From assembly GCA_021776525.1 (NCBI GenBank), contig JAJFFT010000006.1, positions 496,001 to 560,000 on the forward strand: 64,000 nucleotides of DNA. The letters are read 5' to 3'. This stretch comes from Robiginitomaculum sp. (lineage in GTDB: Bacteria; Pseudomonadota; Alphaproteobacteria; Caulobacterales; Maricaulaceae). This document shows positions 1 through 64,000 of this stretch, piece by piece (position 1 is the first letter of the stretch; each line of letters starts with the position of its first letter). The position numbers and the translations under genes are program-made. The notes below the pieces were generated by a model. That model saw nothing but the letters and a program-made list of their open reading frames with translations, searched no databases and was not told the DNA's origin.

Positions 1-48
1 TCTTTACTGGCGAGCCGAAACGCCGAGGCTCCAGCTGATGAAAAGTAA
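1..48 (+). other. Possible 3' end of an upstream gene
   Basis: Two frames are open from the left edge and end here: one stops at TGA 36-38, giving a TGATG junction with the next start, the other at TAA 46-48. In related genomes maf often follows the pyruvate phosphate dikinase regulatory protein gene, but 12-15 residues are too few to identify it. The coupled TGATG junction makes the first frame slightly more likely. Confidence 0.2.
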
Positions 49-646
49 AAAAAACCAGAAAACAAAACTCGTTTTAGCCTCTAATAGTGCCATACGAAAA
101 AAACTATTATTGCAGGCAGGCATCAACGTTACCGTTCAGCCTTCCGATGTTGACGAATGCGCCTTGAAGAAAGCGGCGCAGGGTAAAGAAGCCGGGGATA
201 TGAGCGCATTGCTGGCAACAGCAAAGGCCCAGGCCGTTACGGTTAATCAAGACCAGCTGGTCATCGGCGCGGACCAAATTTTAGAGTTTGAAAATCAGCA
301 ATTTGATAAAGTTGCCACTTTGGGAGAGACGCGAGCGAGGTTGGCGCTTTTGTCCGGCAAAACGCACTATCTTGTTGGCACGACGGTACTTGTTCAACAA
401 GGGAAGGTAATATGGGAACATAAAAGCCGGGCAAAGATGGTCATGCATGATCTGGATAAAAAAGAAATAGAGGCCTATTTGTACCGCGCCGGAAAACAGG
501 TTTTAGCCAGCGTTGGTTGTTATGAGATTGAGGGTCTCGGGGTGCGTTTGTTCGAGCGCATTGAGGGGGATTATTTCTCGATTTTGGGCCTGTCTCTCTT
601 GCCGCTCTGCAAAGAATTGCGCCGTCTGAAGGCTGTTACAATATGA
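38..646 (+). CDS. maf: Maf-like nucleotide pyrophosphatase
   Basis: Cytoplasmic Maf/YhdE-family NTP pyrophosphatase of 202 residues, a normal length. The family hydrolyses non-canonical or modified nucleoside triphosphates to monophosphates. The substrate-loop motif LASNSAIR lies at residues 13-20 and the catalytic GADQ at 77-80, with Asp79 as the expected catalytic residue. The ATG forms a TGATG junction with an upstream frame, and the 3' end overlaps aroE by 4 bases, so it sits in a coupled maf-aroE-coaE operon. Which Maf subtype (dTTP/UTP or m7GTP specific) cannot be decided from the motifs seen. Confidence 0.93.
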   Translation: MKSKKNQKTKLVLASNSAIRKKLLLQAGINVTVQPSDVDECALKKAAQGKEAGDMSALLATAKAQAVTVNQDQLVIGADQILEFENQQFDKVATLGETRARLALLSGKTHYLVGTTVLVQQGKVIWEHKSRAKMVMHDLDKKEIEAYLYRAGKQVLASVGCYEIEGLGVRLFERIEGDYFSILGLSLLPLCKELRRLKAVTI

Positions 647-1500
647 CCACAAAACAAACCCAACAGATGCACGCCTGTGTGATCGGCGACCCGATCGCGC
701 ATTCTTTATCACCGCTTCTACACGGCGCGTGGATAAAAGCAGCAAACATAAATGCTAAATACGCGCGTCGGCACGCAACAAAAAAAGAGTTTAATCAGGC
801 CGTAAAGGACTGTTTTTCTGACCCACGTTTTGTCGGCATGAATGTAACCCTGCCGCATAAAGAGGCGGCGAAGAAAATCGCAGACTGTATAGACGACACA
901 GTAAAACAGGCCGGTGCAGCAAACCTTCTAACCCGTAAAAATGGCCAGCTTTATGCAAGAAACACAGATATAGAAGGCTTCAGCGCGCCTTTATTAAAGG
1001 CGCGCACAGTGCAGCATTGGAAAAATACAAACATCGTTATTCTGGGCGCCGGCGGCGCGGCGCGGGCCGCGTTGATCGGGGCTTTAAGTCTAAAGCCGGG
1101 ACGTATTCAAATTATCAACCGCACCCAAGCCCGCGCACAGGTTTTAGCTGAGGGGTTTGGCGATAAGGTAGAGGCGCTGGATTGGTCAAAGCGGGAAGAG
1201 GCGCTGGCTGATGCCAGTCTTTTGGTTAATGCCAGCTCCGCGGGCATGACCGGTAAGCCTCCGCTGGACCTGTCTTTGCAACACATTTCCGGCGACGCAT
1301 TGGTTTATGATCTGATTTATACGCCGCAGATGACCCCCTTGCTTTGCGACGCTAAAGCCAAGGGATGTGCCATACTTGGTGGCCTTGATATGTTGATTGC
1401 ACAGGCGAAACCTTCTTTTGAAGCTTTTTTTGGTGTTCCGCCGCCACAACACACAGACGTAAAAGGGCTTTTATTGCAGGCGTTGGGAGAGGTTTCGTGA
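643..1500 (+). CDS. aroE: Shikimate dehydrogenase (NADP+)
   Basis: Catalyses NADPH-dependent reduction of 3-dehydroshikimate to shikimate in chorismate and aromatic amino acid synthesis. Of 285 residues, the N-terminal substrate domain carries SLSPLLH (21-27), NVTLPHK with the catalytic Lys73, and NTD with Asp109; the Rossmann domain carries GAGGAARA from about residue 135. The ATG overlaps the maf stop (ATGA) and the 3' end overlaps the GTG start of coaE, so the three genes are probably translated in a coupled way. It is full length with no missing key residue. Confidence 0.95.
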   Translation: MTTKQTQQMHACVIGDPIAHSLSPLLHGAWIKAANINAKYARRHATKKEFNQAVKDCFSDPRFVGMNVTLPHKEAAKKIADCIDDTVKQAGAANLLTRKNGQLYARNTDIEGFSAPLLKARTVQHWKNTNIVILGAGGAARAALIGALSLKPGRIQIINRTQARAQVLAEGFGDKVEALDWSKREEALADASLLVNASSAGMTGKPPLDLSLQHISGDALVYDLIYTPQMTPLLCDAKAKGCAILGGLDMLIAQAKPSFEAFFGVPPPQHTDVKGLLLQALGEVS

Positions 1501-2111
1501 TTATCCTTGGATTGACCGGGTCTATCGGCATGGGAAAGACGACAACCGCCGGGCTGTTTGCCAAACAAGGGATACCGGTTTTTGATGCAGACGCCACAGT
1601 TCACGAGCTTTATCAAACAGACAAGGCCTTGATAAAGACCGTAGCCGAGCGTTTTCCAAAGGCCCTGGTCGCGGGGAAAATAGATCGTGCGGTCTTGGCG
1701 CCTTTGGTGCGAAAGGAAAAAGATGCTGTTGCATTTTTAGAAGAGGCCGTTCATCCCAAAGTGGCCAAAGCGCGGGCTGCATGGCTCGAACAGGCAAAGG
1801 CAGACGATCGGCCCATCGTATTGTTTGACATACCGCTATTGTTCGAGACAGGTGGCGAGGAGCGGGTGGACAAGGTCATTGTTGTCACCGCGCCGCCAGA
1901 CGTACAAAGACAACGGGTTTTGTCGAGGCCGGGGATGAGTGAGGCCCGCTTTGAACATATTATATCTCTGCAAATGCCGGACGCAGAAAAGCGCCGCCGC
2001 GCAGATTTTGTTATCAACACATCAAAAGGCCTTGAAGATGCGGCCCAGCAAGTGCAAACCATACTCTACCAGATCAAACACCAACACCTGACAGGCAAAA
2101 GCCGGTCTTGA
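1497..2111 (+). CDS. coaE: Dephospho-CoA kinase
   Basis: Last step of coenzyme A synthesis, phosphorylating the ribose 3'-hydroxyl of dephospho-CoA with ATP. The 204-residue protein has the P-loop GSIGMGKTT at residues 8-16, followed by the DAD substrate motif typical of CoaE, and a C-terminal RRADFVINTS segment also typical of the family. The start is GTG at 1497, overlapping the aroE stop by four bases. The neighbouring aroE and dnaQ are the usual partners in alphaproteobacteria. Confidence 0.95.
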   Translation: MIILGLTGSIGMGKTTTAGLFAKQGIPVFDADATVHELYQTDKALIKTVAERFPKALVAGKIDRAVLAPLVRKEKDAVAFLEEAVHPKVAKARAAWLEQAKADDRPIVLFDIPLLFETGGEERVDKVIVVTAPPDVQRQRVLSRPGMSEARFEHIISLQMPDAEKRRRADFVINTSKGLEDAAQQVQTILYQIKHQHLTGKSRS

Positions 2112-2120
2112 AAGGCCAGA

Positions 2121-2816
2121 ATGTCCCGCGAGATAGTTTTTGATACAGAAACAACGGGGCTTAAGCCCTTTAAGGGCGACAGAATTACCGAGATCGGTTG
2201 TGTTGAGGTTATAGACCTTTTGCCAACCGGAAAAACGTTTCGGCGGTATGTAAACCCGGAACGGGATGTGCCTGAAGAGGTGGTGCGCATAACTGGGCTG
2301 ACGACCGAGTTTTTGGCCGACAAACCGTTGTTTGCAGAAATTGTTGATGACTTTCTGGAGTTTGTTGGCAAGAGCAAGATGGTTGCTCATAACGCCCGCT
2401 TTGACCGTGATTTTGTCAATGTTGAGCTGACTAAGCTGGACCGGACACCATTTGAGGATAAGCGGTTTATCGACACATTGCTTATTGCGCGAAAAAAGTT
2501 TCCTGGGGCATATAATTCCCTGGACGCCCTGTGCAAGCGCTTTTCGGTCAGCCTTTCGGAACGCGCACTGCACGGCGCGTTGCTGGACGCGAAGCTGTTG
2601 GCCGAAGTTTATCTAGAGCTAAATGGTGGACGCGAGCGCAAGCTAAACCTTGAGCCGAGCAGAGCTAAAGCCAAGAAAGCGGAACACCAGGTGGCCAAGA
2701 ATATCAAAACTGAAATCAAAGCGATTACAGCAAACTTAAGTGATGCCCAGCGCGAAGAGCACACAAAGTTTTTGGAAGAAGTTGGCGATCGGCCGTTATG
2801 GAATAAATTCCTCTAA
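2121..2816 (+). CDS. dnaQ: DNA polymerase III epsilon subunit (3'-5' proofreading exonuclease)
   Basis: Proofreading DEDDh exonuclease of the replicase. Exo I is FDTETTGL (Asp8, Glu10), Exo II is AHNARFDRDF (89-98) and Exo III is HGALLDAKLL (151-160) with the catalytic His151. After the nuclease domain a lysine-rich linker leads to a C-terminal segment, the part that in the family contacts the polymerase subunit. It follows coaE by 9 bases and faces secB. Its last codons form the left arm of a 14-bp inverted repeat. Confidence 0.95.
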   Translation: MSREIVFDTETTGLKPFKGDRITEIGCVEVIDLLPTGKTFRRYVNPERDVPEEVVRITGLTTEFLADKPLFAEIVDDFLEFVGKSKMVAHNARFDRDFVNVELTKLDRTPFEDKRFIDTLLIARKKFPGAYNSLDALCKRFSVSLSERALHGALLDAKLLAEVYLELNGGRERKLNLEPSRAKAKKAEHQVAKNIKTEIKAITANLSDAQREEHTKFLEEVGDRPLWNKFL

Positions 2817-2827
2817 CGGCCGATCGC
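2785..2827. terminator. Perfect 14-bp inverted repeat between dnaQ and secB
   Basis: Bases 2785-2798 and 2814-2827 are exact reverse complements separated by 15 bases, and the left arm lies inside the last dnaQ codons. Position between convergent genes suggests a shared bidirectional terminator, but neither side has a clear T run, so it may rather be an RNA-stabilising 3' hairpin. Confidence 0.4.
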
Positions 2828-2837
2828 AAATAAAAGC

Positions 2838-3344
2838 TTATGCGTTACCGGAAACGTCGCTTCCGCCATTGGCTTCATGGGCGGCTTGTTGTTCAAGGCC
2901 GGCGCGATAAACGGCGGCAAAATCAACCACCTCAAGAGGCAGGGCAGGGAATCCACCATCTTGCGTCAGGTCAGAAATAATGCGGCGCGCAAATGGATAG
3001 ATCAGGCGTGTGCATTCAATATGCAGCACCGGCCCAAGGCTTTCTTCGGGAATGCCAGAGATCGCAAACAAACCACAATAAACCAACTCAATGATGAATG
3101 AGGTTTTTTCCTCGCGAGTCGCCTTGACTGAAATAGACAGGCTAACTTCAAAAACATTTTCCTGTGCGGTGGTGGCACCAACCCCAATTTCCAGCTCAAT
3201 GGCTGGGGTCGGCCCGCTTTGTAAGCTGCCTGGTGCATTGGGGTTTTCAAAGGAAAGGTCGCGGATATATTGGGTCAATAACTGCAATTGCGGAGCCTGT
3301 TGCTCAGCGTTTTGTTCGTCCGGCGTGGCTGTGTCTTCACTCAT
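2838..3344 (-). CDS. secB: Protein-export chaperone SecB
   Basis: Tetrameric cytosolic chaperone that holds unfolded preproteins and delivers them to SecA. The family pattern is visible: an N-terminal LLTQYIRDLSFENPNAP block, then beta strands ending in EEKTSFIIELVYCGLF, then the helix region with YPFARRIISDLT. I chose the ATG at 3344 (168 residues) because the start 14 codons further upstream gives an N-terminus unlike SecB, while this one begins with the usual acidic, Gln-rich stretch. It is divergent from the Tim44-like gene. Confidence 0.93.
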   Translation of the reverse strand: MSEDTATPDEQNAEQQAPQLQLLTQYIRDLSFENPNAPGSLQSGPTPAIELEIGVGATTAQENVFEVSLSISVKATREEKTSFIIELVYCGLFAISGIPEESLGPVLHIECTRLIYPFARRIISDLTQDGGFPALPLEVVDFAAVYRAGLEQQAAHEANGGSDVSGNA

Positions 3345-3479
3345 TTTTCTAACTCTTCTATAATCGGCTGTGCGGGCTGCTACCACGTGGTGTGTTTAGC
3401 GGCAAGCTTCGGGCTGACTTCCTTGATAAAAACACCTTATACTGAAATAGAAACAAACGAGGCAGGAGCCACCATTTTG

Positions 3480-4097
3480 ATGCAGTTGATCCTTTTCGCC
3501 GCCATAGCCGGCTTTGTGCTCATCAAGCTTTTCAATGTGTTGGGCAAAGATGTCGGTGCGCCGCCGCAAAGCCCGCCGCGTTTGGGGTCGGCGGGATCTG
3601 GTACAGCAAAGCCTGTTGCGCCAACACCTTTGCGCCCCGCTTTCACAGGCCCCGCCGCCGCGGGGCTGGAGGCCATATACGCCGCAGACAACCGGTTTGA
3701 CCCACAAAGCTTTCTAACAGGCGCCAAAGCAGCCTATGAAATGGTGGTTGAAGCCTATTCGGCCGGGGACAAGAAAACCCTTAAAAACTTGCTGCAATCG
3801 GACGTTTATGCCCGTTATGCAGAGGCCATTGATGCCCGGACAACATCGGGCAAACAGCTTGATACAGAAATTATCCGGATTAAAAAGGCAGAAATTAAAG
3901 ATGCCGGCCTGAATAACCGAGAAGCAAGTGTGGTGGTTGAGTTTTCGGCTGACATATCCACGCGTGAGCTTAAAGAAGACGAGCCCGAAGAGGCCCAGGT
4001 CCAAATATCTTTAACCACCGAAGAGTGGACATTTGTGCGCGACGTACGCACCCGCGACCCAAACTGGAAATTAGCCAGCGTTGCTACACTGGCCTGA
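3480..4097 (+). CDS. Tim44-like domain membrane protein
   Basis: A 205-residue protein with one N-terminal transmembrane helix, a proline/alanine-rich linker and a C-terminal Tim44-like domain (from about residue 70). The family includes bacterial TimA, related to the mitochondrial import-motor anchor Tim44; its bacterial role is not settled. ATG 3480 is preceded by AGGAG at 3464-3468; an in-frame TTG directly before it is a possible alternative. It lies divergent from secB and directly upstream of mltA, a conserved order in the class, which suggests an envelope role. Confidence 0.85.
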   Translation: MQLILFAAIAGFVLIKLFNVLGKDVGAPPQSPPRLGSAGSGTAKPVAPTPLRPAFTGPAAAGLEAIYAADNRFDPQSFLTGAKAAYEMVVEAYSAGDKKTLKNLLQSDVYARYAEAIDARTTSGKQLDTEIIRIKKAEIKDAGLNNREASVVVEFSADISTRELKEDEPEEAQVQISLTTEEWTFVRDVRTRDPNWKLASVATLA

Positions 4098-4106
4098 GGC
4101 GAATCG

Positions 4107-5372
4107 ATGGTGAAGTGGTCTGCATTTTTTCTAGCCAGCGCATTGGTGCTCGTTGGTTGTGCTAGTACAGCACCAGCACCAATTGCCTCGCCGCCAATAA
4201 CGAGCCCGGAAAACGCACCGGCGCCAGAAGAAGAAAGACAAACGCCCGGGACGCCGTCGCCGGATTTTCCACGCATTGCAGAAACGTCGCTTTCTGATCT
4301 TTCAACAAATGAGTTTTCAAACCTGCCCGGTTGGGCTGACGCAAACCCAATTTTGGCGTTGACGGCCTTTCAGCGCTCTTGTGCAGCCTTTACGAGGGCT
4401 GGGGACAAAGGGGTTGTTTGGGAACATGTATGCGAGAAGGCGCTGTCCACAGACGTAGAAAAAGACGCTGCGCGGACATACTTTGAAACATATTTCATCC
4501 CACAAGAACAAAGCACAATTGATGGTCAAGGCGGCCTGTTGACCGCTTATTACGAGCCAGAGCTGGAGGTTCGCACCGCACCTGCTCCGGGGTTTGACGA
4601 ACCAATTTATGCCCGGCCAGAAGACCTGGTTACGGTTGACCCGAAAAAATTCAAGGCCACCGGGTTTCGCGGCCGCAAATTGATGGGCAGGGTCGATGAG
4701 GGTCAATTAGTACCCTATTACACACGAAACAAGATCATAGAAATGGGCGGTAAGGCGTTAGCCTGGGGACGTGCGGCGGACGTTTTTTTTCTGCAAGTGC
4801 AAGGCTCTGGTCGTCTGCATTTTAATGATGGCCGCACCATGCGCGCCGCCTTTGCGGGGCATAATGGCCACACCTATACCTCGATCGGCCGGGTGCTGAT
4901 AAAAAGCGGCGAATTAGCATCCGGAAAAGCCTCAAAAGGGGCCATAGAGCGGTGGATGAAAACCGCAGGCCCCGAAAAAGCCCGAGGCCTGATGAACAAT
5001 AACCAGCGCTATGTGTTTTTTGCGGCCCAAACCATTAAAGATGAAGCTCTGGGTCCCGTCGGCACACAAGGTGTGCCGCTGACTGCTGGCGCATCGCTGG
5101 CTGTTGATCCGGGGCTTTATTCTATGGGGACGCCCATATGGGTGGATACCCGCCTTCCCAAAAACGGTAAGGATTGGAAGGGCCAGCCCACACAGTTTCT
5201 GGCGATTGCCCAAGATACCGGAGGTGCCATAAAGGGCCCGGTGCGGGGGGATTTGTTTATCGGGTCTGGTGCAAAGGCCGGTCGCCGTGCCGGTATTGTA
5301 AAACACCCCGCCCGGTGGTGGGTTCTGGTCCCGCGGGCTTTGGTTGCGGGGACTGCCGGTTCACAATCATGA
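4107..5372 (+). CDS. mltA: Membrane-bound lytic murein transglycosylase A
   Basis: Outer-membrane lipoprotein that cleaves peptidoglycan glycan strands with formation of 1,6-anhydromuropeptides. The 421-residue sequence begins with a lipoprotein signal ending in LVGCAS (Cys18) and a Pro-rich linker, followed by the MltA barrel domain and the C-terminal 3D domain, where AQDTGGAIKG and RGDLFIGSG carry the conserved Asp residues. The stop overlaps the ATG of smr (ATGA at 5369-5372). The gene order Tim44-like, mltA, smr supports the call. Confidence 0.93.
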   Translation: MVKWSAFFLASALVLVGCASTAPAPIASPPITSPENAPAPEEERQTPGTPSPDFPRIAETSLSDLSTNEFSNLPGWADANPILALTAFQRSCAAFTRAGDKGVVWEHVCEKALSTDVEKDAARTYFETYFIPQEQSTIDGQGGLLTAYYEPELEVRTAPAPGFDEPIYARPEDLVTVDPKKFKATGFRGRKLMGRVDEGQLVPYYTRNKIIEMGGKALAWGRAADVFFLQVQGSGRLHFNDGRTMRAAFAGHNGHTYTSIGRVLIKSGELASGKASKGAIERWMKTAGPEKARGLMNNNQRYVFFAAQTIKDEALGPVGTQGVPLTAGASLAVDPGLYSMGTPIWVDTRLPKNGKDWKGQPTQFLAIAQDTGGAIKGPVRGDLFIGSGAKAGRRAGIVKHPARWWVLVPRALVAGTAGSQS

Positions 5373-5908
5373 CCCGACGTCCCAAAGATGAAGACGCCAG
5401 CCAGTCACTTTGGGAGGTGGTTAAAGACACAATTGCGCCGCTTAAAAACAGAAAAGGCACAGGCCCGATACATAAAGCCGGTGTACCTCAGTCCCCAGAG
5501 CCGAAACAAACAGTGCCGCGACACAGAGTAAGACAACAAGCGCCGACCGCTTTAAAACCGACCAGACAGACCCGCACAGAAAGTGCTGAAAACCTCTCTT
5601 CTCATAAAAGAGTGCGCCGTGGCCGCATAGAGACACAGGCCAGAATTGACCTGCACGGCAAACGCCATGACGAAGCCAGAGCCTTTTTATTAAGACGGCT
5701 TAGCGCGTGCGCGGCCGATAACCTGCGCAGCGTTTTGGTCATAACCGGGCGCGGCGAGAGGGATGAAGGCGTGCTGCGCACCGGCCTGCCCAATTGGATG
5801 GGCGAGGGGGCATTTCGCGTGCTGGTTTCCGGTTACGCCCCGGCCCATACGCGCCATGGCGGCAAAGGGGCATGGTATGTTTTTTTGCGTAAAAACAAGC
5901 CTCTATAA
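5369..5908 (+). CDS. Smr domain protein
   Basis: 179 residues: a charged, low-complexity N-terminal half and a C-terminal Smr (MutS2-related) domain. The domain shows DLHG and the TGRG loop, both diagnostic. Smr domains are known as nucleases acting on DNA or, as in SmrB, on mRNA at collided ribosomes; which applies here is unknown. ATG 5369 was chosen because it overlaps the mltA stop and gives a clean N-terminus. The 3' end overlaps the hslU stop region by 6 bases on the opposite strand. Confidence 0.85.
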
Positions 5909-7210
5909 AATGAACTTGGAAAGATCCGTATCACGCGACAGGGTTTCCAACCGCTCCAAGACATAAGCCTTGTCAATCTCAACGGTTTCGCCGTCATTTT
6001 CCGATGCGGTAAAGCTAACCTCTTCCAACAGTTTTTCCATAACTGTTTGCAAGCGCCGCGCGCCGATGTTTTCAACACGGGCATTTACAGATGCAGATAT
6101 ATCGGCAATGGCCTCAATGGCGCTTTTTTGAAAATCCAGCGTTACGCCTTCTGTGGCCATCAAAGCGGTATATTGCGAGATGAGCGAAGCTTCAGGTTCG
6201 GTCAGTATGCGCGAAAAGTCTTCACGTGTAAGGGCGCGCAGCTCAACCCGGATGGGCAAGCGGCCTTGTAATTCAGGCAACATGTCGGATGGTTTGGCAA
6301 CGTGAAAAGCCCCCGACGCAATAAACAAAATATGATCTGTTTTTACCGGGCCGTGCTTGGTGCTGACCGTGGTACCTTCAATCAGAGGCAGTAAATCGCG
6401 TTGAACCCCTTCGCGAGAGACATCGCCGCCCTGTCGTTCAGAACGGGCGGTAATTTTGTCAATTTCGTCCAAAAAGACGATGCCGTCATTTTCAACCGCA
6501 GATATGGCCTCAGACACGATGTGGGTTTCATCCAGCAAACGGTCGCTTTCTTCTTCGATCAACGGCGCATAGGCGTCAACAACACGCAGCCGGCGTGATT
6601 TTGTTCGCCCACCAAGTCCCTTGCCCAGCATTTCGCCAAGGTCCAACATGCCCATGCCACCGCCTTGCATGCCGGGAATATCAAGGGCCTGAAAGGGTGA
6701 GGTGTTATCGGGAAGGTCCAGATCGATTTCCTTGTCATCCAACAAACCGGACCGCAGACGTTCGCGAAAGGATTCGCGCGTCGCAGAACTGGCATTGGCA
6801 CCAACCAGCGCCTCCAGAACCCGGTCTTCAGCCGCCGCTTCGGCGCGAGACTTGACCTCGGCGCGCTTGGCTTCGCGGACCATAATCAAGGCCATTTCGA
6901 TCAGATCACGAATGATCTGTTCCACATCGCGGCCAACATAGCCAACTTCGGTAAATTTGGTGGCTTCGATTTTGATAAATGGTGCGCCGGCCAGCTTGGC
7001 CAGACGTCGGGCAATCTCTGTTTTGCCAACGCCCGTGGGGCCAATCATCAAAATGTTTTTTGGTGTAATTTCACTCTTCAGGCTGTCATCAACACGCCGC
7101 CTGCGCCAGCGATTACGCAGGGCCACAGCCACGGCGCGTTTGGCGTTGTTTTGTGCAACAATATGGCGATCCAGTTCGGCAACAATTTGCCGGGGTGTAT
7201 ACTCGGTCAT
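5903..7210 (-). CDS. hslU: ATP-dependent protease ATPase subunit HslU
   Basis: Hexameric AAA+ unfoldase that feeds substrates to HslV. Of 435 residues, Walker A is GPTGVGKTE (57-65), the Walker B segment is [10 protein letters not shown], and the protein ends with LSKFIL, the C-terminal tail that docks into HslV. The variable I domain lies between them. The gene starts 18 bases after hslV and is clearly its operon partner. Confidence 0.97.
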
Positions 7211-7228
7211 TTCAATCCTGATCAGGCT

Positions 7229-7792
7229 TTAAAGTTCAAGGACCTCGACGGTCAGATTACGATTGGTGTAGACGCAAATATCGGCGGCAATATCCATGGC
7301 GCGCCGGGCGATAATTTCGGCATCATCTTCATAACCATAAAGCGCGTGGGCCGCAGCCAGAGCGTAATTGCCACCCGAACCAATGGCGGCAATGTCATTT
7401 TCAGGCTCTAACACGTCGCCTGCCCCGGTCAGCAAATAAAAAGCTTTGGCGTCGGCGACGATCAACATGGCTTCCAGACGGCGTAAAAACCGGTCCGTGC
7501 GCCAGTCTTTGGCGAGCTCGACACAAGCGCGGGCCAATTGAGACGGGTATTGCTCCAGCTTGGTTTCCAGGCGCTCGAAAAGCGCCATTGCATCTGCGGT
7601 TGAACCTGCAAAACCGGCGGATACGCCCTTGGTGCCCAGCGGGCGGACCTTTTGCGCATTGCCCTTCATGATGGTTTGTCCAACCGAAACCTGGCCGTCA
7701 CCGGCGATAACGGTTTTGCCGTTTTTACGAACGGCCAAAATGGTCGTGCCGCGCCAGCCTGGAAAGGGTTGGTTGTCTGCCTGACTGCTCAC
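7229..7792 (-). CDS. hslV: ATP-dependent protease proteolytic subunit HslV
   Basis: Proteasome-beta-like threonine peptidase of 187 residues, the catalytic core of the HslVU complex. The motif GWRGTTIL places the catalytic N-terminal threonine at residue 16 after propeptide removal; AGDGQVS and the lysine in the NAQKVRPLG segment are also conserved. I chose GTG 7792 over upstream starts because AAGGAG lies about seven bases before it and the resulting short propeptide matches the family. It is first in the hslVU operon. Confidence 0.95.
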
Positions 7793-7884
7793 AAATGGCT
7801 CCTTAGCTCTGTCGAGAACCATGTGGGCGTTTGTGCACCATGGTTCAAGGGCCATCTATCACGGAAATAATGGGTGTGTGAACC

Positions 7885-10002
7885 TTAAACCGCCTCGGCA
7901 TAGGACGGTGTCTCGGCCCGCGAGAGGTTTTCTTTTTCAGCGTGCAGCATGCCGACCAGATCAGCCTCGACCATGGGCTTGGCAAAATAATACCCTTGAA
8001 CATAATCACAGCAATGCAATTGTAAAAAGGCAAAATGTTCGCGGGTTTCCACCCCTTCGGCAACGGTGCGATAGCCCAGGCTTTCGGCCATGGCCAGAAC
8101 CGTCTGCACGATCACACGCGCATGTTTATCTTCGGTCATGGATTGTACGAAAGACTGGTCAATTTTGAACACATCAAAGGGCAGGCGCGTCAGATAGGCC
8201 AGGCTGGAATGCCCTGTACCAAAGTCATCAATAGCAAAGCGCACACCCTTTTCCCGCAAAGGGCCGATCTGTTCCAGCATCCGTTCAGGATTGGTCATGG
8301 CCACGCTTTCGGTTAATTCCAGCTCCAGCTTGGAGGGGGGAAGTCCGGCGCGCGCCAAAGCGGCAAACACGGTCTGGGTAAAATCATTGCTGGCGAACTG
8401 TAAGGACGAGACATTGACCGCCACGCCGCAATTATATCCGGCACTTTCCCAACGGGCCGCGGCCTGACAGGATTCGTCCAGCACAAAGTCGCCAATTTCC
8501 CGGATCAGACCGGATTCCTCTGCGGCTTCAATAAAAGCACCCGGCCCAACCAGCTTTCCAGACGGTTGTTGCCAACGGACCAGCGCCTCACACCCGGCAA
8601 TGGTGCCCTCGCGGACGTCAATTTTAGGCTGATAATGAACAACAAACTCTTGTTCGCGCAAAGCCCGACGCATCTCGTTTTGCAATGTCATGCGGCGAAT
8701 GGCCTTTTGCGACATTGATGGCTCAAAAAAACACCAGGTTCCACCGCCGCTTTTTTTGGCCTCATCAATGGCAAAGTTAACGCTGGTCAGCAAATTGCGG
8801 GCATCCCCCGCGTCATGGGGATAAAGCGCGATTCCTATGCGCGCCGAGAGGCATGCGTTATGGCCGGATAAATCAATCGGTGCGGCAATGGCCTCCAAAA
8901 TTGCATTGGCCATATTCTGTAGCTCAGGCGCGGAGCGTGCACCGGGAATAAGGACACCAAATTCATCGCCGGAAAGACGCGCCAGAAGTGGCCGCGATTG
9001 GCCGGATGCTGCGGCAAAGCGGGGGGCGTGTTCGCTGACCACTTTGCGCAGGCGTTGGGCAACAATGGTCAGGATACGGTCGCCCTCTTCCTGGCCATAG
9101 GCATCATTAAAGCGCTTGAAACCATCAAGGTCGATCAACATCAGGGCGCCGGGCGGGCGTTCCAGACGAACCTGTTTTTGTAATTGTTCGTTAAAAGCGG
9201 TTTTATTGGCGAGGCGGGTCAGGCTGTCCCCATAGGCCAGCCAGCGCGTGCGATCAAAATTAGACTTCAGGCGGTCCAGCATAGTGTTAAAGTTGGATGA
9301 CAAAACACCGATCTCGTCTTTGCGATCAACATCCAGACGAACCGATAAATCACCGGCGGCGGCCTGCGCGGCGGCTCTGTTCAGCTCTGCCAGGGGCGAG
9401 GTCAGGCGAATAAACACCAACAAGCCCGCCGGGACGGCAACACCAAGAAGGATCAGGCCGCGCCAGATATTTTTTAAGACCAGCCCCCAGGCCCCGGTTT
9501 GATCTTTGGTCAGGTCGTAAGAATGGCTCATAACCGCGCTGAGGCGACCATCATCATAGAGCGGAATAAAGCTGTAGAGCACACCGCCCTGAATGCGAAT
9601 ACTGGTTCGGCCGCTACTGGCAGTTTGTTTAAATTCAGCGCTGGTCCGGTTTGTGTTTCTGGTTGTTGTGGGTAAAATAACTTTGCCCGACAAATCAAGC
9701 ACATGGATGTCCAAAACCGCCCTTTGTCCGACGAGGCGCAGACGGGCCTGATCTGCAAGGCGTGCATCTTGTCTCAGCAAGGTGGGCGTTAATGCCGCGG
9801 CGCTGGCATTGGCCAAAGCCAGACCCTGGGTCTGGGCATGGGCCTGTTGATAAAACCGTTCCTGAACGGCGCTCAGGGCAACGACCAGCATTGCCGCCAC
9901 CAAGGCGGCCAGGCCAAACCATATAAAGGCCTTGAAAACTAGGCTGGATCTAATGTTGTGACGCAGATTCACAAAACGGCCCCGGGTTGAAAATGGCCGC
10001 AA
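7885..10002 (-). CDS. Membrane HAMP-GGDEF-EAL protein (c-di-GMP turnover)
   Basis: A 705-residue inner-membrane signalling protein: a transmembrane helix near residues 25-45, a periplasmic sensor region, a second helix, HAMP, GGDEF and EAL. The GGDEF signature reads SGDEF and there is no RxxD inhibitory site at the usual place. The EAL domain keeps EALVRW, ELTES, DDFGTG, KIDQSFV, AEGVET and QGYYFAKP, consistent with active c-di-GMP phosphodiesterase. Overall it is more likely a phosphodiesterase than a cyclase, which is inference. The start is not ATG: TTG 10002 or GTG 9972 (giving VNLRHN), the latter equally plausible. Confidence 0.9.
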   Translation of the reverse strand: MRPFSTRGRFVNLRHNIRSSLVFKAFIWFGLAALVAAMLVVALSAVQERFYQQAHAQTQGLALANASAAALTPTLLRQDARLADQARLRLVGQRAVLDIHVLDLSGKVILPTTTRNTNRTSAEFKQTASSGRTSIRIQGGVLYSFIPLYDDGRLSAVMSHSYDLTKDQTGAWGLVLKNIWRGLILLGVAVPAGLLVFIRLTSPLAELNRAAAQAAAGDLSVRLDVDRKDEIGVLSSNFNTMLDRLKSNFDRTRWLAYGDSLTRLANKTAFNEQLQKQVRLERPPGALMLIDLDGFKRFNDAYGQEEGDRILTIVAQRLRKVVSEHAPRFAAASGQSRPLLARLSGDEFGVLIPGARSAPELQNMANAILEAIAAPIDLSGHNACLSARIGIALYPHDAGDARNLLTSVNFAIDEAKKSGGGTWCFFEPSMSQKAIRRMTLQNEMRRALREQEFVVHYQPKIDVREGTIAGCEALVRWQQPSGKLVGPGAFIEAAEESGLIREIGDFVLDESCQAAARWESAGYNCGVAVNVSSLQFASNDFTQTVFAALARAGLPPSKLELELTESVAMTNPERMLEQIGPLREKGVRFAIDDFGTGHSSLAYLTRLPFDVFKIDQSFVQSMTEDKHARVIVQTVLAMAESLGYRTVAEGVETREHFAFLQLHCCDYVQGYYFAKPMVEADLVGMLHAEKENLSRAETPSYAEAV

Positions 10003-10049
10003 AGCAGCCTTAACCCTAATGCAATACCAACAAAGCCGTTTCCGGGGCG

Positions 10050-11048
10050 TTAACTGTGTGCATCAAGCCCGCAAAGAATTCGCAGGTTTGTTTGTGCCCG
10101 CGCACCATAATGCGAGATAATTTCAGCTGCGGCGATTGAACCCAGACGCCCGCACTCGGCCAGCGACAGATTGCGCGAAAGACCATAGAGCACACCAGAC
10201 GCATAAAGGTCGCCCGCGCCAGTGGTATCGACCACCTGGTCTATGGGTTCGGCCTTCACCAGAACTGTTTCGTCACCACTAATCAGAACCGAGCCTTTTT
10301 CGCTGCGGGTGACCGCGGCAAAGCCGCAGTCTTTGCGAACGTGCGCCAGCGCGCGGTCAAAGTCATCGGTTTCATAAAGCGCCAGCAGTTCTGCCTCATT
10401 GGCGAACAAAATATCGATATGGCCGCGCACCAGATGTAAAAATGATTGGCGGTGACGATCGACACAAAAAAGATCAGACAGGGTTAGTGCGGTTTTGCGC
10501 CCTGCGGCTGCGGCAATTTCTGCGGCGTGCACAAAGGCAGCTTTGGCCTCATCACGATCAAACAAATAGCCTTCCATATAGGTAATGGCGGCGGCCCGAA
10601 TGACATCTTCATCAAGATCATTCATCCCAAACAATGAAGACGCCCCAAGATAAGTCGACATAGAGCGTTGGGCATCGGGGGTTACGGCGATCAAACAGCG
10701 GGCTGTGCCGGGGCCGTTTGCCAATGGCGTTACGTCAAAACCTGCACCGGTGGCGCGCAAATCATGGATAAAGGTTTTACCCAGTTCATCATTGGCGACT
10801 TTGCCAAAATACGCGGTACGGGCGCCCAGACCGGCAATTCCGGCAATTGTGTTGGCGGCCGACCCGCCAGAGGTTTCGCTGGCCGAGGGCAGTGCCGCAT
10901 AAAGGCTGGAAGCGCGATCCTCGTCGATCAGGGTCATAGAGGCCTTGGTGATCGATTGCTCTGTTAAAAAAGCATCCTGAACCGGTGCGATGACATCAAC
11001 AATGGCATTGCCAATGCCCAATACGTCGTATTTTGCCTGTTCGGCCAT
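10050..11048 (-). CDS. PfkB-family carbohydrate/adenosine kinase
   Basis: A 332-residue ribokinase-fold kinase. The N-terminal GIGNAIVDV, the GGSAANT substrate-binding segment and the C-terminal DTTGAGD anion-hole motif with the catalytic Asp are all present. The full-length pattern, including ICGLDAH-like C-terminus, is close to the proteins annotated as adenosine kinase in alphaproteobacteria; ribose or another nucleoside is possible. It ends 48 bases before the c-di-GMP gene and lies downstream of the paraoxonase-like gene on the same strand. Confidence 0.85.
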   Translation of the reverse strand: MAEQAKYDVLGIGNAIVDVIAPVQDAFLTEQSITKASMTLIDEDRASSLYAALPSASETSGGSAANTIAGIAGLGARTAYFGKVANDELGKTFIHDLRATGAGFDVTPLANGPGTARCLIAVTPDAQRSMSTYLGASSLFGMNDLDEDVIRAAAITYMEGYLFDRDEAKAAFVHAAEIAAAAGRKTALTLSDLFCVDRHRQSFLHLVRGHIDILFANEAELLALYETDDFDRALAHVRKDCGFAAVTRSEKGSVLISGDETVLVKAEPIDQVVDTTGAGDLYASGVLYGLSRNLSLAECGRLGSIAAAEIISHYGARAQTNLRILCGLDAHS

Positions 11049-11071
11049 GAGGGTTTCCTTATGAAATCAGG

Positions 11072-12133
11072 TTAAGGGGTTGGGTTGTCCATGGTGCATA
11101 CCAGCACGCGTGGATCAAAAACGCCGCCAACCAGCAATGTGTTGCCCGCGCGGGCTGCAATGGAAGACGCGGAAAGCGGGTCGCCTAAAGACAGATAAAC
11201 CTCGCGGATAGTTTTCCCATCGGGGTCGATGCGCAGTACCTGTGACGGGCTGCGTATGGCGCCATCTTTGGCGTGTTTGGAAAAGGTGAGCAGTTTAGGG
11301 TGGGCCGCAACCCATAACGTGCCATCTTCATCAATATCAATATTATCAACACCGGTGTGCAGGAAAACCTCGTCCTGCTGGCTCAACGCGCCGGTCTTCA
11401 CATCACGTGCATAAAATTGGACGGACTGGTCCCCACTGGTGCCCACATAAACAGATGTTCCGTCACCGCTGATTGCCACACCATTGGCGTAACCAATTTT
11501 ATCGGCCACGATACGAGTGGATACGCCGTCAAAATAAGCCACACTGCCTTTTGATTTTTGGAGAAGAACTTCAAAAAACTCAGCCCGACTACCGTAAGGC
11601 GCGCCAAGGTCGTTTGTGGTGTAAAAGGCATTTTCGCCTGCGGCGGCGACATCATTTGGGCGCTTGATCAAATCGTCTGTAACGGCATGGTCAAAAACCA
11701 GTTCCCCGTTTTCAATCCGAAAAATAACAATCCGGCTTTGTGACCAATCGCCGTGTTCGACAACAAACAGGCGCCGCACACCGTCTTCGCCAATCCACAG
11801 ATCAATGCCGTGTGGTGAAAACAGTGCCGTATCATACCCAGTTATGTTCATGGGATGGGCGGTTTGCGGCGCGCCAAGGGGCATAATCCATATGGCACCA
11901 GATTGTGCGCGGTTTCGCCGATCGTGGCTGGATATAAACGCAAGCTGGTTTTCATGATCTATGACAATATCTTCGGCACCAACAACGCCTTCAACGGTGT
12001 CGCAGGTGCCGTCAAAATGCGCCCGCAAAGGGGTCATTTCGCCCGTCCAGTTCATCGTATGCCACCAAAAATAGGAAACGGCTGCCGTTAAAACCAACAG
12101 CAGGAGCCCGATAATGCGCCAATTTTTTCCCAT
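11072..12133 (-). CDS. Membrane-anchored paraoxonase (PON)-family arylesterase/lactonase
   Basis: A 353-residue protein with one N-terminal transmembrane helix (about 7-24) followed by a six-bladed propeller. It matches the serum paraoxonase family feature by feature: AED (Glu54, Asp55), PND (Asn160), YANG (Asn217) and VDN (Asp263, Asn264) correspond to the calcium ligands; PHGI (His108) and VEHGD (His127) to the catalytic dyad; Cys44 and Cys346 to the disulfide. Family members hydrolyse lactones and aryl esters with Ca2+, so a periplasmic lactonase is expected. ATG 12133 is preferred because the upstream start adds only seven residues before the helix. It is divergent from the Rieske oxygenase gene. 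Confidence 0.88.
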   Translation of the reverse strand: MGKNWRIIGLLLLVLTAAVSYFWWHTMNWTGEMTPLRAHFDGTCDTVEGVVGAEDIVIDHENQLAFISSHDRRNRAQSGAIWIMPLGAPQTAHPMNITGYDTALFSPHGIDLWIGEDGVRRLFVVEHGDWSQSRIVIFRIENGELVFDHAVTDDLIKRPNDVAAAGENAFYTTNDLGAPYGSRAEFFEVLLQKSKGSVAYFDGVSTRIVADKIGYANGVAISGDGTSVYVGTSGDQSVQFYARDVKTGALSQQDEVFLHTGVDNIDIDEDGTLWVAAHPKLLTFSKHAKDGAIRSPSQVLRIDPDGKTIREVYLSLGDPLSASSIAARAGNTLLVGGVFDPRVLVCTMDNPTP

Positions 12134-12248
12134 AATACGTCTCCAGAGCAACAATGTTCAGGCATGCGGCTATAATGAATGCATCGCGTTGGCAAGCTTT
12201 GCGCGCTCTTTGCTTTGCCTTGATCCAAATGCGCGCTAAAAGAACGGC

Positions 12249-13295
12249 ATGTTTTTGATGGACCTTTGGTATTTTGGCGCCCTTTCTTCGCAGGTGAAAA
12301 CCGGCGCGCCGGTTACTGTGCAAATTGCTGGCGAACCGCTGCTTATCGGGCGTGATAATGCAGGCTGCGTTTTTGCCATGCGTGATATTTGTCCACACCG
12401 CGCCATGCCTTTGTCCGAAGGGCGCCAAACCACTTCGCCAGACGGGCAAACACGGATCGAATGCCCGTATCACGGCTGGCAGTTTGATGTTGATGGGGTG
12501 TGTAAAACCATTCCATCGCTGACCGAGGCGCAAAAGACGGCGATGCAGCTTGGGAAAATACGGTGTAAAAGCTTTCGTACGGCGGAGGCCCAGGGGCTGA
12601 TATGGGTTTATTTTGGCGATGCAGACGCCAAGCCGTTAAGCCCTGCGCCCCGTCTGGATCATGTGGGCGACACTGCGCCGCGCCTTCATGTTTCAATGCT
12701 GTTTGATTGCCCGCTGGATCATGCGGTGATCGGCCTGATGGACCCGGCGCATATTGCCTATATTCATCGCCAATGGTGGTGGCGCACAGCAAAGTCTGTC
12801 CATGAAAAACAAAAAGCCTTCGGCCCCGTGGATCGCGGGTTTTCCATGTTGCCTCATCAACCCTCATCCAACTCATTTTTATACAAACTGCTGGGATCGA
12901 AGCCAGAGACCGAAATACGTTTTGAACTTCCGGGCTTGCGTACAGAATATGTTCTGGTTGGTGGGCGCCAGGTGACGGGCTTTACGGCGGTAACGCCGAT
13001 TGATGAAACACAGACACAAATCACCATTGCACTCTATTGGGACCACGCGCTGTTGAACGCCATCCCCAACTTTTTGTTGCGCAACGCCATTACCACATTT
13101 GCCGGACAGGACCGCGACGCCGTGCAGGCTCAGCAAAAAGGCCTTAAACACGACCCAAAGCTGATGCTTATTCATGATGCAGATGTGCAGGCCATGTGGT
13201 ATTTCAAACTCAAGGCAGAGTGGACCGAGGCCCGCGCGCAAAAGCGCCCGTTTATCAACCCGGTCAAGCCAGCCACCTTGCGCTGGCGCAGTTAG
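12249..13295 (+). CDS. Rieske [2Fe-2S] ring-hydroxylating oxygenase, alpha subunit
   Basis: A 348-residue oxygenase component. The Rieske cluster ligands are CPH near residue 48 and CPYHGW near residue 76; the mononuclear iron site is MDPAHIAYIH. This architecture is shared by vanillate O-demethylase, pheophorbide a oxygenase and many hydroxylases. A separate reductase is required and none is adjacent, so electrons must come from elsewhere. Substrate unknown. The gene is divergent from the paraoxonase-like gene with 115 bases between the starts, and is followed 12 bases later by the HIG1 gene. Confidence 0.9.
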   Translation: MFLMDLWYFGALSSQVKTGAPVTVQIAGEPLLIGRDNAGCVFAMRDICPHRAMPLSEGRQTTSPDGQTRIECPYHGWQFDVDGVCKTIPSLTEAQKTAMQLGKIRCKSFRTAEAQGLIWVYFGDADAKPLSPAPRLDHVGDTAPRLHVSMLFDCPLDHAVIGLMDPAHIAYIHRQWWWRTAKSVHEKQKAFGPVDRGFSMLPHQPSSNSFLYKLLGSKPETEIRFELPGLRTEYVLVGGRQVTGFTAVTPIDETQTQITIALYWDHALLNAIPNFLLRNAITTFAGQDRDAVQAQQKGLKHDPKLMLIHDADVQAMWYFKLKAEWTEARAQKRPFINPVKPATLRWRS

Positions 13296-13307
13296 AAAGA
13301 GCTTATC

Positions 13308-13517
13308 ATGTTGATGTTTATCAATAGCCTGATTGCCGTATCCGTCATTGCCGTTGTGTTGGTTTTGATTTTTGGCGTTGTGACCATGGCGCGCGGCGGC
13401 GAAGGGGCCAAAGCCAAAAGTAATGTCATCATGCGCTGGCGGGTTGGTATTCAGGCCTTTGCCATTCTGACAATTCTTGTCGGCTTTTACGTCAAAAACA
13501 AAATGCGCGGCGGCTGA
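13308..13517 (+). CDS. HIG1-domain twin transmembrane small protein
   Basis: A 69-residue protein with two transmembrane helices (about 4-27 and 46-62) joined by a basic loop. The segment SNVIMRWRVGIQ is the hypoxia-induced gene 1 family signature. In mitochondria and some alphaproteobacteria HIG1 proteins attach to cytochrome c oxidase or its supercomplexes; the role here is inferred from that. It ends 4 bases before the TTG start of the cobalamin adenosyltransferase gene, a pairing seen in many alphaproteobacteria. Confidence 0.85.
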   Translation: MLMFINSLIAVSVIAVVLVLIFGVVTMARGGEGAKAKSNVIMRWRVGIQAFAILTILVGFYVKNKMRGG

Positions 13518-13521
13518 TCCT

Positions 13522-14091
13522 TTGGTCAAGCTGAACAAAATCTACACCCGCACGGGCGATGATGGCAGCACCGGTCTGGTTGGCGGGGCGCGGGTCAGCA
13601 AGGCTAGTCTTCGTGTTGTTGCTTATGGTGATGTGGACGAGGCCAACAGCGCGCTGGGACTGGCGGTTTGTGCCGTAAAGCACGCTGACTTAAAGGTGGT
13701 TTTGCAAAAAATTCAGAACCAGATGTTTGATCTGGGTGCTGATTTGTCAAACCCGGGACCAGATGATCCGGGCAAACCAGCGCCTTTGCGGGTAACCACG
13801 GTGCAAACAGAATGGCTGGAAACGCAGATTGATCATTATAATAAGAACCTGGATGCCCTGAAAAGCTTTGTCCTGCCGGGCGGCGAAGAGGCCAGTGCCC
13901 GTCTGCATCTGGCCCGCGCCGTTTGTCGCCGGGCCGAACGCGGCGCGGTGGCGCTTGCAAAGACAGACGCTGTAAACGCAAATGCCTTGATTTACCTGAA
14001 CCGCCTGTCGGACTTTCTGTTTGTGGCGGCACGTTGGTGTAATGCGCACGGGTGCGGCGATGTGTTATGGGTGCCGGGCGAAATTGTATGA
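13522..14091 (+). CDS. Cob(I)yrinic acid a,c-diamide/cobalamin adenosyltransferase (PduO type)
   Basis: Transfers the adenosyl group of ATP to cob(I)alamin to make adenosylcobalamin. The 189-residue protein has the ATP-binding N-terminus KIYTRTGDDGSTGL, then YGDVDEANS, and the C-terminal RRAERGAVAL and YLNRLSDFLFVAAR motifs. The start is TTG at 13522, giving VKLNKIYTRTGDDG directly after the first residue as in homologues; longer frames reach back into the HIG1 gene. It links functionally with the riboswitch-controlled B12 importer at 45-50 kb. Confidence 0.92.
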   Translation: MVKLNKIYTRTGDDGSTGLVGGARVSKASLRVVAYGDVDEANSALGLAVCAVKHADLKVVLQKIQNQMFDLGADLSNPGPDDPGKPAPLRVTTVQTEWLETQIDHYNKNLDALKSFVLPGGEEASARLHLARAVCRRAERGAVALAKTDAVNANALIYLNRLSDFLFVAARWCNAHGCGDVLWVPGEIV

Positions 14092-14180
14092 TATTCTTGG
14101 CGGCAAGCACTTTACGACCCGCCTGACAAAAGTGATATTGATGCCGAAAGTGATGAGGCAAAAACGCAAGGAGCGTGAAC

Positions 14181-14930
14181 ATGAAAGTTCTCGTCCCCGT
14201 AAAACGGGTGATTGATTATAACGTAAAAGCACGGGTTAAACCCGATGGGTCCGGGGTTGATCTGGCCAATGTAAAAATGTCCATGAACCCGTTTGGCGAG
14301 ATCGCTGTCGAAGAGGCCGTGCGCCTTAAGGAAAAGGGCACAATCAGCGAAATTGTTGTGGTCTCAATTGGCCCCACACAGGCCCAGGAAACCATTCGTA
14401 CGGCGCTGGCTATGGGGGCGGACCGCGGGATTTTAATAGAAACCGACCAAACCGTAGAGCCGCTTAGCGTTGCCAAATTGCTCAAAGCCGTTGTTGATGA
14501 AGAAAAACCCGACATGGCCATTTTGGGCAAACAGGCCATTGATGATGATGCCAACCAGACCGGTCAGATGCTTTCAGCATTGCTGGACTGGCCTCAAGGC
14601 ACATTTGCTTCCGAACTTGAAGTTGGTGAGGGCAAAGCCAAAATCACCCGCGAAATTGATGGCGGCCTGCAAACCCTTGAGGTTGAGTTGCCTGCGGTGA
14701 TCACCACGGATCTGCGCCTGAACGAGCCGCGCTATGCCAGCCTGCCTAATATCATGAAAGCCAAACGCAAACCGATCGATATGAAAAAGCCAGAAGATTA
14801 CGGTATAAATATCGAGGCGCGATTGGAACAGATCACGGTTGCGGAGCCACCAAAACGCGAAGCCGGTGTGATCGTCGAAACGGTTGCCGATCTGGTTGAT
14901 AAACTGAAAAACGAAGCGGGGGTCATCTGA
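14181..14930 (+). CDS. etfB: Electron transfer flavoprotein beta subunit
   Basis: Small ETF subunit (249 residues), binding AMP and forming a heterodimer with EtfA that carries electrons from acyl-CoA dehydrogenases to ETF-ubiquinone oxidoreductase. Typical segments include [15 protein letters not shown] at the N-terminus, [15 protein letters not shown] and [19 protein letters not shown] 14181 is preceded by AAGGAGC at 14168-14174; the other in-frame ATG two codons earlier sits too close to that site. Its stop overlaps the etfA start (TGATG). Confidence 0.96.
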
Positions 14931-15856
14931 TGGCTATTCTGGTTGTTGCCGAGCACGATAATACGCACCTTTCTGATGCGACCCACAAAACGGTCACTGC
15001 AGCGGCAAAAATGGGCGGTGATGTAGATATTCTTGTCGCCGGTGAAAACGCAGGCGATGTGGCGGCTCAGGCTGCACAGGTGGGCGGGGTTCGCGTCGTC
15101 TTGCATGCGGATGGGTCCGCCCTGGCCAAACAATTGGCCGAAGCCATGCAGGCGCTGATCGTGCCATTGATGGATGGTTATGATGCGGTGCTGGCCCCGG
15201 CCACCACCAATGGTAAAAACTTTCTGCCACGGATTGCTGCGGCGCTGGACGTTATGCAAATTTCAGAAATTGTTTCGGTTGAGGCCGCCGACACTTTTGT
15301 GCGGCCTATTTATGCGGGCAATGCCATGCAGACGGTAAAGTCCAAAGACAAAATCAAGGTCATCACCGTGCGCCCGACCGCTTTTGAAGCGGCCAAATCG
15401 GGTGGCAGCGCCAGCGTAAAAAGCATTGATGCGCCGGCTGGGCCATTCAAATCTGCCTTTGTTTCCGAAGAGCTGACCAAGTCAGACCGGCCGGAATTGA
15501 CCGCCGCCAAGATCGTTATCTCTGGTGGTCGCGGCATGGGGTCAGGCGAAAATTTCGCTATGATCGAGCGCATTGCGGATAAATTGGGTGCGGCTGTTGG
15601 TGCATCACGCGCCGCCGTGGATGCCGGATTTGTGCCCAATGATTATCAGGTTGGTCAAACCGGCAAGGTTGTTGCGCCAGAGCTTTATATCGCCGTTGGT
15701 ATTTCCGGCGCCATTCAGCATTTGGCGGGCATGAAAGATTCCAAAGTGATCGTGGCGATCAACAAGGATGAAGATGCGCCAATTTTCCAGGTTGCCGATT
15801 ATGGTTTGGTGGCTGATCTCTTTAAGGCGCTTCCAGAACTGGAAGAGGCGCTTTAA
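14930..15856 (+). CDS. etfA: Electron transfer flavoprotein alpha subunit
   Basis: FAD-binding ETF subunit of 308 residues. The C-terminal FAD domain is clear: SGGRGMGSGENF, VGASRAAVDAG, QVGQTGKVVAPELYIA, GISGAIQHLAGM and NKDEDAPIF. The ATG overlaps the etfB stop, so the subunits are made in equal amounts by coupling. No acyl-CoA dehydrogenase or ETF dehydrogenase gene lies in the window. Confidence 0.96.
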   Translation: MAILVVAEHDNTHLSDATHKTVTAAAKMGGDVDILVAGENAGDVAAQAAQVGGVRVVLHADGSALAKQLAEAMQALIVPLMDGYDAVLAPATTNGKNFLPRIAAALDVMQISEIVSVEAADTFVRPIYAGNAMQTVKSKDKIKVITVRPTAFEAAKSGGSASVKSIDAPAGPFKSAFVSEELTKSDRPELTAAKIVISGGRGMGSGENFAMIERIADKLGAAVGASRAAVDAGFVPNDYQVGQTGKVVAPELYIAVGISGAIQHLAGMKDSKVIVAINKDEDAPIFQVADYGLVADLFKALPELEEAL

Positions 15857-15862
15857 AAAACG

Positions 15863-15885
15863 CACCGGACCGCAAGGTTCGGGTG
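15863..15885 (+). terminator. GNRA-capped hairpin after etfA
   Basis: CCGGACC and GGTTCGG (one G-T pair) close on a GCAA tetraloop at 15872-15875 and can extend by three more pairs with a bulge. It lies just after the etfA stop. No T run follows, so it may stabilise the etfBA mRNA end or act as a weak terminator. Confidence 0.35.
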
Positions 15886-15935
15886 GGTCTGCAATTTTGT
15901 CTGGTTATGGTGGTGTTCAATAAAGGAGCACCATC

Positions 15936-16427
15936 ATGGCCTACACCATTTCCGGTCTGGAATTAGAACAATTTAATCCCTTATTTTCGCTCAGCGATGC
16001 GGCGCTGAAGGCGCGTGGTATCATGCGCATTACCGTTGATGCCAAACCAGGTTATCCTTGCCGGATAACGTTGGAAGACGCCGATATCGGCGACACGGTT
16101 TTGCTCCTCAATCATGAAAGCCATAACACCGCCTCGCCGTTTCGCTCGTCCTATGCGATTTATGTCAATGAAAGCGCGGCACAAACGCGGCACATGCACG
16201 ATGCCTTGCCGGGTGTCTTTGAAAACCGGCCCATTGCTTTGCGGATTTTTGACGACGAAGGCATGCTCATAGGGGCTGATATGGGCGAAGGCGAGGCGCT
16301 ACATACAAAAATAGAAACGATTTTTGCCAATTCCAAAGCGGCGTATATTCATGCACATAACGCTATGCACGGGTGTTTTGCCGCGGAAATCCGCCCCATA
16401 AGCCCAAACAAGCTTAACAAAACGTAA
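15936..16427 (+). CDS. DUF1203 family protein
   Basis: A 163-residue soluble protein belonging to DUF1203, recognised by PCRITLEDADIGDTVLLLN, SPFRSSYAIYV and the late HAHNAMHGCFA segment. The function of the family is unknown. The start has a strong AAAGGAG at 15922-15928. The protein contains several His and a Cys in its C-terminal segment, which could bind a metal; that is speculation. It lies between etfA and tlpA with no obvious functional partner. Confidence 0.8.
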   Translation: MAYTISGLELEQFNPLFSLSDAALKARGIMRITVDAKPGYPCRITLEDADIGDTVLLLNHESHNTASPFRSSYAIYVNESAAQTRHMHDALPGVFENRPIALRIFDDEGMLIGADMGEGEALHTKIETIFANSKAAYIHAHNAMHGCFAAEIRPISPNKLNKT

Positions 16428-16489
16428 ACAAAGCTTTGCGGCATAAAGTTTGCGGTGTAACATAGGAACTGTCCAAAAGGGGGACGCCT

Positions 16490-16675
16490 ATGTCTGCTTA
16501 CAAACCAATTGTACCCAAACGATTTCTCACCTGCCTGGCTTTGGCCGGGATTGCTGGCGTATCTTTCGCACTGGCACAGTGGAGCGATGGCGTTATGGAG
16601 CTGGCCGCGTGGTTTATTCTGGCGTTTTGCGCCGGTGGTCTGGTCTCGCTGTCTCAGCGCAAAGAGAGGCTCTGA
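16490..16675 (+). CDS. Small two-helix membrane protein, unknown
   Basis: A 61-residue open frame with two hydrophobic stretches (about 12-28 and 36-53) separated by a short polar turn, ending in basic residues. The ATG is preceded by AAGGGGGAC. I do not recognise a family. The last 22 bases overlap the 3' end of the convergent tlpA-like gene. Support is the ribosome site, the sensible membrane topology and the otherwise empty space; it could still be spurious. Confidence 0.5.
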   Translation: MSAYKPIVPKRFLTCLALAGIAGVSFALAQWSDGVMELAAWFILAFCAGGLVSLSQRKERL

Positions 16676-17256
16676 ACGGCCTCGATCAAGGCGCGTGCTT
16701 CTGGCCCGTTCCAGTCGGCACCGCCCGATAATCGCGCGCGCTCAATGCCGTCTTTGTCATAAAGCACCGTCAAGGGCAGGCCAGAGGGTTGCCCTGGTAC
16801 AGAAAGCTTTTGCGCCAAAGCAAAGCGGTTATCATGATAAAGCGGCAGGTTTTTAATGCCGGCCTTGGTCAAAAAGGCGATCGCCTCGGCTTTTGACCGG
16901 TCCATGTCGACCGCCAGAACCATAAACGCGTCACTACCCAGCTCGCCTTGCAGCATATCCAGCGAAGGCAGTTCTTCGACGCATGGCCCGCACCAACTGG
17001 CCCACAAGTTCAACAGCACGACTTTTCCCTGAAAGTCGGCCAATGTCACCGGCCCATCCGGTCCGCTAAACTCCGCCGTAGGTTGCGCTGGTGGTTGATT
17101 CAAAAAGACAAGCTCTTGCATTTCTCCGACGGCCAGCGGCCCAAGGGGGTTGCGCAACGCCGCAGGCGTCGATAGCGATTGCAAGACAACATATAACACA
17201 AAGGCTATGCCAGAGGCCGCAAGGATAATAAGGCTGTTTTTTCTAAACGTGGACAT
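16654..17256 (-). CDS. TlpA-like membrane-anchored thiol:disulfide reductase
   Basis: A 200-residue periplasmic thioredoxin-fold protein: N-terminal signal anchor (about 7-26), then a TlpA/ResA domain with the active-site WCGPC in NLWASWCGPCVEELP. Members keep periplasmic or copper-binding cysteines reduced, for example in cytochrome oxidase assembly. It is divergent from argH with 28 bases between starts, an arrangement common in alphaproteobacteria. Confidence 0.9.
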   Translation of the reverse strand: MSTFRKNSLIILAASGIAFVLYVVLQSLSTPAALRNPLGPLAVGEMQELVFLNQPPAQPTAEFSGPDGPVTLADFQGKVVLLNLWASWCGPCVEELPSLDMLQGELGSDAFMVLAVDMDRSKAEAIAFLTKAGIKNLPLYHDNRFALAQKLSVPGQPSGLPLTVLYDKDGIERARLSGGADWNGPEARALIEAVQSLSLR

Positions 17257-17284
17257 GGCTCGATTCTAGGCTGATATTTTACCG

Positions 17285-18697
17285 ATGACAAAAGACAATA
17301 ACACAGTTGAGCCTTCGGCGGCCAACGCTCTATGGGGCGGCCGCTTTGATGGGGCACCATCCTCAATCATGGAAGCGATAAACGCCTCGATCGGTGTGGA
17401 TAAACGCATGGCGGCACAGGATCTGGCCGGCTCGTCTGCCCATGCGGCGATGCTTTGTGCGTGCGGCATTATCAGCGCGGACGATGAAACCGCCATTCAG
17501 GCTGGCCTGAAACAGGTCGGCGAAGAAATAAAGGCGGGTGAATTTGCGTTTTCTGCGGCGCTTGAAGATATTCATATGAATATCGAGGCCCGTCTGACTG
17601 ATCTTATCGGCGAGCCAGCCGGGCGTTTGCACACGGCCCGCTCGCGCAATGATCAGGTGGCCACCGATTTACGGCTCTGGTTGCGCGGCGCACTGTATGA
17701 TGTTGATGCACTGTTGGCCGGGTTTCAAAAGGCCTTGTTGACGCTGGCCGAGGCCGAGGCAGAGACCATCATGCCGGGCTTTACGCATTTGCAAAGTGCC
17801 CAGCCGGTCAGTTTTGGCCACCATATGCTGGCCTATGTGGAAATGACGCACCGGGATCGTGGCCGCTTTGCGGATGCACAAAGGCGCCTTAATGAAAGCC
17901 CGCTGGGCGCGGCGGCGTTGGCCGGTACGGCTTATCCAATAGACCGTGATATGACTGCGAAAGCCTTGGGTTTTGATCGGCCCATGCGTAACTCGCTGGA
18001 CGCGGTGTCCGCCCGTGATTTTGCACTGGAGTTTTTAAGTGCGGCCAGCATTTGCGCGGTGCATTTGTCGCGTCTGGCCGAAGAGCTGGTAGTCTGGACC
18101 TCAGCGGGTTTTGCCTTTGTATCCCTCAGCGATCAGTTTTCCACCGGTTCATCCATTATGCCGCAAAAGCGTAACCCTGACGCCGCCGAGCTGGTACGCG
18201 CCAAAACCGGGCGCATTGTCGGCGATCTGAATGCACTGTTGATGGTCATGAAGGGCCTGCCTTTGGCCTATTCCAAAGACATGCAGGAAGATAAAGAACC
18301 GGTTTTTGACGCCTATGATGCCCTGTGCCTGTCTTTGTCGGCAATGACCGGCATGATGGCTGATCTGGGGGTTAACCGGGCCGCTTTGGCGGATGCCGCC
18401 GGGGCCGCCTTTTCAACCGCAACCGACCTTGCCGACTGGCTGGTGCGCGAGGCCGGTGTGCCGTTTCGCGAGGCCCACCACATTACCGGGCAGATTGTAA
18501 AGCTGGCCGAGAAACAGGGTATAACCCTGTCGGAATTATCGCTGAACGACATGCAAAGCATTTCGCCCAGGGTGAATAAAGCGGTCTATGCTGTGTTAAC
18601 GCCGCTGGCTTCGGCAACCAGCCGGACCAGTTTTGGCGGCACCTCGCCGATTAATGTCAAAGATCAAATAAAATTCTGGAAGGAAAACCTGTCATGA
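17285..18697 (+). CDS. argH: Argininosuccinate lyase
   Basis: Cleaves argininosuccinate to arginine and fumarate, the last step of arginine synthesis. The 470-residue protein has the fumarase/lyase superfamily signature [15 protein letters not shown] with its catalytic serine, plus the early LWGGRF and [13 protein letters not shown] segments. The stop overlaps the start of a small lipoprotein gene (ATGA). Confidence 0.97.
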
Positions 18698-18822
18698 AAA
18701 TCACCCGTTTTGCTGTGATGGCGATCGCCCTGTTGGCATTTGCAGCCTGTGGCTTACGTGATAATCCCGCAGTGCCACCAGCGCCTGGACAGGCCGAAAC
18801 CCCTGCTCCGGCTTCAAACTAA
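18694..18822 (+). CDS. Short LptM-like lipoprotein
   Basis: A 42-residue gene whose ATG overlaps the argH stop by four bases. The product is a short signal peptide (MKITRF, then a hydrophobic core) ending at Cys19 in FAACGLR, followed by a Pro/Ala-rich tail. The Cys-Gly-Leu start of the mature part and the argH position match LptM-like lipoproteins, which in E. coli assist maturation of the LPS transport protein LptD. The usual lysA neighbour is absent here: ubiH follows on the other strand. The residue at -3 of the lipobox is Phe, which is unusual. Confidence 0.7.
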
Positions 18823-18826
18823 TCTT

Positions 18827-20092
18827 TTATTGCGGTAATTCACCGCGCAGAAGATGCGGCAAAGCGCCAACGCCGCCGCCCGCCTCGCGGGCAAAGAACC
18901 GCCGGGCCGGGCCAATTTTGTCAACGGCGGCCATTCCAAGGCCACGAAGTAAGCGAATGGGCGCAACATCATTTGAAAACAACCGCACAAAGCCTTCTGT
19001 GGCGGCTAAAAGCGCGGTGTTATCAAACCGCCGCCATTGCTGATAACGCTCCAGCGCAATCGGATCGGCAATATCAAGGCCGGCGCGGGCCGTATCGGCC
19101 AACACATCGGCCAACGCTGCGGCATCGCGAATGCCGGCATTAAAGCCTTGCCCGGCGATCGGGTGCATGCCGTGGGCCGCATCGCCAACCAGCGCCAGAC
19201 GGGGCGCGATATACTTTTCGACAACCATCAAGGTCAATGGATAAGCCCAGCGTGGCCCGGCGGGGGTCAGCTCGCCCAAAAAGGACCCAAAGCGACGTTC
19301 CAGCTCAGCCTGAAAAAAATCATCAGGTGCGGTTTTCAAATACCGTGCTGCGGCGGGCGTTTCCGTCCACACCAAAGAGGCGCGATTGCCAGAAAGCGGT
19401 AAAATGGCAAATGGCCCATTGGGCAAAAAGTATTCGTGAGCAATGCCGTTATGGGGCATCTGGTGCGCAACGGTGGCAACCACGCCCCATTGCCCATACC
19501 CCCAGCCATGATGGCGAATGCTGGCGGCTTTTCGGGCTGGCGAGTTTCGCCCCTCTGCACCAACCACCAGGGCGGCACTTAGTACCTGGCCGTCGCTGAG
19601 GTGAACCTGTGCGCGGGCGCCCTCAAAGTTAAATTGTTCGGCTCGAACCTCTGCAATCAGTGTGATGGTTTTGCGGGATCGCGCCTCGCCCAGCAGGGCC
19701 ATGCGCATATGGCGGTTTTCCACCATCCACCCCAAAGGCTCTCCGGCGTCTTTGCCGGTAAATTCAGCCGCATCAAAATGCAGCATAAACGGGCCGGGGC
19801 CACCTTTACGCAGCCCGCTGTGGGGGCGTCCATCTGAAACCAGAATTTCATTGATCGGGCCTTTATTGTCACCCAAACGATCAGCAACCCCCAAGGCGCG
19901 CAACATGCGCATATTGGCATAGGCAATGGCCGAAGAGCGCCCATCAAATTCAGCAGCCAATTGGGTTTCAAAAGGCAAGGCATCAACAACACAGACACGC
20001 AATCCGGCACTGTCGAGCGCCAGCGCCGTGGTCAGACCAACCAGGCCACCACCCGAAATAATAACGTCATACACCGTGCTGTTTTTGCTCAT
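18827..20092 (-). CDS. UbiH/COQ6-family FAD-dependent monooxygenase
   Basis: A 421-residue flavoprotein hydroxylase of the ubiquinone pathway type. The FAD-binding GGGLVGLTTALAL is at the N-terminus and the second FAD motif, GDAAHGMHPIAGQGFN, is the UbiH/COQ6 signature. ATG 20092 begins MSKNSTVYDVIISGGG, placing the Rossmann strand at the usual distance; the longer frame adds 39 unrelated residues. Which ring position it hydroxylates cannot be told. The window also holds a COQ9 gene, a partner of this pathway. Confidence 0.9.
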   Translation of the reverse strand: MSKNSTVYDVIISGGGLVGLTTALALDSAGLRVCVVDALPFETQLAAEFDGRSSAIAYANMRMLRALGVADRLGDNKGPINEILVSDGRPHSGLRKGGPGPFMLHFDAAEFTGKDAGEPLGWMVENRHMRMALLGEARSRKTITLIAEVRAEQFNFEGARAQVHLSDGQVLSAALVVGAEGRNSPARKAASIRHHGWGYGQWGVVATVAHQMPHNGIAHEYFLPNGPFAILPLSGNRASLVWTETPAAARYLKTAPDDFFQAELERRFGSFLGELTPAGPRWAYPLTLMVVEKYIAPRLALVGDAAHGMHPIAGQGFNAGIRDAAALADVLADTARAGLDIADPIALERYQQWRRFDNTALLAATEGFVRLFSNDVAPIRLLRGLGMAAVDKIGPARRFFAREAGGGVGALPHLLRGELPQ

Positions 20093-20235
20093 TTTGGTAT
20101 CATAGCGCACCGGGAAACAAAGGCCAGCATTGAAGATGCGACAATTTCTGCATCTGTGATCTGCCAAAGCGTGGTTAAGCGTTGATTTTGCGGGCCATGG
20201 CAGGCACAAGACCCTATGGGAACAGGATCATAGAA

Positions 20236-21753
20236 ATGCAAAAACCTCGCACAGATATTGTTGCAAACACCCTTGCCTTTGAAGAACAACCGCTGATTAC
20301 ACCGACCGGTTTTCGTGAATATGATGCGCGCTGGTGGTTTGGTCGTCTGGACAGCGATAAACCGCCGCAAATCAATTTATTGGGTATTCAGGCTTTGGGT
20401 TTTGGCCTGGGGACGTTGATTTTCGAGCTGGGTAAAACCCCGGCCATTGTTGTGGGCCACGATTATCGCTCGTATTCGCTTTCGATCAAACAGGCGCTGA
20501 CGCTTGGTCTGATGCGCGCCGGGGTGCGGGTTCATGATATCGGTCTGGCACTGTCCCCAACGGCGTATTATGCGCAGTTTGATCTGGATGTGCCGTGCGT
20601 CGCCATGGTCACCGCCAGCCATAATGAAAATGGCTGGACCGGGGTCAAAATGGGTGTCGAGCGCCCCTTAACCTTTGGTCCAGAAGAAATGAGCCGCCTG
20701 AAGGAGATCGTTCTTGGCGGCGAGGGCCTTGCCCGTGACGGCGGCGCTTTATTTCACGAGGCCGGTGTTCGAGAACGATATCTGGACGATCTGGCCAGCG
20801 GTGAAAGGCTCACCCGTAAAATCAAAGTCGTTGCGGCCTGTGGCAACGGCACGGCGGCGGCTTTTGCGGTTGAGGCTCTGACTGCCATTGGTGCCGAGGT
20901 GATACCGCTTGATTGTACGCTGGATTACACATTTCCGCGCTATAACCCGAACCCCGAAGACATGAAAATGCTGCATGCCATGGCGGATGCCGTGCGTGAA
21001 CATGGCGCCGATCTGGCACTGGGTTTTGATGGCGATGGTGATCGGTGCGGCGTGGTTGATAATACTGGTGAAGAGATATTTGCCGATAAGGTTGGCGTCA
21101 TGCTGGCCCGTGATTTATCGGCGCGATATGAGAATGCTGTATTTGTCGCCGATGTGAAATCCACCGGCATATATGCCATGGACCCAGTGCTTAAAAAAAA
21201 CGGCGCAACAACGGATTATTACAAAACCGGGCATTCCTATATCAAACGACGGACCAATGATCTGGGTGCGTTGGCCGGGTTTGAAAAGTCCGGGCATTAT
21301 TTTTTTCGCCCGCCTATCGGCCGGGGTTATGATGACGGACTGGTGACTGGCATCGCAATTTTACAGATGCTGGACCGCAATCCAGACATGTCCATGTCCG
21401 ACCTGAAAGACGCTTTGCCCAAAACCTGGGGCAGCCCGACCATGTCGCCGGCCTGTGCCGACGAGGTTAAATACGATGTGGTGGCGCGTATTGTCACTGA
21501 ATATGAAGCGGCCTATGCGGGCGGCGAAAAAATATTGGGACAGAGCATTACCAGCGTGGTTACCGTTAATGGTGTGCGGGTCACGCTGGAAGACGGGACA
21601 TGGGGTCTGGTGCGGGCCTCGTCCAACACGCCCAACCTGGTTGTGGTGGTTGAAAGCCCGGCCTCGGAAGAGAATTTACGCGCTATGTTTGCTGACATAG
21701 AGGCCCGATTGTCAGACCACCCAGAAATCGGCGCCTTTGATCAAAAACTCTAG
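20236..21753 (+). CDS. Phosphomannomutase/phosphoglucomutase (AlgC type)
   Basis: Alpha-D-phosphohexomutase of 505 residues. The phosphoserine loop is TASHNENGWTG, the Mg-binding loop GFDGDGDRCG, and the sugar-binding loop FEKSGHYFF. The serine cycles as phosphoserine while interconverting hexose 6- and 1-phosphates. ATG 20236 gives a normal N-terminus leading to LITPTGFREYDARWW. It lies 24 bases upstream of ugd and near galU and glmM, which together supply sugar nucleotides for polysaccharide. Mannose versus glucose preference is open. Confidence 0.9.
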   Translation: MQKPRTDIVANTLAFEEQPLITPTGFREYDARWWFGRLDSDKPPQINLLGIQALGFGLGTLIFELGKTPAIVVGHDYRSYSLSIKQALTLGLMRAGVRVHDIGLALSPTAYYAQFDLDVPCVAMVTASHNENGWTGVKMGVERPLTFGPEEMSRLKEIVLGGEGLARDGGALFHEAGVRERYLDDLASGERLTRKIKVVAACGNGTAAAFAVEALTAIGAEVIPLDCTLDYTFPRYNPNPEDMKMLHAMADAVREHGADLALGFDGDGDRCGVVDNTGEEIFADKVGVMLARDLSARYENAVFVADVKSTGIYAMDPVLKKNGATTDYYKTGHSYIKRRTNDLGALAGFEKSGHYFFRPPIGRGYDDGLVTGIAILQMLDRNPDMSMSDLKDALPKTWGSPTMSPACADEVKYDVVARIVTEYEAAYAGGEKILGQSITSVVTVNGVRVTLEDGTWGLVRASSNTPNLVVVVESPASEENLRAMFADIEARLSDHPEIGAFDQKL

Positions 21754-21777
21754 GTGGAAAGATAAGGATAAACGACG

Positions 21778-23091
21778 ATGCGCGTGGCAATGATAGGTAC
21801 GGGATATGTCGGCTTGGTTTCTGGTGTCTGTTTTGCAGACTTTGGCCATCAGGTTGTTTGCGTTGATAAAGACGAGCGCAAAATAGGTCTTTTAAAGAAC
21901 GGCGGCATCCCGATTTACGAGCCGGGTCTGGATGATCTGGTCAGTAAAAACGTTGCAGAAGGTCGTCTGGCATTCTCAACAGATTTGAAAACCGCTGTGC
22001 AGGACGCCGATGCGGTGTTTATTGCGGTGGGCACACCATCACGGCGCGGCGATGGTTTCGCCGACCTGTCCTATGTTAATGCTGCCGTTGAAGACATCGC
22101 AGCGGCGATCAACGGCTTTACCGTCGTGGTGACCAAATCCACAGTCCCGGTCGGGACGGGCGATGAGGTGGAACGGTTGATCAATGAGGTCCGTCCTGAT
22201 GCGGATTATGCCGTGGTTTCCAATCCTGAATTTTTGCGCGAAGGGGCGGCCATTCGTGATTTTAAGCGCCCGGACCGGGTTATTGTCGGCAGCGAAGATG
22301 TTCGTGCTCAAGAGGTCATGCGGGCCCTCTATCGTCCACTTTTTTTGAATGAAACACCGATAGTGTTTACCTCGCGGCGCTCATCCGAAATGATTAAATA
22401 TGCCGCCAATGCCTTTTTGGCGACCAAGATCACCTTCATCAATGAAATGGCTGATTTGTGCGAACACACGGGCGCCGATGTGCAGGCGGTATCGCGCGGT
22501 ATTGGCTTGGACAAGCGCATTGGGTCGAAATTTTTGCACGCCGGGCCGGGCTATGGCGGGTCATGTTTTCCAAAAGACACGCTGGCGCTGGTGCGTACGG
22601 CCCGCGAGGCCGGAACGCCTTTGCATCTGGTCGAATCTGTTGTTGAGATCAATGACCGGCGTAAAGCGGCGATGGCTGACAAAATCATTGCCGCCTGCAA
22701 TGGTCAGATCAAGGGTAAAACCATTGGCGTGCTGGGCCTGGCCTTTAAGCCCAATACTGATGATATGCGTGATGCACCATCTTTGGCGATTATACCGCCG
22801 CTGCTGGCTGGCGGTGCCAAGGTGCGAGCCTTTGACCCTGAAAGCATGGACGAGGCACGCCCGCTTTTGCCCGGCGTAGAGTTTTGTGATGGGGCTTATG
22901 AGGCTGCGCAAGGCGCTGATGCGTTGGTCATTGTTACCGAGTGGGACCAGTTTCGCGCCCTTGATCTGACGCGGATCAAAGCCTTGATGAAAACCCCGTT
23001 ATTGGTAGACTTGCGTAATATTTACACACCGCAGGAAATTTTGGATCTTGGCTTTGCCTATGACAGCATTGGCCGCCCTCAAAACACATAA
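21778..23091 (+). CDS. ugd: UDP-glucose 6-dehydrogenase
   Basis: Oxidises UDP-glucose to UDP-glucuronate with two NAD+. The 437-residue protein has the N-terminal GTGYVGLVSGVCFADFG dinucleotide fold, the catalytic cysteine in GPGYGGSCFPKD and the C-terminal GLAFKPNTDD segment. With galU nearby this gives a direct glucose 1-phosphate to UDP-glucuronate route. Related GDP-mannose dehydrogenases share the fold, but the sequence is UDP-glucose type. It converges with glmM, 8 bases apart. Confidence 0.94.
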   Translation: MRVAMIGTGYVGLVSGVCFADFGHQVVCVDKDERKIGLLKNGGIPIYEPGLDDLVSKNVAEGRLAFSTDLKTAVQDADAVFIAVGTPSRRGDGFADLSYVNAAVEDIAAAINGFTVVVTKSTVPVGTGDEVERLINEVRPDADYAVVSNPEFLREGAAIRDFKRPDRVIVGSEDVRAQEVMRALYRPLFLNETPIVFTSRRSSEMIKYAANAFLATKITFINEMADLCEHTGADVQAVSRGIGLDKRIGSKFLHAGPGYGGSCFPKDTLALVRTAREAGTPLHLVESVVEINDRRKAAMADKIIAACNGQIKGKTIGVLGLAFKPNTDDMRDAPSLAIIPPLLAGGAKVRAFDPESMDEARPLLPGVEFCDGAYEAAQGADALVIVTEWDQFRALDLTRIKALMKTPLLVDLRNIYTPQEILDLGFAYDSIGRPQNT

Positions 23092-23099
23092 CCCCTTGC

Positions 23100-24431
23100 T
23101 TACAAAGCGGTAAGTGCATCTTCCACCAATTTGATGGCCTGTCTGGCCGTGTGCGGGTTGTCACATTCCGCCATAATACGAACCAACGGTTCTGTACCGG
23201 ACGGGCGAACCAACAGGCGCCCCGCATCGCCAAGAACCACCTTGGCCTGTGCGCAGGCTTCTTTGACCGCGGGATTATCCATAGGGTTGATTCCGGGCGG
23301 GCGGGGTACGTTTTGCATAAATTGTGGCAGGGGTGAAAATGGCCGCAAAACCTGACTTGCCGGCCCGGATGCTGCGCCCAGCACTTTTAACGCCGCAACC
23401 GCGGCAATCAGACCATCACCGGATGGACACAGGTCCGGCATGCGTAAATGCCCGGATTGCTCACCGCCCAGATTGGCCCCCAATTCATCCAGCCTTGCCG
23501 CGACATAACGATCACCAACGTCGGTACGTTCCAGATCAAGACCGATGGTTTTCAAATAGATTTGCAGGCCCAGATTGGACATATGGGTGGCGACCACAGC
23601 ACCGCTGCGCAACTGACCACGCGCGGCCCAGTCTTTTGCAATGCTGGCCAACAGTAAATCGCCATCAATCAGACCGCCCATTTCATCAACCATCAACACC
23701 CGGTCTGCATCACCATCAAAGGCAATGCCGGCATCGGCCCCAAGGGCTGTAACGCGCTGTTGCAAAACCTGCGGTGCGGTTGAACCGCATTCCAGATTGA
23801 TGTTTTTACCGTCCGGTTCGGCATGCAGAACATCAATTTTGGCACCCATATTTCGCAAAATATCCGGGGCCAGAAACGATGCGGCCCCGTGGGAGCAATC
23901 GATCACCAGATGCATGCCTTTTAATGGCGTGCCGGGCGCGGCGGCGCGAACCGCCTGTGCATAAAGCTCACTGACCGCAGAGGTCTGGTCGATCCTGCCG
24001 ATCGTTGTGCCGGGGCCGGGGCATGTGGCTTTTTTATCGTTGATACAGTCTTGCAAGGTGTTTTGTTCATCTTCATCCAGTTTGTCGCCAGATCGACCAA
24101 AAAACTTGATACCATTGTCTTCAGCCGGATTGTGCGACGCGGTCAGCATAATGCCCAATGCCGCGCCGCGTTCACGAACGGCCAGCCCCACCGCGGCGGT
24201 CGGCACAACGCCGGCCAGCAGAACATTGGCTCCACCGGAGGATAGGCCGGCGCTTAATGCGGCTTCGAGCATGGGGCCAGAGGCGCGGGTGTCGCGTCCT
24301 ACAAAGACCAATGCCCCGGTGCCGGTAATGCGTGCCGCGGCTTGTCCGATGCGGCACATGCTGAGCGCATCAATTGGTGCTGCGTTGGCCTTGCCGCGAA
24401 CGCCGTCGGTGCCAAATGTAATCGTCTGCAT
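23100..24431 (-). CDS. glmM: Phosphoglucosamine mutase
   Basis: Converts glucosamine 6-phosphate to glucosamine 1-phosphate for UDP-GlcNAc, peptidoglycan and LPS. The 443-residue sequence shows the phosphoserine loop TASHNPAEDNGIKFFG, the metal loop AFDGDADRV, the sugar loop GGEQSGH and the phosphate-binding RPSGTEPLVR. The GEQSGH loop separates it from the AlgC-type mutase at 20.2 kb. It is divergent from galU. Confidence 0.95.
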   Translation of the reverse strand: MQTITFGTDGVRGKANAAPIDALSMCRIGQAAARITGTGALVFVGRDTRASGPMLEAALSAGLSSGGANVLLAGVVPTAAVGLAVRERGAALGIMLTASHNPAEDNGIKFFGRSGDKLDEDEQNTLQDCINDKKATCPGPGTTIGRIDQTSAVSELYAQAVRAAAPGTPLKGMHLVIDCSHGAASFLAPDILRNMGAKIDVLHAEPDGKNINLECGSTAPQVLQQRVTALGADAGIAFDGDADRVLMVDEMGGLIDGDLLLASIAKDWAARGQLRSGAVVATHMSNLGLQIYLKTIGLDLERTDVGDRYVAARLDELGANLGGEQSGHLRMPDLCPSGDGLIAAVAALKVLGAASGPASQVLRPFSPLPQFMQNVPRPPGINPMDNPAVKEACAQAKVVLGDAGRLLVRPSGTEPLVRIMAECDNPHTARQAIKLVEDALTAL

Positions 24432-24537
24432 GGCGCAATCCTGTATGATTTGTGGGGCCAGTATTGCCTTGATCTGGTCAATTGCCTAGGGTCTGCATCG
24501 GTGAAATACACCGGGATTTTCTTTGTTGGGGGTGGTG

Positions 24538-25407
24538 ATGAAACCATTACGCAAGGCCGTTCTTCCTGTTGCTGGCCTTGGTACACGGGTTTTGCCCGCT
24601 ACCAAATCAATCCCCAAGGAAATGTTGCCCATTGTTGACCGCCCGGCGGTTCAATATGTGGTCGATGAGGCGCGTGAGGCAGGGATCGAACATATTGTGT
24701 TTGTGACCGGACGGGCCAAAAGCGCCATCGAAGACTATTTCGACAGGGCCTTTGAATTGGAAACTATCTTACGCGGCAAGGGCAAACAGGACGTGCTTGA
24801 CGCGCTGGCCAAGGTATTGCCCGAACCCGGCACGATGAGTTTTGTGCGCCAACAGGCTCCCTTGGGCCTGGGTCATGCGATCTGGTGCGCACGCGACATT
24901 ATCGGGGATGAGCCTTTTGCTGTATTGCTTCCTGATGTGCTGATTCAGGGAAAACCCGGATGTCTGCGCCAAATGGTCGAGGTTTATGAGGATAAGGGCG
25001 GCAACATTATTGCCGTTGACGAAGTGCCGCGTGAAGACGTTGGTCAATACGGCGTTATTGATCCAAAAACACAGGACGGACGGATCATTGAAATGCGCGG
25101 CATGGTTGAAAAACCGGATATTGAAGACGCGCCATCGAACTTGAAAATTACCGGGCGATATATCCTGCAACCGGAAGTTTTGGGCCTTCTTGAAAACCAG
25201 GAAACCGGCGCTGGCGGCGAGGTCCAACTCACCGACGCCATGGCCCGGCTGATGAAATCCCAACCATTTTTTGCGCTTCAATATGAGGGCGCAGATTTTG
25301 ATTGTGGTAATCGGCTGGGCTATTTACGCGCCATCACCCATTACGCGCTCAAGCATGAGACACTGGGCGAGCGGGCTCGCATGATGTTCGAAGAGGCTTT
25401 AAAGTAG
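24538..25407 (+). CDS. galU: UTP-glucose-1-phosphate uridylyltransferase
   Basis: Makes UDP-glucose from UTP and glucose 1-phosphate. The 289-residue enzyme has the nucleotidyltransferase start AVLPVAGLGTRVLPATKS and PKEMLPIVDRP, and later GGEVQLTDAM and FDCGNRLGYL. ATG 24538 is preceded by a G-rich ribosome site (GGGGGTGGTG); an in-frame TTG five codons earlier is less likely. It completes a set with ugd, the AlgC-type mutase and glmM. Confidence 0.95.
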   Translation: MKPLRKAVLPVAGLGTRVLPATKSIPKEMLPIVDRPAVQYVVDEAREAGIEHIVFVTGRAKSAIEDYFDRAFELETILRGKGKQDVLDALAKVLPEPGTMSFVRQQAPLGLGHAIWCARDIIGDEPFAVLLPDVLIQGKPGCLRQMVEVYEDKGGNIIAVDEVPREDVGQYGVIDPKTQDGRIIEMRGMVEKPDIEDAPSNLKITGRYILQPEVLGLLENQETGAGGEVQLTDAMARLMKSQPFFALQYEGADFDCGNRLGYLRAITHYALKHETLGERARMMFEEALK

Positions 25408-25417
25408 GCGCTTTGGA

Positions 25418-26293
25418 CTAAGGGCGTTTGCTTTCATAGGCTCCGGCGGCTTTTAGGCGCTCTACCCGGCGCAATGCCGCCCGCGCCGCCTGCCATTTCC
25501 ACCATACAAAAGCGATTTTGGGGCCATCTACCAGATAGCGCCGCCACATGCGTTTTGGCTCGCTCAGCAAACGATAAAGCCATTCCAGACGGTTGCGCTG
25601 CATCCATTTGGGGGCGCGGCGCACCTTGCCGGCCAGAAAATCCAAAGAGGCGCCAACGCAAAGGCCGGTGCCTTGACAATCGCCGCGACGCAGACAGGCC
25701 CGTGCGATCATTTCTTGTTGCGGCGAGCCGACACAGAAGAATACAAAACGCGCAGGGTTCTTGGAGACAAATTCGGCGCATTGCTCTACGGCCAGAAGAT
25801 TATGGCGCAGGCCCATGGGTGGCTCGTACCAGCGCACATCTTGCAAGCCATACCGTGCTTTGACCGCTGCAATGGTTTGCGCATCGGCCCCGATCACCGT
25901 GACGGTTTCGTTCGGGTCTATGCTGTTTTCCAGCAGATGCCGGGTCAGGTCCGAGCCGGGCGTGACAGCAATTTTTTCACCGCTGATGGCGGCAATCAGC
26001 TCTAATATTCTGGAATCGCATACCGTCAGCCAGGCCTGTTTATAAAGCGCCCTTACCCAATCCGGCTCGGTTTGCAGGCGGACCAGGTGATCAACATTGG
26101 GGGTGACCACAAACTTAAAGGGCGACCCCGCGGCGCGATCTGATATCCGGTCAACGGTCTGATGAAAGTCTATGCGGTCAAATGTGGCGTTGAGAAACCA
26201 GACATAGCGGTTTTGCTGACGCCGATCAGGCTGGCCACGGTCTTTCCTGCGCCGATCAGGCTTTACGTCTGGTGTATGATCTAAAACGCTCAA
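25418..26293 (-). CDS. WecG/TagA/CpsF-family glycosyltransferase
   Basis: A 291-residue GT26 enzyme of the type that adds N-acetylmannosamine(-uronate) or a related sugar to a lipid-linked acceptor. Family motifs: TPNVDHLV, CVGSPQQEMIA, VGASLDFLAGKVRRAP and MQRNRLEWLYRL. The first 25 residues are charged, with two DRR repeats. The start is TTG 26293, preceded by AGGA at good distance. It stands alone: no polymerase, flippase or other glycosyltransferase is adjacent, although galU, ugd and glmM lie just upstream. Confidence 0.9.
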   Translation of the reverse strand: MSVLDHTPDVKPDRRRKDRGQPDRRQQNRYVWFLNATFDRIDFHQTVDRISDRAAGSPFKFVVTPNVDHLVRLQTEPDWVRALYKQAWLTVCDSRILELIAAISGEKIAVTPGSDLTRHLLENSIDPNETVTVIGADAQTIAAVKARYGLQDVRWYEPPMGLRHNLLAVEQCAEFVSKNPARFVFFCVGSPQQEMIARACLRRGDCQGTGLCVGASLDFLAGKVRRAPKWMQRNRLEWLYRLLSEPKRMWRRYLVDGPKIAFVWWKWQAARAALRRVERLKAAGAYESKRP

Positions 26294-26421
26294 GGCTTTA
26301 TCCTGTCTTTTTCAGCAATAACCTTAGCGCAAAGCCGTTAACGGAGCCCTTCGCAGTATGCAGATTTTCTTATGCGCAAGATTCGGGTGGCATCGCGCCG
26401 CGAAGGCGTTAAATTCTGCGC

Positions 26422-27246
26422 ATGGATACAAATTTGAAAGATTATGAACGCGTCACAAGCGCACTGGAATTTTTGGACACGCATTGGCAGGAGCGGCCGG
26501 ATCTGCAGGCCGTGGCCGATCATGCGGGCCTCAGTGCGGCGCATTTCCACCGCCTGTTTTCACGGTGGACCGGGACAAGCCCCAAACGCTTTATGGATGC
26601 TCTGGCACACAGTGCGGCCCGTAAATCGCTGCTTGACGGGCTAAGCGTTCTGGATGCCGCATACGAAGCCGGTTTGTCATCGCCGGGTCGTCTGCATGAC
26701 CTTTTTATTGCATATGAAGCGACCACGCCGGGCGAAGCCAAGGCCCGTGGCCGGGGGCTGAATTTTGTCTGGGGCGTGGCACCGTGTCCGTTCGGTATGG
26801 CGGTTATGTTGATTTCGCCGCGCGGGCTTTCGGCGCTGGGTTTTGCTGACCCGGGGAAGGAAATGCTGGCCTTTGAGGACTTGAAGGGCCGTTACCCAGC
26901 CGCCAGCTTTCGCCGCGATGATGCGCAGGCGGCGGTGTTTAGTGCTGATATTTTTAATGATGGCAAGTCCGTACCGTTGGCGCTTTATGGTACCAAATGG
27001 CAACGTCAGGTCTGGCGGGCCTTGTTGGATATACCGCCTGGAAAAATTACCCGTTATGGCGACCTGGCAAAAACCGTCTGCACCATCAAGGCGGCGCGAG
27101 CCGTGGGCGCAGCTGTGGGTCGCAACCCTGTTTCGTGGCTGATCCCGTGCCACCGGGTGCTGGGTGCCGATGGCCGTTTAACCGGATACCATTGGGGTGT
27201 AGAGCGTAAGCGATCCATGCTGGTCTATGAGGCATTACACGCGTAA
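26422..27246 (+). CDS. Ada-like protein: AraC HTH plus O6-methylguanine-DNA methyltransferase
   Basis: A 274-residue two-part protein. Residues about 10-105 form an AraC-type helix-turn-helix (LQAVADHAGLSAAHFHRLF), the rest a methylated-DNA-cysteine S-methyltransferase with WQRQVWRALLDIPPG and the active-site IPCHRV (Cys243). It therefore has the Ada layout without the N-terminal zinc/methylphosphotriester domain, so it cannot be switched on by methylphosphotriester transfer as in E. coli Ada. Suicidal repair of O6-methylguanine is expected; gene regulation is possible. It precedes a membrane protein gene by 9 bases. Confidence 0.88.
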   Translation: MDTNLKDYERVTSALEFLDTHWQERPDLQAVADHAGLSAAHFHRLFSRWTGTSPKRFMDALAHSAARKSLLDGLSVLDAAYEAGLSSPGRLHDLFIAYEATTPGEAKARGRGLNFVWGVAPCPFGMAVMLISPRGLSALGFADPGKEMLAFEDLKGRYPAASFRRDDAQAAVFSADIFNDGKSVPLALYGTKWQRQVWRALLDIPPGKITRYGDLAKTVCTIKAARAVGAAVGRNPVSWLIPCHRVLGADGRLTGYHWGVERKRSMLVYEALHA

Positions 27247-27255
27247 GCTTAGGTC

Positions 27256-27870
27256 ATGAATACCGGACCTTTGATTGCCATCGTTTTTATTGGGCTCGTG
27301 CTTGTATTGGCCGCATTGCGTGCCGGGCTGGGCTATCGCCAGGTTCGCCGTGATGCGGATGAAGAATGGCCGGATTTCAAAAAAACCCGCCCTGATCTCG
27401 CCAAAGGTCTAAGCGACGAAGCCTTCACCAGTGCTTATGTGCGCGCCCATGGGCCGCGCGGGGCGCTTTACGGGGCTATAATGCTGGTTGCGGCGGTGGT
27501 GCTGACGCCAGTGATCATGTTGATGTTGACCGGGTTTTACGGGGTTTTTATTGCTGATTCATCGGGCGGTACGGGCTTGAATGGTGTCAACTTAACCAAT
27601 GAAGTTCGCCGCCAGTTTCAACTGGACGGACCGCTGGTTTATGCTTTTTTTCTGTTTTTCGGCCTGATCGCCTCTTGGGGGGCTATTGCCTTTATCGTGG
27701 CCCGGCGTTTTCATCGTGGACGCCCTGGTTCGCTGGATGATGAAATACGATCGGCGCGCGGCGATGCGACTTTGCCCGATGCACCCTTGGCGCGCCCGCG
27801 GCCAAAATGGTCCCCGCTGGTACAAACCGATGGTGGCCTGAAGCTTCCTGAAAACACAAAACAGAAATAG
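27256..27870 (+). CDS. Three-helix membrane protein, unknown
   Basis: A 204-residue protein with hydrophobic segments near residues 5-24, 72-96 and 128-151, a charged segment after the first helix, and a Pro-rich cytoplasmic tail. I recognise no family. It lies between the Ada-like gene (9 bases before) and gloA (12 bases after), so it is probably co-transcribed with them, but nothing in the sequence suggests a function. Confidence 0.75.
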   Translation: MNTGPLIAIVFIGLVLVLAALRAGLGYRQVRRDADEEWPDFKKTRPDLAKGLSDEAFTSAYVRAHGPRGALYGAIMLVAAVVLTPVIMLMLTGFYGVFIADSSGGTGLNGVNLTNEVRRQFQLDGPLVYAFFLFFGLIASWGAIAFIVARRFHRGRPGSLDDEIRSARGDATLPDAPLARPRPKWSPLVQTDGGLKLPENTKQK

Positions 27871-27882
27871 GCTCAAACGCAA

Positions 27883-28344
27883 ATGGAATACCTGCACACT
27901 ATGGTCCGCATCAGTGATGTTGACGCATCTTTACGGTTTTATGTTGAGGGTCTTGGCCTGAAAGAGCTGCGCCGTGTTGATAATGAGCAGGGCCGTTTTT
28001 CATTGATTTTTCTGGCGTCTGCTGAAGATGTTTCGCGCAATGCACCCCATGGTGGACAGGGGTTCAGCGCCGGTCTGCCGATGATTGAATTGACCTGGAA
28101 CTGGGATGATAAGGGCTATGACGGCGGCCGCAATTTTGGCCATCTGGCTTTCCAGACGCATGATATTTATGCGCGTTGCGCACATTTACAGACCATGGGC
28201 GTGGTGATTAACCGCCCGCCGCGTGATGGCCGTATGGCGTTTGTCCGTTCCCCGGATGGGATATCGGTTGAGCTGTTACAAAAGGGCGAACCGTTGGCAC
28301 CAGCCGAGCCGTGGCAGAGCATGGATAACCATGGCGAGTGGTAA
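27883..28344 (+). CDS. gloA: Lactoylglutathione lyase (glyoxalase I) family
   Basis: A 153-residue VOC-fold metalloenzyme that isomerises the methylglyoxal-glutathione hemithioacetal to lactoylglutathione. The four metal ligands expected for GloA are present: His5 (LHTM), Glu69 (MIELTWNW), His87 (FGHLAF) and Glu130 (SVELLQ). The loop FYVEGLGLKELRR is also typical. An insertion before the second ligand makes it longer than E. coli GloA (135). It converges with the DUF4175 gene, 3 bases apart. Confidence 0.88.
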   Translation: MEYLHTMVRISDVDASLRFYVEGLGLKELRRVDNEQGRFSLIFLASAEDVSRNAPHGGQGFSAGLPMIELTWNWDDKGYDGGRNFGHLAFQTHDIYARCAHLQTMGVVINRPPRDGRMAFVRSPDGISVELLQKGEPLAPAEPWQSMDNHGEW

Positions 28345-28347
28345 CGC

Positions 28348-30867
28348 TTAAAACCGCTCCAGCAAGCGATCCAGATATTCCAGTTCGGTGTCGGACCGCC
28401 CGGCTTGTGCAGCCCGGTCGCGCAAGAGCTGTAATATTTCACGGGCGCGTTCAGCATTGATAACGTCGGGGACGCTGGTGCCATCACCAGCTTGGGAACC
28501 ACCACCACGTGTTGGTCGTCCAAACGGGTCGCGTTCTTCGCCCTGCCCATTGCCATTTTTTTCGGTGATATGATCAAACAAATCCGAGGCCAAGGCTTCG
28601 GACCCATCACGTAAAGCAGCCAAGGCATCTTTTGCGGCGTTGAGGGCTTGGTCCATATCACCTTTCGTTAATGCCCCGGCGGCACTGCCCATCTTGTCAG
28701 CGCCTTCTCGCAATGCGCCAGACGCGCCATTGCGTCCCTCTTTGGTTTGATCGTCGGCCAAGGCGCGCAATTGCCCGCTTAAATCTTTTTGCTCACCAGC
28801 CAAGCCCGGTCCTGATGGATTGCCTTCGCCGGATTGGCCCGCCTGGGGCGTGCCGTTTTTGTTGGCACCTTGTTGTTTGCGAAACATCTCATCAAGTATT
28901 TCGCGCTGCTCGGCGGTAATATCGCCCAGTTCTTCCAGGGCTTTGCGCATGGCTTCGCTGGCCGGATCATCGCCGGATCCGGACCCCGTGCCGCTGGCCA
29001 GTTGCATTTGCATGTTTTGTAAAAGTTCAGACAGGGCCTGAAGCAGTTTTCGGGCGTCCCCGCGCGCCCCGGTTTCAGAAAGTGCCTTTAAGGCATCAAG
29101 CATGTCTTGCAAGCCACTGGCATCCATGTCGGCGCCGCCACCACCGCTATCGGCCATTTGCCCCCGGCGCAGGGCTTCTTCGGCCAAGGCCTGCATATAA
29201 CGCTTAACGGCGCGCTCGTAATTATTCATCAGACGGGCCAGCTCATCGGCGGGTGCACTGCGGGCCAGAGCGCGGCGAAAAGCGCGCTCTGCGGCTTTTA
29301 AGGCTGCCCGTGCATCGGCCAATGCGCCGCCTTCTGCCCAAAGGGCCAGCACCCATAATTCATTGTCCAGGTCTTTAAAATCGGCGGGCCTGCGCGCCAG
29401 GCGCAGATTTTCAGCGGCATAGCGCAAACCAACATAGACCAGCGGATCTTCGAAAAACATTTCGGGGGCGCGCAGGCTGGCCCGCATAAACGCTGCCGAA
29501 CGTTGTATGGATGGCGGGGCGCGCAACAGGCGATCTGAGGGCTTGTCCTGAGTAAAGGGGGGCCGGGCCCGCACATCCTCAACATCCAAAACCGGGCGTT
29601 CGCTCATCGGGGCATAGGGCGCATCGGTGCGTATGATTAAACTGCGCTGTTCGGCGATAGCCCGGGCCATGGGGTTCACAAACAGCTTGTTTGGCAAGGT
29701 CAGGGCAATGCTTTGTGTGGTGGCCGTTTGTCCGGCACCATCGTGCGCGACAAGGGCAGCATTTACAGGCAATCCGGCCCAACGGTGGCGGGTGAAGTCC
29801 AGTGCTGTTTTCTCATCCAATGCCCGGACGTTTCTGGCCGGTAAATCTATGGCCGTTTGGTCGGTCTGTTCTGGCTGACCTTTCAGACTGAGGACCAGTG
29901 CCAGCGCATCAATGCCGACATCATCACGCGCCGCATAAGAAAACGCCAAAGCATCGGATGTATCGCCCTGCGGGGTTTTGGTGAACAGCACTTTTGGGGG
30001 CTTGTCTGCCACGGCAACAACCTGCCACAGGCGGGCATTGGGGCGTTTCAGGGTGATCATGCTGTTGGCATTTATGGTGACGCCAAGGTCATAATTTTGC
30101 GGCCCGGTTTTTTGCATATTTAGGCGGTGTTTTTTGCCATTGGTTCGGATGAACAGGGATGGGCGTTTGCGCGCGCCTCTGATTTTAAGATGAAAGGTGG
30201 AACCGATCAAAATGTCGATGGGTGTATCGCTGTCGCCGCGCAGAAACTTTGGTGCCAAACCCGCATATTGTGGCCCGGTAACCCATGTTTCAATTTTCGC
30301 CAAACTGGTGTTTGTGCTTAAAAATTGGGGCGCAAAGGCTTCGTCCAGACGTCCTTTGGCTTGGGGGCCAGCCAATACAAACCCGGAAAAAACCAATAAA
30401 AAAGCGGCGGCGCGCAGGCCATAAGCATCGCGCCGTGCCAAAGCCGCACGTGGTTTTCTTGGCCGTAATTGTAAAAGGGCCTTTTGTGCGCGGGCCTGTT
30501 CGGCTTGCCACAGGGCCTTGGTTTTGGGGTTGTCGGCTTGTGTCGGTTTATCGTCCAGCAATTCCAGCGGGCGACCGCTTAAATGTGCATCATGTTCCAG
30601 ACGCCGGGCGCGGGTTTGGCGATCCGGCCAGGAAAACCGGCGCGCCGCTTTGGTAAAAAAATAGACCGTTAATACAGTGCTGGTGATCAGCGTGATCAGG
30701 CGCAGGGGATCGCCATAATGTTCAAAAACACCAAAAAGCGCGAGCGCCAGATAAAGCGTTGGAAACAGCAATGCCGGAAAAATAAGCGGCACCATGCGTT
30801 CCCACAAAAGGGCGAGAACCACGATAAATCGCGTGATGGCCATGCGAAGCTGAGCATAAAAAGACAT
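28348..30867 (-). CDS. DUF4175 (TIGR02302) large membrane protein
   Basis: An 839-residue conserved alphaproteobacterial protein of unknown function. Two transmembrane helices lie near residues 25-70 and another near 160; the long remainder is periplasmic or cytoplasmic and rich in Ala, Gln, Gly and Arg, with a Gly/Asp-rich segment near residues 570-690 and predicted helical repeats. ATG 30867 is preceded by TAAGGA and begins just before the first helix; the longer frame adds 22 unlikely residues. It is downstream of mnmC on the same strand, 92 bases from its stop. Confidence 0.82.
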   Translation of the reverse strand: MSFYAQLRMAITRFIVVLALLWERMVPLIFPALLFPTLYLALALFGVFEHYGDPLRLITLITSTVLTVYFFTKAARRFSWPDRQTRARRLEHDAHLSGRPLELLDDKPTQADNPKTKALWQAEQARAQKALLQLRPRKPRAALARRDAYGLRAAAFLLVFSGFVLAGPQAKGRLDEAFAPQFLSTNTSLAKIETWVTGPQYAGLAPKFLRGDSDTPIDILIGSTFHLKIRGARKRPSLFIRTNGKKHRLNMQKTGPQNYDLGVTINANSMITLKRPNARLWQVVAVADKPPKVLFTKTPQGDTSDALAFSYAARDDVGIDALALVLSLKGQPEQTDQTAIDLPARNVRALDEKTALDFTRHRWAGLPVNAALVAHDGAGQTATTQSIALTLPNKLFVNPMARAIAEQRSLIIRTDAPYAPMSERPVLDVEDVRARPPFTQDKPSDRLLRAPPSIQRSAAFMRASLRAPEMFFEDPLVYVGLRYAAENLRLARRPADFKDLDNELWVLALWAEGGALADARAALKAAERAFRRALARSAPADELARLMNNYERAVKRYMQALAEEALRRGQMADSGGGGADMDASGLQDMLDALKALSETGARGDARKLLQALSELLQNMQMQLASGTGSGSGDDPASEAMRKALEELGDITAEQREILDEMFRKQQGANKNGTPQAGQSGEGNPSGPGLAGEQKDLSGQLRALADDQTKEGRNGASGALREGADKMGSAAGALTKGDMDQALNAAKDALAALRDGSEALASDLFDHITEKNGNGQGEERDPFGRPTRGGGSQAGDGTSVPDVINAERAREILQLLRDRAAQAGRSDTELEYLDRLLERF

Positions 30868-30959
30868 AATGGCGCGATCCTTACCCCGGTGAGTATAGAA
30901 GTAAACGCAACGGGGCCGAAGCCAAAAAGGCATTACAATTTGATAAGGTCAACAGTCCG

Positions 30960-32861
30960 TCAGGGTTTGATTTGGCGCTCCAGAACGCGGGCCGGGTGCA
31001 GTGCTTCCGCGGTGCCCCGTTCCAGCGGTGAGGGCTGACCCAAAGCTTCGGCGGCGAGCGCCTCGCCCAATAACGGTGCCAGCGCAAAGCCCCGTGACCC
31101 CAGACCCATTAACACGAACAGATTATTTTCGATCTGTGCGGCACCGGCCTTGGGGTCTAAAAACCCGTCTTTTAAGGCAAAAAAGCGCCTCATAAAGTCA
31201 TCATTATCCACCAGTGGGCCAACATAGGGCATCTGGTCCGGGGTGGCGGCCCGTATCGAGACCCGCCCGCCAAGCGGTTTTGTGTCGATAGTTTTTCTCA
31301 GATCAGGGGCAAACTCGCCAAGAACATCCATATTGGTTTGGTGATCCTTGGGGGCAATTGCTAAGGGGCCGTCAGGGTCATTAAGGGCCTCGTAAGTGGC
31401 CCCGGTCAGCAATTGATTATCGCCCAGCGCCAGCGCATAGCCATCAGCCAACAGCGCCGGACCGTTATAGGGCGACATCAGCCTGGCCAGTGTGATCTGG
31501 CCTTTGAGATAACGAAATTGCAGCCATTGTGTTTGTGTTAAATGGCCGGAACCCAACGCCAGAACGACAGTTTTGGCCCGGGCAATAATGGTGCCGGTTT
31601 TATCGGTCGCCGTCCAGGCGCCTTTGTCGCGCACCAAACGACTGACCGTGCCGGTGATCTGTTTTGCGCCCTTTGTCATGGCGGTAAGGGCCTTGATAGT
31701 GTCAACCGTTCCGGCATCTGGCAGACGCAGCCCCGTGCCTTGATGGGCTAGGCTTAACGCACTGGCGGGTAGGGCATTGGCCGCAATAAGGCGTGCGAAT
31801 TTTTTAACGTCTCCGTCGTGGGCGGGCAGGCGCAACACCCCGCATGGCGACCAGATATTGTCGCCCAAACGGGCATATGTGCGGGCCGCATGAAAAAATG
31901 CCGTGCGGAAAAACCGCGCCATGGGCGTATCGTCCAGATCAAGTCGCGGGGTGACAAGGGCGGCTGGATTACCGCTGGCGGCATCGCCTAACCCACCCTT
32001 GCTGACCAGCATTACGTTGATGCCGCGCCGCAAAAACGCATGGGTTGCACTGGCCCCGGCTATGCCGCCACCAATAACAAGAACATCGTTTAATGTGGTG
32101 TCGCCGGGCGCGGCCGGGCGGCTTTGACGGCGTGTTGGTTTTTGTGCGGCACCTTCATAAACAGCTTCAAGGCGGTGGCGCTTGCGTCCATGGCCGGGCA
32201 TTTTTGCAACGACAAACCCGGCATTTTGCAAGCCCCGGCGCACAGCCCCGGCGACGCTGAAGGTTGCGGCGCGCGTTCCAGGGCGGCTGAGCCGGGCAAT
32301 ATCAGACAGAACGGTATCGGACCACATGGCCTCGTTGCGCGCCGGGGCAAACCCATCCAGAAACCAGCTGTCGGCCCGTATTTCCATTTGTGGCAGGGCC
32401 TCGCTCACATCCATAAAATACAGTGTGAGTGAAATGCGATCTTCATCAAAAAGTATGCGGTGTACGCCTTTTACGGCTTTGGGCCAGATGTTGCGAAGCC
32501 GTTGCGCCAGGGTCTTTATAAGCGGGAAAGCATGGTGCGCACGGTGCAAATCATCACGACTTAGTGGCGCGCCCTCAATCGATATAAAATGCAGCCAGCC
32601 ATCAGAAGGGCGCGTACGTTGCCATTCTTCCCAGACGCACAAAAAGTTTAACCCTGTGCCAAAACCCAGCTCGCCAATGGTAAAGTTACGTGTCTGTGCC
32701 CAGGCATCAGGTAATTCACACCCGGCCATAAACACGGCGCGGGTTTCGGCCAGGCCATCCTGGTTCGAATAATACCCGTCCTCATGATCAAGATTGTGGG
32801 GCATGTCCTGATCAGACCAATTAAGACGGGGTACGGGCAGGCCAAGATTACGTGTGTTCAT
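30960..32861 (-). CDS. mnmC: Bifunctional tRNA 5-methylaminomethyl-2-thiouridine synthase MnmC
   Basis: A 633-residue fusion for wobble U34 modification. The N-terminal SAM methyltransferase domain has GELGFGTGLNFL and LDGFAPARNEAMW; the C-terminal FAD oxidase domain begins at VIGGGIAGASATHAFLRRG. The oxidase removes the carboxymethyl group from cmnm5s2U and the methyltransferase makes mnm5s2U. Both domains look complete. It ends in a new intergenic stretch before the DUF4175 gene. Confidence 0.92.
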   Translation of the reverse strand: MNTRNLGLPVPRLNWSDQDMPHNLDHEDGYYSNQDGLAETRAVFMAGCELPDAWAQTRNFTIGELGFGTGLNFLCVWEEWQRTRPSDGWLHFISIEGAPLSRDDLHRAHHAFPLIKTLAQRLRNIWPKAVKGVHRILFDEDRISLTLYFMDVSEALPQMEIRADSWFLDGFAPARNEAMWSDTVLSDIARLSRPGTRAATFSVAGAVRRGLQNAGFVVAKMPGHGRKRHRLEAVYEGAAQKPTRRQSRPAAPGDTTLNDVLVIGGGIAGASATHAFLRRGINVMLVSKGGLGDAASGNPAALVTPRLDLDDTPMARFFRTAFFHAARTYARLGDNIWSPCGVLRLPAHDGDVKKFARLIAANALPASALSLAHQGTGLRLPDAGTVDTIKALTAMTKGAKQITGTVSRLVRDKGAWTATDKTGTIIARAKTVVLALGSGHLTQTQWLQFRYLKGQITLARLMSPYNGPALLADGYALALGDNQLLTGATYEALNDPDGPLAIAPKDHQTNMDVLGEFAPDLRKTIDTKPLGGRVSIRAATPDQMPYVGPLVDNDDFMRRFFALKDGFLDPKAGAAQIENNLFVLMGLGSRGFALAPLLGEALAAEALGQPSPLERGTAEALHPARVLERQIKP

Positions 32862-32879
32862 AATGGTTCTGCCTAATGC

Positions 32880-32907
32880 AAAAAGCCGCCCCAGATGGAG
32901 CGGCTTT
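32880..32907 (-). terminator. Rho-independent terminator of motA
   Basis: Read on the minus strand, an 11-bp stem (AAAGCCGCTCC with GGGGCGGCTTT, one G-T pair) closes on ATCT and runs into five T residues. It starts 23 bases after the motA stop, before mnmC, so motA is transcribed separately from mnmC. Confidence 0.8.
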
Positions 32908-32930
32908 CATACAAGGTCAAGGGCCTGTTG

Positions 32931-33797
32931 TTAAACGGCTTCGATATTGTCCAGTGTATCTTCCAGCTCTGCAAAGCTGGGTTGCGCAGAGCTGGGAACA
33001 ATGCCCCGGCCCATTTCAATGGAGATTTGTGCGGCATTGCCGTGCAAATGCGCAACCAGAACGGCCTGAATGATTTTGTAAAAAGCACCCTCTTCATCAA
33101 CAACCTGTTGCAGGCGCGCGGCCATCGGACCAACAAAACCATAGGCAATAAACACACCTAAAAACGTACCCACCAGCGCAGAACCAATCATCCGTCCCAG
33201 ATATTCTGGCGGTTCGGTAATGGCGCCCATGGTTTTAATGATGCCCAACACAGCGGCCACAATGCCCAAAGCCGGCAGGCCATCGGCCATGTTTTGCAAG
33301 GCGTGGGCCGGGTTAGAGGCATCGTGATGGTGTTTTTCCAGCTGTGCCTCCATATTATCTTCAACCTGGTGCGGGTCTTCCAAATTCATGGTCATCATCC
33401 GCAAGGTGTCGCAAATAAAATCCTTGGCAAAATGGTCTTTGAGGATTTTTGGATACAAAGTGAATATGGCGCTTTCGGAAGGGTTTTCGATATGAGCCTC
33501 CAGGGCGATTACACCCTTGGTCTTCATGGTTTTAGTCAGCGTAAAAAGCAGAGCCAAAAGGTCTGCGTAATCTTTTTTCTTCCATTTCGGTCCGGCCATC
33601 AACTTACCAAGCCCTGAACCAACAGCCATTATGGTTTTGCCGCTATTGCCGATCAGAAGGGCGCCAACCGCCGAGCCGCAAATAATCATCAATTCATATG
33701 GTGCGGAGTGGAGGATTGGCCCCATATCACCCCCGGCGAGCAAAAACCCGCCAAAGACCATGACAAAAACAACGATAATACCAATGATCTGAAACAT
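32931..33797 (-). CDS. motA: Flagellar motor stator protein MotA
   Basis: A 288-residue four-helix stator protein that with MotB conducts ions to turn the flagellum. Recognised from the N-terminus MFQIIGIIVVFVMVFGG, the cytoplasmic loop KTKGVIALEAHIENP carrying the charged residues that touch the rotor, and the DGLPALGIVAAVLGIIKTMG and GTFLGVFIAYGFVGP helices. ATG 33797 has GGTGAG before it; a GTG four codons earlier is less likely. No motB or other flagellar gene is near, and a terminator closes the unit. Confidence 0.94.
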   Translation of the reverse strand: MFQIIGIIVVFVMVFGGFLLAGGDMGPILHSAPYELMIICGSAVGALLIGNSGKTIMAVGSGLGKLMAGPKWKKKDYADLLALLFTLTKTMKTKGVIALEAHIENPSESAIFTLYPKILKDHFAKDFICDTLRMMTMNLEDPHQVEDNMEAQLEKHHHDASNPAHALQNMADGLPALGIVAAVLGIIKTMGAITEPPEYLGRMIGSALVGTFLGVFIAYGFVGPMAARLQQVVDEEGAFYKIIQAVLVAHLHGNAAQISIEMGRGIVPSSAQPSFAELEDTLDNIEAV

Positions 33798-34020
33798 CAG
33801 CTCACCCACCTTTTTATATTTCCGGCCAACTTTTGCCGTATCGGTTGTCCCGATTTGAGACCATTATGACTTGGAATGCTTAATGCACTGTTGCCAATGT
33901 AGTTTGTTTTTGCGTTTCATTGCGGGACGCGGGGTGAAGTGATAAAGGATAATCTGGGCCATGAAGTGTAAGAGCGAGGGACAGGTTAAGCTTTTAGCGT
34001 TAGGGACCAGGAGTATACGT

Positions 34021-34389
34021 ATGAGTACATTAAGGATGGCAGGCTTGGCGGCGTTGTTGGCTTTTCCAGCCACGGCGTTGGCGGCACAGAATTGTGCGGC
34101 ACCGGCCAAGCCCACTCTTCCCGTTAATGGCGCTATTCTCAGCTCGGCTGAGTTGGATGCTGCGGCGGATATGGTGACAAACTATTCCAAATCATCAAGG
34201 GCCTATCAGGCGTGCCTTGATCAGATTATTTCGACACCAACGAAATATTCGCGGGAAGAATGGCGCACCGCACTAAAGGCTTATAATGCCGCGGCGCCGG
34301 GCGTCGAAGAGGTGTGGGGTAATTACCAGAAACTCTCAGAAGACTGGGTTTCCGCGCACCTTGTAAAGGCCCAGGCCAACAAAAAATAA
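34021..34389 (+). CDS. Small secreted protein A, related to its downstream neighbour
   Basis: A 122-residue protein with a signal peptide (cleavage after ALAAQ-like site near residue 22) and two cysteines. I know no family name. It shares a pattern with the next gene: Cys, about four residues, PA[KR]P, LP or FP, then ELD, an alpha-helical stretch, and YQxC. A Trp-Val-Ser segment follows near the C-terminus (EDWVS). ATG 34021 follows AGGAG by seven bases. The two genes, 46 bases apart, look like a tandem duplication. Confidence 0.75.
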   Translation: MSTLRMAGLAALLAFPATALAAQNCAAPAKPTLPVNGAILSSAELDAAADMVTNYSKSSRAYQACLDQIISTPTKYSREEWRTALKAYNAAAPGVEEVWGNYQKLSEDWVSAHLVKAQANKK

Positions 34390-34435
34390 AGCCATAGCAC
34401 TGAATAAACTTCTAGCCTGAACGGGGACAGATGTC

Positions 34436-34930
34436 ATGAAACACCTTCGTATTATTCTTATCAGCACCGCTTTTGCAGCCATTGCCGGACCGGGCATTAC
34501 CGAGTCTGTAAAAGATGGTTATCGTCCGCAAAATGCGGCTCAACGGAACTATAAAGCCTGTAAAACCGAGGCCATTACCCAAGGGTTGCAGACGGTCACG
34601 CCATTTTGCGGGGCTTTGCCGGCGCGTCCGAAATTTCCATCCTATGAAGAGGCCTGGAATAAAACCTCCAAGGGTGAGCTGGACTCCTATGCGCAAAAAC
34701 TGTCCCGTTTTGAAGCAGATGTCAGTCGCTATCAGATCTGCATCACCAATCGGGTGATGGCTGATGGGTCTTTGCCGACGCGGACGCTGGATTATGCCGC
34801 CTGTGCAGATCAGGGCGCCGTCGATCAATTGGCCCAATCCACCGAAGAATGGGGCATGTCCTGCATGGCCTATAATGACAGTCAGGCCAGCGGCCAGGCA
34901 TATCCAAAGTCCTGTTTTCCCGCTCAATGA
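34436..34930 (+). CDS. Small secreted protein B, related to its upstream neighbour
   Basis: A 164-residue exported protein with an N-terminal signal (KHLRIILISTAFAAIAG) and about six cysteines in the mature part, enough for three disulfides. Aligns with the preceding gene over the CGALPARPKFP, GELDSYAQKL and SRYQICI region and again near STEEWG. It is longer, having an extra N-terminal Cys segment and a C-terminal Cys pair. No function is known. A strong hairpin with a T run follows. Confidence 0.75.
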   Translation: MKHLRIILISTAFAAIAGPGITESVKDGYRPQNAAQRNYKACKTEAITQGLQTVTPFCGALPARPKFPSYEEAWNKTSKGELDSYAQKLSRFEADVSRYQICITNRVMADGSLPTRTLDYAACADQGAVDQLAQSTEEWGMSCMAYNDSQASGQAYPKSCFPAQ

Positions 34931-34953
34931 TACTTTGACAAGTTCAAGCGGTG

Positions 34954-34991
34954 CTGCCATCAGGTAAACGCTGTTTACCTGATGCAGTTTT
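34954..34991 (+). terminator. Long hairpin terminator after the secreted pair
   Basis: CATCAGGTAAAC and GTTTACCTGATG form a perfect 12-bp stem on a GCT loop, extended by CTG/CAG across one bulged C, and followed by TTTT at 34988-34991. It fits a rho-independent terminator for the two secreted-protein genes; being a strong dyad just before the MFS start, an operator role is a second possibility. Confidence 0.65.
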
Positions 34992-35005
34992 AACTTGAGC
35001 TCGTT

Positions 35006-36217
35006 GTGAATCACCCTGACCGACGCCGTGCCTTTCGTTTGTTGTTCGCCGCACTGTTTGTCATGGGTGCCAGCAACTCCATGCTGTTTGTCATTTTACC
35101 CATGGTCACTCGGGCCATGGGGACCGGCGAAATATATGTCGGGCTGATTTTTGCCGGATCATCTCTGTTTTATATGGGGTTCAGCCCTTTTTGGGGCAGT
35201 CTGAGTGACAATAAAGGCCGCCGGCCGATTTTGCTGGTTGGTCTGGCGGGCAATACTTTAACCTTGGCGGCCATTGCTGCGGTGGCCGGTTTTGCGCTTT
35301 CCGGGGTGTTGGCCCCTTTGCTGGCCATGGCGCTGTTTGCCGTATCGCGCATGCTTTATGGCTCTATCGGTTCGGCCATTCAGCCCGCCGCACAGGCTTA
35401 TATTGCCGACCGCACAGCCGTGCACGAACGTACGCGGATTATGTCGGCTTTGACCGCAGGTGCCGGTCTGGGCACGGCCTTTGGCCCACCTTTGGCGGCC
35501 TGGGCCAGCGCACTTTTCAGTGTTGAGGGTTTTGTGCTGGTTCTTGCGGGCCTGTCCTTTGTGGTCTTTCTTCTGATCATGGTGGCGCTTCCCGAACATC
35601 GCGCCCCAACGCCACGTGTTCGTGGCACACAGCATTTATGGCGTCTGGCCCGCGACCCCCGGCTCTGGCCTTATCTGGTCGTCGGTGTGGCCGGTTGGAT
35701 GGCGCAAGGGGTGTTTTTACAAACACTGTTGTTTTACCTGTTGGATCGGGGCCATTTGGAGGTAGAGCAGGCGGCATTGGTCTCCGGCGGCATACTGGGC
35801 GGCGGTGCGGCTCTGGTATTTGCGGCACAGTTTATACTGATCCCGCTTTTGCGACTGCGCCCGCGCGCCCTGATGGGCGGGGGTATGATGTTTACCGCCA
35901 TTGGTGCCACCACCATGATGTTCAGCGTCACACCCTTAACAATTGGTCTGGCGTTTTTGCTAACCTCATTGGGTACGGGCCTGTCTCGCCCAGGTGTGGT
36001 CAGCGGGGCCTCCCTGACGGTCGAGCCGGCGGAACAGGGCTCAGCCGCGGGTCTGGCTGTGGCAACAGCGGGGGCGGGGTTCTTTTTGGCGCCATTTACT
36101 GGTCTTGCGCTTTACCAGTTTGTTCGTCCCGAGGCCGCCTATGGGGCGGTGGCGCTGCTTGTTTTACTGGCCGCCGTTCTGGCTCTGACCAATCGGCGCA
36201 TTGCCAGGATTGGCTAG
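35006..36217 (+). CDS. MFS efflux transporter (drug:H+ antiporter-like)
   Basis: A 403-residue protein with about twelve hydrophobic segments. The loop between helices 2 and 3 reads GSLSDNKGRRPILLVG, the classic MFS motif A (GxxxDxxGRR), and the fifth helix region has GAGLGTAFGPPLA, motif C of exporters. Tetracycline/multidrug-type export is likely; substrate unknown. The start is GTG 35006. The last 54 bases overlap the convergent lytic transglycosylase gene. Confidence 0.88.
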   Translation: MNHPDRRRAFRLLFAALFVMGASNSMLFVILPMVTRAMGTGEIYVGLIFAGSSLFYMGFSPFWGSLSDNKGRRPILLVGLAGNTLTLAAIAAVAGFALSGVLAPLLAMALFAVSRMLYGSIGSAIQPAAQAYIADRTAVHERTRIMSALTAGAGLGTAFGPPLAAWASALFSVEGFVLVLAGLSFVVFLLIMVALPEHRAPTPRVRGTQHLWRLARDPRLWPYLVVGVAGWMAQGVFLQTLLFYLLDRGHLEVEQAALVSGGILGGGAALVFAAQFILIPLLRLRPRALMGGGMMFTAIGATTMMFSVTPLTIGLAFLLTSLGTGLSRPGVVSGASLTVEPAEQGSAAGLAVATAGAGFFLAPFTGLALYQFVRPEAAYGAVALLVLLAAVLALTNRRIARIG

Positions 36218-37405
36218 GACCAGAAGCGCCTTGTCAAATATGGCGCGATCTAAAAACCCGTCAGGAACAAGACCGTTGGCCCGCTGAAAAGCCCGCAAGG
36301 CGCGGCGGGTACGGGGACCGGATATGCCATCGGGCTTGCCAGGGTCAAATCCGGCTTGTGTCAGGGCGTTTTGCAAGGCTTTGATCTGGGTCCGCGAGAG
36401 CCGTCCTGTACTTGATGGCCATGAGGCCCGCACCGCTTGGCGGCCGTCCAGCACCTCGGACAACAGGCCCACGCCAAGCGCATAGGCCGTCGAGTTGTTA
36501 TAACGTTTGATCACTCGAAAGTTTTTAGAGACCAGAAAGGCAGGGCCTTTATAACCCGCCGGTAAAATCAGCCAGGCCGGGCGGCTTTGCTCAACCATGG
36601 ACCAGATGGTGTGGTCGGCCTTGACCGCGCCGCGTACGCTCCACGAGCCAATGCTGAGTACTGAATCTTCGGCCAGCTCAAAGGGAAAACTGTCAGGTAT
36701 TTCCACCTCAACGCCCCAAGGTTCGTCGCCTTTCCAGCCATGACGGGAAAGATAATAAGCCGTCGAGGCCAGCGCGTCGGCGCTGGACGTCCAGATATCC
36801 TTTCGCCCGTCCCGGTCCCAATCCACAGCATAATCCAGATATGAGGTGGGTAAAAACTGGGTCTGGCCCATGGCCCCGGCCCAGGCACCTTTCAGCTCGT
36901 CCCGGCTGGCATGGCCATTGTTGAGAATTTTCAAAATGGCCATCAGTTCGCCTTCGGCCCAGGCTCGGCGGCGACCATCATGGGCCAAAGTGGCCAAAGA
37001 GCGGACCACATCGAAATTGCCCTGAAAGCGCCCATAAGCACTTTCCAGCCCCCAAACGGCGCTCAGGACAGAGGCCGGGACATGATAAAACGTGGAAATT
37101 TCATCGAACAAAGCGGCGTGCTCGGTCAGCATGTTGCGGCCCGCATTGATACGGGCATCAGACAGAACACCTTTCAGATAGTCGGCAATGGTGCGGGTAA
37201 ATTCGGGCTGTGCACCATCACGCTCTAAAACATCGGGGTCCGGTGTCAGGCCATCAAAAGTTTGTGTAACCAGCGCCTCATCAAACCCGGCGGCGATGGC
37301 GCGGGTTTTAAAATCGGCCAGCCATGTATCGAAACTGGCCTCTGTGGACAATGCCGGGGTGGCAAGGGCGCACATATAAAGGACGAAAACCCTCAATATT
37401 CTCAT
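36164..37405 (-). CDS. Lytic murein transglycosylase (MltB type) with peptidoglycan-binding domain
   Basis: A 413-residue exported enzyme: signal peptide (1-20), SLT_2 catalytic domain with the acid/base Glu in VWGLESAYGRFQG, the AMGQTQFLPTSYLDYAVDWDRDG stretch typical of MltB, and a C-terminal PG_binding_1 domain (from about residue 325, GFDPGKPDGISGPRTRRALR). It cleaves glycan strands in the periplasm. It is coupled to the upstream DUF1194 gene (ATGA at 37402-37405). Confidence 0.92.
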   Translation of the reverse strand: MRILRVFVLYMCALATPALSTEASFDTWLADFKTRAIAAGFDEALVTQTFDGLTPDPDVLERDGAQPEFTRTIADYLKGVLSDARINAGRNMLTEHAALFDEISTFYHVPASVLSAVWGLESAYGRFQGNFDVVRSLATLAHDGRRRAWAEGELMAILKILNNGHASRDELKGAWAGAMGQTQFLPTSYLDYAVDWDRDGRKDIWTSSADALASTAYYLSRHGWKGDEPWGVEVEIPDSFPFELAEDSVLSIGSWSVRGAVKADHTIWSMVEQSRPAWLILPAGYKGPAFLVSKNFRVIKRYNNSTAYALGVGLLSEVLDGRQAVRASWPSSTGRLSRTQIKALQNALTQAGFDPGKPDGISGPRTRRALRAFQRANGLVPDGFLDRAIFDKALLVLANPGNAPIGQSQNGGQ

Positions 37406-38142
37406 GGCTGCATACCTCTGCTAGTCAGCGAGGGAACGACATTATCGGCAATTTCCAAAATCATCTTGCGCAACACCGCCTTTTTGAAATCATCAAAATC
37501 CCGTGCCGGTATAACAAAGGCCCCAGGTCCGGCAATCACCTGATTGCGATAATAGTTATCAATTTCGACGCTCACCCGTGGCCGCCACGGGTTTTGCTTT
37601 TCTGAAATAATCGGCAGGCCGTTGATGACAATATCTTGTGCGGCGGCGCGCTGGCGGGCAGTTTCCAGATTGGCCCCCTGATTTTGCGGCCCATCGCCGG
37701 AAATATCGACAACCCGGCGCAGGCCTTTGGCGTTATTGGTGGCAAACAGGCCCATGGCGCGTTCCAGCATGCTGCCAATGGCGGTGTAATGACCTTGCAC
37801 AAACGGGGCGTCCTGCACCTGTTTGGCAAAGGCGGCGGCGTCTGCCTGACTTTGGATAATGGTCCAGGGGGCAACGATGCGCTGCATCGAGCTGTCCGCC
37901 CATTCTACATAGGTGACGGCGATGCGACCACGCGGTCCAGAACGAATGGCATCCACCACCTCTTCGCTTTGCAGGGCTGCTACATAGCCATCACGCTGTT
38001 TTCGGGCTTCGCTTTCATCGACGGAAAAGGAAATGTCGACGGCCAGAACCAGCTCCAGATCAACATCTATGGCGGCGACAGATGCCGGGCTGCCGGTGAT
38101 TAAAAAGACAAAGGCGGCCAGCAGAGGCAGAAGTGTTTTCAT
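37402..38142 (-). CDS. DUF1194 von Willebrand A-type exported protein
   Basis: A 246-residue protein with a signal peptide (about 1-23) and a von Willebrand factor A-like domain whose metal site reads AVDISFSVDES (DxSxS). Later motifs HYTAIGSML and VDISGDGPQNQG match DUF1194. The role is unknown; such domains mediate metal-dependent protein contacts. Its stop overlaps the start of the lytic transglycosylase gene, suggesting an envelope function. Confidence 0.85.
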   Translation of the reverse strand: MKTLLPLLAAFVFLITGSPASVAAIDVDLELVLAVDISFSVDESEARKQRDGYVAALQSEEVVDAIRSGPRGRIAVTYVEWADSSMQRIVAPWTIIQSQADAAAFAKQVQDAPFVQGHYTAIGSMLERAMGLFATNNAKGLRRVVDISGDGPQNQGANLETARQRAAAQDIVINGLPIISEKQNPWRPRVSVEIDNYYRNQVIAGPGAFVIPARDFDDFKKAVLRKMILEIADNVVPSLTSRGMQP

Positions 38143-38193
38143 GGTGTAACAATGCCGGGGTTTTCGTGCTAAATCAATTTACAGATTGTTTGG

Positions 38194-38222
38194 TTGACAC
38201 ATGGGTCTGCTGACCATAAATT
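38194..38222 (+). promoter_or_regulatory. Sigma-70 promoter of rpmJ
   Basis: TTGACA at 38194-38199, a 17-base spacer and TAAATT at 38217-38222, nearly consensus. Transcription should start near 38229, about 53 bases upstream of the rpmJ ATG. Nothing else on this strand lies nearby, so rpmJ (and the HAD gene 5 bases after it) are the likely targets. Confidence 0.7.
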
Positions 38223-38236
38223 CCGCGCCTTGATGA

Positions 38237-38266
38237 AACCCGCCCACATCGGTGCGGGGTTTTTTT
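38237..38266 (+). terminator. Terminator-like hairpin in the rpmJ leader
   Basis: CCCGC and GCGGG pair across a ten-base loop, flanked by AAA on the left, and are followed by seven T residues (38260-38266). It lies between the rpmJ promoter and start, so it would end the transcript after about 38 bases unless read through. An attenuator, or a site where the transcript is regulated, is a reasonable inference. Confidence 0.55.
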
Positions 38267-38281
38267 ACGAAATATGGTCCG

Positions 38282-38407
38282 ATGAAAGTCAGAAGCTCAC
38301 TTAAATCTTTGAAAAACCGCCACCGCGATTGCAAAGTTGTGCGCCGCAAAGGTCGGGTCTATGTCATCAACAAGACTGACCCGCGTTTCAAAGCACGCCA
38401 AGGCTGA
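38282..38407 (+). CDS. rpmJ: 50S ribosomal protein L36, zinc-free type
   Basis: A 41-residue protein beginning [14 protein letters not shown] and ending PRFKARQG, unmistakable L36. Only one cysteine (Cys17) remains: the other zinc ligands of the Cys3-His form are Asn and Phe, as is usual in alphaproteobacteria. It is too short for most gene callers' default lists. The ribosome-binding site is weak. The next gene starts five bases after the stop. Confidence 0.95.
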
Positions 38408-38412
38408 TTATC

Positions 38413-39045
38413 ATGGGCGACATGTGCGCCCACAGCCTTCGACATAAAATTTTCCTTTTTGATATTGGCAATGTGCTTATGCGGTGGTCGCCGCGTAATC
38501 TCTATGTGCGCCGGTTTGACAGTGCAGACGAGATGCAGCGGTTTTTCGATACCTGCTGTACCCAAAGCTGGCACGAGGCGCATGATCGCGGCGTGCCAAT
38601 GGCACAAAATGCCAAACCCCTGATCAAGCAATTCCCCCACTGGGCCGATCATATCCGCGCCTGGAAGGACGAATGGAACCAGATGTTTGATGGCGCCATG
38701 CCGGGGGCAGTAGAGCTTCTGGCTGATCTGGCGGCGCAAGGCGTGCCGCTTTATGCGCTGACCAATATGCCGGCCGAGGTTATGCCGGGCCTGCGCCGGA
38801 TGTTCCCGCATTTATCGCACTTTACCGATATTATTGTTTCGGGCGAAGAGGGCGTGTTGAAACCCGACCCGAAGATTTTTGAGATTGCCGCAAAACGTTT
38901 GAAGGCGGCCCCCAAAGATATCTTTTTTATTGACGACAGCGCCGCCAATGTTGCTGCGGCCCGCATGATGGGTTTTGATGCCGTGGTTTTTACGAATATG
39001 GATGCTTTACGCGAAACCATAAAGCGTGGTGGTTTGGCGCTCTAA
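38413..39045 (+). CDS. HAD-superfamily hydrolase (YihX-like)
   Basis: A 210-residue haloacid dehalogenase-like phosphatase. Motif I is FDIGNVLMRW with the nucleophilic Asp, motif II TNMP, motif III around KPDPKIFEIA and motif IV FIDDSAANV. DxGNV replaces DxDxT, the pattern of the YihX and epoxide-hydrolase N-terminal subgroup; E. coli YihX hydrolyses glucose 1-phosphate. Substrate here is unknown. It follows rpmJ by five bases and overlaps the convergent aldolase gene by four. Confidence 0.87.
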   Translation: MGDMCAHSLRHKIFLFDIGNVLMRWSPRNLYVRRFDSADEMQRFFDTCCTQSWHEAHDRGVPMAQNAKPLIKQFPHWADHIRAWKDEWNQMFDGAMPGAVELLADLAAQGVPLYALTNMPAEVMPGLRRMFPHLSHFTDIIVSGEEGVLKPDPKIFEIAAKRLKAAPKDIFFIDDSAANVAAARMMGFDAVVFTNMDALRETIKRGGLAL

Positions 39046-39686
39046 TCGCCTTTACCGTAATTATAGCTTTTCATTTTTTCGATCACCCGGTCCATTTCTG
39101 CATCAGATAACACCGTAGGCGCGCCGATTTGCAGAGCGCCCCAGTATTGATGCGCCAGTGTTTCGACTTCTGTGGCCAGCCATAAAGCTTTGTCCAACGA
39201 TACCCCGCACGCCACCATGCCGTGATGGGCCATCAGACAGGCCAGGCGGTCTTTTAGGGCAATCAGCACAAAATCACTTAAGGCTTGTGTGCCAAAGGTC
39301 GCATAGGGACAACAGCGAATGGTTTTTCCGCCGGCCACCGCGACCATATAATGCACCGCCGGGATGGATTTTTCGACCAGTGCCAACATGGTGGCATAGA
39401 CCGCATGGGTGTGCACCACGGCGTTGACTTCTGGTCGGGCGCGTAAAATATCACGGTGAAACCGCCACTCGCTGGACGGATTGTGATCCCCGTGGGCCGT
39501 GCCATCCATCTGCATATAGATAATGTCTTTGGGACGCATATCTGCATAAGGCATGGACGACGGCGTGATCAGCATGCCGTCCTTATAACGGGCGCTGACA
39601 TTGCCCGATGTACCCTGATTAAGGCCGGATGCATTCATGCTCAGGCAGGTATCGATAATGTTTTGTCGCAAAGTGTGTTCGTTCAT
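39042..39686 (-). CDS. Class II aldolase/adducin-family aldolase (FucA/Ald2-like)
   Basis: A 214-residue zinc aldolase very close in motifs to L-fuculose-1-phosphate aldolase: GLNQGTSGNVSARY phosphate site, PSSEWRFH with the catalytic Glu, zinc ligands in VVHTHA and AHHGM, and HYMVAVAGG. Because mtnA lies in the same cluster and no fucose genes do, it is likely to cleave 5-deoxyribulose 1-phosphate or methylthioribulose 1-phosphate to DHAP plus an aldehyde, as Ald2 does in the known DHAP shunt; that is inference. MtnB dehydratase is the alternative but its sequence is less similar. Confidence 0.85.
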   Translation of the reverse strand: MNEHTLRQNIIDTCLSMNASGLNQGTSGNVSARYKDGMLITPSSMPYADMRPKDIIYMQMDGTAHGDHNPSSEWRFHRDILRARPEVNAVVHTHAVYATMLALVEKSIPAVHYMVAVAGGKTIRCCPYATFGTQALSDFVLIALKDRLACLMAHHGMVACGVSLDKALWLATEVETLAHQYWGALQIGAPTVLSDAEMDRVIEKMKSYNYGKGD

Positions 39687-39690
39687 TTTT

Positions 39691-40473
39691 TCACCAATTC
39701 GGGCCGCTTAACATACCGCCATCAACGATCAGGTTTTCGCCGCTGACCCAGTTTGCCATGGGCGAGGCCAGATATAAAACCGCGCGGGCCACATCTTCGG
39801 GCTGGCCCAATCGGCCAAGTGGTGCGGCCGCTTTCCAGCGCGCCACGCCTTCGGGCCAGTCATCTTCCAGCCCGGGCCTGTTAATCAGGCCCGGCGACAC
39901 GGCATTCACACGAATATTATGGGGGCCGTATTCTAGGGCACTGGCACGGGTAAAATGCAGTAAAGCCGCCTTGGCGCTGGCATAATGGGCGTGACCGGGT
40001 GCTGCGGCCAGTCCCTCAATCGAGGCAATATTGACGATTGCGCCGGGTTTTTGGGCACCCATTAAGGCCCCGCAAACGGCTTGGCAAAGGGCGAAGGCCC
40101 CATCCAGCGTGACGGCAAACATCGCGCGCCAGTCTTCTAAGCTCATATCCGTTAAATTTGCCACATCCTGGCGGGCAGCATTATTGATTAGAATATCCGC
40201 ATGAAAGCTCTGATCCTGCGCGGCCTTTACAAGATTTGCTGCGCCATCCGGTTGGCCAAGGTCTGCCGAGAGCACCAGCGCCCGGCCACCATTATCCTTG
40301 ATGGTGTTGGCCAGCTTCTCTGCGCCTTGGGTGTTTTTATGACAATGCAGTATGACCTTTGCGCCGGCATGGGCCAAGGTTGTGGCAATGCAGCCGCCAA
40401 TAGGACCACTGGCCCCGCTGATCAAAGCGGTGCGCCCATCAAGGTCCAGAAATGAGGCAATCGAAGTGTGCAT
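39691..40473 (-). CDS. Short-chain dehydrogenase/reductase
   Basis: A classical 260-residue SDR. The cofactor site is SGASGPIGG, the structural NNAA motif is present, and the catalytic Tyr and Lys sit in HYASAKAALLHF. It is upstream of the aldolase gene by four bases and divergent from cupin-mtnA. It might reduce the aldehyde released by the aldolase or oxidise a sugar; either is guesswork. FabG-like in length and layout, but the cluster does not concern fatty acids. Confidence 0.88.
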   Translation of the reverse strand: MHTSIASFLDLDGRTALISGASGPIGGCIATTLAHAGAKVILHCHKNTQGAEKLANTIKDNGGRALVLSADLGQPDGAANLVKAAQDQSFHADILINNAARQDVANLTDMSLEDWRAMFAVTLDGAFALCQAVCGALMGAQKPGAIVNIASIEGLAAAPGHAHYASAKAALLHFTRASALEYGPHNIRVNAVSPGLINRPGLEDDWPEGVARWKAAAPLGRLGQPEDVARAVLYLASPMANWVSGENLIVDGGMLSGPNW

Positions 40474-40531
40474 TTCCTATGTCCAAAAGTCTGGTTTGAC
40501 GGGACCGGGGTAAACCCGATATGGCTCTTCT

Positions 40532-40900
40532 ATGAGCAAACCTGCACCCTTTCACACAAACGGGCAAGAATTTTGGACGGATGAGCGTTGTTTCATCACC
40601 GAACTTGTCAATCATGCGGCCTGTCCAGATATATCCTTGGCGTTGGGCCGGGTTGAGCCGGGCGTGACCACACAGCTTCACGCCATTGGTGTTGAGGAAA
40701 TTTATACCATCCAGATCGGCACAGGCCTGTTGGAGGTCGACGGTGCAACCGTGGCCCTTAAAGCACAGGACAGCGTCCGCATTGCGATGGGGCAGGCTCA
40801 GCGGATCACCAATACCGGCGATCAGGACCTGACGTTCTTTCTGACCTGCCGCCCCCGATTCACCCCCGATATGTATCAAAACCTGGAAGATGAAACATGA
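40532..40900 (+). CDS. Single-domain cupin protein
   Basis: A 122-residue cupin with the two conserved motifs around [17 protein letters not shown] (His, Glu, Glu pattern) and the second barrel strand near [15 protein letters not shown]. It overlaps mtnA by four bases (ATGA), so it is translated with it. Small cupins act as isomerases, dioxygenases or binding proteins; here a sugar-phosphate step in the same pathway is plausible but unproven. Acireductone dioxygenase is also a cupin, but this protein is shorter and lacks clear similarity. Confidence 0.82.
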
Positions 40901-42000
40901 AAGTCAACGGCACTCCGATGCGCACCATTTGGCTGAACGATGACGGATGGTCGGTCGATATTATCGACCAGACGATTTTCCCGTTCTGCTTTGAAATCGT
41001 CACGCTACGTTCCGTGCCAGACTGCGCCCGGGCAATCACCGATATGCTGGTGCGCGGCGCACCGCTGATCGGCGCAACGGCGGCTTATGGCATGGCGCTG
41101 GCGATGCGCAAAGATGCATCCGATGCGGGGCTAAGCTCTGCCTATGAGGTTTTGCACGCTACCCGACCGACGGCCATCAATTTGAAATGGGCGCTGGATC
41201 GTATGCGTGCGGTTTTGCTTTGCCTGCCTCAAAACCAGCGTGAAGCGGCGGCTTATACAGAGGCGGCGCGCCTCTGTGACGATGATGTGGCCGTCAACAG
41301 CGCCATTGGCGATCACGGTCTGGAACTGATCAAGGCCATCGCCAAAACCAAGACGGCGGGCGAGCCTGTCAACATTCTCACCCATTGCAATGCCGGATGG
41401 CTGGCCACGGTGGACTGGGGCACGGCAACGTCACCGATTTACAAGGCCCATGATCTGGGGCTGAATGTTCATGTCTGGGTCGATGAAACCCGACCCCGCA
41501 ACCAGGGTGATGCCCTGACTGCGTGGGAGTTGAACCAGCACGGCGTCCCCCATCATGTGATTGTTGATAATGCCGGCGGGCATTTGATGCAACACGGCAA
41601 GGTGGATCTGGTTATCGTTGGCACCGACCGGACCTGCGCCAATGGCGATGTGTGCAATAAAATCGGAACATATCTCAAGGCGCTGGCGGCTCATGATAAT
41701 AACATCCCGTTTTATGTGACCCTGCCCTCGTCGACCATTGATTTTAGTTTGAACGATGGTGTTCAAATCCCGATTGAGGAGCGTGACGGGTCCGAGGTTT
41801 CCCATGTTTTGGGACGAGCCGAAGACGGAACGGTCCTCAAAGTTCAACTGACCCCGGACGGCTCACCTCTGGCCAATCCGGCCTTTGACGTCACGCCGGC
41901 CCGTCTGGTTACCGGGTTGATTACGGAACGCGGTATTGTGGCGGCGGATACTGCGGCGCTGGCGGCGCTTTTCCCCGAGCGCGCTGGTCAAGCGCACTGA
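40897..42000 (+). CDS. mtnA: S-methyl-5-thioribose-1-phosphate isomerase
   Basis: A 367-residue eIF2B-fold aldose-ketose isomerase converting methylthioribose 1-phosphate (or 5-deoxyribose 1-phosphate) to the ribulose form. Motifs: [13 protein letters not shown], the active cysteine in [14 protein letters not shown], and the catalytic Asp in [17 protein letters not shown]. Together with the aldolase across the divergent promoter it would form the core of 5'-deoxynucleoside salvage. The phosphorylase that makes its substrate (mtnP or mtnK) is not in the window. Confidence 0.93.
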
Positions 42001-42019
42001 TCGCGCCTAACATAACCTT

Positions 42020-42568
42020 ATGAGACGTTTTCTGGCACCCCTTCTGGCCTTGATGCTGTGTATGCCGGCCTTTGCCAAAGAGGCCGATACGCCCTCTTTG
42101 GATGGCTTGTTGTCTCAATTACGCCAATCGCCCAGCGCAGCCGAAGCTGAACAGATCACCGAAGAGGTCTGGGCGCTTTTCTATGACAGCGGCAGCGCCA
42201 CAGTGGATTTGTTGTTGCAACGGGGCATAACCGCCCAAAAGGCCGGAATGACCGATCTGGCCAGTGACTTTTTTGGCGATGTGATCGAGTTCGCCCCCGA
42301 TTTTGCCGAAGGCTATAATCGCCGCGCCGGGTTGGAATTTAACCGGGGTGATTATTCGGCGGCCCTGGAAGATCTGAATAAAGCGTTGGAGTTACAGCCA
42401 CAGCATTTTGCTGCCTATACCGGGCTTGGCCGGGTGCTGGAACGTCTGGGCGCGGATGCCGCGGCCTATCAGGCTTATAGCGATGCATTGGCCATCAACC
42501 CGTTTGAACAGAGCGCCAAAAAGGGTGCGGCGCGTCTGGCCTCGTCTGTCAAAGGCCGCTCGCTTTAG
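42020..42568 (+). CDS. Exported TPR-repeat protein
   Basis: A 182-residue protein with a signal peptide (about 1-19, ending PAFAK) and about three tetratricopeptide repeats from residue 65 to 170, for example AEGYNRRAGLEFNRGDYSA followed by a second repeat. Such proteins act as periplasmic scaffolds. It lies 19 bases after mtnA and could share its transcript, though no metabolic link is visible. Confidence 0.82.
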   Translation: MRRFLAPLLALMLCMPAFAKEADTPSLDGLLSQLRQSPSAAEAEQITEEVWALFYDSGSATVDLLLQRGITAQKAGMTDLASDFFGDVIEFAPDFAEGYNRRAGLEFNRGDYSAALEDLNKALELQPQHFAAYTGLGRVLERLGADAAAYQAYSDALAINPFEQSAKKGAARLASSVKGRSL

Positions 42569-42583
42569 AGACAGGCGCTAACG

Positions 42584-42994
42584 TTATCCAAGATGCGGAC
42601 GTAAATTATTGACATTATAGCCGGCTTGTGCGGCGGCACTGATAATCTCGTCGGCGCTCATTTTTCCGGCTTGTGACAAGGCCCAGACCATGGCCGAGCG
42701 GGTGCCGGTATTACAAAAGGCCAGTATTGGCCCCTCATTATCGGCCTGTGCTGCGGCTTGCGCCTCGACCTGACCTTCGGCCAGACCACGCAGGCTGATC
42801 GGGATATGCAGATAATGCAGACCATGTTTTTGGGCTTCGGCTTCAATATCGGCGGCTTTGGGCTGGCCCCACATCTCGCCATCCGGGCGATTATTGATGA
42901 TGGTTTTATAGCCCTTTGCCGCGGCCTGTGCCACATCTGAGACACGCAATTGCGGCGATACGGCAAAGCGATCCGTCAGTGGTTTTATTTTCAT
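42584..42994 (-). CDS. DUF442 / TIGR01244 sulfur-transfer family protein
   Basis: A 136-residue protein with a dual-specificity-phosphatase-like fold; the loop AFCNTGTRSAMVWAL has the Cys and Arg of the family. In Agrobacterium and Xylella this domain is fused to the metallo-hydrolase Blh (persulfide dioxygenase); here it is a separate gene 19 bases downstream of the hydrolase. A rhodanese-like sulfur-handling role is expected. ATG 42994 is preferred to the start two codons earlier. Confidence 0.85.
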   Translation of the reverse strand: MKIKPLTDRFAVSPQLRVSDVAQAAAKGYKTIINNRPDGEMWGQPKAADIEAEAQKHGLHYLHIPISLRGLAEGQVEAQAAAQADNEGPILAFCNTGTRSAMVWALSQAGKMSADEIISAAAQAGYNVNNLRPHLG

Positions 42995-43013
42995 TCCCAT
43001 CGTTTGGGTTCCG

Positions 43014-43883
43014 TTACAGTGTGTTCAAGGGAAGTTTGAGATAGGCGCGGCCATTGCTTTCCTCTTTGGGGAAAGCCCCGGCCCGGATGTTGACCTGTAT
43101 GGATGGCAGGATCAGGCGCGGCACGCAGAGGGTTTTGTCTTTTGCGGTACGCATGGCGATGAATTCGTCCTCGCTGATCGCATCATGAATATGAACGTTT
43201 TTGGCGCGTTGTTCGGCGACACTGGTGACCCAGGCATAATTATCGCGCCCTGGGGCTTTGTAATCATGACACATGTAAAGCGTGGTCTTGTCGGGCAAGG
43301 CCAATATGCGCTTGATCGATCGGTACAGCGCGGCCGCATCACCGCCTGGAAAATCGGCGCGCGCCGTTCCAAAATCTGGCATGAACAAGGTGTCACCGAC
43401 AAAGGCGTTTTGCCCGACACAATAGGTCACACATCCGGGTGTATGACCGGGCGTGGCCATAACCGTGATCAGGTGTTTGCCAAGCTTTAGTTCTTCGCCA
43501 TCATCCAAAAGCCGATCAAACTGATGCCCATCACAATTCAGCTCGTCAGCAATGTTAAAAACCCCGGCAAAGACCTTTTGGACCTGCGTGATGGCGCGCC
43601 CAATACAAACCTGCCCGCCGGTCTTTGATTTAAGGTATTGCGCGGCGCTGAGATGGTCGGCATGGGCGTGGGTTTCCAGTATCCACTGGACCTTTAAGGT
43701 GTTGGTGTGGACAAAGTTGAGGATTTTGTCGGCATTTACGGTGTTTGTCCGTCCCGATGCCGGATCAAAGTCCAAAACCGAATCCATAATTGCTGCGCAA
43801 CCACTTACCGGATCATGGACGACATAGCTGATGGTGAATGTCGTTTCGTCAAAAAAGGCTGTAATTTTGGGCTCTGGGCTCAT
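43014..43883 (-). CDS. Metallo-beta-lactamase-fold persulfide dioxygenase-like hydrolase (Blh/ETHE1)
   Basis: A 289-residue MBL-fold enzyme with the iron-binding THAHADH, PGHTPGC and GDTLFMPDFGTARADFPGG motifs typical of Blh and ETHE1, which oxidise glutathione persulfide to sulfite. ATG 43883 was chosen because the upstream 20 residues are unrelated. It is divergent from a BigR-type repressor gene and followed by the DUF442 gene, the partner domain, which supports a sulfide-detoxification role. Confidence 0.87.
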   Translation of the reverse strand: MSPEPKITAFFDETTFTISYVVHDPVSGCAAIMDSVLDFDPASGRTNTVNADKILNFVHTNTLKVQWILETHAHADHLSAAQYLKSKTGGQVCIGRAITQVQKVFAGVFNIADELNCDGHQFDRLLDDGEELKLGKHLITVMATPGHTPGCVTYCVGQNAFVGDTLFMPDFGTARADFPGGDAAALYRSIKRILALPDKTTLYMCHDYKAPGRDNYAWVTSVAEQRAKNVHIHDAISEDEFIAMRTAKDKTLCVPRLILPSIQVNIRAGAFPKEESNGRAYLKLPLNTL

Positions 43884-43972
43884 GGAAATCTCATTATCTT
43901 CTTCGTCTTTTAACTTCTGCGCGTTAAAAGCGCGGTGAATCATCTTGCTATTTTATATGAGTAAACGCTAAT

Positions 43973-44314
43973 ATGGCCATCATGGCACTGGAAGAAATGG
44001 AAAACAATGTTGGCAGAGCTTCGGCGCTGCTGCAAGCGATGAGCAATCCTAAAAGATTGCTGGTTCTGTGTCTGTTGGCAGAGGGCGAACGTTCGGTGGG
44101 TGCATTGGCTGAACGTGTTGGTCTCAGCCAGTCAGCGTTATCACAGCATTTGGCCCGGCTTCGCGAAGATGGCTTTGTCAAAACCCGCCGCGAGGCGCAA
44201 ACCGTGTATTACGGTGTTGAAAGCGGCGAAGTGCACGCAGTGCTCGAGGCACTGCACGGATTATATTGTTCTCCGGAATCGATTTTGGCCCAGTCCACTG
44301 GACGTAAGCCCTAG
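43973..44314 (+). CDS. ArsR-family persulfide-sensing repressor (BigR/SqrR type)
   Basis: A 113-residue winged-helix regulator. The recognition helix region is LSQSALSQHLARLR. Cys33 and Cys99 lie 66 residues apart, the same spacing as the redox cysteines of BigR (42/108) and SqrR (41/107), which form a polysulfide bridge and release DNA on sulfide stress. The divergent persulfide dioxygenase gene is the expected target, with the operator in the 90-base AT-rich gap. Start Met1 or Met4 is possible. Confidence 0.88.
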   Translation: MAIMALEEMENNVGRASALLQAMSNPKRLLVLCLLAEGERSVGALAERVGLSQSALSQHLARLREDGFVKTRREAQTVYYGVESGEVHAVLEALHGLYCSPESILAQSTGRKP

Positions 44315-45144
44315 GAAAAACGTTCCAGAATCACGTTTTTGCGCCCCGGATCGGTTTCTCTATACCCCGCCGCTTTGGCCAGTGCGATGCAATCCACCTG
44401 CCATTGGTCATTGCGTTCGATAATCAGCATTTTTGGTAAACGTTCTGGTGGGCAAGCTTCAAAAAACCCTGGCAGGACCTGATCTTCTGCGCCCTCAATA
44501 TCTATTTTGATGGCATCGGGGCGTGAAATATCATGCTTGTCCATCAAGGCGAGCAGCGCCATGGTGCGCACCGTTATGCTTTCATCACCGGTTTTTTGAC
44601 CACGCGGCGCAAAGCCGCTGGCCCCACGGTTTTCATAAACAATGTTCAAAACCGCTTCACCCTCGCCGGCTGCCAAAGCCACGTTTTCGTGAATAATCTG
44701 GGTTTGACCTGATGCCGCACAGTTAAAGCACAACCGCCGGGCCATTTCAGGTTGTGGCTCGACGGCGATAACCGTGGTCTTGGCACCGCCAAGCGCGGCA
44801 ACATACAGCGCATAAAACCCGGCATTGGCACCAATATCAATGAACGCAAAGTCCGGGTGAACGATTTTAGCCAATGCGGCGCGTTCTTCGGGGTCGAAAA
44901 ACTGTGGCATGAAGGCGACGCGTTTTTCAGTCAGGTTGTCATCCACATGAAAACGCACCGGCAGATCAAAAAACGTTAAATCCAACGGTTCTTTATGGCG
45001 CGCCACCACCAGCTTGCGAAACATCCCGGCCAGCACCCGGCCCAAACGATTAGTTGGCATGGCACGGGACAGGCAAATCAGCCTGGCGGTCAGGCCGCTT
45101 GGCGCATGGCGGCCCCACGGTGGATCATTGCGGATCGTGCTCAT
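44311..45144 (-). CDS. FkbM-family SAM methyltransferase
   Basis: A 277-residue methyltransferase. The SAM site is FIDIGANAGFYALY, followed by AVEPQPEM and later KIDIEGAEDQVLPGF, typical of FkbM (O-methylation of sugars or polyketides). ATG 45144 lies 20 bases inside the 3' end of btuD, so it is the last gene of the B12 uptake operon by position, which is unexpected. The acceptor is unknown. Its stop overlaps the BigR gene end. Confidence 0.85.
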   Translation of the reverse strand: MSTIRNDPPWGRHAPSGLTARLICLSRAMPTNRLGRVLAGMFRKLVVARHKEPLDLTFFDLPVRFHVDDNLTEKRVAFMPQFFDPEERAALAKIVHPDFAFIDIGANAGFYALYVAALGGAKTTVIAVEPQPEMARRLCFNCAASGQTQIIHENVALAAGEGEAVLNIVYENRGASGFAPRGQKTGDESITVRTMALLALMDKHDISRPDAIKIDIEGAEDQVLPGFFEACPPERLPKMLIIERNDQWQVDCIALAKAAGYRETDPGRKNVILERFS

Positions 45145-45871
45145 CGGCCAAGTATCCACGCTTATCAAAGTGAAGGCCATAGGCGGCGCTGAAAGAGGCG
45201 GCGGTCAGAACTGTGGCCGGTAACCCATCCTCAATAACTTTACCGTCCTGCAAAAAGACCAGGCGGTCACAATAACGTGCCGCCAAAGGCAGGTCATGCA
45301 AGGCGCAGATGACGTTGGTTCCAGCCCGTGCACGGGTCTGCAATATGGCCATGATGCGGTGTTGCTGTGCCGGGTCCAGCGCATTGGTCGGCTCATCAAC
45401 CAGCAATATTCCGGTTTGTGCGGCCAGCGCCCGGGCCAGCAATACCCGGCTGCGCTCGCCCCCCGAAAGGGTCGAGATGACCCGGCTTGCAAAGCCGTCC
45501 ACGGCGCAGGCGGTCATGGCGCGGTCTATGGCAACATCGTCTTCTTTGGTGCCGGTTTGGCAGGAAAAGCGCCCAAGACGCACAATATCAACCACAGTCA
45601 TGGCCCAATGCACCGGGCCGTTTTGCGGCAGATAGGCCATGGCCCGCGCCCGTTCTGTCAGGGATAAATCAGCCAATGGCTTATCATCAATACCAACAGT
45701 GCCGGCACGCGGGGTCAACAGGCCCATGGCCGTGCGTAAAAGCGTGGTTTTACCGGCACCGTTAGGCCCCACCAACCCGGTTAAACCGGGACCAAAGGCG
45801 ATGTCCAGATGTCGCAATATATCGGCATGTCCCGGCCCGCCTGAAAGGTTCTTAAAATGCAGCGTGCTCAT
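45125..45871 (-). CDS. btuD: Cobalamin ABC transporter ATPase
   Basis: A 248-residue FecCD-type ABC ATPase: Walker A GPNGAGKTTLL, signature LSGGERSRVLLARALA and Walker B ILLVDEPTNALD. ATG 45871 overlaps the permease stop (ATGA). The specificity, B12 rather than siderophore, comes from the riboswitch at the head of the operon; the protein alone would not decide it. Confidence 0.88.
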   Translation of the reverse strand: MSTLHFKNLSGGPGHADILRHLDIAFGPGLTGLVGPNGAGKTTLLRTAMGLLTPRAGTVGIDDKPLADLSLTERARAMAYLPQNGPVHWAMTVVDIVRLGRFSCQTGTKEDDVAIDRAMTACAVDGFASRVISTLSGGERSRVLLARALAAQTGILLVDEPTNALDPAQQHRIMAILQTRARAGTNVICALHDLPLAARYCDRLVFLQDGKVIEDGLPATVLTAASFSAAYGLHFDKRGYLADEHDPQ

Positions 45872-46854
45872 GGGAAGGCCCGCCTTTGCGTATAGACGAG
45901 GTAGAGGAAAAACGGCGCGCCCAGCAATGCGGTGGTGACCCCCAGATAAAGCGGCGTGCCGGGGCCGCTTAGCACCCGCGCCAACATATCTGCGCCCAAA
46001 AGAAGAACAGCGCCAATGAGTGCAGACGGGACAATCAGCGCGCCGGGTCTGGCCCCCAAAAACGGCCGGGCCAGATGCGGCGCGGCCAGACCGATAAAGC
46101 CAATTGCGCCGGCCACCGCCACGCCGGATCCGACGCACAGCAATGTTCCCAGAACCACCAGCCGCCCAGTGCGCGCCGAAGAAACCCCCATGCTGCGCGC
46201 CGCATCCTCACCAAGGCTCAGCGCATTCAGCGCTGGGGCGCCAAGGCTTAAAACGCCGATGCCGCCAAGAATAAGCGGTGCGGCAAAGCCCAGCTCAAAA
46301 AAGCTGCGATCGGCAACCGACCCCATCAACCAATAGGCAATTTCAGACAAAGCCCATGGATTTGGCGACAAATTCATCAATAAGGCGGTTAATGCCACGG
46401 AAAGCGACGAGAGGGCGACACCGCCAAGGACAACACTGGTCACAGAAGCCTGATGGCGGGCCAGTGCCATCAACACCACGGCAGCCAGACCGGCCCCGGC
46501 CATGGCGGCCCCGGGCAGCACCCAGATGGACAGGGCGCTGAGACCAAAATAGAGCGCAATCACCGCGCCCAGACCGGCGCTGGCGGAAATGCCGACAATA
46601 CCGGGATCGGCAAGTGGATTGCGTAAATACCCCTGCAAAGCTGCCCCCGATGCCCCAAGCCCGGCCCCGACAAGGGCGGCCAACAACGTGCGCGGCAGAC
46701 GAATATCCCACACGATCAGTACTTTGGCGGCATCGCCTTGGTGGCCCAGTGCGGCCATAAACTCAGCCGGGCTAAAATGCACATCGCCGAGCAATAACGA
46801 GAAGACAATCAGCACCACCAGCGCGGTGACAAGGACACTTATTACCGCTTTCAT
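45868..46854 (-). CDS. btuC: Cobalamin ABC transporter permease
   Basis: A 328-residue FecCD-family permease with about ten membrane helices. The stretch GAALQGYLRNPLADPGIVGIS is diagnostic of the family, and GxIGFIGLAAPHLARPFLG follows. ATGA overlaps link it to both btuF and btuD. Assigned to cobalamin from operon context. Confidence 0.88.
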   Translation of the reverse strand: MKAVISVLVTALVVLIVFSLLLGDVHFSPAEFMAALGHQGDAAKVLIVWDIRLPRTLLAALVGAGLGASGAALQGYLRNPLADPGIVGISASAGLGAVIALYFGLSALSIWVLPGAAMAGAGLAAVVLMALARHQASVTSVVLGGVALSSLSVALTALLMNLSPNPWALSEIAYWLMGSVADRSFFELGFAAPLILGGIGVLSLGAPALNALSLGEDAARSMGVSSARTGRLVVLGTLLCVGSGVAVAGAIGFIGLAAPHLARPFLGARPGALIVPSALIGAVLLLGADMLARVLSGPGTPLYLGVTTALLGAPFFLYLVYTQRRAFP

Positions 46855-47714
46855 GAGCCGCCTCTCGCGTCCAGTTGATCCATTGCGGCGGCGATGTCTT
46901 CAACCGCATTGATCAGCAATGGCCCGGCACATATCCAGTTTTTGGCGGCGATGTGTGCGGTTGGGATGGTCTGCAATACATGGTGTAAAAGCGGGTGGCG
47001 GCTGCGTAAATTATTGATGCTGGGATAACCGTTTTTAAAAAAACTGGTGAGGATAAGGTCGGGCGGGTCAAGAACCAGTTTTTCCAATGGCACCCGGCCC
47101 CAGCCGGTAACACCAAGGGTGGTCGCATGATTGATGCCCCCGGCGGCGCGTATCGCCTGATCAACAAACGCGCCTGCCCCGGCGCTGGAACCGTTAGGTG
47201 TCAGATATAAAACCCGAATGGGTTTTTTAGGGGGGGGAACGGCTTGAAGGCGGGCTTTTATGCGCGCAATTTTGGCGTTGGCCTGGCTCTTTCTGCCACT
47301 GGCCTTTCCCAGCGCGGCAAGGTTTTTATAGACGCCATCAAAGCTTTCAACCCAATCAAGCGCAAACGCACGGGCACCAGCTTTTTGAGCCGCATTGGTG
47401 GTGCGAGAGGACTCGCCGGGGCCAAGAACAATCAGATCAGCGTTGAGTGACAGCAAGCGTTCAGCATTGGCAAAGCCCTTGTTTTTGCGGCGCAGCACAC
47501 CCGCTGTGGCCGAGAGTTTGGTGTCGGCCTGCCAGGATAAGGCCGTGATGTTTTGTGGGTCACTGAGTGCCGTTACATAGGCGTCACCGCACAGGCTGGT
47601 CGAGACGATACGGTGCGCAGGCGGCCGTTCCGGCGCGGCATATGCCGCCCCGGAACCTGCCAACATAAAGCCTGCGAACAGGGCGTGTTTAAAACTTTGC
47701 GCGAAGGCCGCCAT
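46851..47714 (-). CDS. btuF: Periplasmic cobalamin-binding protein
   Basis: A 287-residue cluster A-II binding protein with a signal peptide ending near AAYAAPERPP. The family pattern RIVSTSLCGDAYVTAL, LNADLIVLG and DPPDLILTSFF is present. ATG 47714 is chosen because it lies just before the signal peptide and overlaps the btuB 3' end by 26 bases; longer frames are unlikely. Delivers B12 to BtuCD. Confidence 0.86.
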   Translation of the reverse strand: MAAFAQSFKHALFAGFMLAGSGAAYAAPERPPAHRIVSTSLCGDAYVTALSDPQNITALSWQADTKLSATAGVLRRKNKGFANAERLLSLNADLIVLGPGESSRTTNAAQKAGARAFALDWVESFDGVYKNLAALGKASGRKSQANAKIARIKARLQAVPPPKKPIRVLYLTPNGSSAGAGAFVDQAIRAAGGINHATTLGVTGWGRVPLEKLVLDPPDLILTSFFKNGYPSINNLRSRHPLLHHVLQTIPTAHIAAKNWICAGPLLINAVEDIAAAMDQLDARGGS

Positions 47715-49569
47715 AAACACCCCTTTTTTGCCCGGCAAAGCCAAAGACTTCGCTGTATTTTTCATTGAGCAGATTATCACCGCGCAGATAGATCTGGATA
47801 TTGTCATTCAGGTCATAATGCGCCGTACCATGGACCAGCGTATAGGCCTTCAGGCGAATGGTTGAAAATGTGCCAAAATCGGTATCAGTCATATTGCCAT
47901 TATGATCGGCACCGAGCGAAAATCCAAAGGGCTTGTCCGGGACCTGCCAGTGCATGGCCAATGAGGCCAGAAATTTGGGTCGCCTGATCTCGCGTACTGT
48001 GTTTTGCGTGGTTTTGGAAAAGGTCGTTGACCCAGTCAAACGCAAGGCATTTGAGAGCGGCCATTCGCCCTCAATCTCAATGCCTTTACGCCGGCTTTTG
48101 CTGGTCCGATTGTTGGCGGTGGCAGGGAAGACGCTGAAATCTGTGAAAATTTCATCGCGCAGGCGGGTGCTATATCCGCTGATTGACAGGGTGGCCGCGC
48201 CGATATCCTGTTCCCATCCCAGTTCATAACCCATTGAGCGTTCTGATTTCAAATTGGGATTGCCAACAAAAAATGCCGGAAAAAAGCCAAACAGTTCAAA
48301 AAATCCGGGGTTTTTAATCCCTTGCCCGGCTGAAGCGCGCAGCCGACCACCAAGGTTTGAAAAGGCGTAAGACCCACCAAGACGCCAGGTATTGGCATTG
48401 GTGAACAAGGTGTGGGTGTCGCGCCGCACCGACCCATTGAGCACCAGTGCGCCACTGACCAGCCGGTAATCCGCGGCCACGGCATAGCCGGTATTGCGCT
48501 GTTTCTGATTCTGAAATGCGCCGGGTCCACCGTTGTTTTTGTATATTTCGCGCTCGCCTTCGCCCAGCACAGTCAAATGGTGGGTGATCGCGCCGCTCTG
48601 CCAGTTTGCATCGGCCTGATAAGACAGCTGAGTACGATAACCGTTCGAACGGCTGGCCCCATCCACGTCCTGGGTGGTGGTATAGGTGGACTTTAAGACA
48701 TGGTTCAGATGCCCATCCAGGGTTTGTGCATCGATCTGTGCCAAACCATCAAACTGGTTTTGGCGCAAACGCCGGGCAACATCATTGAGCCGCCCGTCAA
48801 AATCTGTATCGGCATCAAATTCGCTGTGCGCTTTGGTCAAACGAGCCCGGGTTTTCAGGGATGCAAATGTGCTGAGCGGCGTATCAAAACCGGCAAAGGC
48901 GGTGACATTGTCATAGCCGTCTTTATCACCGCCTGTGGCGGAAACATCATAACCGTCGCTGTTCGCATAGCTGAGATTGCCAAACAGACGCGCTTGCCCA
49001 AACAGCATTTGGGCATTGGCCCCGGTGCGCACCGTGTCGAACGAGCCATATTCCACAAAGGTACCGGCAGAGTTGGTTTTTTGTGCTGGCGCCGTGACAA
49101 AATTGATCACACCGCCTATGGCGTCCGAGCCCCACAGGGCCGATTGCTCGCCGCGCAACACCTCGATACGGGAAATGCCATTGGTCGGCAGGGTGTTAAA
49201 CGAAAACGCACCGCTAAACGGGTTCGAGGCCTCGATTCCATCGATCAGCACCAGCACATGATTGGCCTCGGAACCGCGTAGGCGAACCTGGGTCAGGGCA
49301 CCCGCCGGGCCGGAGCGGTTGACTGCTACGCCGGGCAAAGCGCGCAGGGCATCACCGGCCAGAACACTGCCCAAAGCGTGCAGATATGCACCATCAATGA
49401 CGCTGATGGCCGCTGTGACCTCGGTCAAGGGAATGGGGCTGCGCGAGCCGATAACGATAATCTCCGGCTCGGTTTTAATATCATTTTGCGGTTGTGTTTG
49501 AGCCAAGGCGACCGGCGCCGACACGCCAAGGCACGCCAATATGGTCAGGGATGGAAATATGGTGCTCAC
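47689..49569 (-). CDS. btuB: TonB-dependent cobalamin receptor
   Basis: A 626-residue outer-membrane receptor: signal peptide (SLTILACLGVSAPVALAQ), a TonB-box-like EIIVIGSR, plug domain with RLRGSEANHVLVLIDGI and LRGEQSALWGSDAIGGVIN, and a C-terminal beta barrel ending in Phe (GGLRAKF). The start is GTG 49569, five to six bases after AGGAG; an ATG further up would run into the riboswitch. Being directly under a cobalamin riboswitch makes B12 uptake nearly certain. Confidence 0.93.
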   Translation of the reverse strand: MSTIFPSLTILACLGVSAPVALAQTQPQNDIKTEPEIIVIGSRSPIPLTEVTAAISVIDGAYLHALGSVLAGDALRALPGVAVNRSGPAGALTQVRLRGSEANHVLVLIDGIEASNPFSGAFSFNTLPTNGISRIEVLRGEQSALWGSDAIGGVINFVTAPAQKTNSAGTFVEYGSFDTVRTGANAQMLFGQARLFGNLSYANSDGYDVSATGGDKDGYDNVTAFAGFDTPLSTFASLKTRARLTKAHSEFDADTDFDGRLNDVARRLRQNQFDGLAQIDAQTLDGHLNHVLKSTYTTTQDVDGASRSNGYRTQLSYQADANWQSGAITHHLTVLGEGEREIYKNNGGPGAFQNQKQRNTGYAVAADYRLVSGALVLNGSVRRDTHTLFTNANTWRLGGSYAFSNLGGRLRASAGQGIKNPGFFELFGFFPAFFVGNPNLKSERSMGYELGWEQDIGAATLSISGYSTRLRDEIFTDFSVFPATANNRTSKSRRKGIEIEGEWPLSNALRLTGSTTFSKTTQNTVREIRRPKFLASLAMHWQVPDKPFGFSLGADHNGNMTDTDFGTFSTIRLKAYTLVHGTAHYDLNDNIQIYLRGDNLLNEKYSEVFGFAGQKRGVYGGLRAKF

Positions 49570-49682
49570 GGTATTCTCCTGTGCGACACACACCCGCACA
49601 CCATGTGCGGGCTTCACGTTTGTCGTCACAACGAAACCATTTCGCGCCATGACCCTGATCCCGGGGTATGGGCGGACGAGCG

Positions 49683-49859
49683 GCATCGGCAGGTCTTCCG
49701 ACTCACGGCTCAGATGCTGTGATGCGCCTTCCCAGAATAAATTCCAGTGGACTATGCACCACGGCTTGCCGTTTACGGCTGCGGGGACAGCTGCGGGTTT
49801 AGGCATAATGCCTGCACCGCATTCCCTATTATCCCGTGCCAGAGCACGAGGACCGATGC
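49683..49859 (-). ncRNA. Cobalamin riboswitch upstream of btuB
   Basis: Read on the minus strand: the closing helix P1 is GCATCGG (49859-49853) with CCGATGC (49689-49683); between them come GGGAATGCGGTGCA, CCGCAGCTGTCCCCGCAGCC, the core CCACTG, GGGAAGGCGC and the B12 box GTCGGAAGACCTGCC. These are the conserved blocks of the AdoCbl-type riboswitch in order. The expression platform is the 113 bases to the GTG start; a 7-bp hairpin at 49593-49611 lies just before the ribosome site, so control of translation is likely. Confidence 0.93.
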
Positions 49860-49862
49860 GGC

Positions 49863-49891
49863 TTGATAAGCGCGTAGATCAGTTTGGGCAA
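49863..49891 (-). promoter_or_regulatory. Likely promoter of the B12 uptake operon
   Basis: On the minus strand TTGCCC, a 17-base spacer and TATCAA end four bases before the first base of the riboswitch P1 helix, so transcription would begin at the riboswitch. The hexamers match the sigma-70 consensus only partly. Confidence 0.45.
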
Positions 49892-49932
49892 GCCGGGGGG
49901 TTCAAAAAACAGTGCTGATTGTGCACCGGGTC

Positions 49933-51132
49933 TTAGGCCGGATTGGCCAAATCCAGTGCCTGCCCGGCGTCAGGCATGGGGTATTTCAAACCGGTGGCGC
50001 AATTAAACAACACGGCGCGTTCGCCAGAACTGACCTGACCGCTCTTACGGGCCGCCAGATAGGCCGCATAAGTGGCTGCCCCTTCAGGACACAGCAGCAA
50101 TCCTTCATTTTTAGCGACGTTGCGCCGGGCCGCTTCGATGGCCTTATCGTCCACGGCAATGGCAAAGCCGCCGCTGTCGCGCACCGCATCCAAAATCAGA
50201 AAATCACCAATGGCGGCAGGAACGCGAATGCCAGCAGCAAAAGTGTGTGCGTCTTCCCACGGGGCGGCAAAACGCTCGCCGGCGTCATAGGCGCGTACAA
50301 TCGGGGCGCAGCCGCTGGCCTGAACGGCGACCATGCGCGGCAGATCATTCTTATTCAGCCATCCCAGTGCGATCAGTTCTGCAAAGGCTTTCCACATGCC
50401 GATCAGTCCGGTGCCGCCGCCGGTGGGATAAAAAATCACATCGGGCAGGGTCCAGCCCAATTGTGCCGCCAGCTCTAATCCCATGGTTTTCTTACCCTCG
50501 ATCCGGTACGGCTCTTTGAGGGTGGACAGATCAAACCACAGCCCCTTGTCTGCCCCGGCTTTGACCCAGGCACCGCAGGCATTGATCAGGCCATTAGCCT
50601 TGTAAACCTTGGCACTTTGCAACTCGGTTTCTTCAATATTGATGGCCGGGGTGTCGTCCGGGCAAACGACGGTCGTTTCAATGCCAATGCGGCTGGCATA
50701 GGCGGCCAACGCCGATCCGGCATTGCCGTTTGTCGGCATGGCCAGATGAGAAAGACCCAGTTCGCGTGCCATGGCTACGGCCAGCGCCAGCCCCCGTGCC
50801 TTGAATGACCCGGTGGGCAGGCGGCCTTCATCCTTGACGATCACCGCGGCATTTTTATGCAGGTGATTGAGGGGGATAAGCGGTGTATCCACTTCGCCCA
50901 GGGCACAAACATTGCGGCTATGCTCGACCGGCAACAGCTCGCGCCATTTCCAGAACCCGGTATCGCGTGCCCAGATGGCATCGCGGTCCGCACCAGCCTT
51001 GATGGCGTCCAGGTCATAGCGCGCCAAAAGCGGCTTTGCGGCCTTTGACAGGCCATGAACCTGATGGGCCTCGTGGCGCTCACCGGTCAGGCCACAATCC
51101 AGATGGGTCAGGTAATTGGCAAATTCAGCCAT
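49933..51132 (-). CDS. Threonine synthase-like PLP enzyme
   Basis: A 399-residue fold-type II PLP enzyme. The cofactor Lys lies in PTGSFKARG, and the phosphate-binding loop is PTGGGTGLIGMWKAF; the N-terminal LDCGLTGE and SKAAKPLLARYDL segments are those of threonine synthases of the Thermus/plant type. It would convert phosphohomoserine to threonine. Other enzymes share the motifs, so threonine deaminase or cysteate synthase remain possible. Its stop lies upstream of the B12 operon promoter on the same strand, without a terminator visible. Confidence 0.82.
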   Translation of the reverse strand: MAEFANYLTHLDCGLTGERHEAHQVHGLSKAAKPLLARYDLDAIKAGADRDAIWARDTGFWKWRELLPVEHSRNVCALGEVDTPLIPLNHLHKNAAVIVKDEGRLPTGSFKARGLALAVAMARELGLSHLAMPTNGNAGSALAAYASRIGIETTVVCPDDTPAINIEETELQSAKVYKANGLINACGAWVKAGADKGLWFDLSTLKEPYRIEGKKTMGLELAAQLGWTLPDVIFYPTGGGTGLIGMWKAFAELIALGWLNKNDLPRMVAVQASGCAPIVRAYDAGERFAAPWEDAHTFAAGIRVPAAIGDFLILDAVRDSGGFAIAVDDKAIEAARRNVAKNEGLLLCPEGAATYAAYLAARKSGQVSSGERAVLFNCATGLKYPMPDAGQALDLANPA

Positions 51133-51144
51133 GGTCGCGGGTCC

Positions 51145-51172
51145 TTGTCATTGGCGATAGGGGTCGCATAAT
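51145..51172 (+). promoter_or_regulatory. Candidate promoter of the DksA-like gene
   Basis: TTGTCA (51145-51150), a 16-base spacer and CATAAT (51167-51172) precede the DksA-like start by 60 bases. Each hexamer deviates by one base from consensus. Confidence 0.35.
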
Positions 51173-51232
51173 GGTCTTTGCCATATAAAGTGCAAGCATG
51201 GGGCGCTTTATAAACAGGCCGGGAGGCCAGCG

Positions 51233-51559
51233 ATGAATGATCAACAGATCAAGACGCGATTGCTCGCTTTACGTGAAGAGCTTGAAAACTTGCGCAGGAC
51301 TGCCAAAGACGATCAAAAACCGGTGGCTCTGGACCAGCAATCTGTGGGGCGTTTATCACGGATGGACAGCCTTCAGGTTCAGGCCATGGCACAGGCCGAT
51401 GATGCGCGCCGGGCGGTGGAATTGCGCAAAATTGAGGCGGCACTGACCCGGCTGGAGGATGGTGAATATGGGGATTGTGTGCGATGCAGTGCCGAAATTG
51501 CCGATGCGCGTCTGGATAATGACCCGGCAACGCCATTTTGTGTGACCTGTGCTGGCTAA
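51233..51559 (+). CDS. DksA/TraR-family zinc-finger protein
   Basis: A 108-residue protein with an N-terminal coiled coil (about 1-70) and a C-terminal four-cysteine finger CVRC...CVTC. The family binds the RNA polymerase secondary channel; DksA proteins potentiate ppGpp. It is shorter than E. coli DksA (151), and the acidic tip residues needed for DksA activity are not certain here, so an accessory DksA-like role is safest. Confidence 0.85.
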   Translation: MNDQQIKTRLLALREELENLRRTAKDDQKPVALDQQSVGRLSRMDSLQVQAMAQADDARRAVELRKIEAALTRLEDGEYGDCVRCSAEIADARLDNDPATPFCVTCAG

Positions 51560-51641
51560 GACCTAATCACAGGCCCATGCTTGCGCGGGCCTTGTGCGCT
51601 GACTATAGCTGCGCGACGAAAACAGCCTTTGGAGAGATCAT

Positions 51642-51890
51642 TTGTCTGACGATATGGGCCAGACCGCCCGCGAAAAACTGAAAAGTGCCATTCAGCGCGT
51701 TGAGCGCCTGGAAGAAGAAAAAAAGGCGCTGATGGCAGATATCAAAGAAGTCTATGACGAGGCCAAAGCTTTTGGGCTGGATACCAAAATCCTGCGCCAG
51801 GTGATCCGTATCCGTAAGATGGATGTGCACGAACGCACCGAGCAAGAGGCTATTCTTGCTCTCTATCTGGATGCGATTGGCGAAGTCTGA
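51642..51890 (+). CDS. gapR: GapR (DUF2312) DNA-binding protein
   Basis: An 82-residue coiled-coil protein with REKLKSAIQRVERLEEEKKAL, then DIKEVYDEAKAFGLDTKILRQ and IRKMD, the DUF2312 signature. GapR of Caulobacter clamps overtwisted DNA ahead of replication and transcription. The start is TTG 51642, preceded by GGAG seven bases away; an ATG four codons later is possible but loses the spacing. It precedes a charged conserved gene by 14 bases. Confidence 0.9.
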   Translation: MSDDMGQTAREKLKSAIQRVERLEEEKKALMADIKEVYDEAKAFGLDTKILRQVIRIRKMDVHERTEQEAILALYLDAIGEV

Positions 51891-51904
51891 TAGTCATTTT
51901 GCCC

Positions 51905-52378
51905 ATGGGCAAGAAAACCGACGATAAGAAAACCAAACGGGCGCTGGCCCGGGTGCGCCGGACGTTGCGTAAAAAAGAAAACCTGGAAGGTGATGCGTCC
52001 TTAAGCGATTGGGAAGACGAATTTATTGGTTCGCTCGAAGAGCGTCTTGAAAAGTTTGGCTCGGCTTTCGCGGACCCCGAAAAAGGCGAGGTCAGCGAGG
52101 CACTGTCCTACCGTCAGGCTATCAAATTGCGTGAAGTGGAAAAAAAGGCGCGCGGCAAAGCCCGCAAACCCATGAAACGGTCCAGCTTCAAGTCCAAAAA
52201 ACCCGATTTTCGCAAACCGCTTTACGAGCGTGATGACGAGGTGCACGAAGGTCTGCGCTCAAATAGCGAGGTTTACCATCGCGATAGCGCACAAGAAAAA
52301 AATAATACGCCGCCGCCCGCCCGATCCTCAGGTCCACCGAAACTGAGGGTTGTTTCTGGCGGTAAGGATAAGCCTTAA
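51905..52378 (+). CDS. Charged conserved protein, unknown
   Basis: A 157-residue highly charged soluble protein with about one in four residues Lys or Arg. A conserved-looking core is SDWEDEFIGSLEERLEKFGSAF followed by LSYRQAIKLREVEKKARGK; the C-terminus is disordered and Pro-rich. Similar sequences occur in other alphaproteobacteria but no function is known to me. ATG 51905 is chosen; TTG two codons earlier is possible. It follows gapR closely, so a nucleic-acid role is a guess. It overlaps the convergent regulator by four bases. Confidence 0.72.
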   Translation: MGKKTDDKKTKRALARVRRTLRKKENLEGDASLSDWEDEFIGSLEERLEKFGSAFADPEKGEVSEALSYRQAIKLREVEKKARGKARKPMKRSSFKSKKPDFRKPLYERDDEVHEGLRSNSEVYHRDSAQEKNNTPPPARSSGPPKLRVVSGGKDKP

Positions 52379-53838
52379 CCGGCCATTTTTTCGCCGCGCA
52401 CATCCAATTCATGCTCGCGGACCTTGCGATACAGGGTGGAACGTCCAATCCCCAGACGCCGGGCAATTTCGGACATCTGTCCGGCATAGGTGCCAATGGC
52501 AAACTCGATCAGATCGCGTTCAATCTCCTCAAGCGCCCGCACATGGCCTTCGCCGGTCATGATGCGGACCGGGCTGTCTGGCTCATCACCAGACGCATTT
52601 TGTACGTCGTGCGATGTTTCAATGACCAGCGGAGCCTCTTCGACCTGTTCGATAATATCGTGACTGACCCCGGAAATATGCGGGAAGTCTTCGGGGGTCA
52701 GCTCATTGTCTTCACATAAAACCACAGCCCGGAAAATTGCATTTTCCAGCTGGCGCACATTCCCGGGCCAGTCAAAGGCCTTCAACAGCGCCATGGTTTG
52801 TGCTGATGCACCCATAATCTGTGTGCCTTCCTGAGCATTAAAGCGCGATATGAAGTGACTGGCCAATGCAGGCAGGTCTTCCATGCGTTCTTTAAGGGGG
52901 GGCAGCTCGACCGGAAAGACGTTCAGGCGATAAAACAGGTCTTCGCGAAAGGCACCCATTTTAACTTCTTCAGCCAGATCGCGATTGGTGGCGGAAATAA
53001 TCCGCACATCCACCTTGACGGATTTTTTGGCACCCACCGGGTCGATTTCACCCTCTTGCAAGGCGCGCAATAATTTGACCTGCATATCAGCGGGCAGCTC
53101 GCCCACTTCATCAAGGAAAAGCGTGCCGCCATCGGCTTCACGAAACTTGCCCAAATGCTTGTCAGTGGCCCCGGTAAATGAGCCTTTCTCATGGCCAAAT
53201 AAAATGGATTCCACCAGGTTTTCCGGCAATGCCCCGCAATTGACGGTGATCATTGGTTTGCCGGTGCGAGACGAAGCCCCATGAATGGCCCGCGCAATCA
53301 GCTCTTTGCCGACACCGCTTTGCCCCAGGATCAGGACGGGAATATTGGATTTGGCGGCGCGTTGGCCAAGGCGTACAACCTGGCGCATGCAGGGCGCATC
53401 GGCGATCATGTCGCCAAAACTTAAAGCCCCGGAATTGGTTTTTTGCAGACGTACCACCTCGCCCTGTAATTCTTGTAATTTCAGGGCGTTGATAATGCAC
53501 ACTGTAATGCGTTCTGGACTGGCTGGTTTAACCAGAAAGTCAATGGCCCCGGCCTGCATGGCCTTGACCACCGTATCAATACTGCCCGAAGCGGTTAACA
53601 CGATGACCGGCAATTGCGGGGCGCGGGCGCGCATTTCCGACAACGCCTTCATGCCCCCCATACCGGGCATCACCAGATCCAGCAGAACTACATCAATGTG
53701 GCCACCGGCGTTAATCGCCTCTAAGGCCTCTTCGCCGCTGCTGGCATGGGCGGCAACATGGCCGCCTTTTTCCACAACGGCCTGCATCAGGCGGCGCTGG
53801 GTTGGATCATCATCAACAATCAATACGGTCTTGGCCAT
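52375..53838 (-). CDS. Sigma-54-dependent response regulator (NtrC family)
   Basis: A 487-residue regulator: receiver domain with the acidic pair DDD and phospho-acceptor Asp in VVLLDLVMPGMGG, AAA+ domain with Walker A GQSGVGKE, the sigma-54 contact loop GSFTGA, Walker B GGTLFLDEVGEL, and a Fis-type HTH (AGQMSEIARRLGIGRSTLYRK). GSFTGA rather than GAFTGA is a known variant. No sensor kinase is adjacent, so the signal is unknown. ATG 53838 follows GGTGAAG by five bases. Confidence 0.93.
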   Translation of the reverse strand: MAKTVLIVDDDPTQRRLMQAVVEKGGHVAAHASSGEEALEAINAGGHIDVVLLDLVMPGMGGMKALSEMRARAPQLPVIVLTASGSIDTVVKAMQAGAIDFLVKPASPERITVCIINALKLQELQGEVVRLQKTNSGALSFGDMIADAPCMRQVVRLGQRAAKSNIPVLILGQSGVGKELIARAIHGASSRTGKPMITVNCGALPENLVESILFGHEKGSFTGATDKHLGKFREADGGTLFLDEVGELPADMQVKLLRALQEGEIDPVGAKKSVKVDVRIISATNRDLAEEVKMGAFREDLFYRLNVFPVELPPLKERMEDLPALASHFISRFNAQEGTQIMGASAQTMALLKAFDWPGNVRQLENAIFRAVVLCEDNELTPEDFPHISGVSHDIIEQVEEAPLVIETSHDVQNASGDEPDSPVRIMTGEGHVRALEEIERDLIEFAIGTYAGQMSEIARRLGIGRSTLYRKVREHELDVRGEKMAG

Positions 53839-54017
53839 CTTCACTTCACCCTTGTTCGCGCCTTTTTCTCTGATTTCGTGTTCAGGAGGCGTCGTTGAGA
53901 GGACAATGACACAATCAGGTAAAGGCGAGGTTTACATGTGCCAAATCGGTGCAGGTTATGTGCGCCATACAGTTTTGGACAATTGACGCGTGCGCGGCGG
54001 GGGGCTACCGCTTGATT

Positions 54018-54992
54018 ATGAGTAATTCAGAAAAAGACGAAAAGTCGCCAAAGCGCCGGCGCCCCAAAACCCTCCCCCTGGCACAGTTTGAAGGTGAAAA
54101 ACCACCGGCTCCGGCATGGTTCCAGACCTGTCTGGATGCGCCGTTTGATACCGGTGAGGTTCAGGTCAGCGGTGCAAAGATTTGCTATAAGGCCTGGGGT
54201 GATGTCGAAAACCCGGGTCTGATCCTGGTGCATGGCGGCGTGGCCCACAAAGGCTGGTGGGATTTTATTGCGCCATGGTTTGCCCGCCATCGCCGTGTGG
54301 TGGCGATGGATCTGGCGGGTATGGGCGATTCTGACTGGCGTGATGTTTATGACATGCCGCTTTATGCCGACGAGGTTCTGGCCGCGGCCGAGGCCGGCGG
54401 GGCCTTTACCCATAAACGCAAACCGGTTTTGGCGGGTCACTCTTTTGGTGGGTTTGTAACCCTGGGGTCCGCGGTTCGCCATGGATCGCGCTATGAGCGC
54501 GCCATTGTCATCGACAGCCCGGTGCGCCCGGCGGACAAACAAAGACGCACCGCGCCGCCCAGCCGCGGCGGCCGCATTTATGACAGCCGCAAGGAAATCC
54601 TGGGCCGGTTTCGGCTTCTCCCTGATCAGGATTGCGAAAACCTGTTTCTTTTGGACCATATTGCCAGTGAGGCGATGAAAGAGGTTCCCAAGGCCGATGG
54701 CACCATGGGCTGGGAATGGAAATTTGATCCAAACCTGTGGACCAAGATGCATTACGATATGCGTGCCGCAGTTGAAACAATCTCTGAATTTACCTGCCCC
54801 GTTGCGCTGATCCGTGGCGAAAACTCGGCCCTTGTGACCGATGATGTCTGGTCTTATATGTGCAAGGCCTTTCCGGGCCAGACACCGCGCTTTTCCATCC
54901 CCGAGGCTCGCCATCATGTGATGCTTGATCAGCCTTTGGCTTTGGTCAGTGCTCTGCGGGCGTTGATTTCGTGCGCCGGGCATAACGATTAG
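54018..54992 (+). CDS. Alpha/beta hydrolase
   Basis: A 324-residue hydrolase of the esterase/lipase fold. The oxyanion-hole HGGVAHKGWW is followed by the nucleophile elbow GHSFGG, the acidic residue region and the catalytic His in ARHHVMLDQP. About 25 polar residues precede the fold. ATG 54018 begins MSNSEKDEK; the longer frame is not supported. Substrate unknown. Confidence 0.85.
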   Translation: MSNSEKDEKSPKRRRPKTLPLAQFEGEKPPAPAWFQTCLDAPFDTGEVQVSGAKICYKAWGDVENPGLILVHGGVAHKGWWDFIAPWFARHRRVVAMDLAGMGDSDWRDVYDMPLYADEVLAAAEAGGAFTHKRKPVLAGHSFGGFVTLGSAVRHGSRYERAIVIDSPVRPADKQRRTAPPSRGGRIYDSRKEILGRFRLLPDQDCENLFLLDHIASEAMKEVPKADGTMGWEWKFDPNLWTKMHYDMRAAVETISEFTCPVALIRGENSALVTDDVWSYMCKAFPGQTPRFSIPEARHHVMLDQPLALVSALRALISCAGHND

Positions 54993-55075
54993 CAATAGAG
55001 GCCGATCACGGTCTTGCGTTTTGGTGCGTGTCCTGTTACCCGCTTGATGAGAAGAATTTGAGGGAGTTATCGCCA

Positions 55076-55372
55076 ATGAGCACTTATGAACACGGCACAC
55101 AGGACATCAGCGCCCATAAGGGTACTTATGGTGCCATACTGGACTTGATGACCTGGAGTGGCGTGCTGATTGGCTTGTCCACCTTGTATCTGTCCATGGT
55201 GTTTGGCGGCGGTGCAAACTGGTTTACCTCGCTGGTTATTGTCTATGTGATCAGCATTCTGACCGGCCTTTTACTCAAGCGCGGCGGTGCGTGGTATGGG
55301 GTGATGACGGGCCTTGGCCTTTTGACCGCAATTGTCGGCTGGGCAACGGTGCTGATCGCAGGCATGATCTAA
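55076..55372 (+). CDS. Three-helix small membrane protein (aa3 oxidase subunit IV-like N-terminus)
   Basis: A 98-residue protein with three hydrophobic segments (about 24-42, 48-66, 75-96). The polar start MSTYEHGTQDIS resembles bacterial aa3-type cytochrome c oxidase subunit IV, but that subunit usually has one helix and about 40-60 residues, so the assignment is tentative. A GAGGGAG ribosome site precedes ATG 55076. It stands 63 bases before the ABC exporter genes. Confidence 0.6.
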   Translation: MSTYEHGTQDISAHKGTYGAILDLMTWSGVLIGLSTLYLSMVFGGGANWFTSLVIVYVISILTGLLLKRGGAWYGVMTGLGLLTAIVGWATVLIAGMI

Positions 55373-55435
55373 ACCTGACCTAGAACTGACCGACAGGTCC
55401 TTTTCTTTATGTTGGATTTGCACCATGGTGCGACC

Positions 55436-56377
55436 ATGAATACACCTGTGTTTGCGCTTGAGAATATTTCCAAAACATTTTCGGGAAAACCCGCTGTGCG
55501 GGACCTTAGTTTTAGTGTCAATGCGGGCACGATCACCGGATTTCTTGGTCCAAACGGGGCTGGAAAGTCGACGTCATTGCGTATGGGGCTTGGGATATTG
55601 GCGCCTGATAGCGGCCGGGCGCTTTTGTTTGGCGGCGTGCCGAATTTTGGTGTTCTGGACCGGGTTGGCTTTTTACCTGAAGAGCGCGGCCTGTATCGTA
55701 AAATGAGCACTCTGGCGGCGATTGTGTTTTTTGGTCGCCTCAAAGGCATGAGTGCCAGCGCAGCACGCCGTCGGGGACTGGCGTTGCTGGAGCAGTTCGG
55801 CCTCAGTGACGTGGCCCATAAAAAGATTAAAACCCTGTCCAAGGGCATGGCCCAAAAAGTACAGATCATCAGCGCCGTTGTGCATAATCCTGAACTGGTC
55901 ATTCTGGACGAGCCGTTTTCCGGCCTCGACCCGGTCAATCAACGCACGCTGGAAGATTTTATCCGGGCGCTGGCCGATAAAGGCACGACCGTTTTATTTT
56001 CCACCCATGTGATGGAACATGCCGAACGGCTTTGCGATCGCATCGTACTGTTGGCGGCGGGGCGTAAGATTTTTGACGGTGACGTCTCTCAGGCCATGCA
56101 GACCTTGCCGCGCGCCGTCCATTTGCAAACTGATGCGGGGGCAGACCCGTGCGCTGCGCTAGAGGGCCTGGTCAAAGCGATAAACCGTGATGGCGCGGCG
56201 CATGATGGTTGTCAGGACTGGTTGGTAGAACTGGCTTCTGGCGCTGATGCCGGGCAGGTGCTGAGAGCCTGTGTTCAAGGGGGCATTGATCTAAGCGCCT
56301 TTGAGCCACAAAAGCGCCATTTGCACGACGTGTTTATGCATTTGGTCGATGCGGACCAGCGCCAGGGGGGTGAATAA
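55436..56377 (+). CDS. ABC exporter ATPase (NatA-like)
   Basis: A 313-residue ATPase with Walker A GPNGAGKST, signature LSKGMAQKVQ and Walker B LVILDEPFSGLDP. The C-terminal 80 residues extend beyond the ATPase as in NatA-type exporters. ATG 55436 gives MNTPVFALENISK, the usual N-terminus. The stop overlaps the permease ATG by one base, so the pair is one unit. Confidence 0.88.
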   Translation: MNTPVFALENISKTFSGKPAVRDLSFSVNAGTITGFLGPNGAGKSTSLRMGLGILAPDSGRALLFGGVPNFGVLDRVGFLPEERGLYRKMSTLAAIVFFGRLKGMSASAARRRGLALLEQFGLSDVAHKKIKTLSKGMAQKVQIISAVVHNPELVILDEPFSGLDPVNQRTLEDFIRALADKGTTVLFSTHVMEHAERLCDRIVLLAAGRKIFDGDVSQAMQTLPRAVHLQTDAGADPCAALEGLVKAINRDGAAHDGCQDWLVELASGADAGQVLRACVQGGIDLSAFEPQKRHLHDVFMHLVDADQRQGGE

Positions 56378-57813
56378 TGCGCCACACTTACCTGATCGCG
56401 CGGCGTGAATACCTGTCCTATGTGGCCACGCCGGGGTTTTGGATTTCTCTGGCCATGGTGCCGCTTTTTATGCTGCTTGGCATTGCGGTGCCTTTGCTGT
56501 TGGAAGGGTCAACACCCACCCGGTATTTCAGCATTCTTGATGCCGATGGTCGCTATGATACAGCCGTTGAACAACGGCTTGATCGCCAGCATAAAACCCA
56601 GATACGCAGCGTTTTGCTCGCTTTATCCAAAGTTCCTGGCCAATCCCCTGGTCTGGAAAAGGCATTAACAGCCCTGGAGGCCGGGCAAAGTGTCGAGGCG
56701 GTCTTGGACGTATTGGATGTGAATGCGCGCACGGCGGTGCTCGCCATAAAACAGGACTATGTGCTGGTGCCTGCGCCGGGCGTCGATGCGGCGCAATTAC
56801 GGCCCTTTTTACTTGGCCAGCTTACCATTGAGACCGATCAGGGTCCGCAGCCTCTTTATGCGGCGGCCACCATTACCCGCACAGGCAATGGCGCGGTGTC
56901 GATTAAATACTGGAGCACAGCCATCACCGCTGAACAGCTCAAACGGACGATTGTTCGTGCAGTGCGTGATCAAATGCGTATTGAGGCCTTCGCGGATGCC
57001 GGGGTCGAGACAGAGATCGTTCGTTCGATCAACGCTATGGAGCCTGATCTTGTTTCGCTCAGTCCGGAAAAATCAGCCGACCAGGCCGAGGTCACTCAGA
57101 GCGATACGGCACCATATTTTATTGCCGTGGTTTTTGCTTTTGTGTTGTGGAGCGTGGTGTTTTCGGTGGCCAATATGCTGCTCACCAGCACCATTGAGGA
57201 AAAGTCGGGCAAGGTATTGGACAGCCTTTTGGTGGCGGCACCGGTTCGCGCTTTGCTGGCCGGTAAACTGCTGGGCGTTGCCGCTGTCAGCTTTACCCTG
57301 CTGAGCAGCTGGGCGTTGGCTGGCGGCGTGGCGGCGACATTGGGGGGACAGTTTATGCCCGCCGGCGAGGGTGCGAGCGCGGCCATATTGGGTGCGGTGA
57401 TCGATCCGTGGCTGATTTTGCCGTTTTTGGGGTATTTTGTTTTTGGCTATTTGATGTTCGGCACGATGTTTCTGGCGCTTGGCTCTTTGTGTGAAACCTT
57501 GCAGGAAGCTCAATCTCTGATGAGTCCGATCATTTTTATCCTGATGGTACCGATGATGGCGCTGATGTTTGTGGTCAAAGACCCGACATCGCCAATATTG
57601 GCGGTGCTGTCATGGATCCCGCTTTTCACACCTTATCTTATGCTGGCGCGCCTGCCGACCGATCCACCATTATACGAGCTGTTTGGCACGACATTGGTGA
57701 TGATTATCACCACAATGCTGATCTTGTGGGCCGCCGGGCGGGTGTTTCATGCTGGCGCGATGCATCAGGCCGGGGTTGATTACTTTAAAAAGCTGTTGCG
57801 GCTCAAGCGATGA
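56377..57813 (+). CDS. ABC-2 type permease (NatB-like)
   Basis: A 478-residue membrane protein with one helix near residues 17-40, a large periplasmic domain (about 45-240), and five or more helices in the C-terminal half, the NatB/ABC-2 layout. The loop NMLLTSTIEEKSGKVLDSLLV is typical. Sodium export by NatAB is the model; the substrate here is unproven. A terminator follows 31 bases after the stop. Confidence 0.87.
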   Translation: MRHTYLIARREYLSYVATPGFWISLAMVPLFMLLGIAVPLLLEGSTPTRYFSILDADGRYDTAVEQRLDRQHKTQIRSVLLALSKVPGQSPGLEKALTALEAGQSVEAVLDVLDVNARTAVLAIKQDYVLVPAPGVDAAQLRPFLLGQLTIETDQGPQPLYAAATITRTGNGAVSIKYWSTAITAEQLKRTIVRAVRDQMRIEAFADAGVETEIVRSINAMEPDLVSLSPEKSADQAEVTQSDTAPYFIAVVFAFVLWSVVFSVANMLLTSTIEEKSGKVLDSLLVAAPVRALLAGKLLGVAAVSFTLLSSWALAGGVAATLGGQFMPAGEGASAAILGAVIDPWLILPFLGYFVFGYLMFGTMFLALGSLCETLQEAQSLMSPIIFILMVPMMALMFVVKDPTSPILAVLSWIPLFTPYLMLARLPTDPPLYELFGTTLVMIITTMLILWAAGRVFHAGAMHQAGVDYFKKLLRLKR

Positions 57814-57843
57814 TGAAAACGCCAAACTGAATCTCAGGCACAC

Positions 57844-57879
57844 AAAAACCGCCGCGTCAAAACTGACCGGCGGTTTTTT
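57844..57879. terminator. Bidirectional terminator between natB and rpsU
   Basis: AAAAACCGCCG and CGGCGGTTTTT form an 11-bp stem with a 13-base loop. On the plus strand it ends in six T residues, on the minus strand in five, so it can serve both convergent units. Confidence 0.85.
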
Positions 57880-57896
57880 GATAGGTCTAACCGGCC

Positions 57897-58115
57897 TTAT
57901 TTGCCGGCGATCAAACCTTCGCGAATGGCGCGTTTACGCGCCAGTTTACGCGCACGGCGCAACGCTTCGGCCTTTTGGCGGGCGCGCTTTTCCGATGGTT
58001 TTTCGTAATAATTGCGGCGCTTCATTTCACGGAAGGTGCCTTCGCGCTGCATTTTTTTCTTGAGTGCCTTCAATGCCTGATCGACATTGTTGTCGCGCAC
58101 AAATATCTGAACGAT
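57897..58115 (-). CDS. rpsU: 30S ribosomal protein S21 with apparent AUC start
   Basis: The 72-residue product reads (M)[17 protein letters not shown] and continues with KREREG-like and [25 protein letters not shown] segments, clearly S21. Homologues begin [10 protein letters not shown], and here the first codon is ATC at 58115-58113, eight bases after GGAGG (58128-58124). An in-frame TGA lies two codons upstream, so no upstream ATG is possible; the only standard start is GTG 58100, which lacks a ribosome site at useful distance and drops five conserved residues. A sequencing error (ATG read as ATC) is the simple alternative. Confidence 0.93.
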
Positions 58116-58270
58116 GGCTCAGTCCTCCAGCCGGGTTGATCGTAAATGGTGCAATAAAGGCTCCACCGGGCCCCCTGAATTGTCCCTAGGGCCAATCAAG
58201 GCGCCGCACATACCAAACCCCGCTGGTTCTGTCCAGCGTGTCGAATGCGAAAAGAAAGGGAATGTACGTC

Positions 58271-58948
58271 ATGGACCATTTTCAGAATCAGCCCCACCTT
58301 GATAAAATTCGCGATGCCCTGTTGGGGGCGGTGTTGCAAAATGCTGCATTTGAAGGCTGGAGCGAAAAGAGCTTACGCGACGCAGCGGCAAAAACCGACA
58401 CCGATCCCGGCGCGGTCGAGCTGGCCTGCCCCGGCGGTATTGTCGATTTGTTGCGTTATTGGTCCATGCAAATAGATCGCGACATGCTGGCGGTTCTGGA
58501 TAAGGCCGATCTGAAATCCATGCGTATTCGCGACCGGGTAACCTTTGCCGTTAAGGCGCGTATAGACGCCATTGGCGAGGATCGTCGCGAGGCCGCCAGT
58601 CGCGCCGCCGCGCGGCTTTCATCGCCGGATGCGCTGTTGACCGGCAAGCGGCTGGTCTGGCAGAGCGCAGACGCCATCTGGCGGGCGCTGGGCGATCCAT
58701 CAACGGATTATAACTTTTATACCAAGCGGGCGATCCTGTCGGGCGTGCTGGCCAGTACCATGATGGTCTGGTTTGAAGGTGATGAGGCGCGCACCAATGC
58801 CTTTTTGGATCGGCGTATTGAAAACGTCATGCAGTTCGAGCGCCTAAAGGGCAAGGTACGTAAAATGAAGGCCAATTGGCCAGACCCGGTGGCCTTTGCC
58901 GCACGCCTGCGTCATGGCCGTGGCCGGGCACGCCCAAGGCGCATGTAG
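58271..58948 (+). CDS. COQ9-family ubiquinone biosynthesis protein
   Basis: A 225-residue TetR-like fold protein of the COQ9 family, which in mitochondria binds lipids and helps COQ7. The segments GWSEKSLRDAAAK, PGGIVDLLRYW and STDYNFYTKRAILSGVLASTMMVWF are family hallmarks. ATG 58271 is chosen with GGGA nine bases upstream; starts at 58238 or 58262 are possible. It is divergent from rpsU, the standard alphaproteobacterial pairing, and converges with purE. Confidence 0.88.
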   Translation: MDHFQNQPHLDKIRDALLGAVLQNAAFEGWSEKSLRDAAAKTDTDPGAVELACPGGIVDLLRYWSMQIDRDMLAVLDKADLKSMRIRDRVTFAVKARIDAIGEDRREAASRAAARLSSPDALLTGKRLVWQSADAIWRALGDPSTDYNFYTKRAILSGVLASTMMVWFEGDEARTNAFLDRRIENVMQFERLKGKVRKMKANWPDPVAFAARLRHGRGRARPRRM

Positions 58949-58950
58949 GG

Positions 58951-59460
58951 TCAGTCAACCGGGACGTCTTTGGCGTTTGCCACCATATCATCGCGAAACG
59001 CCTGCAAACGGACATGTAAGGTCTCGTCTGTTGTGGCCAGCATAGCGGCGGCCAACAGGGCTGCATTTTTTGCACCGGCCGCACCAATGCCCATACAGCC
59101 GACCGGAATGCCGCCCGGCATCTGTACAATGGAATAAAGTGCATCTTGTCCGCTTAAGGATTGGCCGGCCACGGGTACGCCCAGCACCGGTAAAAGTGTC
59201 ATCGAGGCGGTAACGCCCGGCAAATGCGCTGCGCCCCCGGCCCCGGCGATGATGATCTTAAAACCGTTATCACGCGCACTCAGTGCAAAGTCCCGCAATT
59301 TTTCAGGGGTGCGATGCGCCGAAATAATCCTTGCCTGATTGCTGATGCCCAGGGCGTCCAGCATGTCGGCCGCGGCCTTCATAATCGGCCAGTCGGATTG
59401 CGATCCCATCAGGGTGGCGACGTCAAAAGATTGGTTTTGGGGGGTGGTTTGGGTTGTCAT
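58951..59460 (-). CDS. purE: N5-carboxyaminoimidazole ribonucleotide mutase
   Basis: Purine synthesis enzyme of 169 residues. [14 protein letters not shown] at the N-terminus and [10 protein letters not shown] carry the active-site Ser, Asp and His; [10 protein letters not shown] follows. ATG 59460 is preferred to an upstream start eight codons earlier. Its partner purK does not follow in this window. Confidence 0.93.
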
Positions 59461-59614
59461 GGCGGTATCCTCACCGTCTGGCAAATGTGGGGTCAGGCCC
59501 CTGGCGACTGGATAAATCTGGACCCCGGTGCTGTCAATGGGTTATGGTTGACGCTTTCTTAACCGCATGCACGCACTTTGTGTATCAACCGTACTTTGTC
59601 GCCATGGGTCTGCT

Positions 59615-60334
59615 ATGAGAGCCAGTGAAAAAAATCCCGCCAAAACCGGCAATGTTTCGCGCCCTGTGGCGCGTATAAAAGCCAAACCTAAACCGTCATC
59701 TGATGTTTTACGTGCCAATGCGGCGCTCAAAGGTCTGGACCAGGCTGATCTGACCCCTGATGTGCGCGCCGCCGTTTTGCGCCTGATTGGCGAGGTTGAC
59801 CGGCTCAACGATCAGGCCGGCAGCTTGCAAACCCGCATTACCGAGCTGGAATCTCTGGCCGACACCGATCCGCTTTTGCCGGTGTATAACCGCCGGGCGT
59901 TCAAGCGCGAGCTTAAACGCGCCATGGCGATGGCTAAACGTCACAAATTGGCCGGTGCGCTGGTGATGATTGATCTGGATGATTTCAAGGTCATCAACGA
60001 CACCTATGGGCACCCGGCGGGCGATGCGGTGCTGCACGCGGTGGCCAAATCCCTTAATGACCATGTGCGTGAAACCGATATTGTTGGCCGCTTAGGCGGC
60101 GATGAATTTGGGGTTTTGCTGGCCGCCGCCGATGAAGACGGTGCCGCCGCCAAGGCCGCATCCTTGGTTGAGATGATCCGCGAACAGGACTTTGTGCTGG
60201 ATGGCCAACCGATGCGCATCGGGGCCAGCGCCGGTGTGCAAGGCTTTGATACGGGCCTCAGTGCTGATGTTCTGATCAAACGCGCCGATGAAGCGCTTTA
60301 TAATTGCAAAAAGGCCAAGGGCCGCGCCGCTTAA
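59615..60334 (+). CDS. Soluble diguanylate cyclase
   Basis: A 239-residue protein: a basic N-terminus, a short coiled coil, then a GGDEF domain with LGGDEFGVLL and an intact RxxD inhibitory site (RETD) five residues before it. It should make c-di-GMP and be feedback inhibited. No sensor domain is visible, so a signal is not evident. ATG 59615 begins MRASEKN. Confidence 0.9.
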   Translation: MRASEKNPAKTGNVSRPVARIKAKPKPSSDVLRANAALKGLDQADLTPDVRAAVLRLIGEVDRLNDQAGSLQTRITELESLADTDPLLPVYNRRAFKRELKRAMAMAKRHKLAGALVMIDLDDFKVINDTYGHPAGDAVLHAVAKSLNDHVRETDIVGRLGGDEFGVLLAAADEDGAAAKAASLVEMIREQDFVLDGQPMRIGASAGVQGFDTGLSADVLIKRADEALYNCKKAKGRAA

Positions 60335-60379
60335 GTTTTTTATAGCATGTCGCCTCGCCCCCTCGTGTTACCCCGGGCG

Positions 60380-60823
60380 TTAGACTGGGGACCGATAAAA
60401 GACCAACACGCCAAAGCTGACCCCAATGATGAGGCAAAGGGGGGAATACATCCAAAGGTCATACGTGCGAAACGGTTCAGTTATTGGAAGGTCTGGTGAT
60501 CTTAAGCCGATAAACAACGCTATCGCACCTCGTGCCATAAATATGAGCATAAGTACAAAGGCAGGGACTTTGGCTAATGTGCTCAACTTTGGAATAATGA
60601 TGCGGCTTGCGATAAGGGCAACAAGGCCAGCACTGAAAATGAGAAATGCGACAATAAAAGTCACTTCGGATGAGGGCATTGATGTTGCACGCGGATTGCC
60701 AAGCACCGTATTGATCAAGGCTTGTTCAGTTCCGCCGGGCCAGAGGCCACCTAATCCCCAATACACATGAATAGCAGCAATGATGCTTAGTATGGAAAAA
60801 ATGGTAATTCCAAGAACACGCAT
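60380..60823 (-). CDS. DUF3995 membrane protein
   Basis: A 147-residue protein with four predicted transmembrane helices; HVYWGLGGLWPGGTE is the DUF3995 signature. Function unknown. Its DNA is visibly richer in A and T than its neighbours and uses AT-ending codons, which hints at separate origin. It ends 45 bases after the diguanylate cyclase gene and is read toward it. Confidence 0.8.
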   Translation of the reverse strand: MRVLGITIFSILSIIAAIHVYWGLGGLWPGGTEQALINTVLGNPRATSMPSSEVTFIVAFLIFSAGLVALIASRIIIPKLSTLAKVPAFVLMLIFMARGAIALFIGLRSPDLPITEPFRTYDLWMYSPLCLIIGVSFGVLVFYRSPV

Positions 60824-60835
60824 ACTTACCACCCC

Positions 60836-62245
60836 CTAAAGTGCCTTGTTGATCTCCTCGACCATTTTTTTGGCGTCCATCAAGAGCATCATGGTGTTAT
60901 CGCGAAAGAAAAGCGGGTTTTCGATGCCCGCATAGCCCGCGCCTAAGGATCGTTTGATAAACATCACTGTGCCGGCATTCCAGACCTGCAAAACAGGCAT
61001 GCCATAGATGGGCGATGACGGATCATCTTCGGCGGCAGGGTTCGTCACATCATTGGCACCAATGACAAAGGCCACATCGGCAGAGCCAAATTCGCTATTG
61101 ATGTCTTCTAGCTCGAACACATCGTCATAAGGCACGTCGGCTTCGGCGAGGAGCACATTCATATGGCCCGGCATGCGCCCGGCCACCGGGTGAATGGCGT
61201 ATTTGACCTCAACGCCTTCTTCTTTGAGAAGATTTGCCATTTCTTTAAGCGCGTGTTGGGCTTGCGCCACGGCCATGCCATAGCCCGGCACAATGATCAC
61301 CTTGCCGGCGTTTTTCATAATGAATGCTGCATCTTCGGCGGCGCCGCGCTTTACCGTGCGCTCGACCCCATCGTCCTCGGCAGCGGCTGCGGTTTCACCA
61401 AAGCCGCCCATAATAACAGAGATGAACGAGCGGTTCATGCCCTTGCACATGATGTAGGACAGGATTGCGCCTGATGAACCAACCAGCGCGCCAGTGATCA
61501 GAAGTGCAGTGTTTTCAAGCGTGAAGCCCAGCGCCGCAGCGGCCCAACCTGAGTATGAGTTGAGCATGGACACCACAACCGGCATATCCGCGCCGCCGAT
61601 GGGAATGATCAGCAACACCCCAAAGACGAACGCTACAATCGTGAGGGCCCAAAAGAGCGTATGCGCCGATGCGCCAACGCCGCCTGTGCCGCCCAGCATA
61701 AAGACCAAAACTACAGCGGCACCAATAAGGCCAAGATTGATGAAATGGCGCATGGGCAACATGATCGGCTTGCCGGACATATTTCCATTCAGTTTGGCAA
61801 AGGCGATCACCGAGCCGGAAAACGTCACCGCGCCAATAAACACACCCAAAGACAGCTCGATCAAAGACTGCATATGCAGTGATCCATCGGCATTGTTGAT
61901 ACTAAAGGCTTCGGGCGCATAGAGCGCCGCCGCGGCAACAAACACGGCGGCTAAACCGACAAGTGAGTGAAAGGCGGCGACAAGCTGCGGCATGGCGGTC
62001 ATGGCGATGCGCCGGGCAATCACGGCACCCGCTGTGCCGCCAAGGGCCAGGCCGCCCAGGATCAGAACCAGTGCGCCAAAGGAAAGCTGAATGCTGAGCA
62101 GCGTGGTGAGGATGGCAATGGCCATACCCGCCATGCCGTAAAGATTGCCTTTGCGGGCGGTTTCCGGCGATGACAATCCGCGCAGGGCCTGAATAAACAG
62201 CACCCCGGAAACAAGATAAAGAATGGCGGCAAGATTAGCACTCAT
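60836..62245 (-). CDS. pntB: NAD(P) transhydrogenase beta subunit
   Basis: A 469-residue membrane subunit with about nine helices and the C-terminal NADP-binding domain III, where GYGMAVAQAQHAL, VKYAIHPVAGRMPGHMNVLLAEA and IGANDVTNPAA mark the site. With PntAA and PntAB it couples proton movement to NADPH formation from NADH. It starts 6 bases downstream of pntAB. Confidence 0.95.
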   Translation of the reverse strand: MSANLAAILYLVSGVLFIQALRGLSSPETARKGNLYGMAGMAIAILTTLLSIQLSFGALVLILGGLALGGTAGAVIARRIAMTAMPQLVAAFHSLVGLAAVFVAAAALYAPEAFSINNADGSLHMQSLIELSLGVFIGAVTFSGSVIAFAKLNGNMSGKPIMLPMRHFINLGLIGAAVVLVFMLGGTGGVGASAHTLFWALTIVAFVFGVLLIIPIGGADMPVVVSMLNSYSGWAAAALGFTLENTALLITGALVGSSGAILSYIMCKGMNRSFISVIMGGFGETAAAAEDDGVERTVKRGAAEDAAFIMKNAGKVIIVPGYGMAVAQAQHALKEMANLLKEEGVEVKYAIHPVAGRMPGHMNVLLAEADVPYDDVFELEDINSEFGSADVAFVIGANDVTNPAAEDDPSSPIYGMPVLQVWNAGTVMFIKRSLGAGYAGIENPLFFRDNTMMLLMDAKKMVEEINKAL

Positions 62246-62251
62246 AACGGA

Positions 62252-62593
62252 TCAGCCTTTTTTCTTATACATGGCCAGCATGCGCTGGGTGACTAAAAAG
62301 CCGCCAAATATATTCACCGAGGCCAGGGCGATGGCGATAAACCCAAAAAACCGTGTCATCCCAAAGGCGGCTTTGACCTCGGCATCCGATCCCATGAAGG
62401 CATGGGCCGAGGCGGCGATCAGTGCGCCAACAATGATCACCGAAGAAATGGCATTGGTGACCGCCATTAACGGGGTATGCAAAGCCGGGGTGACGCTCCA
62501 GACGACGAAATAACCGACAAAACAGGCCAGCGTGAAAATCGCCAGACGAAACACAAACGGGTCAACGGAAACGGCTGTGGCAATTGCGAGCAT
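62252..62593 (-). CDS. pntAB: NAD(P) transhydrogenase alpha subunit, membrane part
   Basis: A 113-residue subunit with four helices. WSVTPALHTPLMAVTNAISS is the characteristic helix. In enterobacteria it is fused to the NAD-binding part; here it is split as usual in alphaproteobacteria. Its ATG lies one base downstream of the stop of the preceding gene. Confidence 0.94.
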   Translation of the reverse strand: MLAIATAVSVDPFVFRLAIFTLACFVGYFVVWSVTPALHTPLMAVTNAISSVIIVGALIAASAHAFMGSDAEVKAAFGMTRFFGFIAIALASVNIFGGFLVTQRMLAMYKKKG

Positions 62594-62594
62594 A

Positions 62595-62906
62595 TCAGCT
62601 CTCCTTCGTCTTGGGTTTGGCTTTGGTGCCGGCGCGCTTTGGTGCGGGCTTTTTAGCGACCGGTTTCCTTGCCGCGGTTTTTTTTACGGCTGGTTTTTTG
62701 GCCGCAGGCTTTTTAACCGTCGGTTTTTTTGCAACAGCAGGCTTCTTCGTTGCAACAGCTTTTGTCGTTGCTGTCTTGGCAGCCGGTTTTTTCGCTGGTG
62801 TCTTTTTAGGGGCAGCCTTTTTGGTTGCAGGCTTTTTAGTCACCGGTTTCTTTGCTGCGGCTTTCTTGACCGGAGCCTTTTTCGGGGCGACCGCTTTTTT
62901 AGCAGC
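62595..62906 (-). repeat. Histone H1-like lysine/alanine/proline tail of PntAA
   Basis: About 103 residues containing roughly 36 Lys and almost only Ala, Pro, Val and Thr otherwise, arranged as degenerate KKPA, KKPV and KKAA repeats. The composition and repeats are like eukaryotic histone H1 tails and bacterial HctB/AlgP-type proteins. The DNA has poly-A stretches, including eight A residues at 62685-62678. Confidence 0.9.
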
Positions 62907-64000
62907 AAAGGCCTCGTTGGTGACTTTGCCGGCCCGACTCAAATTAGCGCCGGTGACAATCTCATCATCCCAATCGGGGGCGTATTGCCCTTTTTCGCCG
63001 CACAGCAGCGGCAGGAAGTTGAGAAGGTTTTTAGCATAAAGCGAGGCGGTGGCTGCTGCCAGCCGTGTCGGCAAATTGGTGAACCCGGCAATGGTTACGC
63101 CGTGCTTGACGATTGTCTTGCCCGGTTGTGTCAGCGTGCAATTGCCGCCGCGTTCAGCCGCCATATCAATAATGACAGCCCCCTGGGGCATGGCCTTGAC
63201 CATGGCCTCGTCAACCAGCTTGGGGGCCGGGCGACCGGGGATCAGCGCCGTGGTGATGACAATGTCTTGTTTGGCAATATGTTTGGCGACCAGTTCGGCT
63301 TGTTTCTTCTGATAGGCCGCCGACATTTGTTTGGCGTAACCGCCCGCTGTTTCGGCGGCTTTAAATTCTTCATCCTCGACGGCGACAAACTTTGCCCCCA
63401 AAGAGGCCACTTGTTCTTTGGTGGCCGGGCGCACATCGGTGGCGGTGACAATACCGCCCAGACGCCTTGCCGTGGCAATGGCCTGCAAACCGGCGACGCC
63501 AACGCCCATGATAAAGGTTTTGGCCGGTGCCACGGTGCCTGCCGCGGTCATCATCATCGGCATACAGCGCCCATAGAGCGCAGCGGCTTCGATGACGGCG
63601 CGATAGCCAGCCAGATTAGATTGGCTGGACAGTGCGTCCATGGACTGGGCGCGTGAAATGCGCGGAATAAATTCCATGGCGTAAAGGTCAATGCCTTTGG
63701 CCGCGCAAGTGCGCACAAAAGCCGGATCATCATAAGGGTCCAAAAGCCCGGCCAGACCGGCGCCTTTTTTCAGACCCGCCAGCACGGCGGCACCCGGACG
63801 GCGCACGCAAAGTAGCATATCGGCGCCCTTCAAAGCCGCCGCGGCGGTTTTAACGAGGCTCGCCCCGGCCGCTTTATAATCGGCATCGGGTATACTTGCC
63901 CCGACACCCGCGCCGGTTTCCACAGCCACGCTGTGTCCCGATGCAATAAATTTTTTGACAGTTTCCGGCGTGGCTGCCACGCGGGTTTCGTCTTTCAATC
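62595..64000 (-). CDS. pntAA: NAD(P) transhydrogenase alpha subunit, NAD-binding part (5' partial), with lysine-rich tail
   Basis: The 5' end lies beyond the right edge; visible from about ...KDETRVAATPETVKKF. The NAD-binding fold GVGVAGLQAIATARRLG, the RPATKEQ and VITTALIPGRPAPKLV segments and YAKNLLNFL near the end are those of PntAA domain I. After EAFAAKK the normal protein would end, but here about 103 further residues of repeated KKPA/KKAA follow. The tail is in frame and coupled by one base to pntAB. The first in-window frame could start at TTG 63998, but that is not the true start. Confidence 0.94.
   Translation of the reverse strand, partial: LKDETRVAATPETVKKFIASGHSVAVETGAGVGASIPDADYKAAGASLVKTAAAALKGADMLLCVRRPGAAVLAGLKKGAGLAGLLDPYDDPAFVRTCAAKGIDLYAMEFIPRISRAQSMDALSSQSNLAGYRAVIEAAALYGRCMPMMMTAAGTVAPAKTFIMGVGVAGLQAIATARRLGGIVTATDVRPATKEQVASLGAKFVAVEDEEFKAAETAGGYAKQMSAAYQKKQAELVAKHIAKQDIVITTALIPGRPAPKLVDEAMVKAMPQGAVIIDMAAERGGNCTLTQPGKTIVKHGVTIAGFTNLPTRLAAATASLYAKNLLNFLPLLCGEKGQYAPDWDDEIVTGANLSRAGKVTNEAFAAKKAVAPKKAPVKKAAAKKPVTKKPATKKAAPKKTPAKKPAAKTATTKAVATKKPAVAKKPTVKKPAAKKPAVKKTAARKPVAKKPAPKRAGTKAKPKTKES

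Follow-up and report, generated by a model that had tools for sequence, protein, structure and literature searches.

Here, we report a G+C-rich hairpin and a run of seven T residues between the sole promoter and the start codon of rpmJ (ribosomal protein L36) in Robiginitomaculum sp. (the window is the whole 64,000-nucleotide stretch of DNA that was analyzed, and all coordinates refer to it). The hairpin occupies the position of a 5' untranslated region (5'-UTR) attenuator, is crossed by every rpmJ transcript, and is conserved together with its T-run in relatives, where the sequence of the stem has been exchanged. As far as sequence can tell, the chances are about even that hairpin and U-run act as a weak, leaky, and sensorless intrinsic terminator that sets rpmJ output. 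Little is known of how ribosomal-protein genes outside the large operons are coordinated with the others, and the regulation of rpmJ in Escherichia coli has been called unclear (PMC10931766). If this reading is true, a terminator too close to its promoter for a sensor would be among the simplest possible attenuators.

The rpmJ gene (38282-38407, plus strand; Pfam Ribosomal_L36, E value of 6e-21) encodes 41 amino acids, including one Cys, and is present as a single copy in the 2.96-Mb genome. A HAD-family hydrolase gene (38413-39045, plus strand) starts 5 nt after it and is probably cotranscribed with it, hence behind the same hairpin; it does not adjoin rpmJ in every relative. The upstream neighbor, a DUF1194 gene (37402-38142, minus strand; open reading frame and Pfam), is divergent, as is the upstream frame in 15 of 15 readable loci of the genus (16 loci; the contig of the 16th ends too early). 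The hairpin was therefore ruled out as the 3' terminator of the upstream gene.

Sequence inspection and a promoter scan placed the -35 element TTGACA at 38194-38199 and, after a 17-nt spacer, the -10 element TAAATT at 38217-38222 (both plus strand), which together match 10 of 12 consensus positions. The G+C-rich stretch CCGCGCC (38223-38229, plus strand) lies between the -10 element and the likely start point; a CCGCGC-type stretch after the -10 was retained across many relatives in the rpmJ leader comparison, and this discriminator may serve in stringent control. The hairpin CCCGCCCACATCGGTGCGGGG (38239-38259, plus strand; stem CCCGCC...GCGGG) consists of the 5' arm CCCGCC, a variable 5-nt loop, and a 3' arm with one-base bulges. 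It lies 16 nt from the -10 element and would begin about 8 to 10 nt past the start point, as placed from the -10. The seven-T run (38260-38266, plus strand) follows directly and ends 15 nt before the rpmJ ATG (38282). These coordinates (38194-38266) confirm the order of promoter, G+C hairpin, and seven T residues before rpmJ that was described in an initial annotation of this DNA. No second promoter fits within the 15 nt between the T-run and the ATG, and because this gap is too small and the upstream gene is divergent, every rpmJ transcript crosses the hairpin. An AT-rich block, AATCAATTTACAGATT (38172-38187), lies just 5' of the -35 element and is retained whole or partly in many rpmJ leaders of the genus; it may belong to the divergent promoter or act as an UP element.

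The 40-nt piece with the hairpin folded at -12.9 kcal/mol (9 of 200 shuffles were as good), and the 30-nt core was equaled by 7 of 200 shuffles. The fold of the whole 73-nt leader was unremarkable (114/200 shuffles as good). Taken alone, the window hairpin is modestly above chance. A d'Aubenton-type score (formula from the literature, with RNAfold energies replacing the original ones) gave a d of 1.9, compared with 27.9 and 25.2 for two 3' terminators elsewhere in the window, and leaky read-through is therefore expected. Strict terminator scans did not list the rpmJ hairpin, because its stem has one-base bulges. What the window holds is a candidate intrinsic terminator by its parts, a G+C stem-loop directly before a U-rich tract, in a weak form. 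The initial annotation had held that rpmJ would be silent unless read through; passage is indeed obligatory, but silence is too strong a word for a terminator of this score.

The rpmJ leaders compared came from the genus, 50 Brevundimonas genomes, other genera within the family and order, and 108 genomes spread over the class. Within the genus, 17 of 18 genomes matched and 16 rpmJ leaders were obtained, the remaining match being partial and without a leader. Distinct leaders with a d of >-10 were counted as terminator-like and compared with dinucleotide shuffles. In the window's genus (g1), 9 of 13 distinct leaders were terminator-like (shuffle mean, 0.1; maximum, 1), a count that leaves out one leader with unread bases; under a looser rule, hairpin and T-run were found in 13/14, with 20 sets of shuffles giving 1 to 5. 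Brevundimonas gave 33 of 39 (shuffle mean, 1.8; maximum, 5), and two further Caulobacterales genera gave 5 of 8 (g7; shuffle mean, 0.3) and 4 of 10 (g5; shuffle mean, 0.3). The class-wide set contained 10 among 102 leaders (shuffle mean, 1.6; maximum, 3), and none was found among 81 leaders from other Caulobacterales (shuffle mean, 0.1). At a d of >0, the counts were 7 for the genus, 28 for Brevundimonas, 5 for g7, 4 for g5, 7 for the class, and 0 for other Caulobacterales. The comparative evidence is stronger than that from the single sequence, with the predicted element far above chance in relatives. Leaders with the element are longer from -10 to ATG (median, 66 versus 44 nt), as if 20 to 30 nt had been inserted. 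Departures within the genus were L010, which keeps the stem and has no T-run, and L002, L022, and L025, which are weak; some g5 leaders (L185, L193, and L195) have a strong 5' hairpin without a T-run. The overall stability of g1 leaders is ordinary (median z, -0.42). A TTGAC-type promoter with 17-nt spacing precedes rpmJ nearly throughout the sampled leaders. In the class-wide Alphaproteobacteria (L248-L275 and L296-L375), 103 distinct rpmJ leaders have a promoter-like TTGAC-N17-TA site and 5 have none by the rule applied.

The window's clade comprises six distinct leaders. The 5' arm and the first five T residues are the same in all of them, variation in the 3' arm is confined to one bulged base, and each of the five loop bases varies. 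Other g1 clades carry different stems at the same place (e.g., GGAGCCA...TGGCTCC and GAGCC...GGCTC). Conservation of the stem in relatives, which had been named as a check, is found for the arms within the window's clade; between clades, stem sequence differs wholly. When arms were swapped among 18 examples, picked because they form hairpins, duplex energies were -12.1 kcal/mol for self and -5.4 kcal/mol for cross pairings; arms of different clades paired poorly. A paired C-G to T-A change separates the stems of the g5 leaders L036 and L184, and the inner Brevundimonas stem was mildly more stable than its shuffles (10/24 in the 10% tail). An automatic covariation alignment (five Brevundimonas rows left out) failed to register stems and loops of unequal length, and its pair counts were not used. 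Arm retention, loop variation, and stem turnover are consistent with selection acting on the presence of a hairpin, whatever its sequence.

The stretch upstream of the hairpin, where about 8 to 10 nt of RNA would precede the stem, is too short for an antiterminator or sensor, and in a 150-nt fold the sole alternative helix involves pairing to the rpmJ coding region, downstream. Rfam gave no family match near rpmJ (subthreshold hits only, at E values up to 10); at the gathering threshold, the only match in the whole window was a cobalamin riboswitch (49671-49872, minus strand; 121 bits). A leader-peptide attenuator was rejected: the ATG at 38233 opens a short frame that is unconserved in relatives, being GTG in L004, shifted by one base in L009, and without an ATG in L010-L013.

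Leaders of other ribosomal-protein genes served as controls. In the last 75 nt of g1 leaders, hairpin and T-run were found in 1/14 for L28, 0/16 for S20, and 4/16 for L31 (three of the four overlapping the -10 element itself), compared with 13/14 for rpmJ by the same rule, although promoters of the control leaders are similar in layout to that of rpmJ. These L28, S20, and L31 genes (L376-L423) have their own promoters, that of L31 being TTGCCC-N17-TATAAGCCGCGC. Specificity for rpmJ held in g1 and failed in Brevundimonas, where rpsT (S20) leaders (L424-L451) carry a promoter-proximal hairpin, CGCCGTGGA...CGGCG, with TTTT after it; 18 of 28 pass the T rule, and the others have a similar stem. 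The element is therefore no signature of L36. Rfam had no match on the one Brevundimonas rpsT locus scanned (L424).

Attenuation had been offered as a fair guess, and as a reading it stands, given obligatory passage and the recurrence of hairpin and T-run above shuffles; we infer termination itself, the read-through fraction, and any regulation, conditional control included. RNA polymerase would fire often from the near-consensus promoter with its G+C discriminator and would meet a weak terminator at about +30 to +36 of the rpmJ transcript. Part of the complexes would halt in the U-run, releasing an RNA of roughly 30 to 36 nt, and the remainder would read through to give rpmJ mRNA, making the element a fixed, leaky throttle whose stopped fraction would be set by the stem and U-run themselves. 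Since neither a sensor nor an antiterminator would fit, any regulation would come from general factors acting on polymerase (NusA/NusG, polymerase speed, or NTP or ppGpp state), with no dedicated ligand. The same hairpin might instead be a nonterminating 5'-terminal stem-loop that protects the mRNA against 5'-end-dependent decay or leaves the start region accessible; the U-run would then be an unstructured standby site for ribosomes at a start codon without a clear Shine-Dalgarno (SD) sequence. We regard this main rival as possible, though rather unlikely. It is consistent with the 5' hairpins that lack a T-run in part of g5 and in L010, with the absence of an SD-like motif directly before the window rpmJ ATG (sequence inspection) and from 162 of 305 distinct rpmJ leaders, and with the report that most Caulobacter starts lack an SD (PMC4117421). 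However, stems with a T-run behind them greatly outnumber those in shuffles, and the 81 leaders from other Caulobacterales manage without a terminator-like element. That the hairpin is neutral, or arose by chance in a leader rich in G+C, would suit the modest excess of the single sequence over its shuffles and the absence of the element from most Caulobacterales genera, but recurrence above shuffles across the genus and across Brevundimonas makes it improbable.

The initial annotation had also suggested autogenous control by a ribosomal protein, with the hairpin loop as a possible binding site. Attenuation of a responsive kind, in which termination would change upon binding of L36, some other ribosomal protein, or a different factor to the leader, has parallels in known ribosomal-protein leaders (PMC7247131), and the hairpin and T-run of Brevundimonas rpsT leaders would agree with it. 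We nevertheless consider it quite unlikely: with the loop the most variable part of the element in the window's clade and the arms nearly constant, with stems and loops unrelated between clades, and with no Rfam match, the leader offers no conserved protein-binding motif, and the RNA before the stem is too short for a sensor and has no alternative helix upstream. The variable loop and clade-specific stems speak against a protein-binding loop, and both suggestions went unsupported. The short RNA could also be the main product and act as a small regulatory RNA whose 3' end the terminator forms, rpmJ being expressed via read-through; 5'-UTR terminators can yield trans-acting small RNAs such as UpsM in Rhodobacter (PMC5089854), but a length of only 30 to 36 nt and the lack of a conserved single-stranded seed between clades leave this very improbable. 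Returning to the sensorless terminator, a broader and speculative proposal, for which we see only a small chance, is that Alphaproteobacteria repeatedly evolved such a minimal attenuator, a bare terminator about 10 nt past the start point of ribosomal-protein genes outside large operons (rpmJ in many lineages and rpsT in Brevundimonas). Supply of these proteins would then follow the general state of RNA polymerase in elongation and termination and would not depend on protein feedback. Brevundimonas offers culturable lineages for a direct test of the rpmJ element.

Terminators in 5' UTRs are a known kind and are reported to be weaker than 3' ones (PMC2965389); what is unusual here is the nearness to the promoter, the turnover of sequence, and the recurrence in separate lineages. 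By analogy, the nearest precedent for the putative rpmJ element is the rimP-leader, a short terminator hairpin with a T-stretch that lies within the 5' UTR of a gene linked to the ribosome and has no visible antiterminator in most species, for which NusA was proposed as the regulator (Naville and Gautheret 2010, PMC2965389). Before rimP the stem is GGGc...gCCC and is conserved, and that leader occurs in distant phyla, whereas the element here precedes rpmJ and has a stem, CCCGCC...GCGGG in the window, whose sequence is unconserved. The main text of PMC2965389 mentions neither rpmJ nor Caulobacter. The mraZ leader of Rhodobacter, source of UpsM, likewise has a Rho-independent terminator in an alphaproteobacterial 5' UTR behind the gene's own promoter, but that leader is 268 nt long, compared with about 50 nt for rpmJ, and its product is likely a trans-acting small RNA (PMC5089854). 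Autogenous leaders of ribosomal-protein genes (20 candidates, PMC7247131) share the placement of a leader element before such a gene and differ in their conserved, often rRNA-like motifs, none of which was seen in the rpmJ leader; rpmJ is not mentioned in the main text of PMC7247131. Caulobacter GafZ at terGTA (PMC11150451) is a case from the same order of a terminator behind a promoter with factor-controlled read-through; it differs in belonging to a GTA cluster, in its dedicated antiterminator, and in the long repeats, rich in GC, that lie after the first gene. For rpmJ, no dedicated factor like GafZ was found. The pntA motif of Pelagibacter (PMC2704228) lies after rpmJ and was set aside as unrelated. 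No report of an rpmJ leader hairpin was found in the literature searched, a scope outside which most subscription papers fell.

Across the 2.96-Mb genome, the pattern TTGACN18TANNNT occurs at 15 sites and its reversed form at 69, a scarcity that looks like avoidance of promoter-like sequences. Among the 15 sites, only rpmJ has a strong hairpin and T-run downstream, and two of the other 14 (L208 and L209) have a weaker hairpin and T-run. Elsewhere in the window, positions 57849-57873 hold a terminator-like hairpin that looks perfect and bidirectional, with a T-run on each strand.
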